Shown: positions 1-64,000 of the stretch, piece after piece
Numbering within the stretch: position 1 is the first letter of the stretch
Layout: the number at the start of each line of letters is the position of its first letter
Assembly: GCF_900091475.1 (NCBI RefSeq)
Contig: NZ_FMIB01000002.1
Span: 5,952,001 to 6,016,000 of the forward strand
Length of the DNA stretch: 64,000 nt
DNA from: Micromonospora chersina
GTDB lineage: Bacteria; Actinomycetota; Actinomycetes; Mycobacteriales; Micromonosporaceae
Reading direction: 5' to 3'
Position numbers and translations under genes: made by a program
The notes under the pieces: generated by a model
Told to the model about the DNA's origin: nothing
Seen by the model: the letters and a program-made list of their open reading frames with translations, nothing else
Database searches by the model: none

Positions 1-197
1 CGAAGGACCACAGTCCCTGGAACTGGTTGCTCTTCATACCGATCGTGGTGCCGCTGATCCCGGCCTTCTTCAACGCCGACTCGCCCCGGCTGTTCGGGTT
101 CCCGCGTTTCTACTGGCTGCAACTGGCCTGGATCCTGCTCGGCGTGGGGACCACCACGCTGGTCTACCAGATGACGAAGAAGCGGGGTGACCGCTGA
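1..197 (+). CDS. DUF3311 small membrane protein (C-terminal part)
   Basis: The 5' end lies outside the window; about 64 codons are visible, read from base 3. The visible part has two hydrophobic stretches separated by a short loop (FFNADSPRLFGFPRFYWLQ) and ends in a basic KKRGDR tail. This is the layout of DUF3311 proteins, two-helix partners encoded directly upstream of monocarboxylate-type sodium symporters. Its TGA overlaps the ATG of the next gene by one base (TGATG), so the two are almost certainly translationally coupled. An accessory role for the symporter is inferred from family context. Confidence 0.8.
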   Translation, partial: KDHSPWNWLLFIPIVVPLIPAFFNADSPRLFGFPRFYWLQLAWILLGVGTTTLVYQMTKKRGDR

Positions 198-1852
198 TGT
201 GGCGCGACCACCTCACCGAGATCATCGTCTTCAGCCTCCTCTTCCTGCTGGTCAGCGCCATGGGCTTCGTGGCGGCCCGGTGGCGGGCGCCACGCGACAT
301 GGCGCACCTGGACGAGTGGGGGCTGGGCGGGCGCAGCTTCGGCGGCTGGATCACCTGGTTCCTGGTCGGCGGTGACCTCTACACCGCGTACACCTTCGTG
401 GCGGTGCCGGCGCTGATCTTCGGGGCCGGGGCGGCGGGCTTCTTCGCCGTGCCGTACACGATCGTCATCTACCCGCTGGTCTTCCTGGTGCTGTGCCGGC
501 TCTGGTCGGTGTCCCACCGGCACGGCTTCGTCACGCCGGCGGACTTCGTCCGCAACCGGTTCGACTCGCCGATCCTGGCGCTGCTGGTGGCGGTCACCGG
601 CATCGTGGCGACCATGCCGTACATCGCCCTCCAGCTGGTCGGCATCGAGGCGGTGCTCAAGACGATGGGTGTGACCGGGGACAGCGCGCTGGCCCGGCAC
701 CTGCCGATCATCATCGCCTTCGCCATCCTGGCGGCCTACACCTACCAGTCCGGGCTGCGCGCGCCGGCGCTGATCGCCTTCGTCAAGGACTCGCTGATCT
801 ACATCGTGATCCTGGTGGCGGTCATCTACCTGCCGTACAAGCTGGGCGGCTGGGGCGACATCTTCGACGCGGCCGACGCGAAGTTCAAGGCGTCACCCGC
901 TCCCGGCGACGGCATCCTGCTCAACGCCAACAACCAGCTCCAGTACGTCACCCTGGCGTTCGGCTCGGCGCTGGCGCTCTTCCTCTACCCGCACAGCATC
1001 ACCGGCGTGCTGGCCAGCCGGAACCGGGACGTGATCAAGCGGAACATGTCCGCGCTGCCGGCGTACAGCCTGCTGCTCGGGCTGATCGCGCTGCTCGGCT
1101 ACATGGCCATCGCGGCCAACGTGAAGCCGCTGCCCGGCGCCAAGGCCGGCAGCGTGGACGGCAACACGGTGGTGCCGCTGCTCTTCGACAGCCAGTTCCC
1201 GGACTGGTTCGCGGGTGTGGCGTACGCGGCCATCGGCATCGGCGCGCTGGTGCCCGCGGCGATCATGTCGATCGCGGCGGCGAACCTGTTCACCCGCAAC
1301 ATCTACAAGGAGTACCTGAAGCGGGACGCCAGCCCGGCGCAGGAGGCGAACGTCTCGAAGATCACCTCGCTGGTGGTGAAGGTCGGGGCGGTGGCCTGCA
1401 TCGTCTTCCTCGACCCGCAGTTCTCCATCGACCTCCAGCTCATCGGCGGCGTGATCATCCTCCAGACGCTGCCGGCGGTGGCGCTGGGCCTCTACACCCG
1501 CTGGTTCCACCGCGGCGCCCTGATCGCCGGCTGGGTGGCCGGCATGGGGCTCGGCATGTGGATGCTCTACCAGGTCGGGAACCCGACGACCGGCAAGAAG
1601 CACTTCGCCGGCTCGGCCTTCCCGCTCTCCGAGTTCGGCTTCGACACCAAGAAGACGATCTACGTGGGCATCGTGGCGGTGCTTGTCAACCTGGCGGTGG
1701 CCGCGCTGCTCACAGTGGTGCTGCGGGCCGCGAAGGTGGCCGACGGGGTGGACGGCACCACTCCGGACGACTACTTCGCCGACGAGGGCGACCCGCGGGT
1801 CACCCCCGGCCCGGACCGCGACGCCGAATCTGCTCGCGAGCCGGTCGCCTGA
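197..1852 (+). CDS. Sodium:solute symporter (MctP-like monocarboxylate permease)
   Basis: This 551-residue integral membrane protein of the solute:sodium symporter (SSS, LeuT-fold) family has about 13 hydrophobic segments, the usual number. The N-terminal region (GLGGRSFGGWITWFLVGG) and the TPADFVRNRF motif are typical of SSS transporters that take up pyruvate, lactate or acetate. The last ~50 residues are acidic and cytoplasmic. The start overlaps the DUF3311 stop by one base, which supports a two-gene operon as seen for MctP homologues. The exact substrate cannot be told from sequence; a short monocarboxylate is the best inference. A strong hairpin follows the stop. Confidence 0.88.
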   Translation: MWRDHLTEIIVFSLLFLLVSAMGFVAARWRAPRDMAHLDEWGLGGRSFGGWITWFLVGGDLYTAYTFVAVPALIFGAGAAGFFAVPYTIVIYPLVFLVLCRLWSVSHRHGFVTPADFVRNRFDSPILALLVAVTGIVATMPYIALQLVGIEAVLKTMGVTGDSALARHLPIIIAFAILAAYTYQSGLRAPALIAFVKDSLIYIVILVAVIYLPYKLGGWGDIFDAADAKFKASPAPGDGILLNANNQLQYVTLAFGSALALFLYPHSITGVLASRNRDVIKRNMSALPAYSLLLGLIALLGYMAIAANVKPLPGAKAGSVDGNTVVPLLFDSQFPDWFAGVAYAAIGIGALVPAAIMSIAAANLFTRNIYKEYLKRDASPAQEANVSKITSLVVKVGAVACIVFLDPQFSIDLQLIGGVIILQTLPAVALGLYTRWFHRGALIAGWVAGMGLGMWMLYQVGNPTTGKKHFAGSAFPLSEFGFDTKKTIYVGIVAVLVNLAVAALLTVVLRAAKVADGVDGTTPDDYFADEGDPRVTPGPDRDAESAREPVA

Positions 1853-1862
1853 CCTGAGGAGC

Positions 1863-1899
1863 GGGGCCCCGGCCGACGCCTGGCGTCGACCGGGGCCCC
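1863..1899. terminator. GC-rich hairpin between convergent genes
   Basis: A 10-bp perfect stem (GGGGCCCCGG at 1863-1872 with CCGGGGCCCC at 1890-1899) encloses a second complementary region (GACGCC/GGCGTC). It sits between the symporter stop and the MarR stop, so it probably serves both strands. There is no U-tract, which is usual for actinobacterial terminators. Confidence 0.6.
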
Positions 1900-1904
1900 T
1901 GCCG

Positions 1905-2384
1905 TCACCTGCGCCGGTTGCGCGCGTCCAGGGCCTCGTTGAGGCGGTGCAGCAGGTTCGCGAGGGTGTCCCGGTCGTCGCCGGTCCAGTCGGCCAGGAT
2001 GTCGCCGTAGAGCCGGGTGCGCGCGGCCCGTACCGCGGCCATCCGCTGGAGGCCGGCCGGGGTCGGTGAGATCACCGTGCCGCGCCCGTCGGCCGGGTCG
2101 GGGGTACGCGCGATCAGCCCGTCCCGCTGCATCGCGGAGACCTGCCGGGTGACCGTGGAGCCGTCCAGGTTCAGCCGGGCGGCCAGCGCCGAGACGTTCT
2201 GCGGGCCGGCCTTGTCCAGGTGCCGCAGGATCACGTACGCCGCTCGGTCCAGCACCCGGTGCTCGGCGGTGCCCGTGGCCCGGCGGGTCGCCTCGCCGAG
2301 GCGCATGAGCAGCGCGATCTCGGTCTCGATCCGGCCGAGCGTGGCGGCGTCCGGGTCGGTTCCCGTCGTGTGGTCGTCCCTCAT
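1905..2384 (-). CDS. MarR-family transcriptional regulator
   Basis: This 159-residue winged-helix regulator has a MarR core: an alpha-helical dimerisation start, then LDKAGPQNVSALAARLNLDG as the recognition helix-turn-helix and a wing (RTPDPADGRGTVISPT) of the usual MarR form. Its length matches the family. The ATG at 2384 was chosen because a longer frame would run back through the divergent operator region. It is divergent from an MFS exporter gene with only ~58 bp between starts, and two near-identical 11-bp palindromes lie in that gap. The likely role is ligand-responsive repression of itself and the exporter. The ligand is unknown. Confidence 0.88.
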   Translation of the reverse strand: MRDDHTTGTDPDAATLGRIETEIALLMRLGEATRRATGTAEHRVLDRAAYVILRHLDKAGPQNVSALAARLNLDGSTVTRQVSAMQRDGLIARTPDPADGRGTVISPTPAGLQRMAAVRAARTRLYGDILADWTGDDRDTLANLLHRLNEALDARNRRR

Positions 2385-2425
2385 AGCTGTATGATACAAC
2401 AGAATTACCTGTAAGATACAGCTAT
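2383..2425. promoter_or_regulatory. Twin MarR operator in the divergent promoter
   Basis: Two 11-bp palindromes, TGTATGATACA (2388-2398) and TGTAAGATACA (2410-2420), are centred exactly 22 bp apart. They are nested in a perfect 10-bp outer inverted repeat (ATAGCTGTAT 2383-2392, ATACAGCTAT 2416-2425). This AT-rich patch in a very GC-rich background fits two MarR dimers on the same DNA face. Confidence 0.75.
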
Positions 2426-2442
2426 CTGTCTGGAGGCGCGGA

Positions 2443-3675
2443 GTGGATCGGCGATCCGAACCCAACCGCAGTGCCATCTACGCCACCACCCTGGTGGCCT
2501 TCCTCGCCATCGCCGGCATCGCCGTGGTGGACCCGATCCTGCCCGCCATCGGCGAGGCCATCGGGGTCACCGCCTGGCAGGTCGAGCTGCTGTTCACCGC
2601 GTACATCGCGGTGATGGCGGTCGGCATGATCCCGGCGACCCTGGCCAGCGGGAGGTTCGGCTTCAAGCCGGTGCTCGTCACCGGCGTCTCGGTGGTCGGC
2701 GTGGCGGCCATCCTCGCGTCGTTCAGCAACGACATCGTGCAGCTCTCCGTGCTGCGCGGCGTCTGGGGTCTGGGCAACGCGATGTTCTTCGCCACCGCCA
2801 TGGTGGTGCTGGTCAACCTCGCCAACGACCGGGAGTGGGTGGTCGGCCTCTTCGAGACCGCGCTCGGTCTCGGCTTCGCCGTCGGCCCGCTGATCGGCGG
2901 CCTGCTCGGCGAGGTGAGCTGGCGGCTGCCCTTCTTCGTCTGCGGCGTGTTCATGGTGCTGGCGCTGGCCGTCGCGTCGCGCAAGCTCCGCGAACCGGCC
3001 CACAAGCAGCCCCCGGTACGCCTCGGCGCGATCTTCGCCACCTACCGCAAGCCGGCGTTCGTCACCCTCTGCGTGGTCACCGCCGCCTACAACTTCGTGT
3101 TCTTCGTGGTGCTCGGCTACACGCCGCTCTACCTGCACCTCGACGTCATCCCGCTGGGCCTGGCCTTCACCGGCTGGGGCCTCGGCCTGGCCGCCGGCAT
3201 CCTGCTGGTCGGCCACCGGCTGGCGCACCGGATCGGCGCCGTGCAGACCGTCGGCGTCGCCATCGCCGGCCTGCTGGTCTGCATGGTGCTCTTCGCGACC
3301 TCCACCGGGACCGCCATGTCGCTGGTGGTGCTGGTGCTCGCCGGCCTGTTCATGGGCCTGGCCAACGCCAACCTCACCGACCTGGCCCTGGGCCTCGGCT
3401 CCCACGACCGCCGGGTCGCCACGGGCGCGTTCAACCTGGTCCGCTGGGGCGCCGCCGCGCCGGCCCCGATCATCTCCGGCAAGCTCGCCGAGCACGGCCT
3501 GGCCCTGCCGTTCTGGGTCGGCTTCGGGGTGCTCGCCGTCGGCGTGCTGGTCTACCTCGCCTTCGCGCACGTGATGGCCGCCGGCTACGGCGAGCGGGTG
3601 CTCTGGTCCCGCTGGAACTCCGCCGCCCGCCGCAACGAGCACGCGCCGGAGGAGCCGGTCGGCGAGGCGTACTGA
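2443..3675 (+). CDS. MFS transporter, probable drug exporter
   Basis: This 410-residue major facilitator protein has about 12 transmembrane segments. The N-terminal segment (FLAIAGIAVVDPILPAIGEA) resembles the helix-1 motif of drug:H+ antiporters in the DHA1 group. The GTG start at 2443 is supported by a GGAGG Shine-Dalgarno at 2432-2436. The gene is divergent from the MarR regulator and shares its operator region, the classical layout of a repressor controlling its efflux pump. The substrate is not deducible. A perfect hairpin follows the stop. Confidence 0.85.
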   Translation: MDRRSEPNRSAIYATTLVAFLAIAGIAVVDPILPAIGEAIGVTAWQVELLFTAYIAVMAVGMIPATLASGRFGFKPVLVTGVSVVGVAAILASFSNDIVQLSVLRGVWGLGNAMFFATAMVVLVNLANDREWVVGLFETALGLGFAVGPLIGGLLGEVSWRLPFFVCGVFMVLALAVASRKLREPAHKQPPVRLGAIFATYRKPAFVTLCVVTAAYNFVFFVVLGYTPLYLHLDVIPLGLAFTGWGLGLAAGILLVGHRLAHRIGAVQTVGVAIAGLLVCMVLFATSTGTAMSLVVLVLAGLFMGLANANLTDLALGLGSHDRRVATGAFNLVRWGAAAPAPIISGKLAEHGLALPFWVGFGVLAVGVLVYLAFAHVMAAGYGERVLWSRWNSAARRNEHAPEEPVGEAY

Positions 3676-3681
3676 TCCCGC

Positions 3682-3708
3682 GGAGGGGCCCCTCGCCGGG
3701 GCCCCTCC
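3682..3708. terminator. Bidirectional terminator hairpin
   Basis: A perfect 11-bp stem GGAGGGGCCCC (3682-3692) pairs with GGGGCCCCTCC (3698-3708) across a 5-nt loop. It lies between the convergent MFS and TauE/SafE genes. No T-run follows. Confidence 0.7.
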
Positions 3709-3717
3709 CACGGTCGG

Positions 3718-4479
3718 TCAGCCCAGGGCGCGGTAGAGCAGGTAGAGACCGATCACGGTGCCGAAGACCACGATGAGGGTCTTCAGCACCACCGGCGGGA
3801 GCCGGCGGACCAGCCGGGCGCCCACGTACCCGCCGACCAGGGTGGCCGGCGCCACCACCGCGACCGCGGCCCAGTCGACCGGGCCGAACAGCGCGAACAC
3901 CACGAGCGTGGTCAGCCCCACCACGGCCGAGAGCAGGTTCTTGATCGCCGACACCCGGGCCAGCGTGGTGTCCAGCACCAGGGCCAGGCCGGCCACCAGC
4001 ATCACCCCGAGGGCCGCGCCGAAGTAACCGCCGTACACCGTGCCCAGCGCCACCATGGCCTGCACGGTGACGGTACGGCGGCGCGGGGCGAGGTCGGCCG
4101 GATGGCCGACCAGCCGGCGCAGCGGGTCCTGGAAGGCCAGCACCGCGGTCGCGCCCAGCACCAGGAACGGCACCACCAGTTCGAACGCGCGTGCCGGGGT
4201 CGCCAGCAGCAGCACGCAACCGACGACCGTGCCGGCCACCGCGGTGGGCAGCAGCGGCCAGAGCGCCCGCCCACGGGGCAGGTCCATCCGGCTGCCCGCC
4301 ACGCTTGCCACGTAACCGGGGAATACCGACACCGAGTTGCTGACGTTGGCGGGCACCGGGGGCAGGCCGATCGCGATCAGGGCCGGGAAGGTGATCAGCG
4401 AGCCGCCCCCGGCCACCGCGTTCACCGTGCCCGCGGCGAGACCGGCGGCAATCAGCAGCGCGACGTCGGAGAGCTCCAT
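3718..4479 (-). CDS. TauE/SafE-family sulfite/anion exporter
   Basis: This 253-residue membrane protein has about eight hydrophobic segments arranged as two similar halves, as in the TauE/SafE (DUF81) family. The N-terminal half contains AGTVNAVAGGGSLITFPALIA, the family signature, and the second half has the matching GGYFGAALGVMLV and GGYVGARLV stretches. Family members export sulfite, sulfoacetate or other small organic anions. The ATG at 4479 begins the first hydrophobic helix directly. The frame stays open further upstream, but that stretch lacks membrane character and runs into the palindromic repeat and rnpB, so I rejected it. It is convergent with the MFS gene. Confidence 0.87.
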   Translation of the reverse strand: MELSDVALLIAAGLAAGTVNAVAGGGSLITFPALIAIGLPPVPANVSNSVSVFPGYVASVAGSRMDLPRGRALWPLLPTAVAGTVVGCVLLLATPARAFELVVPFLVLGATAVLAFQDPLRRLVGHPADLAPRRRTVTVQAMVALGTVYGGYFGAALGVMLVAGLALVLDTTLARVSAIKNLLSAVVGLTTLVVFALFGPVDWAAVAVVAPATLVGGYVGARLVRRLPPVVLKTLIVVFGTVIGLYLLYRALG

Positions 4480-4551
4480 GATCCCGCAGGCTAGCCCGCC
4501 CACCCGGCCCCCGCAGAACCCCCGCCCCCGGCCCCCGCGCGCCTTCGCCTG

Positions 4552-4611
4552 GTTGATCAAGAAGTTTGCGTCGGGATCCGGCCTCCCCGCGACGCGAACC
4601 TCTTGATCAAC
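4552..4611. repeat. Intergenic palindromic element (GTTGATCAAGA type)
   Basis: A 22-nt arm at 4552-4573 starting GTTGATCAAGA pairs with 4590-4611 ending TCTTGATCAAC, with one G-T wobble and one mismatch, across a 16-nt loop. It lies between the TauE/SafE start and rnpB. A sister element with the same TGATCA-GA-GTT core occurs at 24821-24875, so this looks like a dispersed repeat and not only a terminator. Confidence 0.65.
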
Positions 4612-4675
4612 GCCGGAAGGACGCGGGTCGCGGGGTGGAAATGGGGGCGGGTCGCTCGTCGTTAGGATGGAGAGC

Positions 4676-5098
<423 letters not shown>

Positions 5099-5102
5099 CC
5101 AC

Positions 5103-5142
5103 CAGGTCAGCCGCCGTCACATGGTGGCTGACCTGCTTTTTT
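5103..5142 (+). terminator. Intrinsic terminator of rnpB
   Basis: CAGGTCAGCC (5103-5112) pairs perfectly with GGCTGACCTG (5126-5135), followed by C and six T residues (5137-5142). This is the only classical U-tract terminator seen in the window. Confidence 0.92.
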
Positions 5143-5340
5143 GAACCGCCTCGCCGGCAGCCGGCTGTCGTGCTCCGCTTGATGCGTTACACGGTGGCGT
5201 CACTTGATGGGTGACACACAGCCCTTAGCGTTGGCTACCTGTTGTGACGGTGGAGCGACGACGGAGCTTGCCCGGAGCTGGTTCGACCGTGCCAACCGGG
5301 CCGCTCGTGAACCTGGCGCGGACTGTAGGCAGCCCGTCAG

Positions 5341-5640
5341 CTAGATGTGCGAGACGACCTGCCTGAGTGGGTGACCCAGGATGGCCTCGACCGCGCCGAT
5401 CTCGTCGGGGGTGAACTCGTACTCCGCGCGAGCCGGGTTGGCGACTGCAATCTCGAAGCGAGCAAAGCCGCTGGGCCAGTCGAACTTCAGGGTGTCCAGC
5501 GCGACTGCCGTCTCGCAGCACGGAACCGTCACGATCAAGCTGTCGAACTCGCCCTCGGTCTCCTCGATAAGGTCCTCGTACCAACCCCCCACGGTGGCTC
5601 GCGTGAACTGGACAGAGAGGCTCGCCCATGCGTCGATGGC
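5341..5640 (-). pseudogene. 3' remnant of a conserved hypothetical gene
   Basis: The frame encodes about 95 residues that look like a real protein C-terminus: TRATVGGWYEDLIEETEGEF, then a VTVPCCET motif, then FDWPSGFARFEIAVANP and a final AILGHPLRQVVSHI. This pattern resembles C-terminal halves of conserved actinobacterial hypothetical proteins of roughly twice this length. The N-terminal portion is missing: upstream of about 5640 the frame dissolves into low-complexity Arg/Ala/Pro sequence that overlaps the opposite-strand gene. I read it as a truncated relic. A full-length diverged protein is possible but less likely. Confidence 0.6.
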
Positions 5641-6203
5641 CGGTGCTGGTGTCGGCGCTGCTGCTCGTCGCGGCGGCGGGCGTCTTCGTCGTGTGGTCGA
5701 TGTCCGGGCGTGACGGGCGGAAGCTGCCGCCTGGACCGTTGCGCGACCGGCTCGCCACGCGGGTCGTCGAGGTGCTCGAACGCGACCCAACCTTCCGGAC
5801 TGAGGTCACCCGCGAACCGGGGCCGCGCCCTGTTTGCGTGGCGTCGGTGTTTGGGGTGGCGCCGGATGGGGCCGACACGGTGGACGAGGTCCGCACCATC
5901 TACACGTGGGTGAACTGCCTGTGGCTGAGGCCCGCAGATATCGCCAGGGGGCCGGCCGGTCTCGACCTCAGGGACCTTTCCGGGCTGGGGATGCCGATCG
6001 CCTTGCACCTGGGGCCACCCGTCACGTACGAGGCACCGGAGGACGGTGAAGGAAACCCGGACAGCGTCCGGCGGATCTTTCCCAGATCGCTGGAAGCGGC
6101 CGCCTTCTCCCATCCCTGGCCCTCGGCACAGGAGGAGCTCCGGCAACGGGTTCTACAGGTAGTGGCCTCATCGGCGCCCTCGCCGTCTCCATCGCACTCC
6201 TAA
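5628..6203 (+). CDS. Hypothetical membrane-anchored or secreted protein
   Basis: This 191-residue protein starts with MRRWP and a 20-residue hydrophobic helix (VLVSALLLVAAAGVFVVWSM), a signal anchor or signal peptide. The rest is soluble and unremarkable, with a Ser/Pro-rich tail (SSAPSPSPSHS). A central stretch (PDGADTVDEVRTIYTWVNCLW) carries one of only two cysteines of the mature part. I do not recognise the family. It lies in a small islet next to a truncated gene and its 5' end overlaps that relic on the other strand, which suggests insertion or rearrangement here. An extracytoplasmic location is inferred from the N-terminus only. Confidence 0.6.
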   Translation: MRRWPVLVSALLLVAAAGVFVVWSMSGRDGRKLPPGPLRDRLATRVVEVLERDPTFRTEVTREPGPRPVCVASVFGVAPDGADTVDEVRTIYTWVNCLWLRPADIARGPAGLDLRDLSGLGMPIALHLGPPVTYEAPEDGEGNPDSVRRIFPRSLEAAAFSHPWPSAQEELRQRVLQVVASSAPSPSPSHS

Positions 6204-6213
6204 CGCCACTTGA

Positions 6214-6405
6214 TCGTCACGGGGCGGGACCAGACGCGAGTCGGTGACCTACCGGGTGCGCTACTTCGCCCGGGGCATGGACCCTGGCAAGACCTACCTC
6301 GGTGAGCCGAGGGTCACCGCGCGGTCCGGTTGTCCGGTTCCGCCCACCTCCTGGGACGCCTGTTCCGCAGGCTGGCAGGAGCGGAATTTGCGGGGGCGCA
6401 ACTAG
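6214..6405 (+). pseudogene. Possible gene remnant before the SpoIIE-type gene
   Basis: The frame opens after a stop at 6211 and ends at TAG 6403-6405. It encodes about 63 residues including VTYRVRYFARGMDPGKTYLG, which has a natural amino-acid composition, but there is no convincing start codon with a ribosome site. It may be the 3' end of a lost gene or chance coding in a decayed stretch. Its stop overlaps the -10-like element of the next gene. Confidence 0.25.
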
Positions 6406-6408
6406 GAT
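6403..6408 (+). promoter_or_regulatory. -10-like element TAGGAT (leaderless start at 6415)
   Basis: TAGGAT ends 6 nt before the GTG at 6415, the spacing expected when transcription starts at the initiation codon. It supports 6415 over the ATG at 6433. Confidence 0.55.
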
Positions 6409-6414
6409 CGTGGC

Positions 6415-7629
6415 GTGGTCCGGGCGGAGGTCATGCGGGACGAGCAGCGGTTGCGCCGTATCGAGGCGGTGACCGATGCCACGCTGTCCCGACTCGATGT
6501 CGCCGACCTCTTCGACGAGCTGCTCGACCGGGTGCGGGACCTGCTCCAGGTCGACACGGCAGCGATCCTCCTGCTCGACGTCCGTGCCCAGCAGCTGGTG
6601 GCCACCGCCGCCCGGGGGCTGGAGGAGGAGGTCCGGCAGGGTTTCCGGGTCTCCGTCGGGCGCGGGTTCGCCGGTCAGGTCGCGCTCACCCGGCAGCCGG
6701 TGATCCTCCAGACCGTCACCTCCGACAACGTGGTCAACCCGATCCTGCTGGAGACCGGCGTGCAGTCCCTGCTGGGCGTGCCGATCCTGGCCCGGGGCGA
6801 GCTCGTCGGGGTCCTGCACGTGGGCACCCTGACGCCCCGGCGGTTCGACCTCGACGACGTCCGCCTGCTCGAACTGGTCGCCGACCGGGTCAGTCTGGCC
6901 AGCCGCGCCCGCGAGAACACGCTGGACCAGGCCGCCGCCCTGGCGCTGCAGCGCAGCCTCATCCCCACCGAGCTGCCCCACCTGCCCGGCCTGGAGCTGG
7001 CCGGCCGGTACGTCCCGGGCCACGCCTCCGGTGTCGGCGGCGACTGGTACGACGTCTTCACCCTGCCCTCCGGCTGGGTGGGTGTCGTCGTCGGCGACGT
7101 CTCCGGGCACGGGCTCCAGTCCGCCGTCGTGATGGGCCGGGTACGCAGCGCGCTGCGCGCCTACGCGCTGGTCTGCGACGACCCGGCGGAGGCGCTCACC
7201 CTGCTCGACCGGAAGGTGGTCCACTTCGAGGCCGGCAGCCTGACCACGGCCCTGTACGCGATGATCTCGCCCGACCGGGGAACGCTGTGCGTCTCGGTGG
7301 CGGGCCACCCGCGTCCCGTCCTGGCCGGGCCCGGCTGCCCGAACACGGTGGTGGCGGCGCACATCGATCCGCCGCTCGGCGCCGGCCGCCAGCAGCAGCG
7401 GCGGCACAGCACGACGTTCGACTTCCCACCCGGCTCGGTCCTGGTCGCGTACACCGACGGCCTCGTCGAGCGGCGCGGGGAGCTGTTCGACACCGGTGTG
7501 GCCCGGCTGACCGAGGCCGTTCCGCTGGCCCCGGTCGACACCGTGACGGCGACCGTCATGGCGACCCTGGACACCGAGCACCCGGCCGACGACATCGCGC
7601 TGCTGGCCGTCCGCCGGCCGCTCGGGTAG
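6415..7629 (+). CDS. GAF-domain PP2C-type (SpoIIE) phosphatase
   Basis: This 404-residue cytoplasmic signalling protein has an N-terminal GAF sensor (about residues 20-165) and a C-terminal SpoIIE/PPM serine phosphatase domain (about 185-402). The metal-binding aspartates are visible in GGDWYDV (~207), VVGDVSGHG (~225), YTDGLVE (~345) and ADDIALLAV (~391). Such proteins in actinomycetes dephosphorylate anti-anti-sigma factors and so feed into sigma-B-like partner-switching networks. No anti-sigma or antagonist gene is adjacent, so its partner lies elsewhere. The GTG at 6415 is favoured by an upstream TAGGAT. Confidence 0.9.
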   Translation: MVRAEVMRDEQRLRRIEAVTDATLSRLDVADLFDELLDRVRDLLQVDTAAILLLDVRAQQLVATAARGLEEEVRQGFRVSVGRGFAGQVALTRQPVILQTVTSDNVVNPILLETGVQSLLGVPILARGELVGVLHVGTLTPRRFDLDDVRLLELVADRVSLASRARENTLDQAAALALQRSLIPTELPHLPGLELAGRYVPGHASGVGGDWYDVFTLPSGWVGVVVGDVSGHGLQSAVVMGRVRSALRAYALVCDDPAEALTLLDRKVVHFEAGSLTTALYAMISPDRGTLCVSVAGHPRPVLAGPGCPNTVVAAHIDPPLGAGRQQQRRHSTTFDFPPGSVLVAYTDGLVERRGELFDTGVARLTEAVPLAPVDTVTATVMATLDTEHPADDIALLAVRRPLG

Positions 7630-7637
7630 CCCTCAGG

Positions 7638-8204
7638 TCACCGCGGCCAGTTCCGCAGCAGGGCGTCGAGGGCGTCCAGGGTGCGGGACCAGGTGGCGTC
7701 GGTCGTCCGCGGGGTGTGGCGGAAGCCGCCCGCCCGCTCCAGCGACACGTAGCCGTGGAAGGTGCTGTGCAGCAGGCGTACCGCGTCCGTCTGGTCGGGC
7801 TCGGCCAGCTCGTAGCCGCGCAGGATCGCCCGGGTCATCTCCGCGTGCCGCCGCGCCGCGCTCGCCTCCGCCGTCTCCCGGTCGAGTTGCAGCTGGGCCG
7901 CGGCGTACCGGCCGGGGTGCGCGATGGCGTAGCCGCGGTAGGCGTTGGCGAAGGCCACCAGCGCGTCCTTGCCCGCCCGGCCGGCGAGGGCGTCGGCGGC
8001 CCGGTCGGCCATCTCCGCCAGGGCCAGCACGGCCACCCGGGCCCGCAGCTCCTGGGCGCTCCTGAGGTGGAAGTACAGGCTGGCGTCCTTCACCCCGAAC
8101 CGGCGGGCGAGCGCCGAGACGGTCACGTTCTCGAAGCCGACCTCGTCGGCCATCTCCGCCGCCGCCAGGGTCAGGCGTTCGACAGTCAACCCGGTACGGG
8201 CCAT
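7638..8204 (-). CDS. TetR-family transcriptional regulator
   Basis: This 188-residue TetR regulator has an N-terminal helix-turn-helix (VSALARRFGVKDASLYFHLRS, residues ~28-50) and a C-terminal ligand domain with the TWSRTLDALDALLRNWPR ending of the WHG-type TetR_C subgroup. The ATG at 8204 was preferred over a GTG at 8213 because GGAG sits at a good distance upstream. The gene is divergent from the FBP-domain gene. Between them are two CTAG-N5-CTAG boxes 21 bp apart, the probable operators. It is convergent with the SpoIIE-type gene with only 8 bp between stops. Confidence 0.9.
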   Translation of the reverse strand: MARTGLTVERLTLAAAEMADEVGFENVTVSALARRFGVKDASLYFHLRSAQELRARVAVLALAEMADRAADALAGRAGKDALVAFANAYRGYAIAHPGRYAAAQLQLDRETAEASAARRHAEMTRAILRGYELAEPDQTDAVRLLHSTFHGYVSLERAGGFRHTPRTTDATWSRTLDALDALLRNWPR

Positions 8205-8220
8205 GTGTCCCACTCCACAT

Positions 8221-8254
8221 CTAGGTGCTCTAGTTCTCTATCTAGAGGGTCTAG
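8221..8254. promoter_or_regulatory. Twin CTAG-N5-CTAG operator
   Basis: CTAGGTGCTCTAG (8221-8233) and CTAGAGGGTCTAG (8242-8254) are centred 21 bp apart, with a fifth CTAG at 8256-8259 overlapping the FBP -10 element. CTAG is rare in high-GC genomes, so five in 39 bp is striking. This is probably where the divergent TetR dimers bind. Confidence 0.7.
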
Positions 8255-8257
8255 ACT
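8252..8257 (+). promoter_or_regulatory. -10-like element TAGACT (leaderless start at 8265)
   Basis: TAGACT lies 7 nt upstream of the ATG at 8265 and overlaps the CTAG operator cluster, so repressor binding would directly block transcription. Confidence 0.6.
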
Positions 8258-8264
8258 AGCGCCT

Positions 8265-8750
8265 ATGACACCCCTGGCCGAGCCCGACATCCGGGCCTCC
8301 TTCGTCAATTGCACCAAGGGCGAGGCGAAACGCCTGGCCCTGCCCCGGGATCTCGCCGAGCGGCCGTGGGCGGACCTCGACTTCCTCGGCTGGCGCGACC
8401 CCGCGTCGGCCGAGCGCGCGTACCTGGTCGCCGGGTCCGGCACCGGGCTGCTCGGGGTGGTCCTGCGGGTGGCGCCCCAGGCCGGGCACGTCCGGCGGAG
8501 CATGTGCTCGCTCTGCCTGACCACCCACACCGGGGACGGCGTCTCGCTGATGACCGCCCGCAAGGCGGGGCGGGAGGGCCGGGCCGGCAACTCGGTCGGC
8601 AGCTACCTCTGCACCGACCTCGCCTGCTCGCTCTACCTGCGGGGGAAGAAGAACGCCGGACGACGCCTCGAAGAGTCCATCACGCTCGCCGAGAAGATCG
8701 ACCGGACCACGACCAACCTGGCCGCCTTCCTCCAGCAGGTCGTCGGCTAG
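8265..8750 (+). CDS. FBP domain protein (EF-G-binding, treble-clef zinc finger)
   Basis: This 161-residue protein resembles the C-terminal treble-clef zinc finger of the FusB/FusC EF-G-binding proteins. The zinc ligands are visible as MCSLC (~residue 84-88) and CTDLACSLY (~118-126), and the chain is rich in basic residues between and after them. FusB-type proteins bind elongation factor G and free stalled ribosomes, giving fusidic acid resistance in staphylococci. Actinobacterial FBP proteins are homologues whose role in resistance is not established. It is divergent from a TetR gene with operator repeats, so expression is probably ligand-controlled. Confidence 0.8.
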   Translation: MTPLAEPDIRASFVNCTKGEAKRLALPRDLAERPWADLDFLGWRDPASAERAYLVAGSGTGLLGVVLRVAPQAGHVRRSMCSLCLTTHTGDGVSLMTARKAGREGRAGNSVGSYLCTDLACSLYLRGKKNAGRRLEESITLAEKIDRTTTNLAAFLQQVVG

Positions 8751-8765
8751 GCCCGCGCCGACCCC

Positions 8766-9833
8766 TCACTGTCGACGGACGCCGCCGGCCAGGCCCAGCC
8801 AGGCGGCCAGCGCGGACAGTTCCGCGTCCACGGCGGCGGCCAACTCGGCGGTGAACGGCACGTCCTGGTGGACCGCGTCGACCCGCAGCACCGACGCCTT
8901 CCGGTCGGCGGTCGCGTCCACCTTGCCCACCAGCCGGTCGTGGTGCAGCACCGGCAGCGCGAAGTAGCCCCAGCGCCGCTGGGCCCGCGGCACGTACATC
9001 TCCAGCCGGTAGTCGAAGTCGAACAGCTCCAGAGCGCGCCTCCGGTCGTGCGCCAGCCGGTCGAAGGGGGAGAGCAGCGCGGTGCGCCCGGCGAAGGGCG
9101 CGCCGTCGAGCGCCGCCGGATCGACCCGCCAGGCGCCGGCCGTACCCTCGATCTCCGCCGGCTCGCCGGCCTCGCCGACCACCAGCGGGCGGGCGACGCC
9201 GAGCGAGCGGAGCAGCTGCTCGTCGCGGAGCCGGCGGGCCTCCTCGGCGGGAACCGCCGGCGTGCCGGGCGGGTAGACCCGCTCGGCGAGGTCCCAGGTG
9301 CGTTGCCGGCCGACCCGGCCGGCGACGGCGATCTCGCCGCGTGCGGCGAGGAACTCCAGCATCTGGGTGACGTTGCGGTTGTTCGTCCAGCCCGTCGAAG
9401 GCCACGGGACCGCGCTCCGGTCCTCGACGTCGCGGCTGAGCAGCGGACCGGCGTCGCGCAGCAGGTCCAGCACGTAGCGGCGGAAGGCGTCGTTCGCGGC
9501 CAGCCAGTCGCGGTGCCGACCCGGCTCGGGCCAGGCGGCCATCTCGGCGAGGTGCAGCCGCAGGTCGGTCATCGGCCGCACCATGGCCCGGTGCTCGAAC
9601 AGGCTGCGGTCCCGCTCCAGCGCCCGGGTCAGGTCGCTGGGCCGGTAGCCGGCGCCCAGCCGGGTCCAGGCGACCAGGTCGGCGTTGGGGGCGATCGCGG
9701 CGGTGGGGTCGATCTGGAGGAACGTCAACCGGTCCACCAGCGCCAGCAGGTCGGTGGGGCGGCGCGCGTCGAGCAGTTGGGCGCGGACGGCGACCCGGCG
9801 GGCGGTGGCGCGGTCGAGCCGGTGCGGAACCAT
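8766..9833 (-). CDS. Winged-helix DNA glycosylase of the AlkZ/YcaQ family (HTH_42)
   Basis: This 355-residue protein belongs to the HTH_42 superfamily, tandem winged-helix DNA glycosylases that excise alkylated or crosslinked bases. The catalytic QxQ/QxD loop is visible as LTFLQIDPTAAIAP, with Q40 and D42, the QxD form reported for the YcaQ-like branch as opposed to the QxQ of AlkZ of azinomycin producers. Later family blocks include FEHRAMVRPMTDLRLH and LLSPFDRLAHDRRRALELF. The ATG at 9833 is preceded at 7 nt by TAGTCT. It stands alone, convergent with the FBP gene. A role in interstrand-crosslink or alkylation repair is inferred from the family. Confidence 0.87.
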   Translation of the reverse strand: MVPHRLDRATARRVAVRAQLLDARRPTDLLALVDRLTFLQIDPTAAIAPNADLVAWTRLGAGYRPSDLTRALERDRSLFEHRAMVRPMTDLRLHLAEMAAWPEPGRHRDWLAANDAFRRYVLDLLRDAGPLLSRDVEDRSAVPWPSTGWTNNRNVTQMLEFLAARGEIAVAGRVGRQRTWDLAERVYPPGTPAVPAEEARRLRDEQLLRSLGVARPLVVGEAGEPAEIEGTAGAWRVDPAALDGAPFAGRTALLSPFDRLAHDRRRALELFDFDYRLEMYVPRAQRRWGYFALPVLHHDRLVGKVDATADRKASVLRVDAVHQDVPFTAELAAAVDAELSALAAWLGLAGGVRRQ

Positions 9834-9840
9834 GCCGGCG

Positions 9841-9846
9841 AGACTA
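9841..9846 (-). promoter_or_regulatory. -10-like element TAGTCT (leaderless start at 9833)
   Basis: Read on the minus strand, TAGTCT lies 7 nt before the ATG at 9833. It fixes the start of the AlkZ-like gene. Confidence 0.55.
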
Positions 9847-9888
9847 GCCGGGCGGCCGGCGGGCCGGCGCACCTATGTAGAGTTCCGA

Positions 9889-9894
9889 TACAGT
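9889..9894 (+). promoter_or_regulatory. -10-like element TACAGT with overlapping dyad (leaderless start at 9901)
   Basis: TACAGT lies 6 nt before the ATG at 9901. A dyad TGTA-N9-TACA (9876-9892) overlaps it and may be an autoregulatory PadR site. Confidence 0.45.
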
Positions 9895-9900
9895 GCCTCC

Positions 9901-10233
9901 ATGCGGATGACGATCCCGGTGGCGAGGGTGCTCTCCGCGCTCCTCGCCGACCCCGAGGCGCCGCGTTACGGGCTCGACCTCATGCGGCTCACGGACCTGC
10001 CCAGCGGCACGCTCTACCCGGTGCTGCACCGGCTGCGGGCCGCCGGCTGGCTCGCCGCCGAGTGGGAGGACATCGACCCGGTCGCCGCCGGCCGGCCCGC
10101 CCGCCGCTACTACCGGCTCACCGGCGACGGGGTGCGCGCCGCCCGGCTGGCGCTCGCCGAGCTGCGCGCCCTCGCCCCCGAGGGCAGGCCGTCGCGGGGC
10201 GGGGCCGAGCCGACCGGAGCCCCGGCGTGGTGA
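9901..10233 (+). CDS. PadR-family transcriptional regulator
   Basis: This 110-residue winged-helix protein has PadR features: RYGLDLMRLTDLPSGTLYPVLHRLRAAGWL, where the TLYPVLHRLR segment is the recognition helix, then a wing with RPARRYYRLTGDG. It is a short subfamily-2 type protein without the long C-terminal coiled coil. Its TGA overlaps the GTG of the next gene (GTGA, 4 bp), so regulator and membrane partner are co-translated. This pairing is recurrent in actinobacteria, where PadR represses its own operon. The effector is unknown. Confidence 0.88.
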   Translation: MRMTIPVARVLSALLADPEAPRYGLDLMRLTDLPSGTLYPVLHRLRAAGWLAAEWEDIDPVAAGRPARRYYRLTGDGVRAARLALAELRALAPEGRPSRGGAEPTGAPAW

Positions 10234-11201
10234 CCCGCCGGCTGGCCGCGGTGCTGCTGCGCGCGGCGGCGAGGCGCTGGCCGGCGGAACTGCGCGACGA
10301 ACTGGTCCGGGAGTGGGACGCCGAACTGCGCGTCCTGGCCGGGCGCGGACAGCGGTGGCGGATGCTGGGCTTCGCCGCGAGCCTGGCCGCCAGCCGGGTC
10401 GGCGCCCCGGTCGTCGACCGGGCCGTGCCGGAGCGGCGGCTGCGGCGTACCGCCCGGGTGCTGCTGCTCGCCCCGCCGGCGTGCGTCGCGGCCGTCGCGG
10501 TCGCCGCCGTGGTGATGAGCCTGGCGTACGCCGTGCTCGGCGCCGGCGTCACCTGGGCGACCGCGGCGCAGTTGCCGCTCTGGTCCGGCCTGACCGCCGG
10601 GGCGGGCGTGCTGCTCGCACTCCTCGTCACCCGGGCCGCGCGGCGGACCGTACGCACCGGACCGCTGGCCACCGCGCTCGGCGTCGTGCTGCCGATCGGG
10701 CTGACCGTGACGGTGGTCCTCGCCGCGCTCGCGGGCCGGAACGACCGGGGCGTGCCGGGCGCCGTGCCCGGTCTGCTGCTCTGGCTCGCCCTGCTGGTGC
10801 CGGCCCTCTGGGTCGCGGGGATCCTCGCCCGCCGGGGACGGACCCGTCTGGCCTGGGCCGTCGGGGTCCTCGGCGCGCTTGTCGCGGCCGACGCCGCGGT
10901 CGTCCTGGCGGTGGTCTCGGCCATCCCGGCGACCCCCGCCGGGCCGGTCGCGGGCGGCCTGCCCGCGGACACGGTGGACCGGGTCTCGGCCCCACTCTGG
11001 CTGTTCACCTGCTGGACCGACTCGTCGCTCGGGCTGCCCCGGCCCACCGCCTGGGAACGGTTCCTCATCACCGACCGGGTGCTCGTCGAGCCCGTCTTCT
11101 ACCTGGCCTGCACCCCCTACGCGGTGGCGTACGCCGTCGCCGCGGCCCGGCCGGCGCCGGCCACCGCACCCGTGCCGGAGCCCGTCCCGTCACCGGCCTG
11201 A
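10230..11201 (+). CDS. PadR-linked integral membrane protein, function unknown
   Basis: This 323-residue protein begins with a soluble basic segment (AARRWPAELRDELVREWDAELR) that matches the permease-prefix-like domain of proteins encoded with PadR regulators. Seven or so hydrophobic segments follow from residue ~75 to the end, with a Pro/Ala tail. The GTG at 10230 overlaps the padR stop; an adjacent GTG at 10227 is also possible. No catalytic motif is visible. By analogy it may sense membrane state or act with an exporter, but that is inference from context only. Confidence 0.75.
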   Translation: MTRRLAAVLLRAAARRWPAELRDELVREWDAELRVLAGRGQRWRMLGFAASLAASRVGAPVVDRAVPERRLRRTARVLLLAPPACVAAVAVAAVVMSLAYAVLGAGVTWATAAQLPLWSGLTAGAGVLLALLVTRAARRTVRTGPLATALGVVLPIGLTVTVVLAALAGRNDRGVPGAVPGLLLWLALLVPALWVAGILARRGRTRLAWAVGVLGALVAADAAVVLAVVSAIPATPAGPVAGGLPADTVDRVSAPLWLFTCWTDSSLGLPRPTAWERFLITDRVLVEPVFYLACTPYAVAYAVAAARPAPATAPVPEPVPSPA

Positions 11202-11241
11202 GCCCGCCGGCCGATCCGTGACGGCGCGGCACCGGGCGGGG

Positions 11242-12516
11242 TCAGCCCTCCCAGGCCACGATCCGACCGGCCCGCTCGTAGTGCCGGGTCAGCTCCGCGT
11301 CGATCCGCTCGGTCCGGGCCTCGGTGAGCACCACGGCGGGGTCCTGCCAGGACCGCGCGGTGAGCATCCGGTGGCGCAGGCCCGCCGGGGGATGGGTGGC
11401 GAACAGAGACGTCTCCTCCCGGACGGAGAGCTGCCGCAGCAGCGGTAGCCGGTCGGCCGCGGCGGCCAGCGACCGGGCCGTCCCGGCACGCCAGGCCTCC
11501 GGCCCGTGTCCGCCCCGGGCCCCCTGGCGCACCGCCAGCGCCACCGAGTCGGTCCTGAGCATGACGTCGAGCAGGCGGGTCGCGCCCGTCGTGCCGGCGG
11601 CCCGGGCGGACATCTCGTCGGCCAGGTACTCGGCCCGCTGGCTGCCGCGCAGCGCGGTCGCGGCCAGCGTCAGGTGACCGACGAAGAGGACCCGGGACAG
11701 CGTCCAGGACACCATCCGGCCCAGCCACTCGCCGATCAGCACCACCAGGCCCGCCCCGTGCGTGCCGGGCACCGGGCGGAACAGGTCGGCCGCGGAGCCG
11801 AGCATGGTCAGCGCGGGCTGGGTCAGCGGCCCCCGTCGCACGTCGCCGTTGACGAAATGGCCGAGCTCGTGACCGAGCAGCGCGACCCGGGCCGGCCCGT
11901 CCAGCGCGCCCCACAGCGGCAGGCCGAGGCAGAGCAGTCGTCGCCGGCGCAGCCCCACCGCGGTCGCGTACGCGTTGACGTCGGCGTTCACCCCCAGCAC
12001 ATGCGGCACCGGCGCGCCGATCCGGCTCGCCACCTCCTCGACCAGCGCGTGCAGTTCGGGCGCCTCCGCGCGGGTGAGCACCTCCACGTCCGCCGGGACG
12101 CGGCCGAAGCGGGGTCGCAGCGCCGCCGCCAGCCCGATCAGCGCCAGGCCGACCATGACCGCGAAGTTCGGGAACGGGTACGCGAACAGCAGCCACACCC
12201 CGGTCACCGCCAGGGCCAGCACCCCGACCAGGAGCAGCAGCGAGACGCCGACGGTCAGCGCGTCAGCGACACCCCACCCGGTCGACGCCAACGGCCGGCC
12301 GACCAGCGTGGCGTACTGCTGGCGGGTCAACCGGGCGGCCAGCCGGTAGGTCCGCCGGTCGATCCAGGACCAGCCCAGCTCCGGCTGCTGGCGCGCCCGG
12401 TCGTAGCCGTCGAGGTTCCATTCGCAACCGGCGCACCAGGGCAGCGCCTCGCGGATCGACACCGTCGCCGCGCCGCACTCCGGACACGCCCCCGTGCCGG
12501 CCATCGTGGTGATCAT
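11242..12516 (-). CDS. M48-family zinc metalloprotease with N-terminal zinc ribbon
   Basis: This 424-residue membrane protein has an N-terminal rubredoxin-like zinc ribbon (CPECG ... CAGCEWN, residues ~11-34), two hydrophobic segments (~85-135) and a peptidase M48 domain. The HExxH zinc site is HELGH at about residue 213, and the third ligand region is AEYLADEMSAR. HtpX-like M48 proteases degrade damaged membrane proteins, with the active site facing the cytoplasm. The zinc ribbon is an addition to standard HtpX and may bind substrate or nucleic acid. ATG 12516 is used; ATG 12504 is an alternative. Confidence 0.88.
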   Translation of the reverse strand: MITTMAGTGACPECGAATVSIREALPWCAGCEWNLDGYDRARQQPELGWSWIDRRTYRLAARLTRQQYATLVGRPLASTGWGVADALTVGVSLLLLVGVLALAVTGVWLLFAYPFPNFAVMVGLALIGLAAALRPRFGRVPADVEVLTRAEAPELHALVEEVASRIGAPVPHVLGVNADVNAYATAVGLRRRRLLCLGLPLWGALDGPARVALLGHELGHFVNGDVRRGPLTQPALTMLGSAADLFRPVPGTHGAGLVVLIGEWLGRMVSWTLSRVLFVGHLTLAATALRGSQRAEYLADEMSARAAGTTGATRLLDVMLRTDSVALAVRQGARGGHGPEAWRAGTARSLAAAADRLPLLRQLSVREETSLFATHPPAGLRHRMLTARSWQDPAVVLTEARTERIDAELTRHYERAGRIVAWEG

Positions 12517-12577
12517 GAGCGGTGATCCTGGCGGGAAGCGGACCTTACGGGTACCGGCCGTTCGGGGGAGGCCCCGG

Positions 12578-13069
12578 TCAGTGGGGGCAGGGCAGCCGCT
12601 CCAGCGGGGCGGGGCTGTTCCCCCGGCGCACCACCTGCGCGAAGCAGCCGTCGGCGTCGGCCCGCTGCCAGCCGAACACCGACGCGGCGGTCTTCGCCAC
12701 GCGCACCCGGAAGACCAGCCGGACCTCGGCGACGCCCGCCGCCACCGTGAGGACCTCGACGCCGTCGACGGTGCCGGCGGCGCGCCGCAGGTCCGCCTCC
12801 CGGGCCGACGGCTCGGCCAGCAGGACGGCCCGGGTGCGTTGGGCGGTGGCCGTCACCTCGCGGTCGGCCCGCCGTTCCAGCCGATGCTGGGACCGGTCCC
12901 GCAGCAGCGGCACCCCCACCGCGAGCCCGACCGCCACGAGAGCCGCCAGCGCCGTCCCCACCGCCAGCCGGCGGCGCAGGCGGGCCGACCGTCCTCCCCC
13001 GAAGCGCACCCGGGGATTGTCCGACACCGACCCGGCAGCCGGCTGCCCCGTCTTTCGCCGTTCCCGCAC
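12578..13069 (-). CDS. Hypothetical single-pass membrane protein
   Basis: This 163-residue protein has a basic N-terminus (RSARLRRRLAVGTA), one transmembrane helix (ALAALVAVGLAVGVPLL, about residues 40-56) and an extracytoplasmic domain of ~105 residues with two cysteines near the C-terminus (DADGCFAQ and LPCPH) that could form a disulphide. No family is recognised. The GTG at 13069 is the longest start; a GTG at residue 15 (VSDNPRVRF) is equally plausible. It lies 61 bp downstream of the start of the M48 gene, on the same strand, so it may be upstream in one transcript. Confidence 0.62.
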   Translation of the reverse strand: MRERRKTGQPAAGSVSDNPRVRFGGGRSARLRRRLAVGTALAALVAVGLAVGVPLLRDRSQHRLERRADREVTATAQRTRAVLLAEPSAREADLRRAAGTVDGVEVLTVAAGVAEVRLVFRVRVAKTAASVFGWQRADADGCFAQVVRRGNSPAPLERLPCPH

Positions 13070-13163
13070 GGCACCGCCCTGACCAGGTCTAATGTGGAGG
13101 ACATCGGCGACTATTTACGGCGTTCCGGTGGCGGCCGGGCGGTTCACGGTGCACAGTGATCGC

Positions 13164-13367
13164 ATGAGCGACGACGGACGTGGTGGGCGCTACTACTGGT
13201 GCACGCGACACCACCGGGTCGAGACCGATGCCGACGTGTGCCCCGCGAAGCACGTTCTCGGACCGTACGCCTCAGCCGCCGACGCGGAGAACGCCCTGCA
13301 ACAGGTGCGGGAGCGCAACGAAGCGTGGGAAGCCGAGGACGCCCGTTGGGCCGGGGAGGACAGGTAG
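13164..13367 (+). CDS. Small conserved hypothetical protein
   Basis: This 67-residue soluble protein begins MSDDGRGGRYYWCTRHHRVE, carries a C-x-R-H-H pattern and a second cysteine (ADVCPAKHVLGPYASAADAE), and ends in an acidic helix. Spacing of Cys13, His16, His17 and Cys27 would allow a small metal site. The GPYASAADAENALQQVRERN part resembles the sporulation-related (SPOR-like) strand-helix pattern but is too short to call. I have seen similar short proteins only as uncharacterised actinobacterial entries. It is transcribed toward the histone-like gene. Confidence 0.6.
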   Translation: MSDDGRGGRYYWCTRHHRVETDADVCPAKHVLGPYASAADAENALQQVRERNEAWEAEDARWAGEDR

Positions 13368-13444
13368 ACGGCGCGGGACGGCCCGCGTCGAGGTGATCCG
13401 TGCTCCGCGAGGGCGCGAGCACGTCCCCAGGAAAGGGAACCGAG

Positions 13445-14392
13445 ATGGCCGAAGCACAGCAGGCCACCCCCCGCCCGACCGCGAAACGGACGACCGCGAA
13501 GAGGACCACCGCGGGCAGGACGACGACGGTGACCAAGGCGTCCCCGAACGCCTCCGGCGCCGGTGCCGGCCGGGTGCCGGCGAAGACCGGGGCCGCCCGG
13601 AAGACCGCCGCCAAGAAGGTCGTGTCGGCCGCCCGGAAGGCGCCGGCGAAGAAGGCCCCGGCCACGAAGACCACGGCCAAGAAGGCGCCCGCCACGAAGG
13701 CCACCACCAAGAAGACCACCGCGGCCGCGAAGAAGACCGCGCCCGCCAAGAAGACCGCGCCCGCCAGGAAGACCACGGCCGCCAGGAAGACCACGGCGGC
13801 GAAGAAGGCCCCGGCCCGGAAGACCACGGTCGCCGCGAAGAAGGCTCCGGCCGCGAGGAAGACCGCCGCCGCGAAGAAGGCGCCGGCGCGGAAGACCACC
13901 ACGGCGGCGGCGAAGACCACCGCGGCGAAGAAGGCCCCGCCGAAGAAGACGGCGGCGAAGAAGACGACGGCGGCGAAGAAGGCCCCGGCGAAGAAGACCA
14001 CCGCCGCCCGCAAGGTCACCTCCACCGGGCAGAAGGCCACCGCCGCGGTGAAGAAGACCGCCGCGAAGAAGGCGCCCGCGAAGAAGGCCCCGGCGAAGAA
14101 GACCACCGCCGCCAAGGCCGCCGTGAGCCGCCCGAGCGGTGGCGCCCGCAAGGCGGCGGCGAAGAAGGCGCCGGCCAGGAAGGCCACCGGCACCTCGTCC
14201 GCCACGGCCCGCAAATCGGCGGGCCGCAAGGCCACCTCCGCGGCCTCGTCGGTCGGCCCCGTCGAAGCCCGGACGAGCACCTCGACGGGAACCCACAAGC
14301 GGCTCACCGCCGCCCGGAAGCCGGCCGGCACGCGGGTCGTGGCCGGCCGGTCCACGGCCAAGCCGGGAGGCACCGCGCGGACCGCGCGCTGA
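13445..14392 (+). CDS. Histone H1-like Lys/Ala/Pro-rich repeat protein
   Basis: This ~315-residue protein is almost entirely built of KKAPA, KKTTA and ARKTTAAK-type repeats from residue ~45 to ~270, with no hydrophobic core. This is the composition of eukaryotic histone H1 tails and of bacterial H1-like or Lsr2/HupS-tail nucleoid proteins. It should be an unfolded polycation that binds and condenses DNA, or possibly RNA. The ATG at 13445 has a purine-rich AGGAAAGGGAA upstream; the frame is open to 13400. The opposite strand shows a long open frame rich in Phe/Ala, an artefact of the repeats. It has no globular domain, unlike HupS. Confidence 0.8.
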   Translation: MAEAQQATPRPTAKRTTAKRTTAGRTTTVTKASPNASGAGAGRVPAKTGAARKTAAKKVVSAARKAPAKKAPATKTTAKKAPATKATTKKTTAAAKKTAPAKKTAPARKTTAARKTTAAKKAPARKTTVAAKKAPAARKTAAAKKAPARKTTTAAAKTTAAKKAPPKKTAAKKTTAAKKAPAKKTTAARKVTSTGQKATAAVKKTAAKKAPAKKAPAKKTTAAKAAVSRPSGGARKAAAKKAPARKATGTSSATARKSAGRKATSAASSVGPVEARTSTSTGTHKRLTAARKPAGTRVVAGRSTAKPGGTARTAR

Positions 14393-14490
14393 CCTGCGCC
14401 CACCGCCGGCGGCGACTCCGGCGCGGGGCATCCGACGCCGCGCACCGACCGGGAGCCACCGGCCGGTGAGCGGATCACGCGGGGCGCTGT

Positions 14491-14496
14491 CAGGAT
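14491..14496 (+). promoter_or_regulatory. -10-like element CAGGAT (leaderless start at 14504)
   Basis: CAGGAT lies 7 nt before the GTG at 14504. Confidence 0.5.
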
Positions 14497-14503
14497 TGAC
14501 CCC

Positions 14504-15940
14504 GTGGTGATCCGACGCGTACTGGCGCCCCGCATCGACTTCGGCGCGCTGCGCCGCGAGCTGGGACTTCCCGAAGACTTCCCGGCCGCGGCGCAGCGCG
14601 AGGCCGACGCGGCCGCCGCCGCGCCGCTGCCGGCCGTCGCCGACCGGACCGACATCCCGTTCGTCACCGTCGACCCGGCGACCTCGCGTGACCTCGACCA
14701 GGCCATGCACCTCGCCCGCCGGCCCGGTGGCGGTTTCCGCGTCCGGTACGCGATCGCCGACGTCTTCACCCACGTCCGCCCCGGCGGCGAGTTGGAGGCG
14801 GAGACCTGGCGCCGGGGGCAGACCGTCTACCTGCCCGACGGGAACGTGCCGCTGCACCCGCACACGCTCAGCGAGGGAGCGGCCAGCCTGCTGCCCGACG
14901 CCGACCGGGCGGCGGTGCTCTGGACCATCGACCTCGACGCCGACGGCGCCACGGTCGCCGTCACGCTGGAGCGGGCCCGGGTGCGCAGCCGGGCCAAGCT
15001 CGACTACTCCGGGGTGCAGCGCGACGCCGACGCCGGCCGGCTGCCCGAGCCGATCGCCCTGCTGCCCGAGATCGGCGCCCTGCTCACCGCCCGCGGGCTG
15101 CGCCGGGGCGCGATCAACCTGCCGCTGCCCGAGCAGGACGTCGAACCGGACGGCGACGGCTGGCGGCTGGTGCTGCGCGGGCCCGGCCCGATGGAGGAGC
15201 ACAACGCGCAGATCTCCCTGCTCACCGGGATGGCCGCCGCCGACCTCATGCTGGCCGGGCGGATCGGGCTGCTGCGCACCATGCCGCCACCCCGGCCGGA
15301 GGCGGTCGACCGGTTGCGGCTGGCCGCCGGGCCGCTCGGCGTGTCCTGGCCGGCCGGCACGCCGGTCGGCGCGGTGCTCGCCGGGCTGGACGCCTCGCAG
15401 CCCCGCGCGGCGGCCTTCGTCGACCAGGCCGCCGAGCTGATGCGCGGGGCCGCGTACACGGCGTTCGACGGGCAGGTGCCCGAGCAGCCCGAGCACGGCG
15501 GGGTGGCCGCCGCGTACGCCCACGTGACGGCGCCGCTGCGCCGGCTCGCCGACCGGTACGCGACCGAGGTGTGCCTGGCCCTGCACGACGGCCGGGAGGT
15601 GCCCGAGCACGTGCGGGCCGCGCTGCCGAAGCTGCCCGAGGTGATGGCGACGACCGACCGGACCGCGTCCGCGGCCACCCGGGGCGCCGTGGAGCTGGCC
15701 GAGGCGGTGCTGCTGGCGCACCGGGTGGGGGAGACCTTCGAGGCGGCGGTGCTCGACGTGGACGAGCCGCGGCCGACGGGCAACGGCCGGGCGGGCCGCC
15801 CGCCCGGCGGCACCGTCGCCCTGGACGAGCCGCCGGTGCGCGGCCGCTGCACGGGTGATCTGCCGCTCGGCGAGCGCGTCCGGGTCCGCCTGACCGCCGC
15901 CGACCCGGCCCAGCGCAAGGTGGCCTTCGAGCGGGCGTGA
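14504..15940 (+). CDS. RNB-domain exoribonuclease (RNase II/R family)
   Basis: This 478-residue protein is an RNB catalytic domain with little else. It lacks the two N-terminal cold-shock domains of E. coli RNase R and has only a short basic C-terminal OB-like region (GERVRVRLTAADPAQRKVAFE). The RNB active-site loop reads VDPATSRDLDQAMHL, giving D57, D63 and D65, but the fourth aspartate of the canonical DxxxxxDxDD set is Q66. RAKLDYSGVQ and HVTAPLRRLADRYA are further conserved blocks. Such compact actinobacterial RNB proteins presumably degrade RNA 3'-5'. The start GTG 14504 has CAGGAT 7 nt upstream. Confidence 0.88.
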   Translation: MVIRRVLAPRIDFGALRRELGLPEDFPAAAQREADAAAAAPLPAVADRTDIPFVTVDPATSRDLDQAMHLARRPGGGFRVRYAIADVFTHVRPGGELEAETWRRGQTVYLPDGNVPLHPHTLSEGAASLLPDADRAAVLWTIDLDADGATVAVTLERARVRSRAKLDYSGVQRDADAGRLPEPIALLPEIGALLTARGLRRGAINLPLPEQDVEPDGDGWRLVLRGPGPMEEHNAQISLLTGMAAADLMLAGRIGLLRTMPPPRPEAVDRLRLAAGPLGVSWPAGTPVGAVLAGLDASQPRAAAFVDQAAELMRGAAYTAFDGQVPEQPEHGGVAAAYAHVTAPLRRLADRYATEVCLALHDGREVPEHVRAALPKLPEVMATTDRTASAATRGAVELAEAVLLAHRVGETFEAAVLDVDEPRPTGNGRAGRPPGGTVALDEPPVRGRCTGDLPLGERVRVRLTAADPAQRKVAFERA

Positions 15941-15990
15941 GGCGGGGATTGTCACAGCGCCCGGCCGCGCTGCCGGGCGGTGACCTTTGC

Positions 15991-15996
15991 GAGGAT
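15991..15996 (+). promoter_or_regulatory. -10-like element GAGGAT (leaderless start at 16003)
   Basis: GAGGAT lies 6 nt before the ATG at 16003, which supports that start over an upstream in-frame one. Confidence 0.45.
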
Positions 15997-16002
15997 GAGC
16001 GC

Positions 16003-16701
16003 ATGGCTTACGACGCGACCACGCTGCCCGACGTCTCCGGGCTGACCGTCGGCATCATCGGTGGCACCGGCGACCAGGGGCGGGGTCTCGCCTACCGGTT
16101 CGCCCGCGCCGGGCAGACCGTGCTGATCGGCTCCCGCGCCGCCGACCGGGCCGCCCAGGCCGCCGCCGAGATCGCCGCCCTGCCCGGCGTGCCGGCCGGT
16201 GCCACGGTCTCCGGCGCGGACAACGACGAGGTCGCCCGCCGCAGCGACGTGGTGATCATCGCGGTGCCGTGGGACGGGCACGCCGCCATCGTGGCGGCGC
16301 TGGCCGCCCCGCTCGCCGGCAAGATCGTCATCGACTGCGTCAACCCGCTCGGCTTCGACAAGCAGGGCCCGTACGCGTTGACCGTGGCCGAGGGCAGCGC
16401 CGTGCAGCAGGCCGCCGGGCTGCTGCCGGACTCCCGGGTCTGCGCCGCGTTCAACCACGTGAGCGCGCCGCTGCTGGCCGACCCGGAGGTCGACCGGATC
16501 GACCTGGACGTGCTGATCTGCACCGAGGACCGGGACCTGGTGGGTGTGGTCGCCGCGCTCGCCGCCCGGATCCCGGGGATGCGGGGCATCTACGCCGGCC
16601 GGCTGCGCAACGCCCACCAGATCGAGGCGTTCACCGCCAACCTCATCGCGATCAACAAGCGCTACAAGGCGCACGCCGGCATCCGCGTCACCGACCTCTG
16701 A
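16003..16701 (+). CDS. npdG: F420H2:NADP oxidoreductase (NADPH-dependent F420 reductase)
   Basis: This 232-residue enzyme exchanges hydride between NADPH and coenzyme F420, providing reduced F420 for F420-dependent oxidoreductases in the cytoplasm. The N-terminal Rossmann motif GIIGGTGDQGRGLAYRFARAG binds NADP, and SRAADRA after strand 2 fits phosphate recognition. DVVIIAVPW, VIDCVNPLGF and AAFNHVSAPLLADP are family blocks, as is the C-terminal YAGRLRNAHQIEAFTANLIA. The length is typical. An LLM-class flavin/F420 oxidoreductase at 54260-55177 could use its product. Confidence 0.92.
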   Translation: MAYDATTLPDVSGLTVGIIGGTGDQGRGLAYRFARAGQTVLIGSRAADRAAQAAAEIAALPGVPAGATVSGADNDEVARRSDVVIIAVPWDGHAAIVAALAAPLAGKIVIDCVNPLGFDKQGPYALTVAEGSAVQQAAGLLPDSRVCAAFNHVSAPLLADPEVDRIDLDVLICTEDRDLVGVVAALAARIPGMRGIYAGRLRNAHQIEAFTANLIAINKRYKAHAGIRVTDL

Positions 16702-16730
16702 CCGTCGTACCCGTGCGGCACCATCGCCGC

Positions 16731-17174
16731 ATGGAATGGCAACTGGTGATCGACTGTCGGGAGCCGTCGCGGCTCGTCGCGTTCTGGGCGGAGGCGCTGC
16801 GCTACCGGCCGCAGCCACCGCCGGACGGGCACCCGACCTGGCGGGACTGGTACCTCTCGGTGGGCATCCCGGCGGAGGAACTCGGCGACGGCGACTGCGC
16901 CGACCGGCTGGAGGACCCGACGGGCGGCGGCCCGCGGATCTGGTTCCAGCCGGTCCCGGAGTCCAAGGCGGTCAAGAACCGGCTGCACATCGACCTGAAG
17001 GTGGGTGGCGGCCGCGGGGTGCCGCTGGCCGACCGGCGGTCCCGCGTGGACGCCGAGGTGGCCCGCCTGACCGCGCTCGGCGCCCGGGTGCTCGGCGGGA
17101 TGGACGCGCCGGACGACGACTACTACTCGGTCCAGCTGGCCGACCCGGAGGGCAACGAGTTCTGCGTGGTCTGA
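16731..17174 (+). CDS. VOC-family (glyoxalase-like) protein
   Basis: This 147-residue protein has a duplicated beta-alpha-beta-beta-beta vicinal-oxygen-chelate fold: VIDCREPSRLVAFWAEALRY opens the first half, and LHIDLKVGG plus the terminal YYSVQLADPEGNEFCVV form the metal-binding and closing strands. H87 in LHIDL and the last glutamate (EGNEF) are the usual metal ligands. Substrate classes range from glyoxalase to bleomycin binding, so no reaction is assigned. It lies 29 bp downstream of npdG, possibly in the same transcript, although CACCAT 6 nt before its ATG could give it its own start. Confidence 0.78.
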   Translation: MEWQLVIDCREPSRLVAFWAEALRYRPQPPPDGHPTWRDWYLSVGIPAEELGDGDCADRLEDPTGGGPRIWFQPVPESKAVKNRLHIDLKVGGGRGVPLADRRSRVDAEVARLTALGARVLGGMDAPDDDYYSVQLADPEGNEFCVV

Positions 17175-17181
17175 CCGGTGC

Positions 17182-17210
17182 GGGCGGCGCGGCCGACAGC
17201 CGCGCCGCCC
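17182..17210. terminator. Bidirectional terminator hairpin
   Basis: A perfect 12-bp stem (GGGCGGCGCGGC 17182-17193, GCCGCGCCGCCC 17199-17210) with a CGACA loop lies between the convergent VOC and panB genes. Confidence 0.7.
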
Positions 17211-17219
17211 GGCGTACGG

Positions 17220-18065
17220 TCAGAAGGTGTGTTCGGCGGCGGGGAACTCGCCGCCGCGCACCTCCTCGGCGAACCGGCGGGTGGCGTCGGTCAGCGCGCC
17301 GGCCAGGTCGGCGTAGCGCTTGACGAAGCGCGGCGCCTTGCCGGTGCGCAGCCCGGCCATGTCCTGCCAGACCAGCACCTGCCCGTCGGTGTCCGGGCCG
17401 GCGCCGATGCCCACGGTGGGGATGCGCAGCTCGGCGGTGATCCGCTTGGCCACCTCACCGGGCACCATCTCCAGCACCACGGCGAAGGCGCCCGCCTCGG
17501 CCACGGCCCGGGCGTCGGCGATCACCTCCTCGGCGGTGTCGCCGCGGCCCTGCACCCGGTAGCCGCCCAGGGTGTGCTCGCTCTGCGGGGTGAAGCCGAT
17601 GTGCGCCATCACCGGGATGCCCGCCCCGACGATCGCCTCGATCTGGGCGGCGCAGCGCCGGCCGCCCTCCAGCTTCACCGCGTGGCAGCCGCCCTCCTTC
17701 ATGAACCGCACCGCGGTCCGCAGCGCCTGCGTCGGCCCCTCCTCGTAGGAGCCGAAGGGCAGGTCACCGACGATCAGCGCCTGCCGGGTCGCCCGAACCA
17801 CCGCGCGGACCAGGGGCAGCAGCTCCTCGGCGGTCACCGGCAGGGTGGTCTCGTAGCCGAACACGTTGTTCGCCGCCGAGTCGCCGACCAGCAGCACCGG
17901 AATCCCCGCCTGGTCGAAGATCGAGGCGGTGTACTGGTCGTACGAGGTGAGCATCGCCCAGCGCTCGCCGCGCTCCTTGGCAGCGATCAGGTCGCGGGTG
18001 CGGACCCGCCGGGTGGCCGGCCCGCCGTAGAGGGCGGTCACCTCGGTCGGGGTGGACTCCACCAT
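17220..18065 (-). CDS. panB: 3-methyl-2-oxobutanoate hydroxymethyltransferase
   Basis: This 281-residue enzyme makes ketopantoate from 2-oxoisovalerate and methylene-tetrahydrofolate, the first committed step to pantothenate and coenzyme A. Family blocks are clear: [25 protein letters not shown] with the Mg-binding Asp, [33 protein letters not shown] and [17 protein letters not shown]. The ATG at 18065 has GGAAGGAG just upstream on the minus strand. It lies 125 bp downstream of nadE on the same strand, so two coenzyme pathways may share a transcript. Other pan genes are not in the window. Confidence 0.96.
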
Positions 18066-18167
18066 GACTCTCTCCTTCCTCGAGGCCGCGTTCGCGGTCC
18101 CCGGGTTCCGCCGCGATCGTCGCACCGGGGCACCGGCCGGGGGCAGGGCGGAGTGGAGGATTTCACT

Positions 18168-18184
18168 CCCGGCGGGCCGCCGGG
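18168..18184 (-). terminator. Short hairpin after nadE
   Basis: CCCGGCG (18168-18174) and CGCCGGG (18178-18184) form a 7-bp stem with a 3-nt loop just past the nadE stop. It is a weak candidate terminator before panB. Confidence 0.35.
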
Positions 18185-18190
18185 ACCGGG

Positions 18191-19951
18191 TCAGCCGTCC
18201 TCGCGCCAGCGGTTGGTGATGGGCAGCCGCCGGTCGCGGCCGAACGCCTTGATGGAGATCTTGGTGCCGGGGGCGGACTGCCGGCGCTTGTACTCGGCGG
18301 TATCCACCATCCGCAGCACCCGGTCCACGATCGCCGGGTCGTGGCCGGACGCCACCAGGCCCTCCCGCCCCAGGTCGCCGTCGACGTAGCCGATCAGGAT
18401 GGGGTCGAGCACGTCGTACTCCGGGAGGCTGTCGCTGTCGAGCTGGCCGGGGCTCAGCTCGGCCGACGGCGGCTTGCCGATCGAGCTCTCCGGGATGGGC
18501 GGCGTCTCGCCGCGCCGCTCCGCGTCGGCGTTGCGCCACTTGGCCAGCCGCCAGATCAGCGTCTTCCAGACGTCCTTGACCGGGTTGTAGCCGCCCACCG
18601 AGTCGCCGTACAGGGTGGAGTAGCCGACCGCCAGCTCGCTCTTGTTGCCGGTGGTGAGGACCAGGTGGCCCTCCTGGTTCGACAGCGCCATGAGGATCAC
18701 GCCACGCACCCGCGCCTGGAGGTTCTCCACGGTCACCCCGGAGAGCGACATGTTGGCCAGGAAGGTGTCCACCATGGGCTGGATCGGCTCGATCCGGAAG
18801 TCGAGGCCGGTCCGCTTGGCCAGCTCCTCGGCGTCGGCGCGGGAGTGCTCGGAGGAGTGCTGGCTGGGCAGCGACACCCCGACCACCCGGTCGGGGCCGA
18901 GCGCGTCGACGGCCAGCGCCGCCACCACCGCCGAGTCGATGCCGCCGGAGAGGCCGAGTACCACCGACGGGAAGCGGTTCTTGTTGACGTAGTCGCGCAG
19001 GCCGACCACCAGCGCCTGCCAGACCTCCGCCTCGTCGGCGACCGGCGCGATGATCCCGCCGACCGCGACCTCGCCCACGGGCGCCGGGGGGAGGATGTCG
19101 CTGACCTTGGCCCGGACGATCCGCATGCCGCCGGCGGCCTGCTCGCCGTCGACCGGCTCCTTGGCCGGCGGCAGGTCGACGTCGTGCACCAGCAGGTGCT
19201 CGACGAACTGGGGCGCCCGGGCCAGCAGCGTGCCGGTCGCGTCGACGATCATCGAGTCGCCGTCGTAGACCAGCTCGTCCTGGCCGCCGACCATGTTCAC
19301 GTACGCGATGGCGGCGCCCGCCTCGGCCGCCCGGCGCCGGACCAGCGGCAGCCGGATGTCGTCCTTGTTCAGCTCGTACGGCGAGCCGTTGATGTTGAGC
19401 ACCAGGCCGACGCCGGCGTGCCGCGCCACCGCGAACGGGCCGCCGGCCTGCCAGAGGTCCTCGCAGATGGTCAGCGCGACGTCCACCCCGCCGATCCGGA
19501 CCACGGTCAGCGCGTCGCCGGAGACGAAGTAGCGGTCCTCGTCGAAGACGCCGTAGTTGGGCAGGTGGTGCTTGAAGTAGGTGGCCACCACCGCCCCGCC
19601 GTGCAGCAGCGCGGCCGCGTTGCGGGCCCCCTTGCCCGGCTCGGCGTCGGCGCTGACCTGCGGCGGGCCGTCCGCGTCGAGGTAGCCCACCAGGACCGGC
19701 AGGTCACCCAGGCCGTCGGCGGCCAGGTCGGCGGCGAGCCGGTGCAGCGCGGCCCGCGAGGCGGCGACGAAGGACCGGCGGAAGACCAGGTCCTCGACCG
19801 GGTAGCCGGTGAGCATCAGCTCCGGGAAGAGGGCTAGCTGGGCGCCGGCGTCGGCGGCCTTCCGGGTCCAAGCGCGGACCAGGTCGGCGTTGCCGGCGAT
19901 GTCGCCGACCGTCGGGTCGACCTGGCACAGGGCGAGACGCAGGGTGGGCAT
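18191..19951 (-). CDS. nadE: Glutamine-hydrolysing NAD+ synthase
   Basis: This 586-residue cytoplasmic enzyme converts nicotinate adenine dinucleotide to NAD with ATP, using ammonia channelled from glutamine. The N-terminal nitrilase-type glutaminase has the Glu-Lys-Cys triad: E44 in [11 protein letters not shown]127 before [11 protein letters not shown], and C163 in TICEDLW. The C-terminal synthetase has the PP-loop [14 protein letters not shown] (~residue 335) and [13 protein letters not shown]. The ATG at 19951 matches family starts. It is divergent from glnA2, whose product supplies glutamine. A second, ammonia-dependent NAD synthetase is encoded at 46953-47777. Confidence 0.96.
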
Positions 19952-20012
19952 GCCCTCATCTTGCCCCAGCGGAAGGGGCCGAATCCGACCGGACGCGGGA
20001 GACGCCGGGGGC

Positions 20013-20028
20013 GTAACGTCGGCGTAAC
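20013..20028 (+). promoter_or_regulatory. Candidate GlnR half box upstream of glnA2
   Basis: GTAAC-N6-GTAAC (20013-20017 and 20024-20028) fits the first half of the actinobacterial GlnR consensus gTnAC-n6-GaAAC. The expected second half is not recognisable. It lies about 75 bp before the glnA2 start, in the region shared with nadE. The repeat unit is GGCGTAACG, twice, 11 bp apart. Confidence 0.4.
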
Positions 20029-20103
20029 GAGCCCGGTGGACACTGGGCGGTCAGGCCGGACCGGCCCGACCGGGTTCGGACGTATGTGTCGCGAGGGGTG
20101 GAA

Positions 20104-21453
20104 GTGGACCGTCAGCAGGAGTTCGTCCTCCGTACGCTGGAAGAGCGGGACATCCGGTTCGTCCGGCTGTGGTTCACCGACGTGCTCGGCACGCTCAAGA
20201 GCGTGTCGGTGGCCCCGGCGGAGCTGGAGGCGGCCTTCGAGGAGGGCATCGGCTTCGACGGCTCGGCCATCGAGGGTTTCGCCCGGGTCTTCGAGTCCGA
20301 CATGGTGGCCATGCCCGACCCGACGACCTTCCAGGTCTTCCCGTTCGAGGGCGGGGTCAGCGGCGAGAGTGCCCGGATGTTCTGCGACATCCTGCTCCCG
20401 GACGGCAGCCCGTCGTGGGCCGACCCGCGGCACGTGCTGCGCCGGGCGCTGTCGAAGGCGGCCGAGAAGGGCTTCACCTTCTACACCCACCCGGAGATCG
20501 AGTTCTTCCTGCTGGAGAACGGCCCGCAGGACGGCTCGGTGCCCACCCCGGTGGACACCGGCGGCTACTTCGAGCACACCACCCACGCGGTGGCCCGGGA
20601 CTTCCGCCGGCAGGCGGTGCTGGCGCTGGAGCGGATCGGCATCTCGGTGGAGTTCAGCCACCACGAGGTGGCCCCCGGCCAGCAGGAGATCGACCTGCGC
20701 TACGCCGACGCGCTGACCACCGCCGACAACATCATGACCTTCCGCCACGTGGTGAAGGAGGTCGCGCTCTCCACCGGCGTGCAGGCCAGCTTCATGCCGA
20801 AGCCCTTCACCGACCAGCCGGGCAGCGGCATGCACACCCACCTGTCGCTGTTCGAGGGGGAGCGCAACGCGTTCCACGACGCCGGCGACCCCATGAAGCT
20901 CTCCAAGGTGGCCAAGTCGTTCATCGCCGGCCTGCTCACCCACGCCCGGGAGTACACGGCCGTCACCAACCAGTGGGTCAACTCCTACAAGCGGCTCTTC
21001 CCGCAGCACCTGCCGGACCGGATCACCGAGAGCCCGGCGTACGTCTGCTGGGGTCACCTGAACCGGTCGGCGCTGGTCCGCGTGCCCGCCTACGGCAAGC
21101 CGAACTCGGCCCGGGTCGAGGTCCGCTCGCTGGACTCGGCGACCAACCCCTACCTGGCCTTCGCGGTCATGCTCGGCGCCGGCCTCAAGGGCATCGAGGA
21201 GGGCTACGAGCTGCCCCCGGGCGCCGAGGACGACGTGTGGTCGCTGAGCAGCGCCGAGCGCCGCGCCATGGGTTACGAGGCGCTGCCGGAGAACCTCGCC
21301 GAGGCGATCGACGTGATGGCCGGCTCCGAGCTGGTGGCCGAGGTGCTCGGCGAGCACGTCTTCGACTTCTTCCTGCGCAACAAGCGGGCCGAGTGGGAGC
21401 AGTACCGCCGCGAGGTCACCCCCTACGAGCGGGAGCGTTACCTGTCGCTCTAG
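20104..21453 (+). CDS. glnA2: Glutamine synthetase-like protein GlnA2 (GSI-alpha type)
   Basis: This 449-residue class I glutamine synthetase homologue has N-terminal beta-grasp region RLWFTDVLGTLKSVSV, active-site blocks GFDGSAIEGF, HPEIEFFLLENG, MPKPFTDQPGSGMHTHLSLF, NRSALVRVP and ARVEVRSLDSATNPYLAF. The adenylylation loop tyrosine is absent: the equivalent stretch is GAEDDVWSLSSAERR. It also lacks the ~25-residue insertion found in GlnA1. In Streptomyces the orthologue is not the main glutamine synthetase, and a gamma-glutamylpolyamine synthetase role has been proposed from memory of the literature. The GTG at 20104 gives MDRQQEFV, as in homologues. Confidence 0.92.
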   Translation: MDRQQEFVLRTLEERDIRFVRLWFTDVLGTLKSVSVAPAELEAAFEEGIGFDGSAIEGFARVFESDMVAMPDPTTFQVFPFEGGVSGESARMFCDILLPDGSPSWADPRHVLRRALSKAAEKGFTFYTHPEIEFFLLENGPQDGSVPTPVDTGGYFEHTTHAVARDFRRQAVLALERIGISVEFSHHEVAPGQQEIDLRYADALTTADNIMTFRHVVKEVALSTGVQASFMPKPFTDQPGSGMHTHLSLFEGERNAFHDAGDPMKLSKVAKSFIAGLLTHAREYTAVTNQWVNSYKRLFPQHLPDRITESPAYVCWGHLNRSALVRVPAYGKPNSARVEVRSLDSATNPYLAFAVMLGAGLKGIEEGYELPPGAEDDVWSLSSAERRAMGYEALPENLAEAIDVMAGSELVAEVLGEHVFDFFLRNKRAEWEQYRREVTPYERERYLSL

Positions 21454-21464
21454 ATCATGGTGGT

Positions 21465-21492
21465 GCGGTGCCGCTATCGTCTGCGGCACCGC
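21465..21492 (+). terminator. Hairpin after glnA2
   Basis: GCGGTGCCGC (21465-21474) pairs perfectly with GCGGCACCGC (21483-21492) across 8 nt, 11 bp after the glnA2 stop. Confidence 0.6.
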
Positions 21493-21535
21493 CCCGGCAG
21501 CCGCGTCGGGCGGGCGAGGCCGGGGAGGGCGTTCG

Positions 21536-21961
21536 GTGCTGGGAGACCTGCTCAACGGGGCGTGGCAGAGCATCGTGTTCGGGGTCGTCGGGGTGGCGCT
21601 GCTGGCCGCCGGCTTCCTGCTGGTCGACCTGCTCACCCCCGGCAAGCTGCGGGAGCTGATCTGGGTGCGCCGCAACGGCAACGCCGCGCTGCTGCTCGCC
21701 GCCAACCAGCTCGGCATCGCCGGCATCGTCTTCACGGCGATCCTCACCAGCTACAGCGACTTCGGCAAGGGGCTGGCCTCCACGATCATCTTCGGCCTGG
21801 TCGGCCTGCTCGTGATGGCGCTGGCCTTCTTCGTGCTGGACCTGCTCACCCCCGGCCGGCTCGGCGAGGTCATCTGCGCCGACGAGCCGCACCCGGCGGC
21901 CCGGGTCAGCGCGGCCACCCACTTCGGCGCCGCCCTGATCGTCTGCGCCTGCATCGCCTGA
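21536..21961 (+). CDS. DUF350 family membrane protein
   Basis: This 141-residue protein contains four transmembrane helices in two repeated pairs. LLAAGFLLVDLLTPGKLRELI (first half) recurs as LVMALAFFVLDLLTPGRLGEVI (second half), the internal duplication that defines DUF350. The conserved D-LLTPG motif in each repeat lies in the membrane. The function is unknown for the family; members often sit near polyamine or glutathionylspermidine-type ATP-grasp genes, so its place just downstream of glnA2, which may act on polyamines, is suggestive. The start is the GTG at 21536. Confidence 0.85.
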   Translation: MLGDLLNGAWQSIVFGVVGVALLAAGFLLVDLLTPGKLRELIWVRRNGNAALLLAANQLGIAGIVFTAILTSYSDFGKGLASTIIFGLVGLLVMALAFFVLDLLTPGRLGEVICADEPHPAARVSAATHFGAALIVCACIA

Positions 21962-21981
21962 GCGCTGTCGTACCCGGGGCA

Positions 21982-21987
21982 TAGCCT
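21982..21987 (+). promoter_or_regulatory. -10-like element TAGCCT (leaderless start at 21994)
   Basis: TAGCCT lies 6 nt before the GTG at 21994. Confidence 0.55.
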
Positions 21988-21993
21988 CCGGGC

Positions 21994-22686
21994 GTGAACC
22001 GCACCGACCGTCTCTACGCCCTCGTGGAGGAGCTGCGGGCCGTGTCGCCGCGACCGCGCAGCGCCCGCTGGCTGGCCGGGCGCTTCGAGGTCAGCACCCG
22101 CACCATCGAGCGGGACATCACCGCGTTGCAGGGTGCCGGGGTGCCGATCTGGGCCGAGCCGGGCCGCACCGGCGGCTACGTGGTCGACCGCGCCCGCACC
22201 CTGCCTCCGGTCAACCTCACCCCCGGCGAGGCGGTGGCGATGGCCGTCGCGCTGCACCGGCTGGGTGGCACGCCGTTCGCCCCGGCCGCCGGCGCGGCGC
22301 TGCGCAAGCTGGTCGCCGTGATGCCGCCCGCCGACGCCGCCGAGGCGCACCGGCTGGCCGGCCGGGTGCACCTGATCGGCGGCGGGCCGGCCACGCCCGT
22401 CCCGGCCGCCGTGGCCGACGCGGTGTCCGCCCGCCGCGTGCTCCGCCTGCGGTACGCCGACCGCGCCGGCGCGGTCTCGGCGCGGGACGTGGAACCGCTG
22501 GCCTACCTGGGCAACCCGACGCACTGGTACCTGGTCGCCTGGTGCCGGCTGCGCGGCGGGGTGCGCTGCTTCCGCACCGACCGGATCGTCTCGGTGCACC
22601 CGCTCGCCGAGGCGGTGACCCGCGAGCTGCGCCCCGAGGACCTGGACATCCCCGCCGGCCGGGTCCGTCCACTGAGCCTCGTGTGA
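21994..22686 (+). CDS. WYL-domain transcriptional regulator
   Basis: This 230-residue protein has an N-terminal HTH_11 winged helix (SARWLAGRFEVSTRTIERDITALQ, residues ~25-48) followed by a wing (GRTGGYVVDRART) and a C-terminal WYL-type domain (~residues 140-215: RRVLRLRYADRAG ... VEPLAYLGNPTHWYLVAWCRLR). In the WYL motif the bases read HWYLVAWC. Such regulators respond to nucleic acid or nucleotide ligands and include DNA-damage regulators in mycobacteria. There is no linked defence system, so its target is unknown; it may control the VOC gene downstream. Confidence 0.88.
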   Translation: MNRTDRLYALVEELRAVSPRPRSARWLAGRFEVSTRTIERDITALQGAGVPIWAEPGRTGGYVVDRARTLPPVNLTPGEAVAMAVALHRLGGTPFAPAAGAALRKLVAVMPPADAAEAHRLAGRVHLIGGGPATPVPAAVADAVSARRVLRLRYADRAGAVSARDVEPLAYLGNPTHWYLVAWCRLRGGVRCFRTDRIVSVHPLAEAVTRELRPEDLDIPAGRVRPLSLV

Positions 22687-22783
22687 TCCGGTGGAAACAC
22701 CGACAGGACGGTGTCGCGGAGGTGACCGAGGCTGACTCCTGACGACGCCGGCCGACCGGCCGGCGCGAGCCACAGGAGGAAGC

Positions 22784-23155
22784 ATGTCCAGCACGCCCGT
22801 CACCTGGTTCGAGATCGGCTCCGACCGCCCGGCGGAGGCGGAGCGCTTCTACGCCGACCTGTTCGGCTGGACCTTCGAGGAGCAGGGCGGCCCGGGGGCG
22901 TCGTACCGGCAGACGGCCGCCGGTGGGGAGCGGGGGATCGGGGGCGCGATCCGCGCCACCGACGGCGACTCCCCGAACTACGCGATCTTCTACGCGGAGG
23001 TCACCGACGTGGCGGAGGCGTGCCGGCGGGCCGAGGCGGCCGGGGGCAAGGTGCTGGTGCCGGTGCGCACCACCCCGAGCGGGCTGATCTGGGCCCACGT
23101 GCTCGACCCGTCGGGCAACCGCATCGGTGTCTTCACCCCGCCCGCCGCCGGATGA
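22784..23155 (+). CDS. VOC-family (glyoxalase/bleomycin-resistance-like) protein
   Basis: This 123-residue protein is a single VOC unit: VTWFEIGSDRPAEAERFYADLFGWTFEEQG in the first half, then FYAEVTDVAEACRRAEAAGGKVLVPVRT and a closing HVLDPSGNRIGVFTPP. This sequence type is a common actinobacterial VOC subfamily with no assigned reaction. A clear ribosome site (AGGAGGAA) precedes the ATG at 22784. It follows the WYL regulator by about 100 bp and ends in a strong hairpin, so it may be that regulator's target. Confidence 0.8.
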   Translation: MSSTPVTWFEIGSDRPAEAERFYADLFGWTFEEQGGPGASYRQTAAGGERGIGGAIRATDGDSPNYAIFYAEVTDVAEACRRAEAAGGKVLVPVRTTPSGLIWAHVLDPSGNRIGVFTPPAAG

Positions 23156-23160
23156 GCGAA

Positions 23161-23202
23161 CGGGTGCGTCCGTTGCCGTCCCGACGACAACAGACGCACC
23201 CG
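23161..23202 (+). terminator. Terminator hairpin after VOC gene
   Basis: CGGGTGCGTC (23161-23170) pairs perfectly with GACGCACCCG (23193-23202), with further pairing inside the loop. Confidence 0.55.
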
Positions 23203-23283
23203 GAGCGCCGCGTTCGGTGGGTGGCCCGCCGGTGCCGGCCGGGAGGGAGGTGCGGCCGGTGCGGGTCGGCGGGGCCACCCGGG

Positions 23284-23748
23284 TCAGTTGCCGGGGCGGA
23301 AGTCCCCGCCGTGGTGGCCGTGACCGCCCGGGCCCGGGAAGACCCCGGCCTCGGCGGCCTTCAGCACCGCGTCGGCCTGCTCCTGGGTGAGCTTGCCGTC
23401 CTTGACGGCCTGGTCCAGCCGGTCCTTCAGCGCGGCCTGCCGGTCCTCGGTCGACGGCCGCTCGGGCCGGTCGGCCTGGCGCTGCTCGCGCAGCTTCTCC
23501 AGCGCCGCGGTGACCTTGTCGGTCGGGACGCCCAACTCCTTGGCGAGGGCCTCGGCGAACTCGGCCTGCCGGTCGGCCCGCTGCTGCTGCCGGTCGCTGT
23601 TCTGGTCGGTGCTCGTGCTGGCGCTCGGGGCCGGGCTCGGGCTCTTGTCGTCGGCGAGCGCCACCGTCGGGGCGGCGATCCCGACGCCGAGCACCCCGGC
23701 GGCGGCCAGGCCGGCCAGCAGGTGCTTCCTCGACATCTTGCGGATCAT
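23284..23748 (-). CDS. Secreted acidic/basic helical protein, function unknown
   Basis: This 154-residue protein has a twin-basic signal peptide (MIRKMSRKHLLAGLAAAGVLGVGIAAPTVALA, cleavage near ALA-DD at ~32), a Ser/Thr/Pro linker and a charged helical region with two related helices (FAEALAKELGVPTDKVTAALEKL and DRLDQAVKDGKLTQEQADAVL). The C-terminus is Gly/His-rich (GPGGHGHHGGDF) and could bind metal. Short secreted proteins of this KLTQEQADAVL type are common in actinomycetes and uncharacterised. GAGGAG precedes the ATG at 23748. It is divergent from the vgb-like gene. Confidence 0.8.
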   Translation of the reverse strand: MIRKMSRKHLLAGLAAAGVLGVGIAAPTVALADDKSPSPAPSASTSTDQNSDRQQQRADRQAEFAEALAKELGVPTDKVTAALEKLREQRQADRPERPSTEDRQAALKDRLDQAVKDGKLTQEQADAVLKAAEAGVFPGPGGHGHHGGDFRPGN

Positions 23749-23928
23749 GCGGTTCTCCTCTGGGTGGTGGTGCGATGACGTCACCGACAGTGACCGGCGT
23801 AGCTGGGCGCGACCCGTGGCGAACCTGTCAGCGCGCTGGCAATCGCCCCCGAGAACCGGGACAAACCAGCTGCCGGGGCACGCGGCGGGCGGCAGGGTGG
23901 GCCGGTCACCGACGGAAGGCGAAGCCGC

Positions 23929-24813
23929 ATGACGAACCCCTCCATCCGCGAGATCGGGCTGTCCGAACCGGGCTCGGGACCGTACGGGATCACCGCCGGC
24001 CCGGACGGGGCCCTGTGGCTGACGCTGGCCGGCACGGGTGGCGTCGCCCGGGTCGCGCCGGACGGCGAGGTGCGGACGTACCGCACCGATCCGGCGGAGA
24101 GCCGCCCGCTGATCATCACCACCGGCCCGGACGGCGCGCTCTGGTACACCCGCTCCGGCGACCACCGGCTGGGCCGGATCACCGTCGACGGGCGGACCAG
24201 TTCCGTGGCGCTCCCGCCGGGGACCGCGCCGTGCGGCCTGGCCGTCGGCCCGGACGGCGCCCTCTGGTACGCCGGCATGGGCGACGACACGGTCGGCCGG
24301 GTCACCGTCGACGGGGCGGTCACGACCTTCCCGCTGCCGGTCGCGAAGGGCTTCCCGTCGATGCTGGCCGCCGGGCCGGACGGCGCGCTCTGGCTCACCC
24401 TCCACCAGGCGAACGCGGTCGCCCGGGTCGCGCTGGACGGCCAGGTGACCCTGCACGCCCTGCCCACGGAGGCCGCCGGACCGGTCGGCATCACCCTCGG
24501 CGGCGACGGCGCGCTCTGGTTCGTCGAGATCGCCGCCGGTCAGCTCGGCCGGATCACCCCGGACGGGCGGATCGAGGAGTTCCCGCTGCCCGACCGCGCG
24601 GCCCGCCCGCACGCCATCGTGGCCGACCCGGCCGGCGGCTGCTGGTTCACCGAGTGGGCCGCCAACCGCGTCGGCCACATCGACAATTCCGGCCACATCA
24701 CCAACCACCACCTGCCGACCCCCGGTTCGGAACCCCACGGCCTGACGGTGACCCCCGACGGCACGGTCTGGATCGCCCTGGAGACCGGCGCGGTCGCCCA
24801 CCTGGCCCCCTGA
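23929..24813 (+). CDS. vgb: Virginiamycin B lyase
   Basis: This 294-residue seven-bladed beta-propeller lyase linearises type B streptogramins by cleaving the ester bond without water. Seven blade repeats with GPDGALW-type cores are visible (starting ~residues 24, 67, 108, 149, 192). Residues matching the catalytic and Mg-binding set of staphylococcal Vgb are present at nearly identical positions: H228 (RPHAIVAD), E268 and H270 (SEPHG), and E285 (IALETG; E284 in the reference). The length is also the same as the reference (~299). Producers and soil actinomycetes carry chromosomal vgb genes, so self-protection or intrinsic streptogramin resistance is likely. Confidence 0.92.
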   Translation: MTNPSIREIGLSEPGSGPYGITAGPDGALWLTLAGTGGVARVAPDGEVRTYRTDPAESRPLIITTGPDGALWYTRSGDHRLGRITVDGRTSSVALPPGTAPCGLAVGPDGALWYAGMGDDTVGRVTVDGAVTTFPLPVAKGFPSMLAAGPDGALWLTLHQANAVARVALDGQVTLHALPTEAAGPVGITLGGDGALWFVEIAAGQLGRITPDGRIEEFPLPDRAARPHAIVADPAGGCWFTEWAANRVGHIDNSGHITNHHLPTPGSEPHGLTVTPDGTVWIALETGAVAHLAP

Positions 24814-24820
24814 CCCCGGT

Positions 24821-24875
24821 GATCATGAGGTTGGCGGCGATTTGAAGATCCACGACTGCCGCCAACTTCATGATC
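24821..24875. repeat. Intergenic palindromic element (GATCATGAGGTTGGCGGC type)
   Basis: An 18-nt arm (24821-24838) pairs with 24858-24875 with only one G-T wobble across a 19-nt loop. It shares TGATCA(A/T)GA(A/G)GTT(T/G)GCG with the element at 4552-4611. It follows vgb and precedes the convergent S66 gene, so it could also stop transcription. Confidence 0.65.
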
Positions 24876-24904
24876 GCCGCGGTGGGTTGGGGGGCCGGGC
24901 GGGG

Positions 24905-25834
24905 TCAGCGGACGGCTGGGGTCACTGTCAGGGTGCCGGTGGTGGCGTCGAGGACGGCTTGGGTGCCTACCGGGACGGTCAGTTGGTCGGGGCCGTGGCC
25001 GATGGGGAGGCCGCCGAGGACGGGGACGCCGAGGTCGCCGAGGCGGTCGGTGAGCACGTCCGTGATGGTGGTGTCCCAGCCGTCGGCGCACTCGGTGAAC
25101 TGGCCCACCGCGACACCGGCGATCCCGTCGAGGGCGCCGCAGCGGCGCAGGTGGGTGAGCATCCGGTCGACCTTGTACGGCGGCTCCTGCACCTCCTCCA
25201 CCAGCAGCACCGCCCCGGTCAGGTCGGGCATGTCCGGGGTGCCGATGGACGCGGTGATCAGGCACAGGTTGCCGCCGAGCAGCCGTCCCTCCGCCCGGCC
25301 GGGCACCCGGACGGCGTACGTCTCCTCCTCCTTCACCGCCTCCACGGTCACCGGTTCGGTGGTCATCAGCGCGGCGTGCAGGGACTCCGCCGAGCGGAGC
25401 GGGGTGCGGTCGTCCCGCCACGCCGCGCCCGGGCCGTGCACGCCGGCCAGCCGGGCGCCCCGCCAGAGCGCGAACTGCAACGCCGTGATGTCGGAGAAGC
25501 CGGCCACCACCTTCGGGTCGCGGCGGACCGCCGCCATGTCGACGAGGTCCACCACCCGCTGCGCGCCGTAGCCGCCCCGGGTGCAGATCACCCCACGGAT
25601 CTCCGGGTCGGCGAACGCGGTGTTCAGGTCGGCGGCCCGCAGCTCGTCGGCGCCGGCCAGGTAGCCCTGGCGGGCGTACGCGTGCGGCGCGGGCACTGGC
25701 CGCAGCCCCCAGCCGGTGAGCAGCTCGATGCCGCGGGCCACCCGCTCCGGCCGGGTCGGTCCGGAGGGCGAGACCAGCATCACCTGGTCGCCGGGACGCA
25801 GGACCGGTGGGCGCAGGCAGTCGTCGGTGGCCAC
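24905..25834 (-). CDS. S66-family LD-carboxypeptidase / MccF-like peptidase
   Basis: This 309-residue cytoplasmic serine peptidase of family S66 either trims tetrapeptides from recycled peptidoglycan (LdcA) or cleaves microcin C-like toxins (MccF). The Ser-Glu-His triad is placed in KVVAGFSDITALQ (Ser), LLVEEVQEPPYKVDR (Glu) and LGGLPIGHGPDQLTVPVG (His). CTRGGYGAQRVVDL is the conserved nucleotide-type loop of the family. The GTG at 25834 has TAGGCT 6 nt upstream. It is divergent from the glutamine amidotransferase gene with back-to-back leaderless-type promoters. Confidence 0.9.
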   Translation of the reverse strand: MATDDCLRPPVLRPGDQVMLVSPSGPTRPERVARGIELLTGWGLRPVPAPHAYARQGYLAGADELRAADLNTAFADPEIRGVICTRGGYGAQRVVDLVDMAAVRRDPKVVAGFSDITALQFALWRGARLAGVHGPGAAWRDDRTPLRSAESLHAALMTTEPVTVEAVKEEETYAVRVPGRAEGRLLGGNLCLITASIGTPDMPDLTGAVLLVEEVQEPPYKVDRMLTHLRRCGALDGIAGVAVGQFTECADGWDTTITDVLTDRLGDLGVPVLGGLPIGHGPDQLTVPVGTQAVLDATTGTLTVTPAVR

Positions 25835-25840
25835 GACCGG

Positions 25841-25846
25841 AGCCTA
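25841..25846 (-). promoter_or_regulatory. -10-like element TAGGCT (leaderless start at 25834)
   Basis: On the minus strand TAGGCT lies 6 nt before the GTG at 25834. Confidence 0.55.
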
Positions 25847-25886
25847 GTGCGGCCGAGCCGGACCGACCGGGGTCGGGCGCACCGGA

Positions 25887-25892
25887 TAGCCT
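25887..25892 (+). promoter_or_regulatory. -10-like element TAGCCT (leaderless start at 25900)
   Basis: TAGCCT lies 7 nt before the GTG at 25900; only 40 bp separate it from the opposing -10 element. Confidence 0.55.
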
Positions 25893-25899
25893 CGACGTC

Positions 25900-26670
25900 G
25901 TGGCGACCGCGCTGGTGATCGAGAACGACCCGACCGACGACCTCCGCCGCCTGGGGGAGTGGCTCACCGAGGGGGGCCTGGACCTGTGGGTCCTGCGCCC
26001 GCACGCCGGCGACGAGCTGCCCGCCGACCTCGACGGGTACGTCGCCCTCGTGGTGCTCGGCGGCGAGCAGCAGGCCTACCCGCAGGCCGACGGGAGCCCC
26101 GGCGCGCCCTGGTTCCCGGCCCTCGAAGGGCTGCTGCGCAAAGCGGTCCGGCAGCGGATCCCCACCCTCGGCGTCTGCCTCGGCGGGCAGCTGCTCGCGA
26201 CGGCCCACGCGGGCCAGGTCGAGCGCAGCCCGTCCGGGCCCGAGGTCGGGCCCGCGGTGGTCGGCAAGCGGGACGCCGCCGACACCGACCCGCTCTTCCG
26301 GTACGTCCCGCTGATGCCGGACGTGCTCCAGTGGCACTCCGACGAGATCACCGAGCTGCCGCACGGTGCCACCCTGCTGGCCGCGTCGACCCGCTACCCG
26401 CACCAGGCGTTCCGCCTCGGCGACCGGGCCTGGGGGCTCCAGTTCCACATCGAGTGCGACACCGCGATGATCGCCGACTGGGCCCGCGACTCCGACCTGC
26501 TGGCCGAGCTGGGCTACGACCCGGAGCTGGTGGTGGCCGCCTGCGACCGGGTGATGGCCGACGTGGAGGAGGTCTGGCAGCCGTTCGCCATCCGGTTCGC
26601 CGCCCTCGCCCTCGGCGAGCTGGACGACGCCACGATCCCGCGCCCCAGCCTGCCGCTGCTCGGGCACTGA
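25900..26670 (+). CDS. Type 1 glutamine amidotransferase-like protein
   Basis: This 256-residue class I glutamine amidotransferase has the nucleophile elbow LGVCLGGQLLA (catalytic Cys in GVCLG), the His-Glu pair in WGLQFHIECD, and QWHSDEI typical of the GuaA/PuuD-like group. It is free-standing, with no synthetase domain. Its TGA is one base from the glnE start, so it is in an operon with glnE. This arrangement is recurrent in actinobacteria and suggests a role in glutamine metabolism, perhaps hydrolysing gamma-glutamyl compounds made by GlnA2-type enzymes. That last point is inference. Confidence 0.87.
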   Translation: MATALVIENDPTDDLRRLGEWLTEGGLDLWVLRPHAGDELPADLDGYVALVVLGGEQQAYPQADGSPGAPWFPALEGLLRKAVRQRIPTLGVCLGGQLLATAHAGQVERSPSGPEVGPAVVGKRDAADTDPLFRYVPLMPDVLQWHSDEITELPHGATLLAASTRYPHQAFRLGDRAWGLQFHIECDTAMIADWARDSDLLAELGYDPELVVAACDRVMADVEEVWQPFAIRFAALALGELDDATIPRPSLPLLGH

Positions 26671-26671
26671 C

Positions 26672-29600
26672 GTGACCCGACCGACCCGGGGACGCCTGGC
26701 CCGCTACGGCTTCGCCGAGGGCGACGGCGGGGTGCGCGCGGCCGACCTGCTCGGTCCGGACGGCCTCGGACTGTGGCGCACCGAGGAGCAGGAACCCGCC
26801 GACGAAGCGGCCGGCGAGCTGCTCGCCGCGCTGTCCCGGGCCGCCGACCCCGACCTGGCGCTGCGCCAGCTGCACCGTCTCGTGGAGGCGGAACGGCGTA
26901 CCGGTGCGGAGCCGGGGCTGCTGGACGCGCTCGCCGCCGACCCGGGGCTGCGCCGCCGCCTGGTCGCGGTCCTCGGCGCCTCCTCGGCGCTCGGCGACCA
27001 CCTGGTGGCCAATCCCCACCAGTGGGCCGTGCTGGCCACCGAGCCGGACGGGCTCGCGCCCCGCGCCGACGGCCGGCTCGACCTGGCCGGCGCCGCCCGG
27101 CTGACCGCCGCCACCGGCCCGATCCCGGTGCTGCGGCAGGCGTACCGGTTGGCGCTGCTGCGGATCGCGGCGGCCGACCTGACCGGCGGGCGCGGCCTGG
27201 AGCAGACCATGGCGGCGCTGTCCGGGCTCGCCGACGCCACCCTGGCCGCCGCCTACGGCATCGCCGTGGACGAGCTGCCGGAGGGCACGCCCCGGCCCCG
27301 CCTGGCCGTGGTGGCCATGGGCAAGTGCGGCGGCGACGAGCTCAACTACGTCTCCGACGTGGACGTCATCTTCGTGGCCGCCACGGACGAGGACCTCGCG
27401 GCCGCCACCCAGGTCGCCACCCGGCTCATCCACGTCTGCGGGCTGGTCGCCTGGCCGGTCGACGCCGCGCTGCGTCCCGAGGGCAACCGGGGGCCGCTCG
27501 TCCGCACCCTCGCCAGCCACCTGGCCTACTACCGCCGCTGGGCCCGCACCTGGGAGTTCCAGGCGCTGCTCAAGGCCCGGCCGGCGGCCGGTGACCTGGC
27601 GCTGGCCCGGGAGTGGATCGACGCGCTCGCCCCGCTGGTCTGGACCGCGGCCGAGCGGCCGGAGGCGGTGGAGGACGTCCGGGCGATGCGCCGCAAGATC
27701 ATCGACAACATCCCGCCGAAGGAGCTGGAACGCGAGATCAAGCGCGGCCCGGGCGGGCTGCGCGACATCGAGTTCGCCGTCCAACTGCTCCAGCTCGTGC
27801 ACGGCCGGGGCGACGAGTCGCTGCGGGCGCCCGGCACCATCCCCGCGCTGCGCGCCCTTGTTGCCGGCGGCTACGTCGGCCGCGCCGACGGTGAGGCGCT
27901 GCTGCGCGGCTACCGCTTCCTGCGCGGCGTCGAGCACCGGCTCCAGCTCCAGGGGCTGCGCCGCACCCACACCGTGCCGACCGAGCCGGACGCGCTGCGC
28001 TGGCTGGCCGCCGCGCTCGGCCACGCGGCCACCCCGGGCCGCAGCGCCGTCGAGGAGTTCCGCGCCGAGTGGGTCACCCACGCCACCGAGGTACGCCGGC
28101 TGCACGCCAAACTGCTCTACCGGCCGCTGCTGGAGGCGGTCGCCCGGGTGCCGGCCGAGGGGCTGCGGCTCACCCCGGAGGCGGCCCGGCACCGGCTGGA
28201 GATCCTCGGCTTCGCCGACCCGGCCGGGGCGCTGCGGCACCTTCAGGCGCTCACCGGCGGCGTGAGCCGCACCGCCGCCATCCAGCGCACCCTGCTGCCG
28301 GTGCTGCTCAGCGAGTTCGCCGACGCGCCCGAGCCGGACCGCGGGCTGCTCAACTACCGGCAGGTCTCCGACAAGCTCGGCAGCACCCCCTGGTACCTGC
28401 GGCTGCTGCGCGACTCCGGCCCGGTGGCCCGCCGGCTGGCCCGGGTGCTCTCCTCCTCCCGGTACACCGCCGACCTGCTGGCCCGCGAGCCCGAGGCGCT
28501 GCGGCTGCTGGCCGAGGACACCGAGCTGACCCCCCGCCCGCGGGAGGTGCTCGCCGAGGGCTTCACCGCCGCGGCGGCCCGGCACCCCGACCCCGTCGAG
28601 GCCACCCGCGCCGTCCGCGCGCTGCGCCGCCGCGAGCTGGTCCGGCTCGCCTGCGCCGACGTGCTGAGCCGGGCCGGCGCGCTCGCCCCGCTCACCCCGC
28701 GGACGGCGGACGGCGGCGGGCGGCAGCCCACCCTGGCGGACGTCAGCGCCGTGGGCGTCGCCCTCTCCGACGTCGCCGACGCCACGCTGGCCGCCGCGCT
28801 GCGGACCGCCCGGGCCGCCCAGCCCGGACCGCCCGGCCTGCGCTTCGCGGTGATCGGCATGGGCCGGCTCGGCGGGCGCGAGTCGAACTACCTCTCCGAC
28901 GCCGACGTGCTCTTCGTCTACGACCCGCCGCCGGGGGCCGACGAGCGGGCCGCCGGCGCCGCCGCGCACGCCGTCGCCGAGGAGCTGCGCCGGCTGCTGT
29001 CCGCGCCGGCCCCCGACCCGCCGCTCGGGGTCGACGCCGACCTGCGCCCCGAGGGCCGGCAGGGCCCGCTGGTCCGCAGCCTCGCCGCGTACGCCCAGTA
29101 CTACGCCCGCTGGTCGAAGGTGTGGGAGGCGCAGGCGCTGCTGCGGGCCCGGTTCGTCTGCGGCGACGCCGACCTGGGCGCCGAGTTCGAGGCGCTCGTC
29201 GACCCGATCCGGTACCCCGCAGACGGGCTGACCCGCGAGCAGGTCGTGGAGATCCGCCGGATCAAGGCCCGGGTGGAGACCGAGCGGCTGCCCCGGGGCG
29301 CCGACCCGGCCACCCACACGAAGCTGGGCCGGGGCGGGCTCGCCGACGTGGAGTGGGCCGTGCAGCTGCTCCAGCTCCGGCACGCCGGCCGGCTGCCCGC
29401 GCTGCGCGGCACGCGTACCCTCGACGCCCTGGCCGCGGCCCGGGACGCCGGCCTGGTGGATGCCGAGGACGCGGCCGAGATGGCCGCCGGCTGGACCCTC
29501 GCCGCCCAGGTCCGCAACGCGCTCATGCTGGTCCGCGGCCGGGCCGGTGACCAGTTGCCCCGGCACGGGGTCGAGCTGGCCGGCGTGGTGCGGCTGCTCG

Positions 29601-29695
29601 GCGGGGACGACCCGGGGGAGTTCCTCGACGAGTACCTGCGCGCCGGCCGGCGCTCCCGCGCGGCCATGGAGCGGGTGCTCGACGCCCCGGCCTGA
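26672..29695 (+). CDS. glnE: Bifunctional glutamine synthetase adenylyltransferase/adenylyl-removing enzyme
   Basis: This 1007-residue cytoplasmic enzyme adds AMP to, or removes it from, a tyrosine of GlnA1. It has two nucleotidyltransferase domains in tandem: the N-terminal adenylyl-removing one with GKCGGDELNYVSDVDVIFV (~residues 216-234) and the C-terminal adenylylating one with LGGRESNYLSDADVLFVYD (~732-750). Each keeps the GG-E-Y-SD-D metal-binding pattern. GPGGLRDIEFAVQLLQLVHG and GRGGLADVEWAVQLLQLRH are the paired GlnD-PII-uridylyltransferase-like helical regions. The length is typical of actinobacteria. The GTG start lies one base after the amidotransferase stop. GlnA1, its substrate, is encoded 6 kb away. 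Confidence 0.96.
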   Translation: MTRPTRGRLARYGFAEGDGGVRAADLLGPDGLGLWRTEEQEPADEAAGELLAALSRAADPDLALRQLHRLVEAERRTGAEPGLLDALAADPGLRRRLVAVLGASSALGDHLVANPHQWAVLATEPDGLAPRADGRLDLAGAARLTAATGPIPVLRQAYRLALLRIAAADLTGGRGLEQTMAALSGLADATLAAAYGIAVDELPEGTPRPRLAVVAMGKCGGDELNYVSDVDVIFVAATDEDLAAATQVATRLIHVCGLVAWPVDAALRPEGNRGPLVRTLASHLAYYRRWARTWEFQALLKARPAAGDLALAREWIDALAPLVWTAAERPEAVEDVRAMRRKIIDNIPPKELEREIKRGPGGLRDIEFAVQLLQLVHGRGDESLRAPGTIPALRALVAGGYVGRADGEALLRGYRFLRGVEHRLQLQGLRRTHTVPTEPDALRWLAAALGHAATPGRSAVEEFRAEWVTHATEVRRLHAKLLYRPLLEAVARVPAEGLRLTPEAARHRLEILGFADPAGALRHLQALTGGVSRTAAIQRTLLPVLLSEFADAPEPDRGLLNYRQVSDKLGSTPWYLRLLRDSGPVARRLARVLSSSRYTADLLAREPEALRLLAEDTELTPRPREVLAEGFTAAAARHPDPVEATRAVRALRRRELVRLACADVLSRAGALAPLTPRTADGGGRQPTLADVSAVGVALSDVADATLAAALRTARAAQPGPPGLRFAVIGMGRLGGRESNYLSDADVLFVYDPPPGADERAAGAAAHAVAEELRRLLSAPAPDPPLGVDADLRPEGRQGPLVRSLAAYAQYYARWSKVWEAQALLRARFVCGDADLGAEFEALVDPIRYPADGLTREQVVEIRRIKARVETERLPRGADPATHTKLGRGGLADVEWAVQLLQLRHAGRLPALRGTRTLDALAAARDAGLVDAEDAAEMAAGWTLAAQVRNALMLVRGRAGDQLPRHGVELAGVVRLLGGDDPGEFLDEYLRAGRRSRAAMERVLDAPA

Positions 29696-29754
29696 CCGGC
29701 CTCGTCGGCCTGGCTCGCCGCCGCGTCCCGGCCGCGCCACGCCGGGCGTCCGGG

Positions 29755-31419
29755 TCAGCCGCCGAGGGTGTACGTGCCGGCGCGCGGGACCGTCACGGTC
29801 GTCCACTCGCCGTCGGGGGCGAGCGTGGCCCCGCCCGTGACGCTCAGCCAGCGGTCGTGGCGGACCCGTACCGGCACCGGGCCCGGACCGGGGGCGCGGA
29901 AGGTCACCGTGGCGGCGTCCTGGCGGACCAGCTCGCCGGGTACGCCGACCAGCGGGGTCGGGTCGCTGACCGCGTAGAGCCGCCAGTGCGGGCCGGACCA
30001 GACCTCCGGGAGGTACGGCAGGCCGGCCCGGACCAGTTCCGCCTCCGGCCGCCCCACCCAGGACAGCTCCACGTCGGGCACGGCGACGTACTGCACGGCG
30101 TTCTCCGCGAGCCAGGCCCGGTAGGTGTCCGCGGTCAGCGGGACGCCGGTGCCGGACGCGCCGGGAACGGTGGTGAAGAAGAGCGGGTTGCGGGCGATGT
30201 CGGCCTGGCGCAGCCAGCCCCGGGCCAGCGGCGCCTCGCCGAGGTGCGCGGCCTCCCAGTAGTTGCGGGTCGGCGGCACCTCCACCCGCCCGGTCAGCCC
30301 GCGCCGGTCCAGTTCGGCGCGCAGTGGCGCGAAGTACGCCGGGTCGGCCGTGGGATCGTCCCGGCTGGCCAGGTCGGCGGTGACCACGGGCGGCTGCCAC
30401 CAGCAGACCGCCGCCAGCAACGCGCCCAGCGCGACGGCCGTCACCGCCCGCCGCCGTGCCGACCGCGTCGGCCCCGGGCCGTCCGCCGACCCGGATTCAC
30501 CTGCCGGCCCCGGGTCGACCGTCGGCGCGGCGGGGTGGCGTCCGGGCCGGCGGTCGGTCAGCCGGCGGGGGAGCGTCGCGGCGGCGGCCAGCACGGGCAG
30601 CGCGAACATCACCACCAGCCGGGTCGCGTTGAGCCCCACCGGCGTGTGCAGCAGCGCCGCGGCCAGCACCCCGCCCGCCGACAGCAGCGCACCGGCCCGC
30701 ACCGGCCGGTACGCCACCAGCGCCGCCACCAGCAGGCTGGTCACCACGGCGTGCAGGGTGTCGGCGCGGCTGATGTTCATCCAGCCGCCCTCGCCGAAGA
30801 GCAGCCCGGTCACCGCGAGGGGCGCGGCGGCGGGCACGGCGAGCAGCAGGCCGTCGGCGTACCGGCGGGTGAGCAGCAGCGCGGCGCCGGCCAGACCGAC
30901 GAAGAGGCCGGCCACCGGGCTGGCCGCGGAGGCGAGCAGGGCGGCCAGGCCGGCGAGCACCGCGCGCGACCACCGGGCGCGGCCGGTGGCCCCGGCGGGC
31001 AGGGTCAGGGCGAGCAGCGCGGTCAGGCCGAAGGCGACGCCGAGGGCGTACGTCACCCGGCCGGAGACGAGGTTGCCGGCGATGGTGAGCACCCCGACCA
31101 GGCCGCCCAGCAGCGGCCGGGGCACCCGGGTCCGGACCAGCAGGGCCGCGAACGCGGCGGCCGAGGCCAGCAGGGCGAGCGCGCCGGTGGGGCGGACCCC
31201 GAGCAGGGCCATCAGCGGCGGCGAGACCAGGCTGTAGCCCCACGGGTGGACCCCGCCGTACCAGCGCAGGTCGACCAGGGCAGCCCCGTGGTCGGCGAAG
31301 AAGCCGGCCCGGGCCACCTGGGCGGACAGGTCCGAGCCGGTGGCCGGCAGGGTGAGATAGAGCACGGCGAGGACCAGCGCGGACGCGGCGCACACCGCCA
31401 CCACCCGACCGCCCCGCAT
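29755..31419 (-). CDS. Polytopic membrane protein with large periplasmic C-terminal domain
   Basis: This 554-residue protein has about ten hydrophobic helices in residues 1-340, followed by a soluble region of ~200 residues that ends in a predicted beta-rich domain (VRVRHDRWLSVTGGATLAPD ... TVTVPRAGTYTLGG). GGVHPWGYSLVSPPLMALLG and PPTRNYWEAAHLGE stand out as conserved-looking loops. The layout resembles GT-C fold glycosyltransferases or lipid-linked sugar handling proteins, but I do not see a DD/DE motif. AGGAGG precedes the ATG at 31419. It is divergent from two MptB-like mannosyltransferase genes, suggesting a cell-envelope glycolipid role. Confidence 0.7.
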   Translation of the reverse strand: MRGGRVVAVCAASALVLAVLYLTLPATGSDLSAQVARAGFFADHGAALVDLRWYGGVHPWGYSLVSPPLMALLGVRPTGALALLASAAAFAALLVRTRVPRPLLGGLVGVLTIAGNLVSGRVTYALGVAFGLTALLALTLPAGATGRARWSRAVLAGLAALLASAASPVAGLFVGLAGAALLLTRRYADGLLLAVPAAAPLAVTGLLFGEGGWMNISRADTLHAVVTSLLVAALVAYRPVRAGALLSAGGVLAAALLHTPVGLNATRLVVMFALPVLAAAATLPRRLTDRRPGRHPAAPTVDPGPAGESGSADGPGPTRSARRRAVTAVALGALLAAVCWWQPPVVTADLASRDDPTADPAYFAPLRAELDRRGLTGRVEVPPTRNYWEAAHLGEAPLARGWLRQADIARNPLFFTTVPGASGTGVPLTADTYRAWLAENAVQYVAVPDVELSWVGRPEAELVRAGLPYLPEVWSGPHWRLYAVSDPTPLVGVPGELVRQDAATVTFRAPGPGPVPVRVRHDRWLSVTGGATLAPDGEWTTVTVPRAGTYTLGG

Positions 31420-31455
31420 GCCCACCTCCTGATCGCGACCCACCGTACTGGCAGC

Positions 31456-32880
31456 ATGTCCGGCGTGCCTCACCACCTCTCGCGCTGGATCGGCCTGGCG
31501 GGCTCGGTGCTGCTCGCCGTGGCCGCCTACCTCGGCGGCGCGCTGCCGCACGCTGACCTGCGCCCCACCCCGGTCAGCATCTGGCAGGGCCCGAACGGGC
31601 CCCTGGTCATCGGCCTCTGGCTGGTCGGCACCGCCCTGCTGGCCTGGGCCTGGTGGTCGTTGCGCGACAGCGCGCCGTCGACCCGCTGGGTGCTCGTCAC
31701 GGTCGCGCTCTGGCTGCTGCCGATGCTTGTCACCCCACCCCTGGGCAGCCGGGACGCGTACGCCTACGCCTGCCAGGGCGCCAGTTACTCCGCCGGGATC
31801 AACCCGTACGAGCAGGGCGTGGCCGCGCTGCCCTGCCCCTGGCTGGACACCATCTCCTACATCTGGCGGGACACCCCGGCGCCGTACGGGCCGCTGTTCG
31901 TGGTGCTCTCCGGGGCGGTCGTCTCGGCCGCCGGGTCGCTGGCCGGCAGCGTGGCGCTGTTCCGGCTGCTCGCCGTGGCCGGGGTGGCGCTGACCGCGTG
32001 GGCCCTCCCGGTGCTGGCCCGCCGCTGCGGGGTGCCGCCGCAGCGCGCGCTCTGGCTGGCACTGGCCTGCCCGCTGGTCCCCGTGCACCTCGTCTCCGGG
32101 GCACACAACGACGCGCTCATGGTGGGCCTGCTGACCGCCGGGCTGGCCGTGGTGGCGGCCCGGCCGGGCCGGCCGCTGCCGCTGCTCGCCGGTGGGCTGC
32201 TGCTCGGCCTGGCCGCCGCCGTCAAGGTCACCGCGCTGGTCGTGGTGCCGTTCGCCGCGCTGGCCGCGATCGCCGGGCCGTACCGGGTCCGGGCGCTGGC
32301 CCGCGACGGCGCGTGGGTGGTCGGCGCGGCGGTGACCGCCGTGGTCGCCGTGACCCTCGCGGCGGGCCTCGACTTCGGCTTCATCAGTGGGCTGGAGCAG
32401 GGCGGGCTGGTCGTGGCGTGGACGTCGCCGCCCACCGCGGTCGGGCAGACCGCCGGGTACGTCGCGGCGCTCTTCGGGGCGCACATCGACGCGCTGCCGG
32501 TCACCCGGGGGATCGCCGTGGTGGTGCTGGTGGCGGTGCTGGTCTGGCTCTGGTTCCGGGCGCTGCGCCGCGGGGAACCCTTCTGGCACGCCGGCCTGGC
32601 GCTGACCGCGACGGTCGCGCTCTCGCCGCTGTTCCACCCCTGGTACTGGATGTGGCCCCTCACCGTGCTCGCCGCCACCGCCCGCCGCACCGGCTGGTTC
32701 TCGCTCGTCGCGCTCGTGTCGTCGTTCCTGGTCCTGGCCGACGGCACCGGCCTGCCCCGCTGGACGAAGATGCCCGGCGCGCCCCTCATGACGCTGTTGG
32801 TGATCGTCGTGGTGGTCCGGTTGGTACGTTCGGCTCGGGCGGCCCGCCGGCCGGTCCCCGCCGACCGAGGAGCCGACTGA
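31456..32880 (+). CDS. MptB-like polyprenol-phosphomannose-dependent alpha-1,6-mannosyltransferase (first copy)
   Basis: This 474-residue GT-C glycosyltransferase has 11-13 transmembrane helices. The first extracytoplasmic loop has PPLGSRDAYAYACQG with the catalytic-type aspartate, followed by NPYEQGVAALPCPW, WRDTPAPYGPLF and HLVSGAHNDALM, all MptB-family blocks. Mycobacterial MptB elongates the mannan core of lipomannan using decaprenyl-phosphomannose on the outer face of the membrane. A close paralogue follows 6 bp downstream. ATG 31456 starts 36 bp from the divergent membrane-protein start. The exact glycan in this organism is unknown. Confidence 0.82.
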   Translation: MSGVPHHLSRWIGLAGSVLLAVAAYLGGALPHADLRPTPVSIWQGPNGPLVIGLWLVGTALLAWAWWSLRDSAPSTRWVLVTVALWLLPMLVTPPLGSRDAYAYACQGASYSAGINPYEQGVAALPCPWLDTISYIWRDTPAPYGPLFVVLSGAVVSAAGSLAGSVALFRLLAVAGVALTAWALPVLARRCGVPPQRALWLALACPLVPVHLVSGAHNDALMVGLLTAGLAVVAARPGRPLPLLAGGLLLGLAAAVKVTALVVVPFAALAAIAGPYRVRALARDGAWVVGAAVTAVVAVTLAAGLDFGFISGLEQGGLVVAWTSPPTAVGQTAGYVAALFGAHIDALPVTRGIAVVVLVAVLVWLWFRALRRGEPFWHAGLALTATVALSPLFHPWYWMWPLTVLAATARRTGWFSLVALVSSFLVLADGTGLPRWTKMPGAPLMTLLVIVVVVRLVRSARAARRPVPADRGAD

Positions 32881-32886
32881 GGAGAG

Positions 32887-34371
32887 GTGCCGGTGAGCGA
32901 GCCCGGCGCGGTGCCCGACGGACCGGTCCGCCCGGTGGCCGCCGCGCTCGCCCGGTACGCCGGACTCGCCGGCGCCGCGCTGCTGGCCGTCGCCGGTTGG
33001 CTCGGCGGCGCGCTCCCCGACACCCCGGCCGTGACCAGCCTCGGCGACGCCTGGCGGGCCCCGCACGGCCCGGCGGTGCTGGGCTGCTGGCTGGTCGGCA
33101 CGGTGCTGCTGGTCGGGGCCTGGTGGTCGCTGCGCTGGGGCGCCCCGTCGGGCCGGTGGGCGTACCTGACCGCCGGGCTCTGGGCGCTGCCGCTGCTGGC
33201 CGCGCCGCCGCTGGGCAGCCGGGACGTCTACTCGTACGCGTGCCAGGGCTGGTCCTGGACGCACGGCGCCGACCCCTACCGGGTCGGGGTGGTGGCCGCT
33301 GGCTGCCCGTGGGCGGACAGCGTGTCGCCGATCTGGCGGGACACCCCGGCGCCGTACGGCCCGTTCTTCGTGCTGCTGGCCGGCGTGGCCGTGCTGCTCG
33401 GCGGCGGCCTGGTCGGCGCGATCGTGCTGCTGCGGGTGGTGGCCGTGGCCGGGGTGCTGCTGGCCGCGTTCTGCCTGCCGGGGCTGGCCCGGGCCGTCGG
33501 GGTGCCGGCCCGGCGGGCCGTGTGGCTGGCGCTCGCCTGCCCGCTGGTCGGGGTGCACCTGGTGGCCGGCGCCCACAACGACGCGGTCGGCCTGGGGCTG
33601 CTGCTGTCCGGCCTGCTCCTGCTGGTCCGCCGGCCCGGCCGGCCGCGGGCGCTTGTCGTCGCCGGGTTGCTGCTCGGGCTGGCCGTGGCGGTGAAGGCCG
33701 TCGCCGTGGTGGTGCTCCCGTTCGCGGCGCTGGCCGCCGTGTCGGGCCGCCACACCTGGCGTGCGCTGCTGCGCGACGGCGGCCGGCTGGCCGGGGGAGT
33801 GCTGGCCGCGCTCGTGGTCACCAGCCTGGCCACCGGGCTCGGGCCGGGCTGGGTACGCGGCGTGGCCCGCAGCGGTGACTCGGAGCAGTGGACGTCGCCG
33901 CCGACCGCGGTGGGGCTCGTTGTCGACTACGCGGGCGCCCTCGTCGGCCGGGAGCCGGACGCCGTGCCGGTGGTCCGGGCGGTCGCGCTGGCCGTGCTCG
34001 CGGTGCTGCTCGTGGTCCTCTGGTGGCGGGCCTGGACGGCGCTGCGCCGGCCGGGTGACGTCCGGCAGGGGACGGCCCGGCAGCGGGTGGCCCTGGCCGG
34101 GGCCGGCCTGGCGCTGGCCGCCACCGTGCTGCTCGCCCCGGTCTTCCACCCCTGGTACGCGACCTGGCCCCTCGCCCTGCTCGCCGTGGCGACGGTCGCG
34201 GTGGCCCGGACGGTGTGGTTCGTGGCCCCCTGCGCGGTGGCCTCGGTGCTCACCCTGCCCGACGGCACGAACCTGGCCCGGTTCACCAAGGCGCCGGGGG
34301 CGGTCCTCATGACCGCGCTCGTGGTGGCGGTCGTGGTGGTGGCCGTGCTCCGGGTCCGCCGCGCCCGCTGA
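32887..34371 (+). CDS. MptB-like mannosyltransferase (second copy)
   Basis: This 494-residue paralogue of the preceding gene has the same order of blocks: PPLGSRDVYSYACQG, DPYRVGVVAAGCPW, WRDTPAPYGPFF, HLVAGAHNDAVGL and VFHPWYATWPL. The two proteins align end to end, so this is a tandem duplication with divergence of the loops. GAGGAGAGG precedes GTG 32887; GTG 32893 is an alternative start. Two copies may act on different positions or acceptors of the same lipoglycan. The last 30 residues are a hydrophobic helix and an RRAR tail. Confidence 0.82.
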   Translation: MPVSEPGAVPDGPVRPVAAALARYAGLAGAALLAVAGWLGGALPDTPAVTSLGDAWRAPHGPAVLGCWLVGTVLLVGAWWSLRWGAPSGRWAYLTAGLWALPLLAAPPLGSRDVYSYACQGWSWTHGADPYRVGVVAAGCPWADSVSPIWRDTPAPYGPFFVLLAGVAVLLGGGLVGAIVLLRVVAVAGVLLAAFCLPGLARAVGVPARRAVWLALACPLVGVHLVAGAHNDAVGLGLLLSGLLLLVRRPGRPRALVVAGLLLGLAVAVKAVAVVVLPFAALAAVSGRHTWRALLRDGGRLAGGVLAALVVTSLATGLGPGWVRGVARSGDSEQWTSPPTAVGLVVDYAGALVGREPDAVPVVRAVALAVLAVLLVVLWWRAWTALRRPGDVRQGTARQRVALAGAGLALAATVLLAPVFHPWYATWPLALLAVATVAVARTVWFVAPCAVASVLTLPDGTNLARFTKAPGAVLMTALVVAVVVVAVLRVRRAR

Positions 34372-34422
34372 ACACCGGAAGTGGTTGACGGGGGTCGCTC
34401 CGGCCTCTATGTTTAACGCATC

Positions 34423-34434
34423 CGTTAATTAACG
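34423..34434. promoter_or_regulatory. ArsR-type operator palindrome
   Basis: CGTTAATTAACG is a perfect 12-bp palindrome 13 bp before the ArsR start. It is flanked by GTTTAACG (34411-34418) and GGTTAAGC (34439-34446), forming an AT-rich cluster of TTAA motifs in GC-rich DNA. Confidence 0.65.
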
Positions 34435-34447
34435 AGGTGGTTAAGCA

Positions 34448-34792
34448 GTGGCCGAGGATCGTCTCAGCGTCATCTTCGCGGCGCTGGCCGACCCGACCCG
34501 GCGGGCGATCCTCGCCCGGCTCGCGGAGGGGGACGCCACCGTCTCCGAGCTGGCCGAGCCGTTCGCGATCAGCCTCCCGGCGATCTCCCGGCACCTCAAG
34601 GTGCTGGAGCACGCCGGGCTGATCACCCGGAGCCGGAGCGCCCAGTGGCGGTCCAGCAGCCTCAACCCGGAGCCGTTGCGCGAGGCGACGGCCTGGATGG
34701 AGACCTACCGGCGGTTCTGGGACGCGAACTTCGACCGGCTCGACGCGCACCTCCGGCGGATCCAGGCGCAGACCGAGCGGAAAGACCGATGA
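34448..34792 (+). CDS. ArsR-family regulator
   Basis: This 114-residue winged-helix protein begins LSVIFAALADPTRRAILARL and has the recognition helix ISLPAISRHLKVLEHAGLI. It lacks the cysteine metal sites of classical ArsR/SmtB proteins. The subgroup encoded next to SRPBCC (AHSA1) proteins is a known two-gene module, and here the SRPBCC gene follows 14 bp downstream. Autoregulation through the palindrome just upstream is likely. GTG 34448 was chosen because the operator lies immediately before it. Confidence 0.9.
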   Translation: MAEDRLSVIFAALADPTRRAILARLAEGDATVSELAEPFAISLPAISRHLKVLEHAGLITRSRSAQWRSSSLNPEPLREATAWMETYRRFWDANFDRLDAHLRRIQAQTERKDR

Positions 34793-34806
34793 GAGAGGAC
34801 AGCAGC

Positions 34807-35271
34807 ATGACCGACACGCAGGCGACCCAGGAGCTCGTCATCACCCGGGTCTTCGACGCCCCGCGCGAGCTGGTCTGGCGCGCGTTCACCGACCCGGACC
34901 AGTTCGCCGAGTGGTTCGCCCCGGTCGGCTGGTCGGTGCCGCGGGACACCGTCGACATGGACGTCCGGGTCGGCGGCCACCAGCGCTTCGTCATGGTCAA
35001 CGACGAGGACCCGACCATGACCTCGCCGGCCGACGGCATCTTCAGCGAGGTGGTCGAGCACGAGCTGCTGGTGGGCCACGAGGAGGCGCACGGCGTGCCG
35101 GGGGTGCCCGACGGCACCCGGTTCACCCTCCGGCTGGAGTTCCACGCCGAGTCCGGCGACCGGACCCGGCTGGTGCTCCGCCAGGGCCCGTTCGCGCCGG
35201 AGATGCGGTCCGGCGCGGAGCAGGGCTGGGGCAGCTCCTTCACGAAGCTGGACGCGCTGCTCGCCCGCTGA
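34807..35271 (+). CDS. SRPBCC (AHSA1-type) protein
   Basis: This 154-residue protein of the START/Bet v 1-like AHSA1 family begins LVITRVFDAPRELVWRAFTDPDQFAEWFAP, then MDVRVGGHQRFVMVN, and ends QGWGSSFTKLDALLA. The fold makes a deep hydrophobic cavity for small ligands. Partners of ArsR-like regulators in this module have no agreed biochemical role; lipid or ligand binding is the family expectation. AGAGGACAGC precedes the ATG at 34807. The gene is in an operon with the ArsR regulator and is followed by a hairpin. Confidence 0.88.
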   Translation: MTDTQATQELVITRVFDAPRELVWRAFTDPDQFAEWFAPVGWSVPRDTVDMDVRVGGHQRFVMVNDEDPTMTSPADGIFSEVVEHELLVGHEEAHGVPGVPDGTRFTLRLEFHAESGDRTRLVLRQGPFAPEMRSGAEQGWGSSFTKLDALLAR

Positions 35272-35291
35272 GGGCCGACGCGTGAAACCGG

Positions 35292-35325
35292 CCGGGCCGG
35301 CCCCGCTGTCGCGGAGCCGGCCCGG
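35292..35325 (+). terminator. Terminator hairpin after SRPBCC gene
   Basis: CCGGGCCGGC (35292-35301) pairs with GCCGGCCCGG (35316-35325), with CCCGC/GCGG pairing inside the loop. Confidence 0.6.
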
Positions 35326-35423
35326 GCGAGCTCCGCGCCTGCTGGTGCGCCTTTGATGCGGATTCGGGACGTTATGCCCAGAAGCAACCTTACGATGAGG
35401 TCTCTTCATGGAGGTGAAGGACC

Positions 35424-35720
35424 ATGCCGACGTATGTCGCGTTGCTGAACTGGACCGATCAAGGGGTCCGCGCCTACAAGGACACTCCGAAGCGCGCCGA
35501 GGCCTTCGCCGCAGCGACCCGGAATGTCGGAGCGAATCTCCTGAACATCTACTGGACGTTCGGTCCGTACGACGTCGTGGCCATCGTCGAGGCGCCCGAC
35601 GACGAGACCGCCGGGGCGGCGCTTCTGCAGCTCGGCGGGGCGGGCAACGTCCGTACCACCACCATGCGGGCCTTCGGTCAGGACGAGATGGAACGCATCA
35701 TCGGCAAGACCACCGGCTGA
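35424..35720 (+). CDS. GYD-domain protein
   Basis: This 98-residue small cytoplasmic protein has the ferredoxin-like alpha/beta fold of the GYD family. The signature appears as YWTFGPYDVVAIVEAPDDE, the position of the naming Gly-Tyr-Asp being GPYD. The N-terminal MPTYVALLNWTDQGVRAYKDTPKRAEAF is also typical. Function is unknown in the family. A strong ribosome site (GGAGGTGAAGG) precedes the ATG. It is convergent with glnA1, with a shared terminator between them. No operon partner is evident. Confidence 0.87.
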   Translation: MPTYVALLNWTDQGVRAYKDTPKRAEAFAAATRNVGANLLNIYWTFGPYDVVAIVEAPDDETAGAALLQLGGAGNVRTTTMRAFGQDEMERIIGKTTG

Positions 35721-35748
35721 GGCCGTCCGGACAGCTGCGGCCGAGCGA

Positions 35749-35796
35749 CGACGGGCCGCCGATCGCTCGTACGTAGCGGCGATCGACGGCCCGTCG
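35749..35796. terminator. Bidirectional terminator between GYD gene and glnA1
   Basis: CGACGGGCCG (35749-35758) pairs with CGGCCCGTCG (35787-35796), and CGATCGC (35760-35766) with GCGATCG (35779-35785). One mismatch separates the two helices, and the loop is 12 nt. Confidence 0.75.
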
Positions 35797-35861
35797 AAGG
35801 TGTCCAGGTTGTAGCCAGGGTGCGCGCAGGGCACATGATCCCTGGTCAGCGGGTTGTCAGC

Positions 35862-37286
35862 TCAGCAGTCGAAGTACATGGCGAACTCGTGCGGGGTCGG
35901 GCGCAGGCGCACCGGGTCGACCTCGTTGGCCCGCTTCCACGACACCCAGGTGGAGATCAGGTCCGGCGTGAAGACGCCGCCGTCGAGCAGGTAGTCGTGG
36001 TCGGCCTCGAGCGCGTCGAGCACCTCCGGCAGCGAGCCCGGCACCTGCTTGACGTCGCCCCACTCCTCCGGCGGCAGGTCGTACAGGTCCTTGTCGATCG
36101 GCGCCGGCGGCTCGATCTTGTTCTTGATGCCGTCCAGGCCGGCCATCATCATCGCCGAGAAGGCGAGGTACGGGTTGCTGGACGGGTCCGGCACCCGGAA
36201 CTCGACCCGCTTGGCCTTCGGGTTGTTGCCGGTGACCGGGATCCGGGTGCAGGCGGAGCGGTTGCGCTGCGAGTAGACCAGGTTGACCGGCGCCTCGAAG
36301 CCCGGCACCAGGCGACGGTAGGAGTTGACCGTCGGGTTGGTGAAGGCCAGCAGCGACGGCGCGTGGTGCAGCAGGCCGCCGATGTACCAGCGGGCGTTGT
36401 CGGACAGGCCGGCGTAGCCGGTCTCGTCGTAGAACAGCGGCTCGCCGTTCAGCCACAGGCTCTGGTGGGTGTGCATGCCCGAGCCGTTGTCGCCGAAGAG
36501 CGGCTTCGGCATGAAGGTGGCGGTCTTGCCGTTCGCCCACGCCTCGTTCTTCACGATGTACTTGAAGAGCTGGAGCTGGTCGGCCGAGTGCAGCAGCGTG
36601 GAGAACCGGTAGTTGATCTCCGACTGGCCGGCGGTGCCGACCTCGTGGTGCGACCGCTCCACGGTGAAGCCGGTGTCGACCAGGCGGCGGACGATGCTGT
36701 CGCGCAGGTCGGCGTAGTGGTCGACCGGCGGCACCGGGAAGTAGCCGCCCTTGTACGCGGTCTTGTAACCGCGGTTGCCGCCCTCCTCCTCCCGGCCGGA
36801 GTTCCAGGCGCCCTCGATCGAGTCGATGTAGTAGAACGACTGGTGGGCCGAGGTCTCGTGGCGGATCGAGTCGAAGATGTAGAACTCCGCCTCGGCGCCG
36901 AAGTAGGCGGTGTCGGCGATGCCGCTCGCCGCGAGGAACGCCTCGGCCTTCTTCGCCACGTTCCGCGGGTCCCGGGAGTACGCCTCACGGGTGAACGGGT
37001 CGTGGATGAAGAAGTTCAGCGCGAGGGTCTTCTGCGCGCGGAACGGGTCGATGAAGGCGGTCGCGACGTCCGGCAGCAGGAGCATGTCCGACTCGTGGAT
37101 CGCCTGGAAGCCACGGATCGACGAACCGTCGAACGCGAGGCCGTCGGTGAAGAGGCTGTCGTCGACGGACTCGACCGGCAGGTTGAAGTGCTGCATCACG
37201 CCGGGCAGGTCACAGAAACGTACGTCGACGAACTTCACGCCCTCGTTCTTGAGGTATCGCAGGAGTTCCTCGGGATTGGCGAACAC
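35862..37286 (-). CDS. glnA: Glutamine synthetase type I (GSI-beta)
   Basis: This 474-residue enzyme makes glutamine from glutamate, ammonia and ATP as a dodecamer. Blocks visible are [40 protein letters not shown], the beta-type insertion ([19 protein letters not shown]), [30 protein letters not shown] and [18 protein letters not shown]. The adenylylation tyrosine is Y402 in [11 protein letters not shown], the target of GlnE. The GTG at 37286 gives MFANPEELL and has AGGAGG 5 nt upstream; an upstream ATG would swallow this ribosome site. A GlnR-box match lies 60-97 bp upstream. This is the housekeeping, nitrogen-regulated enzyme. Confidence 0.97.
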
Positions 37287-37345
37287 ACGTCCTCCTGGCA
37301 GGTCCACTCCGGTGGCTGGCTACCTGACGAAGCTATGGCGGTGGG

Positions 37346-37383
37346 GTTGCCCGGCCGTGTCTCCTCTGTTTCCGCCGTGTTAC
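37346..37383 (-). promoter_or_regulatory. GlnR box upstream of glnA
   Basis: On the minus strand four elements occur at regular 6-nt gaps: GTAAC, GAAAC, GACAC and GCAAC (37383 down to 37346). The actinobacterial GlnR consensus is gTnAC-n6-GaAAC repeated after n6. The first half is perfect and the second half has one change in each element. The position, 60-97 bp before the start, fits activation. Confidence 0.8.
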
Positions 37384-37572
37384 GTCCCTCGCGCAGCGTC
37401 ATCCCGGCCGCTCAGCCGCCGCCGGCTCTCCGTTCGGACGATACCCGCTGCGCCGGTCTGTCGCTGATTGATGGCTTTGGTCCTGTTTCCCGGCCCGTGC
37501 CGAACCGCGCACCCCGCAGTGACCGGCACCCCTGCCCGCCGCGGCGCTCCCGGCCCCGGGTCGGCCGCTGGC

Positions 37573-37578
37573 TACCCT
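37573..37578 (+). promoter_or_regulatory. -10-like element TACCCT (leaderless start at 37586)
   Basis: TACCCT lies 7 nt before the GTG at 37586. Confidence 0.5.
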
Positions 37579-37585
37579 GACCGCT

Positions 37586-37996
37586 GTGACCGATACCGCC
37601 GCCGTGCCGGTGCCGCCCGCCACGGACCCGACCTTCACGCCCCCGAGCCTCGGCCGCCGCTTCGGCGCCCTGGTCATCGACTGGGTGCTCTGCCTGCTGA
37701 TCGCCAACATCTTCGCCGACCCGGTCCGCGACGGCTGGCCCCCGGTCCTGGTGCTGATCCTGGAGTACGGCTTCTTCCTCGGCCTCTTCGCCCAGACCCC
37801 CGGCATGTACGTGACCCGGATCCGCTGCCTGTCCTGGGCCGACGGCGGCCGGATCGGGCTGTTCCGGGGGCTGCTGCGCGGCGTGCTGCTGGCCCTCGTG
37901 GTGCCCGCCCTGATCATGGACGGGCACCGGCGCGGCCTCCACGACCGGCTCACCGGGTCGGTCATCGCCGACGCCCCCCGCCCCGCCCGCCGCTGA
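37586..37996 (+). CDS. RDD-family membrane protein
   Basis: This 136-residue protein has three hydrophobic helices and the RDD family layout: LGRRFGALVIDWVLCLLIAN with the naming Arg and Asp, GMYVTRIRCLS in the middle and GLHDRLTGSVIAD near the end. RDD proteins are poorly characterised; some affect sodium/proton exchange or osmotic stress. Its position next to glnA1 and DUF4191 is conserved in actinobacteria as far as I recall. It is convergent with the DUF4191 gene. Confidence 0.88.
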   Translation: MTDTAAVPVPPATDPTFTPPSLGRRFGALVIDWVLCLLIANIFADPVRDGWPPVLVLILEYGFFLGLFAQTPGMYVTRIRCLSWADGGRIGLFRGLLRGVLLALVVPALIMDGHRRGLHDRLTGSVIADAPRPARR

Positions 37997-38012
37997 GCCC
38001 CGGCCACACGAC

Positions 38013-38046
38013 GAAGGAGCCGGCCCCGCGCGGGTCCGGCTCCTTC
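38013..38046. terminator. Bidirectional terminator between RDD and DUF4191 genes
   Basis: A perfect 11-bp stem, GAAGGAGCCGG (38013-38023) with CCGGCTCCTTC (38036-38046), has a 12-nt loop. Confidence 0.75.
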
Positions 38047-38062
38047 TCGCGTACGACGGGGG

Positions 38063-38752
38063 TCAGCGACCCCGGGTCTGGCGGAACGCGCCGCGCGGCG
38101 GCCGCATGTTCTTCGGGATGGCGCCCTTGGGCATCTGCGGGCGGGCGGTGAGCGCCTTGAGCCGCTTGTCGAGGGCGTTGACGTCCTTCGGGGCGAGGCT
38201 GCGGGGCAGCCGCATCAGCGTCATCCGCAGCTTGCGGATCGGCAGCTCACCCTCGCCCTGACCGATCACGTAGTCGTGCAGCGGCGCGGAGCCGATCACC
38301 TTGGCGAGCCGGCGCTTCTCCTGGCCGAGCAGGCCGCGCACCCGCTGCGGGTTGCCCTCGGCCAGCAGGATCACGCCCGGCCGGCCGATCACCAGGTGCA
38401 CCATGTCCATCTGCGTGGTGGAGCTGACCGCCGGGGTGACCCGCCAGTCGCCGCGCATGCTCTCCATGATCTGGGCCGCCGCGCCGGGCTGCCCCTCGGC
38501 GGCGTTCATCATCGCCTTGTTGGACCGCAGGTTGAGCACGATCAGCACGGCGAGCAGGGCGAACAGGATGCCGATGGGCAGCCAGATCCAACTCCAGAGA
38601 AGCACCGCGACCACGGTGAGCGCGAGCGGGATCAGCACCGCCGCCGCGGTCAGCGGCGCGAACCACCGGTCCTGCTTGGCGGTGAACTGGAACACCATCC
38701 CGATCTGCTTCAGCCGCTGGCCGAACGAGACCTTCTCCTGGGGCTTTGCCAT
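38063..38752 (-). CDS. DUF4191 family membrane protein
   Basis: This 229-residue protein has two adjacent transmembrane helices near the N-terminus (APLTAAAVLIPLALTVVAVLL and WLPIGILFALLAVLIVLNL, ~residues 32-75) and a basic cytoplasmic C-terminal domain (~80-229). The domain contains MRGDWRVTPAVSSTTQMDMVH and RPGVILLAEGNPQRVRGLL, both typical of DUF4191. In many actinobacteria this gene neighbours lipA and glnA1, as here, but its role is unknown. TAGACT lies 7 nt before ATG 38752. Confidence 0.88.
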   Translation of the reverse strand: MAKPQEKVSFGQRLKQIGMVFQFTAKQDRWFAPLTAAAVLIPLALTVVAVLLWSWIWLPIGILFALLAVLIVLNLRSNKAMMNAAEGQPGAAAQIMESMRGDWRVTPAVSSTTQMDMVHLVIGRPGVILLAEGNPQRVRGLLGQEKRRLAKVIGSAPLHDYVIGQGEGELPIRKLRMTLMRLPRSLAPKDVNALDKRLKALTARPQMPKGAIPKNMRPPRGAFRQTRGR

Positions 38753-38759
38753 GCCGCAG

Positions 38760-38765
38760 AGTCTA
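38760..38765 (-). promoter_or_regulatory. -10-like element TAGACT (leaderless start at 38752)
   Basis: On the minus strand TAGACT lies 7 nt before the ATG at 38752. Confidence 0.55.
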
Positions 38766-38821
38766 GTGGTCGCCGCACGACCCGTTGATCCGTGGCCGCC
38801 CCTCCGCCGCGCGGCTGAGTA

Positions 38822-38861
38822 CCTTACGTCCGGGTGGGGCCGCTGAGGCCCCCGGGTAAGG
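38822..38861 (+). other. Structured leader hairpin before the 56-residue gene
   Basis: CCTTAC (38822-38827) pairs with GTAAGG (38856-38861), and the GC-rich CCGGG-GGGGCC/GGCCCC-CGG sequences between them also pair. The result is a ~40-nt hairpin about 100 nt before a small gene. It matches no RNA family I recognise. Confidence 0.35.
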
Positions 38862-38963
38862 AGGGGGAACGGCCGAAGATCAGGCGACGCACCCATGCCC
38901 CGGGGGCACCTTCGCGCGGAAAGTCGATGTCGACAGGGAAACACCGCACGAAGGAGAACCGAG

Positions 38964-39134
38964 ATGTTCGGCAACGACGCAGACCTGCTCCTCAGCATCC
39001 ACCGCAGCCACGCCTCCGAGCTCCAGGCCGACGCGGCCCGCGACCGGCTCGCCCGGTCCCTGCCCCGCCGCCACTCGCGGAGCTGGCTGAGCCGCCGGCA
39101 GCACACCGCCCGCGCCACCGACGCCCGCCGGTGA
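38964..39134 (+). CDS. Small basic hypothetical protein (56 residues)
   Basis: This 56-residue protein begins MFGNDADLLLSIHRSHASEL and continues with a basic, Arg-rich helix (ARDRLARSLPRRHSRSWLSRRQ). A good ribosome site (AAGGAG) lies 8 nt before ATG 38964. Its stop overlaps a GTG in frame with the large LuxR gene (GTGA at 39131-39134), so coupling to that gene is possible. No family is recognised. Codon use is GC-rich at third positions as in its neighbours, and the ribosome site argues for a real gene. Confidence 0.55.
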   Translation: MFGNDADLLLSIHRSHASELQADAARDRLARSLPRRHSRSWLSRRQHTARATDARR

Positions 39135-39243
39135 CCGCCCCGGCGCTGCCCGCGCAAGCGGACGCCGGGCCGGCCGTCACGGGGGCGGCCGGACCGGCGG
39201 GGAACCGGCCGGTCGGCGGGGACGGCGTGGGCCTGCGCCATGG

Positions 39244-39249
39244 CATGCT
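39244..39249 (+). promoter_or_regulatory. -10-like element CATGCT (leaderless start at 39257)
   Basis: CATGCT lies 7 nt before the GTG at 39257, with a spacer (CGACGGC) very like that of the amidotransferase gene (CGACGTC). Confidence 0.35.
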
Positions 39250-39256
39250 CGACGGC

Positions 39257-42200
39257 GTGACCGCACGCGCCGCCAGCACCGTCCTCGTCGGCCGCCAGCC
39301 CGAACTGGCGGGGCTGCGCGAGGCGCTCGGCCGGGCCCGGGCGGGCGACCCGGTCACCGTCCTGGTGGGCGGCGAGGCCGGGGTGGGCAAGACCCGCCTG
39401 CTGGAGGAGTTCGGCGCGTACGCCACCGGGGCCGGCGCGCGGCTGCTGATCGGCCAGTGCCTGGAACTCGGCGAGGCCGGCCTGCCCTTCGCCCCGTTCG
39501 CCGCCGCGCTGCGCGACGTGCTGCGCCACGACGGCCCGGCCGCCTTCGCCGGCTACGAGGCGGAGTTCGCCCGGCTGCTGCCCGAGCTGGCCCGGGTGCC
39601 GGCCGGCGCCGCCGCGCCCACCGGGATGCCCGTCTCCGACACCCCGCGCGGCTACCTGTTCGACCTGGTCGCCGACCTGTTCCGGCGGATCGCCGAGGAG
39701 CGGCCCCTGGTGCTGCTGATCGAGGACCTGCACTGGGCCGACCGCTCCACCCGTGACCTCATCGACTTCCTGGTCCGGGCCGCCCGGGCCACGCGCCTGC
39801 TCCTGGTCTGCACCTACCGCACCGACGAGCTGCACCGCGGCCACCCGCTACGCTCCTTCCTTGCCGAGCTGGACCGGGCCCGGGGCGTGGACCGGATCGA
39901 GCTGGGCCGGCTGGACCGGGACGGCACGGCCGCCATCCTCGCCGACCTGCTCGGCGCCGAGCCGGCCGCCCGCGCCGTCGACGACGTGCACGGGCGTACC
40001 CAGGGCAACCCGTTCTTCATCGAGGAGCTTGCCGCGGCCGGCGACCCGGTCGGCTGCGCGGTGCTGCCGGAGACGCTGCGCGACCTCCTGCTGGCCCGGG
40101 TGGACCGGCTGCCCGAGCCGGCCCAGCGGGTGCTGCGGATCGCCGCCGCCGGCGGCACCCGCTTCGCCCACCAGCTCCTCGCCGAGGTGGCCGGCCTGCC
40201 CGAGGCCGAGCTGGAGGACGCGCTGCGCGCCGCCGTGGCCGGCCAGCTCGTGGTGGCCGACCCGGACGGCGACTACGAGTTCCGGCACGCGCTGTTCCGC
40301 GAGGCCGTCCACGACGACCTGCTCCCCGGCGAGCACGCCCGGCTGCACGCCCGGTACGCCGCCGCGATCGAGGCGCAGCCGCACCTGGTGGCCGCCGGTC
40401 GCGCCCCGGCCGAGATCGCCCACCACTGGTACGCCGCCCACGACCACCCGCGCGCCCTCGTCGCCGCCCGGGCGGCCGCCGCTGCCGCAGCCGACCGCTA
40501 CGCGTACGCCGAGCAGAGCCGGCTGCTGGAGCGGGTCCTGGAACTCTGGGAGCTGGTGCCCGACGCCCCCGACCGGCTCGGCATGGACCACCTGCGGCTG
40601 CTGGAGGAGACCGTCGCCGCGGCCAACACCGCCGGCGACCTCAGCCGGGCGCTGACCCTCACCCGGGCCGCCCTGGCCGAGGTGGATTCCGCCGCCGAGC
40701 CGCTGCGCGCCGCCCGCCTGCTCGACCAGCGCGGCCGGCTGCTCGCCCTGCTCGGCAAGAGCGACGGCGCGGCCGAGCTGGGTGAGGCGTACCGGCTGGC
40801 GGCCGGGGTGCCGGAGGGACCGGAGCGGGTCGGCCTGCTCTCCGACATCGCGGCACACCTGATGAAGGTCGATCCGGCACAGGCCGCCGCGGTGGCGGCC
40901 GAGGCGACGGTCGGCGCGGAGGCGGTCGGCGCGGACCTGGCCCTCCTGCCCACCCGGATCGCCATGCTGTGCCGCACCCAGGGCATCCCCGACCTCGGGC
41001 TGGCCGAGTTGCGCCGGGCCGAGGCGCTGGCGCGGGCCGCCGACGACGCCCGGGCGCTGGTCAGCGCCCTGGTCTACCTCTCCGACGTGCTCTACGAGCT
41101 GGGCCGGTACGCCGAGTCCGAGGAGGCCGCAGCGGCCGGGGTGAGTGAGGCGCGCCGGGTGGGCATCAGCCGCTCGATCGGGGCGTACCTGCTGTCGAAC
41201 CGGGCCGAGGCGCTGATCGCGCTGGGCCGCTGGGACGAAGCCGATGCGGCCTGCGCGGAGGCGGCCCGGATCGACCCGCCGGGCGTCTCCGGGCTGCACT
41301 GGCTCCAGCTCCGGGCCGGGCTGCGGCTGGCCCGCGCGCACCCCGCCGCCGACGAGCTGGTCGGCCGGGCGCTGGCCTTCCTGGCCCGGCCCTACCTCTG
41401 GCCGAACCACCGGCTGCCGCTACGCGAACTGCGCATCGAGGCCGCTCTGGCGGCGGACGACAAGGTGGCCGCGCTCGCCGCGAGCCGGGCCGCCCTGGCC
41501 GACGAGCGCCTCGCCGACCTGCCCCGGGAGGGCTGGCCGGTGCTCAGCGCGGTGGCCCGCGCCGCGGCGCTGGTCGGCGACTCCGGGCTGGCCGCCGAGG
41601 CGTCCGCCGTCTCCGCCGTGCTGCCGGCCCGCTACCCGGCGGAGCTGGCACACGCCGCCCAGGTCACCGCGATCCTCACCGGCGTCGAATTCGACGCCGA
41701 CGCTCCCGGCGCTCCGGTGGGGCGGCCTGGCGCTCCGGCCGAGCAGGCCGGTGCGGCGGTCGAGGGCAGTGGGGTGGCGGTCGAGCGTCGCGGGACGGCC
41801 CAGCGGCCGGGCGCGGCGTTGCCGGCGTGGCGGGAGGCCGTGGCGCGGTGGCGGGCGGTGGGGCAGCCCTACCCGCTGGGCCGGGCGCTGCTCGCCCTGG
41901 CCGAGGCCGCTGCGGCGGCCGGCGAGCGGGACGAGGTGGCCGGTGCGGTTCGCGAGGCCGCCGAGATCGCCTCCCGGCTCGGCGCCGCCCCGCTGGGCGA
42001 GCAGGCCGCCACCCTGGCCCGGCGGGTCGGGCTGCGCGGCGCCGGCCGCCCCGGCCCGGACCTGCTGACCAGCCGGGAGCAGGAGGTGCTGCGGCTGGTC
42101 GCCGAGGGGCACAGCAACAGCCGGATCGCCGAGCGGCTCTTCATCTCGCCGAAGACAGCGAGCGTGCACGTGTCCCGGATCATCGCCAAGCTGGACGTGA

Positions 42201-42292
42201 CCAACCGGGTGGAGGCCGCCGCGCTGGCCCACCGCCTCGGCCTGCTCGACCCCACGCCGCCCGCCACCCCCGCTCAGCGGCGGGGCAGGTAG
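39257..42292 (+). CDS. Large ATP-binding LuxR-family regulator (LAL type)
   Basis: This ~1011-residue cytoplasmic STAND-type regulator has an N-terminal AAA ATPase module with Walker A GGEAGVGKTRLL (~residues 37-48) and Walker B LVLLIEDLHWAD (~155), a long helical TPR-like middle (~330-900) and a C-terminal LuxR helix-turn-helix (LTSREQEVLRLVAEGHSNSR, then TASVHVSRIIAKLDVTNRVEA, ~935-1000). LAL proteins bind maltose-like or other ligands and activate metabolic genes; no cluster is adjacent. Start candidates are GTG 39257, ATG 39245 and GTG 39131 (coupled to the small gene). It overlaps the convergent glycosyltransferase-like gene by 19 bp. Confidence 0.88.
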   Translation: MTARAASTVLVGRQPELAGLREALGRARAGDPVTVLVGGEAGVGKTRLLEEFGAYATGAGARLLIGQCLELGEAGLPFAPFAAALRDVLRHDGPAAFAGYEAEFARLLPELARVPAGAAAPTGMPVSDTPRGYLFDLVADLFRRIAEERPLVLLIEDLHWADRSTRDLIDFLVRAARATRLLLVCTYRTDELHRGHPLRSFLAELDRARGVDRIELGRLDRDGTAAILADLLGAEPAARAVDDVHGRTQGNPFFIEELAAAGDPVGCAVLPETLRDLLLARVDRLPEPAQRVLRIAAAGGTRFAHQLLAEVAGLPEAELEDALRAAVAGQLVVADPDGDYEFRHALFREAVHDDLLPGEHARLHARYAAAIEAQPHLVAAGRAPAEIAHHWYAAHDHPRALVAARAAAAAAADRYAYAEQSRLLERVLELWELVPDAPDRLGMDHLRLLEETVAAANTAGDLSRALTLTRAALAEVDSAAEPLRAARLLDQRGRLLALLGKSDGAAELGEAYRLAAGVPEGPERVGLLSDIAAHLMKVDPAQAAAVAAEATVGAEAVGADLALLPTRIAMLCRTQGIPDLGLAELRRAEALARAADDARALVSALVYLSDVLYELGRYAESEEAAAAGVSEARRVGISRSIGAYLLSNRAEALIALGRWDEADAACAEAARIDPPGVSGLHWLQLRAGLRLARAHPAADELVGRALAFLARPYLWPNHRLPLRELRIEAALAADDKVAALAASRAALADERLADLPREGWPVLSAVARAAALVGDSGLAAEASAVSAVLPARYPAELAHAAQVTAILTGVEFDADAPGAPVGRPGAPAEQAGAAVEGSGVAVERRGTAQRPGAALPAWREAVARWRAVGQPYPLGRALLALAEAAAAAGERDEVAGAVREAAEIASRLGAAPLGEQAATLARRVGLRGAGRPGPDLLTSREQEVLRLVAEGHSNSRIAERLFISPKTASVHVSRIIAKLDVTNRVEAAALAHRLGLLDPTPPATPAQRRGR

Positions 42293-44154
42293 ATCCGCCA
42301 GCCCGGGACCTCGACCAGCCTGAGCGTGCCCGGGCCGGGCCCGAGCCGCGCGTCCAGGCGGGCGGCCAGCGGCGACCCGGCCGGGGCGACCCAGGCGGCG
42401 TCGGGGTCGGCGTCCACCGCCCGCCGGTACGCGGGCAGCCGGTCGAACCCGGGGCGCAGCTCGTCGTCGACCACCGCGCAGCGCACGTCCTCGCCGCTGG
42501 CGAAGGTGAGCCGGTTGCAGGTCCAGTAGCCGGCGCGCACGTGCCGCACGCCCAGCGCGCCGAGGGTGTCGACGAGCGCCCGGTGCCGGTCGGCCTCCGC
42601 GTGGGTGGCCGGCACACCACCGATGGCGCCCGCCGTGGCGACCGCCCCGGTGCCGAGCATCCCCGCCAGCACGGCGACCGCCACACCCCCGGCCGCCAAG
42701 GTCCGCATCCGGCCGCCCGACTCGCGGTGGATCAGCTCCAGCCCGCCGATCTGGCGTGCTCCTGGGTGGTCGGATCCCGTCAGCTCACTGACCTGGCGCA
42801 CACCCGGAAGCTCGGGCCCCGCCGCCTCGTCCCGGTGGCGAGGGGAGGGCCAGAGGCCGGCTCGGCGGGCGGCGGTCCAGAGGGGCCAGAGCAGGGCCGG
42901 CGTGGCGACCGCCAGCACCGACAGGTACCGGGCGCTCTCGACCGGGGTCCGCCCGGCCGCGCTGCTCGCCGTGTAGGCCGCGAGCACCGCCGCCGCCCCG
43001 GCGAGCAGCGCGAGTCGCACGGCAGCCGACACCCGCCGCCCCGTCGCGCCGGCGGGATCGTCGCCGGATCTTGGAAAGTTGTCGTTCGCAGCGAACGGAA
43101 AGTGTCCAAGATCTGCGGGTGGAAGGGGGCGGCGGAGGGTGCGCCAGGCGGTGATCGCCGCGAGGAGCAGCAGGACGACGAATGCCGGCGCCCACCAGAG
43201 TTGCCAGCCGGCGCAGTGGCCGGGGGAGCAGAAGCCCATGGCCATGGGTGGGCCGAGCACCAGGCCGCCGTACAGCCGCTCGCTCCAGGTCGCCGCCGTA
43301 TCGGCGCCGCTGGCGGTCAGCACGGCGGCGAGCGGGTCGCGGCCGTGCCGGAGGCTGTCCAGCAGCATCGGCGCCGCGCCCAGCAGGAGCCCCGCCGCCA
43401 GGACGGCGCCGGCCCGGCCGATCAGCTCCCGCCGCCGGCGCCCCGCCAGCACCGCCCCGAGCGCCAGCACGAACGGCAGGATCAGCGGATCGGCCCAGAG
43501 CAGCAGGCCGGAGACGAGCCCCCAGCCCGCCCAGCGGGGCAGCCGCACCGCCGCCCCGGCCGCCGCCGCCCCGGCCGCCGCCGCCCCGGCCGCCGCCGCC
43601 CGACAGGGCAGCCGCGATCCCGGCACGCCGGCGCACAGTGACACGGTGAGCAGGGCCAGCGCCACCCCGGCCGGATTCAGCTCGGGGTAGCCGCCCCCGG
43701 CGATGAGCTGGTTCTTCACCACCCGGTCGGAGCCGAGCGCGAGGAAGCCGACCACGAGCAGGGCGAACCACCGGTCGCCGCCGAGCCGGCGGGTGAGCCG
43801 CCAGGACAGGGCGAGGAAGAGGGCGTACAGCGCCAGGGTGGGCAGGCGCAGGACGAGCACCGACGGCCCGGCCAGGGCGACGAGCGGCGCGGCGAGGTAC
43901 GCCTCCAGCGTGCCCATGTACGCCTGCCCGTAGAACCAGACCGGGAAGTCCTCGCCACGGGCGATGTGCAGGGCGGCCAGCCCCATCGTCGCCTCGTCGC
44001 TGTTGGTGGGCGGCGCGTCGGCGAGCAGCAGTGCCAGCCGGTAGCCGACCGCGGCCAGCCCGACCAGCAGGGCGAGCAGTGCCGGCAGCCGGGTACGCCG
44101 GGGCGTACGCGGGCGGGTGGCCTCGCGCGGCTCCTGGCGTACCCCGGCGGTCAT
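42274..44154 (-). CDS. Polytopic membrane protein, probable GT-C glycosyltransferase
   Basis: This 626-residue protein has ~12 hydrophobic helices and a short soluble C-terminus. The first loop, PPTNSDEATMGLAALHIARG, carries the DE pair expected of GT-C/ArnT-like glycosyltransferases, and DFPVWFYGQAYMGTLEAYLA follows as a second conserved loop. Such enzymes use polyprenyl-phosphate sugars on the outer membrane face. Two insertions stand out: a (GAAAA)n tract from a 15-bp tandem repeat (43548-43600) and a palindromic element at 43067-43113 read as DLGHFPFAANDNFPRSG. ATG 44154 has CATGAT 7 nt upstream. Confidence 0.75.
   Translation of the reverse strand: MTAGVRQEPREATRPRTPRRTRLPALLALLVGLAAVGYRLALLLADAPPTNSDEATMGLAALHIARGEDFPVWFYGQAYMGTLEAYLAAPLVALAGPSVLVLRLPTLALYALFLALSWRLTRRLGGDRWFALLVVGFLALGSDRVVKNQLIAGGGYPELNPAGVALALLTVSLCAGVPGSRLPCRAAAAGAAAAGAAAAGAAVRLPRWAGWGLVSGLLLWADPLILPFVLALGAVLAGRRRRELIGRAGAVLAAGLLLGAAPMLLDSLRHGRDPLAAVLTASGADTAATWSERLYGGLVLGPPMAMGFCSPGHCAGWQLWWAPAFVVLLLLAAITAWRTLRRPLPPADLGHFPFAANDNFPRSGDDPAGATGRRVSAAVRLALLAGAAAVLAAYTASSAAGRTPVESARYLSVLAVATPALLWPLWTAARRAGLWPSPRHRDEAAGPELPGVRQVSELTGSDHPGARQIGGLELIHRESGGRMRTLAAGGVAVAVLAGMLGTGAVATAGAIGGVPATHAEADRHRALVDTLGALGVRHVRAGYWTCNRLTFASGEDVRCAVVDDELRPGFDRLPAYRRAVDADPDAAWVAPAGSPLAARLDARLGPGPGTLRLVEVPGWRIYLPRR
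43067..43113. repeat. Palindromic element inside a coding sequence
   Basis: GATCTTGG (43067-43074) pairs with CCAAGATC (43106-43113), and CGTTCGC (43083-43089) with GCGAACG (43091-43097), around a central A. The 47-nt element is read in frame by the membrane glycosyltransferase-like gene, in a loop between helices. Confidence 0.6.
43548..43600. repeat. 15-bp tandem repeat in frame (about 3.5 copies)
   Basis: The unit CGCCGCCGCCCCGGC occurs at 43561-43575 and 43576-43590, with partial copies on both sides. On the minus strand it encodes GAAAA repeats in the membrane glycosyltransferase-like protein. Copy number could vary without frameshift. Confidence 0.8.
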
Positions 44155-44214
44155 CCCTGGGATCATGGCATCCGGCGGGTGGCCGGCGGTGGGTGACGCG
44201 GTCGACGGCCGGCC

Positions 44215-45204
44215 TCAGCCGGCGGCGACGACCTCGTCGCGGGCGGCGAGCGCCTGCTGGTAGAGCCGCCCGGCCCGGTACGACGAGCGCACCAGCGGGC
44301 CGCTCATCACGCCGGCGAAGCCGATCTCCTCGGCCTCCTCGCGCAGCTCGACGAACTCCTCCGGCTTGACCCAGCGGGTGACCGGGTGGTGCCGGGGGGA
44401 GGGGCGCAGGTACTGGGTGATGGTGATCAGCTCGCAGCCGGCGTCGTGCAGGTCGCGCAGCGCCTGGGAGACCTCGGCCCGCTCCTCGCCCATGCCGAGG
44501 ATGAGGTTGCTCTTGGTGACCAGGCCGTCGGCGCGCGCCTGGCGGATCACGTCGAGGGAGCGCTCGTAGCGGAACGCGGGGCGGATCCGCTTGAAGATCC
44601 GCGGCACCGTCTCGACGTTGTGCGCGAGCACCTCGGGCCGGGACCCGAAGACCTCGGCGAGCTGCTCGGGCACCGCGTTGAAGTCGGGGATCAGCAGCTC
44701 GACGCCGCAGCCGGACTGGAGGGCGTGGATCTGCCGGACGGTCTCGGCGTAGAGCCAGGCGCCGCCGTCGGGCAGGTCGTCGCGGGCCACGCCGGTGATG
44801 GTGGCGTAGCGCAGGCCCATCGCGGCGACGGACTCGGCGACCCGGCGGGGCTCGTCGGCGTCGAACTCGGCGGGCTTGCCGGTGTCGATCTGGCAGAAGT
44901 CGCAGCGCCGGGTGCACTGGTCGCCGCCGATGAGGAAGGTGGCCTCCCGGTCCTCCCAGCACTCGTAGATGTTGGGACAGCCGGCCTCCTGGCACACGGT
45001 GTGCAGCCCCTCGCGCGAGACGAGCCCGCGCAGCTGGGTGTACTCCGGGCCCATCTTGGCCTTGACCTTGATCCACGGCGGCTTGCGCTCGATCGGCGTC
45101 TCGGCGTTGCGCGCCTCGATCCGCAGCATGCGCCGCCCCTCGGGGGCGACGGTTGCGGTGCGCGCGGCCTGCTCAGTCGTCGGCGCGGAGTGCTCGATCG
45201 TCAC
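44215..45204 (-). CDS. lipA: Lipoyl synthase
   Basis: This 329-residue radical-SAM enzyme inserts two sulfur atoms into protein-bound octanoate to make lipoyl groups. The auxiliary cluster cysteines are in [15 protein letters not shown], and the radical-SAM CxxxCxxC is [26 protein letters not shown] and the final [16 protein letters not shown] are family blocks. GTG 45204 has TACGCT 7 nt upstream on the minus strand; an upstream extension lacks homology. In many actinobacteria lipB lies next to lipA. Here lipB is 3 kb away, with aspS and nadE between them. Confidence 0.96.
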
Positions 45205-45211
45205 AAGGCCG

Positions 45212-45217
45212 AGCGTA
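45212..45217 (-). promoter_or_regulatory. -10-like element TACGCT (leaderless lipA start)
   Basis: On the minus strand TACGCT lies 7 nt before the GTG at 45204. Confidence 0.5.
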
Positions 45218-45329
45218 CGCCGGTCGGTGGCCGTCGATGGACCTCGGGCGACCGCCGTCACGCCCGGAACCATGTGACACCGGACACCAGCCACCAGAAA
45301 TCCCCGTCACACGGGCCGGGGACGGGTGC

Positions 45330-45335
45330 TAGCGT
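45330..45335 (+). promoter_or_regulatory. -10 element TAGCGT of the T-box leader
   Basis: TAGCGT lies ~6 nt before GCAGAGCTGCG, the first structured bases of the T-box. No clear -35 is visible. Confidence 0.5.
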
Positions 45336-45340
45336 GCCGG

Positions 45341-45617
45341 GCAGAGCTGCGACGGAGCCGAGTAGCGCGCCGACCCGCCAGCGCAGAGAGCCGCCGGTTG
45401 CTGAGAGGCGGTCTGGCGCCGGTGCGTGAAGACCCTCCTGAGCTGCGGGAAGAACGGCGGCCTGGCTGCTCAGTAGACCCCGCCCGGCTGGCCCCGGTGA
45501 AAAGGCGACGAACGAGGCTCCCGCTTCGCGGGAGCGAAGGTGTGGTGGCACCGCGAGGCTCCCGCTCGCCCACACCTCCCGGGGATCGCGTTGCGATTGA
45601 CCAAGGAGGTAACCGCC
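45341..45617 (+). promoter_or_regulatory. T-box riboswitch, translational type, Asp specifier
   Basis: The leader of ~277 nt holds all parts of a T-box. Stem I carries the S-turn pair AGTA (45361-45364) and GAA followed by the specifier GAC (45431-45433), an Asp codon. Stem III is GCTCCCG/CGGGAGC (45517-45535). The T-box GGTGGCACCGCG lies at 45544-45555, with the UGGC acceptor-binding bulge at 45546-45549. AGGTGTGG (45538-45545) can pair with CCACACCT (45570-45577). Alternatively ACCTCC (45574-45579) can pair with the ribosome site GGAGGT (45605-45610). The two helices exclude each other, and no U-tract follows, so control is probably of translation by uncharged tRNA-Asp. Confidence 0.88.
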
Positions 45618-46904
45618 GTGCAACGCATCCTGTCCTCCCAGCTCACCCACCATGTCGGCGCGACCGTGCGGATCGCCGGCTGGGTGCACCGCCGCCGGCT
45701 GCTCAAGTCGGTGGCCTTCCTCATCGTCCGGGACGCCGCCGGCCTGGCCCAGGTGGTGGTCACCGACCCCGCCGTGCGCGCGGCCGTCGAGTCGCTGCCC
45801 GAGGAGACCGTCGTCGAGGTGGTCGGCACGGTGGTCGCGAACGCCACCGCGCCCGCCGGGGTCGAGCTGGCCGAGCCGACGGTACGCCCACTCGGCCCGC
45901 CCGCCGTCCCGCCGCCGTTCGACCTGTACCGGCCGGCCCTCACCGCCACCCTGCCCACCCAGCTCGACCACGCGCCAACCGCGCTGCGCCACCCGACCCG
46001 GTCGGCGGCGCTGCGGATCTCGGCGGCGGCGGTGGCCGGCTTCCGGGCCGCCCTGGACGCCCGCGGGTTCGTGGAGATCCACACCCCGAAGGTGGTCGCC
46101 TCGTCCACCGAGAGCGGGGCGAACGTGTTCGCGCTGGACTGGTTCGGCCGGCCCGCGTACCTGGCCCAGTCGCCGCAGTTCTACAAGCAGCTCATGGTCG
46201 GCGTCTTCGAGCGGGTGTACGAGGTCGGGCCCGTGTTCCGCGCCGAGCCGCACGACACCGTCCGGCACCTGGCCCAGTACACCTCGCTCGACGTCGAGCT
46301 GGGCTTCGTGGCCGACCACCGGGACGTGATGGCCGTGCTGCGGGAGACCCTGGCCGGGATGCTGGCCGAGGTCGCGGCACGGGCCGGCGGTGCGCTCGCC
46401 ACGCTCGGGCTGACCCTGCCGGAGGTGCCCGCCGAGATCCCGGCCGTGCACTTCACCGAGGCGCTGAAGATCGCCGGGGCGCCGGCCGACGAGCCGGACC
46501 TCGCCCCGGCCCACGAGCGGGCGCTGGGGGAGTGGGCGCTGCGCGAACACGGCTCGGACTTCCTGTTCGTCACCGGGTACCCGATGGCGAAGCGACCGTT
46601 CTACACCCACCCGGACCCGGCCCGGCCGACCCACTCCAACGGCTTCGACCTGCTGTTCCGGGGGATGGAGCTGGTCACCGGCGGGCAGCGGCTGCACCGG
46701 CACGAGGACTACCTGGCCGCCCTGGCGGCCCGCGGCGAGCCGGTCGAGCCGTACGCCGGGTACGTGGACGCGTTCCGGCACGGCATGCCGCCGCACGGGG
46801 GCTTCGCCATCGGGCTGGAACGCTTCGTGGCCCGGCTCACCGGCGCGGCCAACGTCCGCGAGGTGACCGCCTTCCCGCGCGACCTGCACCGCCTCACGCC
46901 CTGA
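45618..46904 (+). CDS. aspS: Aspartate--tRNA ligase, archaeal/nondiscriminating type
   Basis: This 428-residue class IIb synthetase has an N-terminal OB anticodon-binding domain (GATVRIAGWVHRRRLLKSVAFLIVRDAAGLAQVVV, quoted in parts: GWVHRRRLLKSVAFLIV) and class II motifs: QSPQFYKQLMVGVFERVYEV, motif 2 in VFRAEPHDTVRHLAQYTSLD, and motif 3 in GGFAIGLERFVARL. The GMELVTGGQRLHRHEDY block is like archaeal AspRS. It lacks the bacterial GAD insertion, so it is ~160 residues shorter than bacterial AspRS. It may charge tRNA-Asn as well as tRNA-Asp. The GTG at 45618 has AAGGAGGT 7 nt upstream, and a T-box leader with an Asp specifier precedes it. Confidence 0.9.
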   Translation: MQRILSSQLTHHVGATVRIAGWVHRRRLLKSVAFLIVRDAAGLAQVVVTDPAVRAAVESLPEETVVEVVGTVVANATAPAGVELAEPTVRPLGPPAVPPPFDLYRPALTATLPTQLDHAPTALRHPTRSAALRISAAAVAGFRAALDARGFVEIHTPKVVASSTESGANVFALDWFGRPAYLAQSPQFYKQLMVGVFERVYEVGPVFRAEPHDTVRHLAQYTSLDVELGFVADHRDVMAVLRETLAGMLAEVAARAGGALATLGLTLPEVPAEIPAVHFTEALKIAGAPADEPDLAPAHERALGEWALREHGSDFLFVTGYPMAKRPFYTHPDPARPTHSNGFDLLFRGMELVTGGQRLHRHEDYLAALAARGEPVEPYAGYVDAFRHGMPPHGGFAIGLERFVARLTGAANVREVTAFPRDLHRLTP

Positions 46905-46909
46905 CGAGA

Positions 46910-46937
46910 AAGGGGCCCCGGTCGACCGGGGCCCCTT
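46910..46937. terminator. Bidirectional terminator between aspS and nadE
   Basis: A perfect 12-bp stem, AAGGGGCCCCGG (46910-46921) with CCGGGGCCCCTT (46926-46937), has a TCGA loop. Confidence 0.8.
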
Positions 46938-46952
46938 CCACGCAAGACGGCG

Positions 46953-47777
46953 TCAGGGTGCGACGGGGAGCTGGCGCTTGTGCTCGGTGGACCGGTAGCG
47001 CTCCACGAGCGCCGCCTCCACCTCGGCCGGCACCTCCCGGCCCTCCAGGTAGTCGTCGATGTGCTCGTACGCCAGGCCGAGCGCGTCCTCGTCGAGCTTG
47101 CCCGGTGCGAGGCTCTCCAGGTCGGCCGTGGGCGCCTTGCCGACCAGCTCGGCGGGGGCGCCGAGCGCGGCGGCGAGCGCCCGCACCCGCCGCTTGGTCA
47201 GCCCGGTCAGCGGGACCAGGTCCGCGGCGCCGTCGCCGTGCTTGGTGAAGAAGCCGGTGACCGCCTCGGCGGCGTGGTCGGTGCCGACCACCAGCCCGCC
47301 CGCCGCGCCGGCCACCGCGTACTGGGCGATCATGCGTTGCCGGGCCTTGATGTTGCCGAGCACGAAGTCCTGCTGGGCGGCGTCCCGGAAGGTCAGCCCG
47401 CCGGCGACGAGCGCGTCCAGGGCAGCGTCGGCGGCCGGCTTCACGTCGACGGTGAGCAGCCGGTCGGGCCGGATGAACTCCAGCGCGGTCTGGGCGTGGT
47501 GCTCGTCGGCCTGCACCCCGTACGGCAGGCGCATGGCGACGAAGACGGCCGGGTGGCCGGCGGCGCGGGCCCGCTCGGCGGCGAGCTGGCAGAGCCGGCC
47601 GGCAGTGGTCGAGTCCACGCCGCCGCTGATGCCCAGGACCAGCGTCGTGAGGCCGGTGTCGACGAGGCGGTCGGCGAGGAAGACGACGCGCCGCTCGATC
47701 TCCTCGGCGGCGTCGAAGGTCGCCGACACCTGAAGTTCCTCGGCGATCCGCCGGCGGGTCGACATCACGTCGGTCAT
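46953..47777 (-). CDS. nadE: Ammonia-dependent NAD+ synthetase
   Basis: This 274-residue enzyme is a stand-alone NAD synthetase of the E. coli/Bacillus type without a glutaminase domain. The PP-loop is [15 protein letters not shown] (~residue 46), and [53 protein letters not shown] and [13 protein letters not shown] are family blocks. It uses free ammonia to amidate NaAD. A second gene for the glutamine-dependent enzyme lies at 18191-19951. AAGAGG precedes ATG 47777. It is the last gene of a lipB-VOC-nadE set with gaps of 5 and 17 bp. Confidence 0.95.
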
Positions 47778-47794
47778 CGGGGGTCCTCTTCTGC

Positions 47795-48187
47795 TCAGGC
47801 GGGACCGAGCAGGTCCCAGGGGTTGCCGGCGAGGTCGCGGAAGACGGCGACCCGCCCGTACGGCTCGGTGCGCGGGGGTTTCACGAACTCGACCTTCGCC
47901 TCGACCATCCGGCGGTAGGTGGCGTCGAAGTCGTCGACCTGGAGGAAGAAGCCGACCCGGCCGTGGGTCTGGTCGCCCACCGCCGCGGCCTGTCGCTCGC
48001 CGTCGGCGCGGGCCAGCAGCAGCCCCGTGCCGCCGCCCGGCGGGCGGACCACCACCCAGCGCTTCGGGCGGCCGTCGTTGGTCAGCGACGGCTTGTCCTC
48101 CACCAGTTCGAAGCCGAGCACCTCGGTGAAGAAGGCGATCGCCGGGTCGTAGTCGGCGACGACGAGGGTGACGAGGTCGATGCGCAC
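47795..48187 (-). CDS. VOC-family protein in the lipB operon
   Basis: This 130-residue protein of the vicinal-oxygen-chelate superfamily begins [31 protein letters not shown] and ends [16 protein letters not shown]. The glutamate expected in the last metal site is replaced by a tryptophan-aspartate stretch (NPWDLL), so metal binding may be altered. The GTG at 48187 lies 5 bp after the lipB stop. Its function is unknown, although operon context with lipB and nadE suggests cofactor or detoxification metabolism. Confidence 0.8.
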
Positions 48188-48192
48188 CCGGG

Positions 48193-48834
48193 TCAGACCT
48201 GGACCAGGGTGGGCAGGCGCCGCTCGACCACCGGCAGCACGTCGGCCACCGTGACGGGCCGACCCAGCTCGGCGGTGAGCGAGGTGACCCCGGCGTCGCG
48301 GATGCCGCACGGCACGATCCGGTCGAAGTGGCCGAGGTCGCAGTCGCAGTTGATCGAGAAGCCGTGCAGGGTCACGCCCCGGGCGACCCGGATGCCGATG
48401 GCGGCCACCTTGCGGGCCGGCCCCCGGTCGTCCTCCGGCACCCAGACCCCGCTGCGCCCCTCGACCCGCCCCGCGGCGAGCCCGAACTCGGCGCAGACGT
48501 CGATCAGCAGCTGCTCGGTGCGCCGGACGTACGCCACCACGTCGACCGGGTCGGGCAGCCTGACGATCGGGTAGCCGACCAGCTGCCCCGGCCCGTGCCA
48601 GGTGATCTTGCCGCCGCGGTCCACGTCGATCACCGGGGTGCCGTCGACCGGCCGGTCCCACGGCTCGGTGCGCTTGCCGGCGGTGTAGACGCTGGGGTGC
48701 TCCAGCAGCAGCACGGTGTCGCCCTGCTCGCCGGCCACCACGGCCTCGTGCAGCCGGCGCTGCTCGTCCCAGGCGGCCTGGTAGTCGAGCAACCCGGCAC
48801 GAACGGCGCTCAGCCCGGAAGTAGTCACGCTCAC
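48193..48834 (-). CDS. lipB: Octanoyl-[ACP]:protein N-octanoyltransferase
   Basis: This 213-residue enzyme moves octanoate from acyl carrier protein to the lipoyl domains of pyruvate and 2-oxoglutarate dehydrogenases and GcvH. Family blocks are [68 protein letters not shown] with the catalytic Lys, and [14 protein letters not shown] with the catalytic Cys. The GTG at 48834 has TAGGGT 6 nt upstream. It heads an operon with a VOC gene and nadE. LipA, which completes lipoate synthesis, is encoded at 44215-45204. Confidence 0.96.
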
Positions 48835-48840
48835 GGCTCC

Positions 48841-48846
48841 ACCCTA
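48841..48846 (-). promoter_or_regulatory. -10-like element TAGGGT (leaderless lipB start)
   Basis: On the minus strand TAGGGT lies 6 nt before the GTG at 48834. Confidence 0.55.
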
Positions 48847-48895
48847 GTCCCGCAGCCCGTGCCCGACCCGCGTGAGCCTCGTCGCCTTCCCTCGC

Positions 48896-48964
48896 CGATC
48901 TTGCACTTTCGGCCCCGGGTTCGCGGCATTCGCACCCGATGCCGGGGCGCCAAGCGCAAGATCG
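48896..48964. repeat. Intergenic palindromic element (CGATCTTGC type)
   Basis: A 23-nt arm (48896-48918) matches the reverse complement of 48942-48964 at 19 of 23 positions, across a 23-nt loop. The ends CGATCTTGC/GCAAGATCG resemble the GATCTTGG/CCAAGATC ends of the element at 43067-43113. It sits between lipB and the convergent end of a membrane protein gene. Confidence 0.55.
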
Positions 48965-48971
48965 CCGGGGG

Positions 48972-50783
48972 TCAGGGCGGGGGGACGCGCCAGATCCACA
49001 CGTCCTCGACCCGCTCGGGCGGGCCGAGCAGGGCGGTTGCCGTGCGGCGGACCGCCTCCTCGTCGACGTCGAACTTCGCGCCGTGCACCCGGTCGGCCAG
49101 CACCACCGTCTCGACGCCCCAGTAGTGCAGGTCGGCCCGGGCCTCCCGGATGCTGCCGTCGGTGACGATCGGCACCAGCCCGGTCCGCCCGGCCTGGTCC
49201 ATCAGCGCGCTGAAGGTGCGCGGCACCGGCCCGATCCGGCCCCGGCCCTCCGGCCCGCCGGGGCCGAGGAAGAAGCCCGCCGGGATGCGGAACTCGCCCT
49301 GCCGGTGCGCGAGGGCGTACGCCTGCCAGCGTTGGCCGTCCGGATAGAGGTCCACGGTGAGCGGCAGCGGGGTGAGCACCCCGCCGGGGGAGACGTAGCG
49401 CTGCCAGGCCCCGCTGGTGATGAACGCCGGGATCGGCTCCCGCACGCTGGTCAGCAGCGGGGTGGGCAGCAGCGGCAGCAACGCGGCCGCGAAGCCGATG
49501 GCCCAGGCCAGTTGGGTGGAGCGGTGCCGGGGCGGCCGGGCGCGCAGCGTGTCGACCGCGTACGCCAGCAGCAGCCCGATCACCGGGGCCACCACCAGGG
49601 CGAGCCGGGACGGCAGGGCCGCGTTGACCACCGGCAGGTTGTCCAGCACGCCGAACGGCAGCAGTTGGTCGGTGCGCCGGCCGTTCCACTTGGCCGTGGG
49701 TCCCCAGGAGAGCACCGCGAAGACCACGGCGGTCACCCCGAGCGCGGTGAGGGTGGCCCGGAACGCCCGGTCGGCGCGCCGCCAGAGCAGGACGAAGCAG
49801 GCGACGGCGAGCAGCAGCAGGGGGATGCCGAAGAAGGAGTTCTCCTCGGTGGGGTTGGGCGCGAGCGAGGTGCCGAGCCCGGCCCAGCCGGCCAGCGAGC
49901 GGCGCGGATACGACCCGTAGGCGGCGATGTCCTCGGAGTGGATCATCGGGTCGAAGCCGGTGCCGTGGAACCGCTGCGGTCCGGCGAAGTGCAGCCACAG
50001 CGGGTACGCCAGCAGCACCCCGGACACCAGCGCGGTCACGCCGAGCCCGCGCAGGAAGCTCGGCAGGGCGGCCCGCACCTCGGCCCGGCGGACCGGGTGC
50101 AGCGCCCACACCAGCAGGAACAGGGCGACCGCCAGCGCGGTGAAGAAGAGCCCCTCGGCGGCGATCGAGAAGGCGACCGCCACCAGCACGCTGAGCACCA
50201 CCCCGCCGGCGATCGCGCGCCCGGGTCGGCGCAGCCGGAGCACGCCCCAGATCAGCAGCGGCACCAGCCAGCCGGCCGTCCAGTTCAGGTGCGCGTTGGC
50301 GTGGGACACCATGGCCGGGCAGTAGGCGATGAAGAGCCCGCCGACCCCGGCGGCCAGCCGGCTGGCGACAAGTTGCCGGCTGAGCAGCCAGTACCAGGCC
50401 ACCGCGGTGGCGGCGAGGTTGAGGGTGAGGATCACCAGGAACGTCGCCGGCGGCCCGGCGAGGTAGGTCAGCGGCGCGAAGACCACCGCGTACGCGGTGA
50501 TCGAGGTGTTGACCGCGAGGTTCACCCCGTCGGGCACGTTGATCAGGTGGGTGAAGAGCGGGTTCTCCCCGTGGGTCACCGCGTGCCCGCCGAAGGCCAG
50601 CAACCACTCGAAGAGGGCCTGGTCGCTGGAGTTGACGGTGATCATTCGGGTGTTCGGGTCCCGCCACATCCCGCTGGTCACCCAGAGGGCCAGGGCCACC
50701 GCGGCAAGCAGAAGCAGCAGGTCGGCGCGCCGGTTCCGGAAGGTGGTCGACGGGCCGGTCGCCAGGGACGGGGAGGACGGCAC
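48972..50783 (-). CDS. Polytopic membrane protein, probable glycosyltransferase
   Basis: This 603-residue protein has ~12 hydrophobic helices in residues 20-445 and a soluble C-terminal domain. After helix 1 the loop NTRMITVNSSDQALFEWLLAF has the acidic residue position of GT-C enzymes, and LFTHLINVPDGVNLAVNTSI follows. The pattern is found in actinobacterial GT-C-like or YfhO-like membrane proteins of unknown acceptor. GTG 50783 has TAACGT 7 nt upstream. Together with the membrane proteins at 29.8-34.4 and 42.3-44.2 kb it makes the window rich in envelope-sugar functions. Confidence 0.75.
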   Translation of the reverse strand: MPSSPSLATGPSTTFRNRRADLLLLLAAVALALWVTSGMWRDPNTRMITVNSSDQALFEWLLAFGGHAVTHGENPLFTHLINVPDGVNLAVNTSITAYAVVFAPLTYLAGPPATFLVILTLNLAATAVAWYWLLSRQLVASRLAAGVGGLFIAYCPAMVSHANAHLNWTAGWLVPLLIWGVLRLRRPGRAIAGGVVLSVLVAVAFSIAAEGLFFTALAVALFLLVWALHPVRRAEVRAALPSFLRGLGVTALVSGVLLAYPLWLHFAGPQRFHGTGFDPMIHSEDIAAYGSYPRRSLAGWAGLGTSLAPNPTEENSFFGIPLLLLAVACFVLLWRRADRAFRATLTALGVTAVVFAVLSWGPTAKWNGRRTDQLLPFGVLDNLPVVNAALPSRLALVVAPVIGLLLAYAVDTLRARPPRHRSTQLAWAIGFAAALLPLLPTPLLTSVREPIPAFITSGAWQRYVSPGGVLTPLPLTVDLYPDGQRWQAYALAHRQGEFRIPAGFFLGPGGPEGRGRIGPVPRTFSALMDQAGRTGLVPIVTDGSIREARADLHYWGVETVVLADRVHGAKFDVDEEAVRRTATALLGPPERVEDVWIWRVPPP

Positions 50784-50790
50784 GCAGCGG

Positions 50791-50796
50791 ACGTTA
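50791..50796 (-). promoter_or_regulatory. -10-like element TAACGT (leaderless start at 50783)
   Basis: On the minus strand TAACGT lies 7 nt before the GTG at 50783. Confidence 0.5.
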
Positions 50797-50904
50797 CCAA
50801 CCGGAACTGGACACGCCGGTCAGACACGGAACCTTGACCGCTTGTTGGAAATGACTTCCAATTGCATCACGTTCGCGCGACGGCGCGGACCGATTGGAGG
50901 AGAG

Positions 50905-51294
50905 ATGTCCCTCGACGTACCCACCGCCCTGCTGGAGCGGGCGGAAGCCGGTCAGGTCGACGACGCCGAGTTCGTCGACTGCGTCCGGCGCTCCCTGCCG
51001 TACGCCTGGTCCGTGGTCGCCGACGTCGCGGCGCGGGCGGCCGGCGGTGACGGCGTGGCCGAACACGCGGTGCCCCCGCCCGGCGAGGCCGAGCGGGGGC
51101 AGTTGCTGCGGGCGCTGGCCAGCGACGCCATCCGGGGCGGCCTGGAGCGGCACTTCGGCGTGCGGCTGGCCTTCCAGAACTGCCACCGGGTGGCCGCGTT
51201 CCCGCCGGCCCTGGTCGGCGGCCCGGTGTACCGGGAGTTCGTGTCGCCGCTGGCGCAGATCCGCAACCAGTCGCCGGAACTGCGCAACTGCTGA
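50905..51294 (+). CDS. SCO5389-family conserved hypothetical protein
   Basis: This 129-residue soluble protein matches, from memory, the actinobacterial SCO5389 family: MSLDVPTALLERAEAGQVD, FVDCVRRSLPYAW, then GQLLRALASDAIRGGLERHF, LAFQNCHRVAAF and a terminal NQSPELRNC. Cysteines occur in DCVRRSL, QNCHR and at the very C-terminus. The family is strongly conserved, which implies a basic role, but none has been described to my knowledge. GGAGGAGAG precedes ATG 50905. It stands alone and ends at a strong hairpin. Confidence 0.82.
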   Translation: MSLDVPTALLERAEAGQVDDAEFVDCVRRSLPYAWSVVADVAARAAGGDGVAEHAVPPPGEAERGQLLRALASDAIRGGLERHFGVRLAFQNCHRVAAFPPALVGGPVYREFVSPLAQIRNQSPELRNC

Positions 51295-51296
51295 CC

Positions 51297-51334
51297 GTGC
51301 GGGCGGGGCCGTGCCGGCGCGGCCCCGCCCGCAC
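51297..51334 (+). terminator. Terminator hairpin
   Basis: A perfect 14-bp stem, GTGCGGGCGGGGCC (51297-51310) with GGCCCCGCCCGCAC (51321-51334), starts 2 bp after the stop. Confidence 0.75.
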
Positions 51335-51449
51335 ACTTCGGCGTCCATGAATGTGTGAGCGGCGGCCATTCCGGGGGCGTGAAACACGGACGTAACGTCG
51401 CGGCAACTCGAAGGTGACCCAGTTCACAATTCGCCGTCAGGAGGTCGCC

Positions 51450-52670
51450 GTGCGCCGCTCCTCATCCCTTCTCACCCGCCTGGCCGGGGTGGCGGCCGGG
51501 GTCGTGCTGGCCGCGGCCGCCGTCCTCGTCGCCGCGCTGCCCGCGCAGGCCGCCAGCCTCACCCAGGTGACCGGCTTCGGCTCCAACCCCGGAAACCTGG
51601 CCATGTACGCCTACCGGCCGGACGGCCTGCCGGCCAACGCCCCGGCCGTCGTGCTGCTGCACGGCTGCACCCAGAACGCCTCGACGTACTTCACCAACTC
51701 CGGCTGGCAGAAGTACGCCGACCAGTGGAAGTTCGCGCTGATCGTGCCGCAGCAGCCCTCGGCCAACAACGCCAACTCCTGCTTCAACTGGTTCGAGACC
51801 GGGGACACCGCCCGGGGCCAGGGCGAGGCGCTGTCGGTCAAGCAGATGGTCGACTACGCCAAGGCCAACTACTCCGTCGACGGCAGCCGGGTCTTCGTCA
51901 GCGGTCTGTCGGGCGGCGGCGCGATGAGCGCCGTCATGCTCGCCACCTACCCGGACGTCTTCGCCGCCGGCTCGGTCATCGCCGGCCTTCCCTACCGCTG
52001 CGCCACCAGCATGACCAACGCCTTCACCTGCATGAACCCCGGCGTGGACAAGACCCCGGCGCAGTGGGGCGACCTGGTCCGCAACGCCTACGCCGGCTAC
52101 GCGGGCAAGCGCCCCCGGGTGGCCATCTGGCACGGCACCTCGGACACCACTGTCGCGCCGCTCAACGCCACCGAGTCGCGGGACCAGTGGACAAACGTGC
52201 TGGGCGTGTCGCAGACCCCGACCAGCACCGCCTCGCTGCCGGCCGGCACCAGCCTGGAGGTCTACGGCAGCGACCAGGTACGCCTCTACCGGGTCTCCGG
52301 CATGGGCCACGGCACCCCGGTCGACCCGGGCTCGGCCGCCGACCAGTGCGGGACGGCCGGGGCGTACTTCCTGGACACCATCTGCTCGACCTACCGGGAC
52401 GCGCTCTTCTTCGGGCTCGACGGGGGCGGCACGCCGAGCCCGACCCCCACGGCCACCGTGTCGCCCACGCCCACGCCGACCCCGTCCCCGACCTCCGCGC
52501 CGGTCTGCGTCACCGCCAGCAACTACGCGCACGTCACGGCCGGCCGGGCCTACCAGTCCGGCGGCTACGCCTACGCGCTCGGCAGCAACCAGCGGATGGG
52601 CCTCTACAACACCTTCTACACGAGCACCCTGAAGCAGACCGGCCCCAGCTACTGGGTCATCGGCTGCTGA
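51450..52670 (+). CDS. Secreted PHB-depolymerase-family esterase with C-terminal accessory domain
   Basis: This 406-residue secreted alpha/beta hydrolase has a signal peptide (RLAGVAAGVVLAAAAVLVAALPAQA, cleaved near residue 36), a catalytic domain with the Ser-Asp-His triad S154 (GLSGGGAM), D232 (GTSDTT) and H287 (GMGHGTPV), and HGCTQNASTYF as oxyanion region. A Pro/Thr linker (PTPTATVSPTPTPTPSPTS) leads to a ~55-residue C-terminal domain with two cysteines (VCVTASNYAH ... YWVIGC). The family includes poly(3-hydroxybutyrate) depolymerases and feruloyl/acetylxylan esterases. The GTG at 51450 has AGGAGG upstream. Confidence 0.9.
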   Translation: MRRSSSLLTRLAGVAAGVVLAAAAVLVAALPAQAASLTQVTGFGSNPGNLAMYAYRPDGLPANAPAVVLLHGCTQNASTYFTNSGWQKYADQWKFALIVPQQPSANNANSCFNWFETGDTARGQGEALSVKQMVDYAKANYSVDGSRVFVSGLSGGGAMSAVMLATYPDVFAAGSVIAGLPYRCATSMTNAFTCMNPGVDKTPAQWGDLVRNAYAGYAGKRPRVAIWHGTSDTTVAPLNATESRDQWTNVLGVSQTPTSTASLPAGTSLEVYGSDQVRLYRVSGMGHGTPVDPGSAADQCGTAGAYFLDTICSTYRDALFFGLDGGGTPSPTPTATVSPTPTPTPSPTSAPVCVTASNYAHVTAGRAYQSGGYAYALGSNQRMGLYNTFYTSTLKQTGPSYWVIGC

Positions 52671-52694
52671 CCGCGCCGCCGCCGCCCTCGCCGG

Positions 52695-53600
52695 TCACCC
52701 GGTGAGGGCGGCGTGCAGCGCGCCCGGCAGGTCCGGGTGGGTCCAGGAGAAGCCGGCCCTGCCGAGCACGCCGGGGAGGACCCGGGTGCTGGTGAGCGCC
52801 TCGTGGGCGAAGCCGCCGAGGGCGACCTTCAGGGCCAGCGCGGGGATCGGCATGACCGCCGGCCGGTGCAGCTGGCGGGCCAGCTCCCGGGTGAACTCGG
52901 CATTGGTGACCGGGGCGGGACCGACCACGTTGACCGGACCGGCGAGGTCGTCCCGGCCCAGCAGGAAGGTCACCCCGTCCAGCCAGTCCCGCAGGGATAT
53001 CCACGGCAGCCACTGCCGGCCGCTGCCCAGCTTGCCGCCGACGCCCAGCCGGAACGGCAGCAGCTGCGGCTTGAGCATGCCGCCGTCGCGGTGCAACGGC
53101 AGCCCGGTGCGGAGCCGTACCACACGGACGCCGGCGTCCTCGGCCGGGCGGGTGGCGGCCTCCCAGACCCGGCAGACGTCGGCCAGGAAGCCCTCGCCGG
53201 CCGGCGAGTCCTCCTCGACCGTCCGGTCGCCGGTGTTGCCGTACCAGCCGACGGCGGAGGAGTTGAGCAGCACCGCGGGCCGGTCGGCGGCCGGCAGGCC
53301 GGCCATGGTGATCGCCAGGGTGGTGGTGCTGTCCACCCGGCTCGACCGGATCAAACCCCGGTACGCGTCGTTCCAGCGCTTGTCGCCCACCCCGGCGCCG
53401 GCCAGGTTGACCACCGCGTCGGCGTCGGCGACGACCTGCGGGTCGAGCTGCGCGGCGGAGGGGTTCCACTGCCGCTCGTCGGGGGTGCGCGGCGCGCGGC
53501 GGACCAGGCGGGTGACCTGGTGCCCGTCCGCGGTGAGCCGGTCGACCAGTCGGGTGCCGAGGAAGCCGGACACTCCGGCCATGAGGATCCGCATGTTCAT
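52695..53600 (-). CDS. TIGR01777-family SDR epimerase-like protein
   Basis: This 301-residue extended short-chain dehydrogenase of the TIGR01777 (SulA/YfcH-like) family has nucleotide motif ILMAGVSGFLGTRLVDRL, DADAVVNLAGAGV, and the conserved LLNSSAVGWYGNTGDRTVEE where Tyr is the catalytic-type residue. The C-terminal DUF1731 region is VMPIPALALKVALGGFAHEAL. These proteins bind NADP, but their substrate is not known. ATG 53600 (MNMRIL) is used; ATG 53594 is also possible. It is convergent with the esterase gene. Confidence 0.88.
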   Translation of the reverse strand: MNMRILMAGVSGFLGTRLVDRLTADGHQVTRLVRRAPRTPDERQWNPSAAQLDPQVVADADAVVNLAGAGVGDKRWNDAYRGLIRSSRVDSTTTLAITMAGLPAADRPAVLLNSSAVGWYGNTGDRTVEEDSPAGEGFLADVCRVWEAATRPAEDAGVRVVRLRTGLPLHRDGGMLKPQLLPFRLGVGGKLGSGRQWLPWISLRDWLDGVTFLLGRDDLAGPVNVVGPAPVTNAEFTRELARQLHRPAVMPIPALALKVALGGFAHEALTSTRVLPGVLGRAGFSWTHPDLPGALHAALTG

Positions 53601-53704
53601 ATCTTCGGGTACGGACCGCGGGTTGGATGCGTTGAGCGAAATCACTCACTCGTCGTTCGCGGGTCCCGCCGGCGACCTGTGGCGCGACGAGCGTGAGTCG
53701 CCGT

Positions 53705-54211
53705 TCACTCTCCGGTCCGGCCGTCGACCGCCTCGCGCAGGATGTCGGCGTGCCCGAGGTGGCGGGCGTACTCGTCGGTCATGTGGGCGAGGATCCAGCG
53801 CAGCGAGTGCGTGCGCCCGGTGCCGGGGTGGCGGCCGACAGCGTCCAGCGGTCGCTCGGCGGCGATCCGCCGCGAGGCGGCCACCTCCGCCCGCCAGAGC
53901 GCGAAGGTCTCCGCGCCGGTGGCCTCGGCGACGTCGGTGAACGGGGCGTCCGGGTCGTCGGTGAGGTCGAAGAGGTCGCCGGGGAAGGCGTCGGCGAGCA
54001 CCGCCTGGAAATACCACCGCTCCACGGTGGCCAGGTGCCGGACGAGCCCGATGAGCGAGAGGCCGGACGAGGGCACCGGCCGCAGCCGCAGTTGCGCGTC
54101 GGTGAGCCCGGCGCACTTGCGGACCAGGGCGTCCCGCTGGAAGTCCAGGAAGGTCTCCAGCATCGTGCGTTCGTCCACGGTGGCCGGCAACGCGAACCGT
54201 TCATCGATCAC
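53705..54211 (-). CDS. DinB-family (DUF664) protein
   Basis: This 168-residue four-helix-bundle protein of the DinB/YfiT superfamily, DUF664 branch, has histidines at metal positions: LVRHLATVERWYF (first), RWILAHMTDEYARHLGHADILRE (second and third). Members often act as mycothiol- or bacillithiol-dependent transferases; Micromonospora makes mycothiol, so a thiol-dependent role is plausible. The GTG at 54211 has TACGAT 7 nt upstream. It follows the LLM oxidoreductase gene on the same strand by about 48 bp. Confidence 0.87.
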   Translation of the reverse strand: MIDERFALPATVDERTMLETFLDFQRDALVRKCAGLTDAQLRLRPVPSSGLSLIGLVRHLATVERWYFQAVLADAFPGDLFDLTDDPDAPFTDVAEATGAETFALWRAEVAASRRIAAERPLDAVGRHPGTGRTHSLRWILAHMTDEYARHLGHADILREAVDGRTGE

Positions 54212-54218
54212 CGGCCGT

Positions 54219-54224
54219 ATCGTA
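54219..54224 (-). promoter_or_regulatory. -10-like element TACGAT (leaderless start at 54211)
   Basis: On the minus strand TACGAT lies 7 nt before the GTG at 54211. Confidence 0.5.
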
Positions 54225-54259
54225 CTCGTGTTCGAGACCGGTTGGGGGTCCCGAGTGGA

Positions 54260-55177
54260 TCAGGAGGCGAGGCGGGGGAGCAGCGGGGCCAACTGGTCGA
54301 CGGCGTTCTCGCGTACCACGAAGCGGGTGACCCCCCAGCGGCGCCGGTGCTCCGCGACCGCCGCGACGATCTCGTCGGCCGTGCCGATCAGCACGAACGG
54401 GGTGGCGAGCAGGTCGGCGACGCTCAGGCCGGTGTCGGCGGCGATCGAGGCGGCGGCGGCCTCCGCGTCGTCGGTCACGGTGACCTGCTGGACCAGGGCC
54501 TCCAGCGCGGGCGGCGTCGCCCGCCCGGCCGCGCCGGCCGCCACGTGGGCGAGCTGCGCCTCGATCTGGTCGGCCCGCCACCGCACGTCGTGGGCGTGGC
54601 CGTCGGCGAGGGTACGCCCGAAGCCGGTCAGCCCGACCACGTCGGCGTGGGCGCCGGCCCAGCGCAGCAGCGCCGAATTGGCCGTACCCATGGTGAGCGG
54701 GACCCGGTCCCGCACGGGGCGCAGTTCGGTGAGCCGCGCGCCGCGGACGGCCAGTTCGGCGGTGTCCACGGTGACCTCCTTCCCGGCCAGCAGGTCGCGC
54801 ACGGCCTCGGCCACGGCGACGCAGCGGCGGACCCGGGCGGCGACGTCGGGCCGTTCCCGCCCGACGGCCCGCCACTCGGCCGGGGTGTGGCCGGCGCCGA
54901 GGCCGAGCCGGGCCCGGCCGCCCGAGACCACGTCGAGGGTGGCCACGTCGGTGGCGAGCAGGATCGGCTCCCGCACGCCGGCGTTCGAGACGTACGAGCC
55001 CAGGCCCACCGTCGAGGTCACCGCCGCGGCGGCGGCGAGGGCCACGAACGGCGACGCGCCGTGGCCCGGGTGGTCGGCGGCCAGCAGCGCGTCGAAGCCG
55101 GCGGCCTCGACCCGGCGGGCCAGGTCGGTCCAGCTCGCCGCGTCGGTGGGCCGGGCCTGAACGGAGAAGATCGCCAT
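54260..55177 (-). CDS. LLM-class flavin/F420-dependent oxidoreductase
   Basis: This 305-residue luciferase-like TIM-barrel enzyme has VEAAGFDALLAADHPGHGASPF, TVGLGSYVSNAGVREPILLATDVATLD and GLGAGHTPAEWRAVGRERP, the last typical of the F420-binding subgroup. SGGRARLGLG fits the phosphate-binding turn. It probably uses reduced F420, which NpdG (16003-16701) can supply, or FMN. The substrate is unknown. It lies downstream of the aldo/keto reductase gene, also on the minus strand. Confidence 0.87.
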   Translation of the reverse strand: MAIFSVQARPTDAASWTDLARRVEAAGFDALLAADHPGHGASPFVALAAAAAVTSTVGLGSYVSNAGVREPILLATDVATLDVVSGGRARLGLGAGHTPAEWRAVGRERPDVAARVRRCVAVAEAVRDLLAGKEVTVDTAELAVRGARLTELRPVRDRVPLTMGTANSALLRWAGAHADVVGLTGFGRTLADGHAHDVRWRADQIEAQLAHVAAGAAGRATPPALEALVQQVTVTDDAEAAAASIAADTGLSVADLLATPFVLIGTADEIVAAVAEHRRRWGVTRFVVRENAVDQLAPLLPRLAS

Positions 55178-55262
55178 CGGCCCAGCATTCCCGGGGTACG
55201 CCCGCCCCGGCCAGCCCGGACCCGCCGATTCTGCTGACCGGCGAATCCGGGCGGGCGCGGGC

Positions 55263-56156
55263 TCAGCCGGCCGACTCGTGGAGGGCGTCGAGGCGGGACA
55301 GGTCGTCGTCGGTGAGCCGCAGCGCGCCGGCCGCGACGTTCTGCTCCAGGTGCGCCGGGTTGCCGGTGCCGGGGATGGCGAGCACGTTCGGGCTCCGGTG
55401 CAGCGTCCAGGCCAGCCGGACCTGCGCGGGGGTCACGCCGTGCGCCCGGGCCACCGCGCGCACCTCGTCGTGCTCGTCGCCGCTCGCGCCGGCCTCCCGG
55501 CCGCTGGTGGCGAGGGAGAAGAACGGCACGAACGCGGTCCCGTGCGCGGCGCAGTCCCGGATCAGCGCGTCGTTGCTCCGGCGGTAGCCGAGGCTCCACG
55601 AGTTCTGCACGCAGACCACCGGGGCGATCGTGCGCGCCTCGGTGACCTGGTGCGGCGTCACGGCGGAAACGCCGAGGTGCCGGATCAGCCCGGCGTCTCG
55701 CAGCTCGGCGAGCGCGCCGAAGTGCTCGGCCAGCGGCTCCGGGCCGTACACCCGGAGGTTCACCACGTCGAGGTGGTCCCGGCCGAGCTGGCGCAGGTTC
55801 TCCTCGACCTGGCCGCGGAGCTGGTCCGGCCGGGCCATCGGCAGCCACTGGCCGGACGGGTCCTTGCCCGGCCCGACCTTGGTGACGATGACCAGATCCT
55901 CCGGGTACGGCGACAGCGCCCGGTTGATCAGCTCGTTGGCCGAGCGCAGCGGCGAGAAATAGAACGCCGCGGTGTCGATGTGGTTGACCCCCAGCTCGAC
56001 CGCCCGGCGCAGCACCGCCACGGCCCGGTCCCGGTCGCTGGGGCTGCCGTCCGCGTTCGCGGTCAACCGCATCGCGCCGAAGCCGATCCGGTTGACGACG
56101 CGGTCGCCCAGCTGCCAGGTGCCGGCCGCGGCGGCGTCGACGGTGTCGATGGTCAT
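55263..56156 (-). CDS. Aldo/keto reductase
   Basis: This 297-residue (beta/alpha)8 oxidoreductase has IGFGAMRLTAN, GVNHIDTAAFYFSPLRSANEL with the catalytic Asp and Tyr, VIVTKVGPG with the catalytic Lys, and IPGTGNPAHLEQNVAA for NADP binding near the C-terminus. The active-site His of classical AKRs is not obvious (VVNLRVYGP at that strand), as in some AKR subfamilies. The ATG at 56156 overlaps the hemerythrin TGA (ATGA), so the two are co-translated. Likely a general carbonyl reductase. Confidence 0.9.
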   Translation of the reverse strand: MTIDTVDAAAAGTWQLGDRVVNRIGFGAMRLTANADGSPSDRDRAVAVLRRAVELGVNHIDTAAFYFSPLRSANELINRALSPYPEDLVIVTKVGPGKDPSGQWLPMARPDQLRGQVEENLRQLGRDHLDVVNLRVYGPEPLAEHFGALAELRDAGLIRHLGVSAVTPHQVTEARTIAPVVCVQNSWSLGYRRSNDALIRDCAAHGTAFVPFFSLATSGREAGASGDEHDEVRAVARAHGVTPAQVRLAWTLHRSPNVLAIPGTGNPAHLEQNVAAGALRLTDDDLSRLDALHESAG

Positions 56157-56662
56157 GCGGTCTCCGTCCGTTCGAGAAGGTCCCCGTTCCGGGGTGGCGT
56201 CACGCCGAGCAGTTCCACGGGGTCGCCCGCCAGCCGGTTCAAGGCCGCGACCAGTTTCCGCTCCTCGTAGGTGAAGTGTGTCTCCAGCAGGGCGGCCAGC
56301 CCGTCCAGCTCGGCCCGGACGGACCGGCCGTCGGCCGCCTCGGTGAGCAGGGCGTCGACCCGGCGCAGCAGGTCGGCGACGATGCGGTGGTCGGCGCTCA
56401 GCTCGGCGAGCACGGGGCGCAGCTCGGGCGCCTGCTCGGCCAGTGCGTGGAACGCGCCGCCGTCCTCGCCGGTGTGGTGCCGGTCCAGCGCGGCGCAGAA
56501 ACCGACGCAGTGCGCGCGCAGTTCCCGGGAGAGCGCGCCGCCGCCGGGGAAGTCGAGGCTCGCGCGGAGCCGGGTCAGCTCCTCGCGGAGCCAGTCGTGG
56601 ATCTCGATCAACTGGGTGCCGAGGGCGGTCAGCCGGCCGCTCGACGGGTGGGATGGGTGCAC
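56153..56662 (-). CDS. Hemerythrin HHE-domain protein
   Basis: This 169-residue four-helix protein has the hemerythrin iron ligands spread as expected: IEIHDWLREEL (helix 1), CAALDRHHTGEDGGAFHAL (helix 2), SADHRIVADLL (helix 3) and LLETHFTYEERKLV (helix 4). It may bind a di-iron centre that senses oxygen, nitric oxide or redox state. The GTG at 56662 was chosen because the sequence before it is not protein-like and an AGGGGA site precedes it. It overlaps the aldo/keto reductase start by 4 bp. Confidence 0.87.
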   Translation of the reverse strand: MHPSHPSSGRLTALGTQLIEIHDWLREELTRLRASLDFPGGGALSRELRAHCVGFCAALDRHHTGEDGGAFHALAEQAPELRPVLAELSADHRIVADLLRRVDALLTEAADGRSVRAELDGLAALLETHFTYEERKLVAALNRLAGDPVELLGVTPPRNGDLLERTETA

Positions 56663-56791
56663 ATGGTCCCCTGCTGTCCCGCGCCTCCATGCCCACGGCG
56701 GCCTTCGTGCCGGGTGCACCGCGACGCTGCCGGAAGCCTATCCCGTCACGGTGTTGGCCCGGCCGCCCGGCGACGATCGCCGGAAGCGGCT

Positions 56792-56826
56792 GAGGGCCGG
56801 TCTGCCGTGACGGCAGACCGGCCCTC
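56792..56826. terminator. Strong terminator hairpin after the polymorphic toxin gene
   Basis: A perfect 16-bp stem (56792-56807 with 56811-56826, sequence GAGGGCCGGTCTGCCG) has a TGA loop. It lies ~47 bp beyond the toxin stop, so no cotranscribed gene fits between them. Confidence 0.8.
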
Positions 56827-56872
56827 GTCTTCCAGGGCGAGCCCCTAACCGCTCCGCGAAGTCATCCTTCGG

Positions 56873-59800
56873 TCACGGATACTTGACGGGGAAGGCCGTA
56901 ACGAGTTCGCTGCCGTGTTCCACGGTGATCCTGATGAAGTCCTCTCCCGGATTGAACCCGACGCGACGGCCCATCGGGATGGTGTACGTCGTCCTGCCAC
57001 CATGCCACTGGTTGGGAGGGGTCTCGGTGATCTTGACCGCCATGCTCCTCCGCTGCCATGCCTCATCCACCGTTTCGAGGATCCCCTTGCTTCCCGTGTC
57101 GAAGACGCTGTGCTCCCTCTTCAAGGGATTTTCGTAGGCGTGGGCCAGGACGTGAAGGATGCGGTGGCCGAACTCCGGGTCGTTGGGTCCGTAGTCCAGA
57201 CCGGCCGGAGAGCGGAACCAGCCCCCGCCCAGGTCGTCCAGACCGAAGCAGTCAGCGTTGTGGACCAGGACGGGCGTAGCTCCGCCGAGCACGTAGTAGG
57301 TGTGGGTGCTGCCGACGGTCAGGTCGTACATCCGTTGATTGCCGGTGTGGTTGCGTACGGCCGTGACGAGGGCTTTGTCGCCCTTGGGAGTGAGGAGCGA
57401 GGTGCCCGGTGACAGCTTCCCGGCTTCCGTCCACCGCTCATTCCTCGGCGTCCAGAAGCGGTGGTGACCGGTGGTACGAACGACACCGCGCTGACCGGCC
57501 GACAGGATGGTGAGGTCGGTGAGATCCGTGTCCGTGTTCGTGACGACCGCCCTGACCGGCTGACCGGACGTGTGCCTGGTGTCCGGATCGGTGCTCAGAA
57601 CCGAATCGCCGACCCGGACCTCGCCGATGGGTTTGCTGCTGCCGTCGGCCAGCAGGACCGGGGTGTCGGCGGTGAAGCTGTTCCCGCGTAGGCAGGAGTT
57701 GAATACGAACCGAATTCGGGAGAAGTCGGCCGCCGCGAGTTCGCTCTTGGCCGCCTTCGCGGCGCGGCTGATCGTGTACAGCTGCTTGGCGGCCTTGAAG
57801 CCCGCCCCGACGAGCTTGGCGACCCCGGCGAACGCCAGAGACTCCAGGGCCAGGCCGCCCAGGTGCATCAACGTGTCGGCCAGGCCCTGGTCGCCGTTGA
57901 TGTACTTGTAGATGCTGAGCCCGACGTCGCCGATGGTCACCAGGGTGCCCAGGACGATGCCGCAGACCACGGTCGCGATGCAGCCGATCCCGAGTGCCGC
58001 GGCGACGGGGATCAGGGTGGCGGTGATGCCGTTGATGAGCTGGGTGAGCAGCGTCAGCGTCTGTCCGCCGCGGAAGTCGGGGTCCAGGACCGAGGCGAGG
58101 CAGTTCTTGTTGAGCTGGCTGCCCTCGGGATAGATGCTGCAGTACGCCGAGTTGGTGTAGGCCCGCTTGGCCAGCTCGGCCGGGTCGGCGATGACGTTGC
58201 GGATGCAGTTGGCGGCCCAGTCACCCTGGGTGCCGTTCAGCAGCTTCTCGAACTCCAGCGCCGGGCCCATGGCGTACTCGGTGTGGCACTTGGCGACCTC
58301 GAGGCCCTTGGCGTCCTCGTACTCCTTGTAGGCCTGGTTTGCTGCGTCGACTGCTTCTTTGGCGCTCTTGCCCGCGGCGATCGCCGAGTCGTACGCGCGT
58401 TTGGCCGACGCGTGCGCCTCGTTGGCCGACTGAATCGCCTGTTCGTGTGAGGCGACCGCCCATGATGCGGAGCGGATCGCACTCCGTGCCGAGGCAGATG
58501 CCCGGGTCGCCGCGTCCTTGGCGGTCTTGACCGCCGCCTCGGCCTTGGCCACCGACTGGCTCGCCTGGTCGGCGTACTGGGCGGCCTTCGCCGCGTAGCC
58601 GGCTGCGGCCTGCGCTGACCGGGCGGCCTGGTCGGCGTAGTTTGCCGCCGCCTCCGCGTCCTGGCGGGCCTGCGCCGCGACCTTCTGCGCCTCCATCGCG
58701 TTCTGCACTGCGGTCTGGGCGATTCCGTTGATCCGCTCGACGAGGCCGGCCACGACCGCCATGTGCGCTGCGGCGTCCTGGTCCCGCTCGGCCGCGGCGT
58801 ACCGGCCCTCCTTGAGGAACTGCTGCAGTCCTGGCGGGGGCCCGTCCAGGGCGATCTGCGCGGCGGCCTTGACCTCCGGGCCGCTGTCCGCGCTGGCCAT
58901 GATCGTGTTGACCTGCACCCGCTGCCCGACAGCGGCGGCCGTGTACTGGCCCGAGGCGATGAAGTCCCGCAGCTTCTGCCCGTCCTCGGAGTCGAGGGCC
59001 TCCTGCGCCTTCTGGGCCAGATACACGTCGCCCGACTTCGTCGCCGCGGACATGATCTGGTTGACCTTGAGCCGGTCCTGCGTGTACCGGCCGGTGTAGT
59101 TCTGCGTCCGCAGGAACTCCGACACCTGCGCGTCGCTGCCGTTGAGCGCCGCCAGGGCCGCATCACGCAGCGCGGTGTTGTCGGTGATCGCCAGATCCCG
59201 CACCGCGACCCGGTCGTCCTGCCCGGCGGCCTCCGCGATGCCGGTTCGCACGAACTCCATCGCCTGCGCGTCGCTGCCGCCCAACGCGGCCCGCGCCGCC
59301 TGCTGGGTCCAGGTCCCGGACGCACTCGACAGGTTCAACGCGACCTTGCGGGCGGCGGCGACCGCGACGGCGGGGTCGGTGGCCGGGTTCTGCGCCTCGG
59401 CGATGAGCCGGTTGGTCTCCGCGTCGCGCTGCTCGGCCTGCAGCGCGTCCCACTTGGCCGCCTTCTGCGCCTGGTCGTACTGGGCCGCGGCCTGCCGGGC
59501 CGCCTCGACACCCTCGTCCTGGGCCACCGCGATCCGCTCGGCGTCCGCCGCGCGCGCCGCGTCGTACACCTTGATTGCCTCGCTTGCGGTCTCCACGGCT
59601 GCGGTCGCCGCGACGGAGGCCGCGTTCGCCGCCTCACTCGACCGCTGCGCCGCCATCGTCGCGTCGCCAGCATGGTCCGCCGCCTCGATCGCGGCATCGG
59701 CCGCTTCTTCGGCGTGCTGTGCGGCCCGGTTGGCCGCGTCCCGCGCCCGGAACGCCGCCTGCGCCGCCACGTTCAGGTAGTTCTCCGCGGCGTTGGCCGC

Positions 59801-61189
59801 GCGAAGCGCCCGGTCCGCGTCCGCACGTGCCTGCTTGGCAGCGGCGACCGCTGCCGAGGCGTCCGCGCCCGCGTCGTTGGCGTATCTGGTCGCCTCGTCG
59901 TTGGCGTCTGACGCCAGCTTCGCCTGGGTCGCCGCCGACCGCGCCGCAGCCAACGCGTTCAGGCCCGCCTGGATCGCCTGGCCCGCCAGATTGGCGGTGG
60001 TGGCGAAGTCCCGCGACAGCTTCGCGTTGTCCCGCGCCTCCTGCGCGGTCACCCGCGCCGCGTCCGCCTTCGACGCGTCGGTCGCCGCCGAAGCCGCCGC
60101 GTTGTACGCCCGGGTCGCCGCCCGCTCCGCCTGCGACGCCGCCGACGCCGCCCGCTGCGCCGCCGCCGCAGCCGCCCGCGCCGCCCGGTTCGCCGACGCC
60201 GCCGCCTGCACGGCCACCTTCGCCGCCGCCGCAGCCTTTTGCGCCGCCACCGCAGCACGCTTGGCCTGCGCCGCCGCTTCCTTCGTGTCGTTACGCGCCG
60301 CCGCGGTCGCCGCAGCGGCCTCCTGCGCCGACTTACGAGCCGCCTCCGCGGCCTCCTTCGCCCGCGCACCCTCGTCCACCGCACGCTGGGTCTCCTGCGC
60401 CGCCAGATCACCCTGCGCCTGCGCCTGCGCCTGCAGCGCGGTCAGCGTCTCCGTCTCCTGATCCCGGGCTGCCGCAACCGACCAGCCGTAGTCCAGGAAC
60501 GACTCCAACGCCTCCGGCGTACCCGCATCCAACGCCTTCTGCCCGGCCGCCTTCACCTGCGTGCCGCCCGTGGCCATCGCCTGGTTGACCCGCACCCGCT
60601 GATCCGTCAGCCACCGCGACTGCCAACCCGAGTCCACGAACTCACGCCACACCGACGGATCCGGCGAATCCAACGCCTGCTGAGCGGCCGCCTTGACCTG
60701 ATCCCCACCGGCCGCCATCAACCGGTTGACCTGCACCCGCGTGTCGGTGTTCGACGGCTGCTGCCAGCCGGTGGAAAGGAATTTCGACAGAGCCTCCGTG
60801 TCACCGGCGTCGGCGGCGTTGAGGGCCTGCTGGGCCGCCGCGCGCACGGCAGCGCCGCCCTCGGCGATCACCGCGACCACCGAGTCCCGCTCGTCCAACC
60901 GCTCCGCCTGCGCCCAACCGTCGCTCAGGAACGCCCGGATCTGGTCGTCGGAGCCGACCAGGGCCAGCTCCGCCGCGGACCGCACCTTCGCGCCGCCGTA
61001 CAACCACGCCTGCACCACCGCCGCCCGGTCGGGCGGCGCGGAAGGTGGATCCTCCGCTCGGGCCGCGGTCCCCGGCAGCAGGCTGACCAGCAGCGCCACC
61101 GCCGTGAGGCACGCCATTACGGCCTGCCGCCATCCGGATTGCCGGCGCCGCACCAGTGGCACGACGCTTGCGGATGATCTCAGATCCAT
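56873..61189 (-). CDS. ALF-repeat polymorphic toxin with HINT domain
   Basis: This 1438-residue secreted protein has a signal peptide (~1-45, cleavage near ARA), ALF-type helical repeats (~55-250, e.g. VRSAAELALVGSDDQIRAFL), an Ala-rich coiled coil (~250-600), a second ALF block (~628-808), a second Ala-rich coil (~810-965), hydrophobic helices (~1050-1110), a HINT autoprotease domain (~1165-1311, from CLRGNSFTADTPVLLADG to TPVLVHN) and a 127-residue C-terminal toxin domain. The toxin region (GHRILHVLAHAYENP, then KREHSVFD and ETVDEAWQRR) resembles BECR-fold ribonuclease toxins. No immunity gene follows; a candidate lies divergently at 61626. Confidence 0.9.
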   Translation of the reverse strand: MDLRSSASVVPLVRRRQSGWRQAVMACLTAVALLVSLLPGTAARAEDPPSAPPDRAAVVQAWLYGGAKVRSAAELALVGSDDQIRAFLSDGWAQAERLDERDSVVAVIAEGGAAVRAAAQQALNAADAGDTEALSKFLSTGWQQPSNTDTRVQVNRLMAAGGDQVKAAAQQALDSPDPSVWREFVDSGWQSRWLTDQRVRVNQAMATGGTQVKAAGQKALDAGTPEALESFLDYGWSVAAARDQETETLTALQAQAQAQGDLAAQETQRAVDEGARAKEAAEAARKSAQEAAAATAAARNDTKEAAAQAKRAAVAAQKAAAAAKVAVQAAASANRAARAAAAAAQRAASAASQAERAATRAYNAAASAATDASKADAARVTAQEARDNAKLSRDFATTANLAGQAIQAGLNALAAARSAATQAKLASDANDEATRYANDAGADASAAVAAAKQARADADRALRAANAAENYLNVAAQAAFRARDAANRAAQHAEEAADAAIEAADHAGDATMAAQRSSEAANAASVAATAAVETASEAIKVYDAARAADAERIAVAQDEGVEAARQAAAQYDQAQKAAKWDALQAEQRDAETNRLIAEAQNPATDPAVAVAAARKVALNLSSASGTWTQQAARAALGGSDAQAMEFVRTGIAEAAGQDDRVAVRDLAITDNTALRDAALAALNGSDAQVSEFLRTQNYTGRYTQDRLKVNQIMSAATKSGDVYLAQKAQEALDSEDGQKLRDFIASGQYTAAAVGQRVQVNTIMASADSGPEVKAAAQIALDGPPPGLQQFLKEGRYAAAERDQDAAAHMAVVAGLVERINGIAQTAVQNAMEAQKVAAQARQDAEAAANYADQAARSAQAAAGYAAKAAQYADQASQSVAKAEAAVKTAKDAATRASASARSAIRSASWAVASHEQAIQSANEAHASAKRAYDSAIAAGKSAKEAVDAANQAYKEYEDAKGLEVAKCHTEYAMGPALEFEKLLNGTQGDWAANCIRNVIADPAELAKRAYTNSAYCSIYPEGSQLNKNCLASVLDPDFRGGQTLTLLTQLINGITATLIPVAAALGIGCIATVVCGIVLGTLVTIGDVGLSIYKYINGDQGLADTLMHLGGLALESLAFAGVAKLVGAGFKAAKQLYTISRAAKAAKSELAAADFSRIRFVFNSCLRGNSFTADTPVLLADGSSKPIGEVRVGDSVLSTDPDTRHTSGQPVRAVVTNTDTDLTDLTILSAGQRGVVRTTGHHRFWTPRNERWTEAGKLSPGTSLLTPKGDKALVTAVRNHTGNQRMYDLTVGSTHTYYVLGGATPVLVHNADCFGLDDLGGGWFRSPAGLDYGPNDPEFGHRILHVLAHAYENPLKREHSVFDTGSKGILETVDEAWQRRSMAVKITETPPNQWHGGRTTYTIPMGRRVGFNPGEDFIRITVEHGSELVTAFPVKYP

Positions 61190-61208
61190 GCCTGCTCCCC
61201 GTGCAAGA

Positions 61209-61237
61209 TCGCGCCGTCCACTGGGCGGACGGCGCGA
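61209..61237. other. Hairpin in the 61190-61625 gap
   Basis: TCGCGCCGTCC (61209-61219) pairs perfectly with GGACGGCGCGA (61227-61237), just upstream of the toxin start. In this gap of ~436 bp I see no gene and no other clear element; it should hold both divergent promoters. Confidence 0.5.
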
Positions 61238-61625
61238 CGGTGACTACGTGATGAGAAGTGGTCTCAGGGGACCGACGGCGATCGAGGTGAGACGATCGGT
61301 GTCTCGTGAACCCGCTGCGGGCGATGACGAACCACTTCGGACGGTACGGCCCTCACGTGCGGTCGCATCGATCGCTCCTGTCCCCGTTGCCACCCGGTAC
61401 GCCACCACGACCTGCGCTGATCACGAGCGCGTGTATTCGCGTGGCTCGATACCGACTGGCGCTCACGCTACAAGTGCTCCCGCAACAGCGCTGTCCCGAG
61501 CAGTGTGGCTGATGTCACATCCTCGGCTCCAGGCCGCAAGGGCAGGGCACACCCGGAACCACGCCGGCTGGCATCATGTGTCCGACGCCGCCAGCGGCCA
61601 CCTGCCACTCGGGAAGGGCTTGTCC

Positions 61626-62114
61626 ATGAACGCGGAGGAACGTAGGTCACCGCGGCAGATCGGCCTCTGGATCGAGGTGACGGACGCGGTGCGGGGCCTC
61701 CTGCTCCTGGGGCTCGGGACCAGCCGTTTCGAGTGCATCCTCGTGCCGGACTACGGCGGCCCCGCCACCGGGCACCCTGGTCCCACGTTCACCCTGGACC
61801 AGTGGCTCGCCGAGTTGCGGCGGCTGAGGGCCGGCGCCGACCGGGTGCTGCTCCCGTTCAACTTCTCGGACCAGTGCACGGGGTGGCTGCGGGTTGCCCC
61901 GTCCCGTGAGGGTCTGTTCGAGGTGCAGGCCGGGTGGAGCGACCTCGGTCAGTACGACATCGATCTCTCGGAGTTCATGGTCGTGGGTCGGTCACTCGCC
62001 GACTTCGAGCCGGTGCCGAATGCCCGCATCGAACGTCCGCTGGACGAGATCGTCGGAGCGGTCGCGGCGATCCGGGACGCCCTCGCCCGTTGCTCACCGC
62101 CGGCGGCCCGCTAG
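61626..62114 (+). CDS. Hypothetical protein, candidate immunity protein
   Basis: This 162-residue soluble protein has no signal peptide or membrane helix. It contains DRVLLPFNFSDQCTGWLRVA, VQAGWSDLGQYDIDLSEF and a final EIVGAVAAIRDALARC. This looks like a family of small actinobacterial proteins I recall only as uncharacterised, often in variable loci. Its size, acidity and position, divergent from the polymorphic toxin, make it a candidate immunity protein, but immunity genes normally lie downstream of the toxin on the same strand. I rate the link as inference. Confidence 0.65.
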   Translation: MNAEERRSPRQIGLWIEVTDAVRGLLLLGLGTSRFECILVPDYGGPATGHPGPTFTLDQWLAELRRLRAGADRVLLPFNFSDQCTGWLRVAPSREGLFEVQAGWSDLGQYDIDLSEFMVVGRSLADFEPVPNARIERPLDEIVGAVAAIRDALARCSPPAAR

Positions 62115-62139
62115 CGAGCACCGTCCTCGTCCGGCTCGC

Positions 62140-63471
62140 TCACTCGCCCTCGTCGCGCTCGTGGGGTTCGTGCCAGCGGGCGCGGTAGGCGGCCTCGTGC
62201 GCCTCGTGGCTGGTGCGCTCCTCGAACACGAGCCCCCGCAGCGCCCGCCGGCCCTCGTCGAATACCACCACCTCGGCCGCCACCATGCCGATGGTGATCG
62301 CCGTCATCACGGCCAGGGCGGCCAGGGCGGGGATGTGCTGCGCGACCGGCATGGTCACGGCCAGCAGCACCACCGCGCCGACCCGGGTCCAGCTCACGGT
62401 GCGCAGGGTGCGGAGCTGGAAGAGCATGTTGGCGCAGATGAAGCAGATCACCCCGCCGAAGAGCAGCGGCACGCCGGGGCCGAGCGCCGGGAGGTGCTGC
62501 GGCACGTGCGGGTCGGCGATCTGGTGCACGATCATCTCGGCGCCGAGCGCGAAGAGGATGATGCCGGCGATCATCGGCAGGAACAGGTAGGCGTACGCGT
62601 CCCGGGCCATCGCGACGCGGGGGCCGTCCTGGGCGGTGTGCAGGGCGATCCGGGCGGCCGGTCCGATCATGTCGTAGTGCGCCCACCAGAGCGCGGCGGT
62701 GAAGAAGATGCCGAGCACGGCCGCCGCCACGGCCGGCCAGGTCGGCGGCTGGCCGAGCAGGTTGCTGCCGACGCCCACGGAGATGACCGACTCGCCCAGC
62801 GCGATGATCAGGATGAGGTCGTACCGCTCGGTCCAGTGCTCGGCGGAGGCGACGCCCCAGCCCCAGGTGCCCGCGATGAGGCCGGTGGCGTACTGGAGCA
62901 GCACGACGGTCGCCCAGAGCCCGTCGCGGAACGCCGCCGCCGAGAAGAGGTCGTCGATCTTCGGCGGGATCAGGGCGGCGATCCCCAGCAGGAGGGTGCT
63001 GCCGATCACCTCCGGGGCGAACCGGAGGAGCTGGCGGCGTTCGTTCGGGCTGTCCCGTACGACGTGCAGGTAGAGCAGCAGGTGCACCATCCGGATGACG
63101 GTGTAGCTGACCGCCGCGACGATCGGCCCGGCCGCGTTGCCACGGGGATCGCGGAACGCGTTCGGCAGGGACAGGGCGAAGGTGAACAGCGCCGCCATGC
63201 CGACGGTCATGAGCACCGGAACGAAGCCCTCGCCCAGTCGGATCCGGGTGGCCACCACGCTGTGCACCACCCACGACCACCAGAGCACGGCGAGGACGAG
63301 CAGCGCGTGCAGCAGCGCGCCGCCGCTGACCTGGAGCGCGGTGGCGCGGGTGATGATGAAGAAGGAGAAGACGAAGACCAGGTCGAAGAAGACCTCGAAC
63401 CGGTCCACCCGGGCCCCGGGCGCCACCGGCACCGCCGGCCCGAGGCGCCCCCGCCACCCGAAGCCGCTCAC
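62140..63471 (-). CDS. Low-temperature-requirement A (LtrA) membrane protein
   Basis: This 443-residue protein has ~12 transmembrane helices. The N-terminal RFEVFFDLVFVFSFFIITRA is the LtrA hallmark, and AEHWTERYDLILIIALGESVISVG is the second family motif. LtrA was named in Listeria for growth at low temperature; biochemical function is unknown. The C-terminal tail is His/Glu-rich (HEAHEAAYRARWHEPHERDEGE). GTG 63471 has CAGACT 6 nt upstream. It is convergent with the candidate immunity gene. Confidence 0.88.
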   Translation of the reverse strand: MSGFGWRGRLGPAVPVAPGARVDRFEVFFDLVFVFSFFIITRATALQVSGGALLHALLVLAVLWWSWVVHSVVATRIRLGEGFVPVLMTVGMAALFTFALSLPNAFRDPRGNAAGPIVAAVSYTVIRMVHLLLYLHVVRDSPNERRQLLRFAPEVIGSTLLLGIAALIPPKIDDLFSAAAFRDGLWATVVLLQYATGLIAGTWGWGVASAEHWTERYDLILIIALGESVISVGVGSNLLGQPPTWPAVAAAVLGIFFTAALWWAHYDMIGPAARIALHTAQDGPRVAMARDAYAYLFLPMIAGIILFALGAEMIVHQIADPHVPQHLPALGPGVPLLFGGVICFICANMLFQLRTLRTVSWTRVGAVVLLAVTMPVAQHIPALAALAVMTAITIGMVAAEVVVFDEGRRALRGLVFEERTSHEAHEAAYRARWHEPHERDEGE

Positions 63472-63477
63472 CGACCG

Positions 63478-63483
63478 AGTCTG
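63478..63483 (-). promoter_or_regulatory. -10-like element CAGACT (leaderless LtrA start)
   Basis: On the minus strand CAGACT lies 6 nt before the GTG at 63471. Confidence 0.45.
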
Positions 63484-63516
63484 TCAGCGCCGGGTCGGCG
63501 GCGGGCCGGATTCTGC

Positions 63517-64000
63517 TCAGGCCGGCCGGTGGCGCAGCCCGTCCATCAGCAGGTCGAGCAGGCGGCCGGCCTGCGCACGCTGGTCCGGCTCGCCGGCGAC
63601 CAGCGAGACGCCGCTCAGCCCGGCGAGCACGTCGGCGGCGGCCACGTCGGCGCGGACGGTGCCCGCGGCGACGCCGGCCGCCAGCAGGTCGCCCAGCGCG
63701 GCGAGCAGCCGGTCCCGGCTGTGGGCGTACGGGTTGGCGCCGGAGGCGATGGCCAGCCGCAGCGCGTCGGCCATGCCCCGTTTGGTGGCCAGGTAGTCGA
63801 CGAACCGGTCCATCCACGCCCGGACCGCCGCCTCGGCGGGCAGTGCCGCGAGCAGTTCGGGCACGGCGTCGCAGAGCTTGGCCAGTTCGTTGCGGTAGGC
63901 CGCCTCGATGAGCGCCTCGCGGGTGGGGAAGTGGCGGTAGAGGGTGCCGATGCCGACCCCGGCCTCCTTGGCGATGCGGTCCAGCGTTACCTCGGCGCCC
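63517..64000 (-). CDS. TetR-family regulator (N-terminus beyond window)
   Basis: The visible 160 residues start within the DNA-binding domain: GAEVTLDRIAKEAGVGIGTL then YRHFPTREALIEAAYRNEL, the canonical TetR helix-turn-helix. The C-terminal ligand domain includes SGANPYAHSRDRLLAALGDLLAAGVAAGTVRAD, typical of the TetR_C_SbtR-like subgroup. The start codon lies to the right of the window. It may control the LtrA gene downstream, or a gene outside. Confidence 0.88.
   Translation of the reverse strand, partial: GAEVTLDRIAKEAGVGIGTLYRHFPTREALIEAAYRNELAKLCDAVPELLAALPAEAAVRAWMDRFVDYLATKRGMADALRLAIASGANPYAHSRDRLLAALGDLLAAGVAAGTVRADVAAADVLAGLSGVSLVAGEPDQRAQAGRLLDLLMDGLRHRPA

Follow-up and report, generated by a model that had tools for sequence, protein, structure and literature searches.

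A T-box leader before a second aspartyl-tRNA synthetase gene in Micromonospora chersina, and the varied stems of its relatives

The window analysed here, a stretch of 64,000 nucleotides from Micromonospora chersina, carries at positions 45340–45576 a T-box leader in front of a second aspartyl-tRNA synthetase (AspRS) gene, aspS2. Judged by its own sequence and by those of its relatives, the leader is very probably (probability roughly 0.88) a translational T-box riboswitch reading tRNA-Asp, and the original prediction of such a leader at this gene is supported; that the leader senses charging and makes AspRS2 inducible, as was also proposed, we infer. Its features are collected in Table 1.

Table 1. 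Parts of the aspS2 leader and gene, in window positions.
Feature	Position	Strand	Basis and details
Stem I, long form	45340–45446	+	RF00230 alignment, sequence; AGTA 45361–45364, distal AGAGAG...GCTGAGAG region
Specifier GAC (Asp)	45431–45433	+	Sequence; GAC in 200 of 203 related leaders; GAA 45428–45430 just 5′
Base 3′ of specifier, C	45434	+	Sequence, counts, literature; T-boxes are described with a stacking purine there
Stem II	45445–45483	+	RF00230 alignment, sequence; S-turn strands AGAA 45451–45454 and AGTAGA 45472–45477
Region corresponding to the stem IIA/B pseudoknot	45484–45513	+	Position in family model; pseudoknot pairing putative
Stem III (GCTCCCGC TTC GCGGGAGC)	45517–45535	+	RF00230 alignment
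Antisequestrator	45539–45576	+	45539–45545/45570–45576 and 45553–45557/45565–45569; covariation, 51 leaders
Antisequestrator bulge UGGCACC	45546–45552	+	UGGC at 45546–45549
Anti-Shine-Dalgarno ACCTCC	45574–45579	+	Complementary to 45605–45610; overlaps 3′ arm of antisequestrator
Candidate second start-site helix, GCGTTGC	45588–45594	+	Complementary to GCAACGC 45620–45626 at the start codon; tentative
Shine-Dalgarno GGAGGT	45605–45610	+	Sequence
aspS2, 428 aa, GTG start	45618–46904	+	NF003483, 534.7 bits; best solved relative 1n9w

The leader and its gene

The T-box family model RF00230 aligned end to end with the leader at 62.6 bits (E = 2.9e-13), as anticipated by the original prediction, and the leader was recovered at E = 8.3e-13 in a search of the whole genome. 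Because this score lies below the Rfam gathering score of 93 bits, the leader is absent from the default Rfam scan of the window, which reported RNase P alone; in 14 control genomes, RF00230 gave a match in 10 and reached the cut-off in just 2. That RNase P RNA lies at 4684–5094, scores 287.1 bits and belongs to bacterial class A. The genome's sole other RF00230 match (L077, G000:C2:5657402–5657495) is partial, scores 20.4 bits and precedes a gene that we take to be ileS-like; by eye, its short stem I carries ATC.

The AGTA and GAA motifs, the GAC specifier and the T-box with its UGGC bulge, all named in the original prediction, are present in the sequence, and its two mutually exclusive helices lie essentially where they had been placed. 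With a long stem I and a stem II that has an S-turn, the leader has class I architecture, and the specifier in stem I agrees with the gene that follows, as in a T-box. The distal region of stem I carries what we take to be the motif typical of an elbow-contacting double T-loop. Free-energy folding of the full leader gave no excess stability (z = 0.90) and was left aside as evidence.

By its matches to models of archaeal-type AspRS (aspartate–tRNA(Asn) ligase), the aspS2 product is a second, archaeal-type aspartyl-tRNA synthetase, as had been proposed: it matches NF003483 well above the cut-off of 353 bits and reaches 342.3 bits with TIGR00458, short of the cut-off of 368.4. Its best solved relative is annotated as aspartyl-tRNA synthetase 2 and termed non-discriminating in the PDB, and the closest named AspRS2 proteins are from Micromonospora (98% identical). 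A His and a Pro in the product align with W26 and K85 of 3nel, presumably the T. kodakarensis enzyme, at positions that we take to decide tRNA-Asn charging. The enzyme is probably non-discriminating and may charge tRNA-Asn too. The genome has four PF00152 loci, namely aspS2, the bacterial AspRS and two LysRS-like proteins, so that no AsnRS was found among them; GatB is present. AspRS2 occurs in 77 of 101 same-family genomes, and in 291 of 354 genomes when divergent and broken copies are included. The bacterial AspRS is found in 99 of the 101, including all 77 with AspRS2, and AspRS2 is therefore a supplement.

In the window, aspS2 sits between lipA and nadE, neighbours that do not support a role in antibiotic resistance, and this role was set aside. 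Elsewhere, three AspRS genes 37–38% identical to the window's (L259, L260 and L261; from two genomes of the same genus and a g29 genome) have no T-box motif in the stretch examined. Wider stretches were taken for them as L264 and L265; in L264, the AspRS gene is flanked by two MFS transporters, with an ABC-2 membrane protein close by and an APH-like protein about 5 kb away, a neighbourhood that would suit a self-resistance enzyme; the divergent, T-box-less genes L259–L261 may, by sequence, be such enzymes. Two further AspRS genes, L075 (also L262) and L180, are just 38–40% identical to the window's and nevertheless stand behind a T-box that, with its GAC and stem II, closely resembles the leader of the window, which would point either to a gene exchanged under a kept leader or to a leader that moved.

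Conservation, fit to tRNA and the proposed switch

For comparison, 219 loci with an AspRS2-like start were aligned, sampled from only part of the genomes with a match. Eight distant homologues (L181–L188, 33–35% identity), in which the T-box motif is absent, and two loci ending before the start were set aside, leaving 209 with upstream DNA. The T-box motif was found in 203 of these, corresponding to 196 distinct leaders, as some genomes occur in two collections; it stands before 73 of 75 same-family loci and before loci of other families. The six loci without it are L024, L093, L179, L240, L241 and L243, the last four with an uncertain start codon. The specifier does not vary, in keeping with the conserved GAC that was expected of orthologues: GAC is found in 200 of the 203 leaders (161 with a long and 39 with a short stem I), the remaining three have lost stem I, and AAC occurs at the specifier place in none of the 200 labelled with stem I. 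A codon scan of the hairpin loops of short-stem leaders ranked GAC first of all 64 codons (31 of 35 distinct regions), followed by TGA (29) and ACG (28), both overlapping GAC. Among 25 short representatives, GAC lies in a hairpin loop in 21 (shuffle mean 8.9, maximum 17, 300 shuffles), and four fail this strict hairpin test.

The genome's own tRNA-Asp has anticodon GUC, which fits the GAC specifier, and discriminator G73, which fits the UGGC bulge (among the 203 leaders, 184 have UGGC and 19 have UGGT). The fit to the discriminator base that had been pointed out thus holds for G73 of tRNA-Asp, but it is not Asp-specific: tRNA-Asn of this genome likewise carries G73, so a C opposite G73 cannot tell the two apart. 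As read from the sequences, it is the specifier, not the discriminator, that separates tRNA-Asp from tRNA-Asn.

The switch helices were examined in 51 leaders. For the antisequestrator, 96.9% of cells were paired, compared with 35–62% in slid versions, 6 of 12 pairs were changed on both sides (a number reached by 2 of 500 shuffles), and the covariation score was reached by none of 500 shuffles. For the ACCUCC/GGAGGU helix, 87.3% of cells were paired, compared with 43–58% when slid, and covariation was not above that of shuffles, as expected since one strand is the Shine-Dalgarno (SD) sequence. In these alignments, it is covariation that speaks for the antisequestrator, and complementarity for the SD helix. 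The two helices overlap at 45574–45576 and are hence mutually exclusive. In scans of 45250–45700, the single terminator-like site lay on the minus strand, the plus strand gave none, and no promoter-like site of the sigma-70 type was detected. Both GCGTTGC and GCAACGC are present in 63 of 143 leaders and neither in 59; 6 have just the leader part, 4 of these pairing through G-U, and 15 have just the ORF part. Potential pairing at the start codon is common, not general, and might tentatively be read as a second lock on translation.

From the parts, their conservation and the logic of their pairing, we infer tRNA binding, a switch and its physiology as follows. Uncharged tRNA-Asp would pair through its anticodon GUC with the specifier and through its free 3′ end, G73-C-C-A, with the UGGC bulge, holding the antisequestrator; as this occupies part of the anti-SD, the ribosome site would be left free and the second AspRS made. 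With charged tRNA-Asp the bulge would stay unfilled, ACCUCC would pair with the SD, and translation would be off. The bacterial AspRS would serve as the standing enzyme and AspRS2 as an on-demand supplement, and across relatives changes of architecture are accompanied by a change of the base 3′ of the specifier.

Two other readings of the window leader were weighed against a translational switch reading tRNA-Asp. A T-box that reads tRNA-Asn, or both tRNAs, in front of a non-discriminating enzyme feeding asparagine synthesis by GatCAB would suit the match to the aspartate–tRNA(Asn) ligase model, GatB, the lack of AsnRS among the four PF00152 loci and the shared G73, and a publication title names a two-codon T-box binding two tRNAs; this reading is nevertheless very improbable given a specifier that is GAC in every leader with stem I and AAC in none, and on this ground the Asn reading was rejected. 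Attenuation of transcription in place of an effect on translation has in its favour that a long stem I with stem II is the class I architecture, which is described as generally transcriptional. We give it equally little credence, as the SD forms one side of the helix competing with the antisequestrator, the anti-SD/SD pairing recurs in the 51 leaders, and the terminator scan of 45250–45700 gave nothing on the plus strand. The preferred reading thus remains translational control by tRNA-Asp.

Stem architectures and the base after the specifier

The 203 leaders were labelled by architecture, by pattern and eye and with the hypothesis known, stem II being called absent where its S-turn was not recognised. 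A long stem I with stem II was assigned to 116 leaders (C after the specifier in 113, A in 3), a long stem I without stem II to 42 (all A), a long stem I with reduced stem II to 3 (A), a short stem I with stem II to 7 (G in 6, A in 1), and a short stem I without stem II to 32 (G in 25, A in 7); in 3, stem I is lost. At 143 of the 203 loci the divergent upstream neighbour is lipA, with no lipA match in the examined stretch of the other 60. Among the lipA-adjoining leaders, a long stem I is joined by stem II in 91 and lacks it in 25, a short stem I is joined by stem II in 6 and lacks it in 18, and stem I is lost in 3. A tree was built by a quick method from 143 of the 203 proteins and has good support at 55 of its 140 inner branches; on it, at least 9 changes are needed for stem I and at least 9 for stem II. 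By these labels, both stems have been repeatedly swapped or lost at the same locus.

The 42 long leaders without stem II share with class II a linker in its place, and their specifier is GAC in place of the glycine specificity of that class. The 32 short leaders without stem II share with class III a specifier in the apical loop (codon scan; three folded), and no stem II with S-turn, a further class III trait, was recognised in them by pattern or eye. Ab initio folds, with the specifier arms as expected, show L019 with a three-way stem I that includes a specifier hairpin, L054 with one long hairpin and L174 with a small one; the fold z-scores of the three folded leaders were −2.55, −1.32 and −0.90. 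Covariation is weak inside the short groups, and within the Catellatospora group it says little because the helices there hardly vary. When RF00230 was run against 14 test leaders at E up to 1, three were found and all 11 with a short stem I were missed, so that Rfam-based surveys may undercount short T-box switches.

Several loci show single steps of such change. In L161, L162 and L164 (Nonomuraea and relatives), stem II is reduced to a hairpin with the former S-turn letters in its loop, and A follows the specifier; sister loci with full stem II carry C. In L168, the distal part of stem I is seemingly deleted, the specifier lies in a six-base loop, CAGACA, and stem II is kept; its sister L170 is long. 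A palindromic insert (of the type AAGGAAGGG...GGTAGAG...CCCTTCTTAACA) was seen by eye in the stem II loop region of six Micromonospora loci, L003, L093, L107, L119, L145 and L155. Beside it, stem I is lost in L119, L145 and L155, and in L093 the T-box is gone and GAGGAG is left.

The base 3′ of the specifier was compared with architecture. C follows the specifier in 113 of the 116 long leaders with stem II and in none of the 84 others with a specifier, in all of which a purine stands there; the three exceptions (L046, L058 and L059; stem II, A) form one group. Treating the presence of both a long stem I and stem II as the trait gave 6 independent contrasts on well supported branches and 10 on all. 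In the base contrasts (6 pairs), on average 5.9 agreed, 0.0 disagreed and 0.1 showed no difference (sign test, median p = 0.031, range 0.031–0.0625). Within long stem I alone significance was not reached, since just 3 or 4 contrasts were available. The opposite strand differs as well, reading GGAGCC in 93 of the 113 leaders with stem II and C and GGAACC in 22 of the 42 without stem II, and no simple Watson-Crick partner for the base was seen in the 5′ strand. A separate locus, L258 (G606, 1062–1953), holds a broken aspS2 with a frame change near residue 62 and no match past about 211; in its leader most of stem II is gone while C still follows the specifier, and this leader was left out of the counts.

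According to a review (PMC7583486), a purine after the specifier stacks under the codon-anticodon helix and stem II partly relieves the need for it: A102U in glyQS, where stem II is absent, abolishes binding, and A19U in N. farcinica ileS, where stem II is present, costs 2.4-fold. The aspS2 leaders show, at the level of sequence, the pattern predicted by this idea. A stronger statement, that natural evolution made stem II and the purine interchangeable and that C is tolerated only with a long stem I and stem II, we regard as evenly balanced between true and false.

How far these patterns reflect function can be questioned in two ways. The correlation of stem II with the base could stem from shared ancestry: both base groups are dominated by near relatives, the contrasts are few (six on well supported branches, three or four within long stem I), the labels were not blind, and the difference in the opposite strand leaves room for other causes. 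This is doubtful, though a real concern, as no contrast runs in the opposite direction, the sole case found with a long stem I, stem II largely gone and C kept is the pseudogene's leader, and the published mutants agree with function. The short leaders without stem II could likewise be decayed relics or misread, as their weak covariation, their being missed by Rfam and their modest fold z-scores would allow. We consider this unlikely, and a little more so than the former, as they keep the T-box motif with GAC mostly in a hairpin loop, precede a long AspRS frame, fall into several separate tree groups and, in L019, L054 and L174, fold with the specifier arms.

Comparison with known systems

The open-access literature covered, as search listings and passages of PMC1262725, PMC7778990, PMC7583486, PMC10482949, PMC10651847, PMC9437257, PMC2494555, PMC3766115, PMC12452182 and PMC4206432, made no mention of a T-box before an actinobacterial aspS. 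The actinobacterial T-boxes described in the literature covered stand before ileS and also histidine genes, which bears out the view that one for aspS is unusual, but with 73 of 75 same-family loci preceded by the motif, the leader of the window is not an isolated case. PMC10482949 distinguishes four classes: the first combines a long stem I and stem II, the second has a long stem I, lacks stem II and is glycine-specific, the third has a short stem I and requires stem II, and the fourth is intermediate. As worded there, short leaders without stem II and Asp-specific long leaders without stem II fall outside all four. According to PMC7583486, there is hardly any binding by a truncated stem I when stem II is missing; a few translational T-boxes with a long stem I are mentioned there, so the combination of long stem I and translational action alone is not new. 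The grips of T-boxes on tRNA were worked out on a few glyQS and ileS RNAs. The aspS2 leaders, with one gene, one specifier and a long or a short stem I that each occur with and without stem II, provide matched natural constructs for testing the resulting model, including the combination that it says should hardly bind. Micromonospora and its relatives are makers of natural products, and in them a second AspRS would stand under the sensing of tRNA-Asp.

Thermus thermophilus AspRS2 (1n9w), the best solved match, is likewise an archaeal-type second AspRS, and we know of no T-box association for it. The aspS T-box of Clostridium acetobutylicum resembles the present system in standing before an extra aspS, one of three such genes (PMC2494555); it is reportedly, by the titles of publications, two-codon and linked to tRNA-dependent amidation, whereas the window has a lone aspS and a single GAC. 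With class I T-boxes (B. subtilis tyrS type), the leader shares a long stem I and a stem II with S-turn, and it differs in being predicted to act on translation and in carrying C, not a purine, after the specifier. Like class II T-boxes (glyQS type), 42 of the 203 aspS2 leaders have a long stem I and a short linker replacing stem II; unlike that class, described as glycine-specific, they read Asp and are predicted to be translational. Class III ileS T-boxes (Nocardia farcinica, M. tuberculosis) share the sequestration of the SD and, with the short-stem aspS2 relatives, the specifier in an apical loop; they differ in reading Ile where Asp is read here, and the window leader has a long stem I with the distal motif. 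Finally, class III is described in PMC10482949 as requiring stem II, whereas some relatives of the window leader carry their specifier on a short stem I without it.
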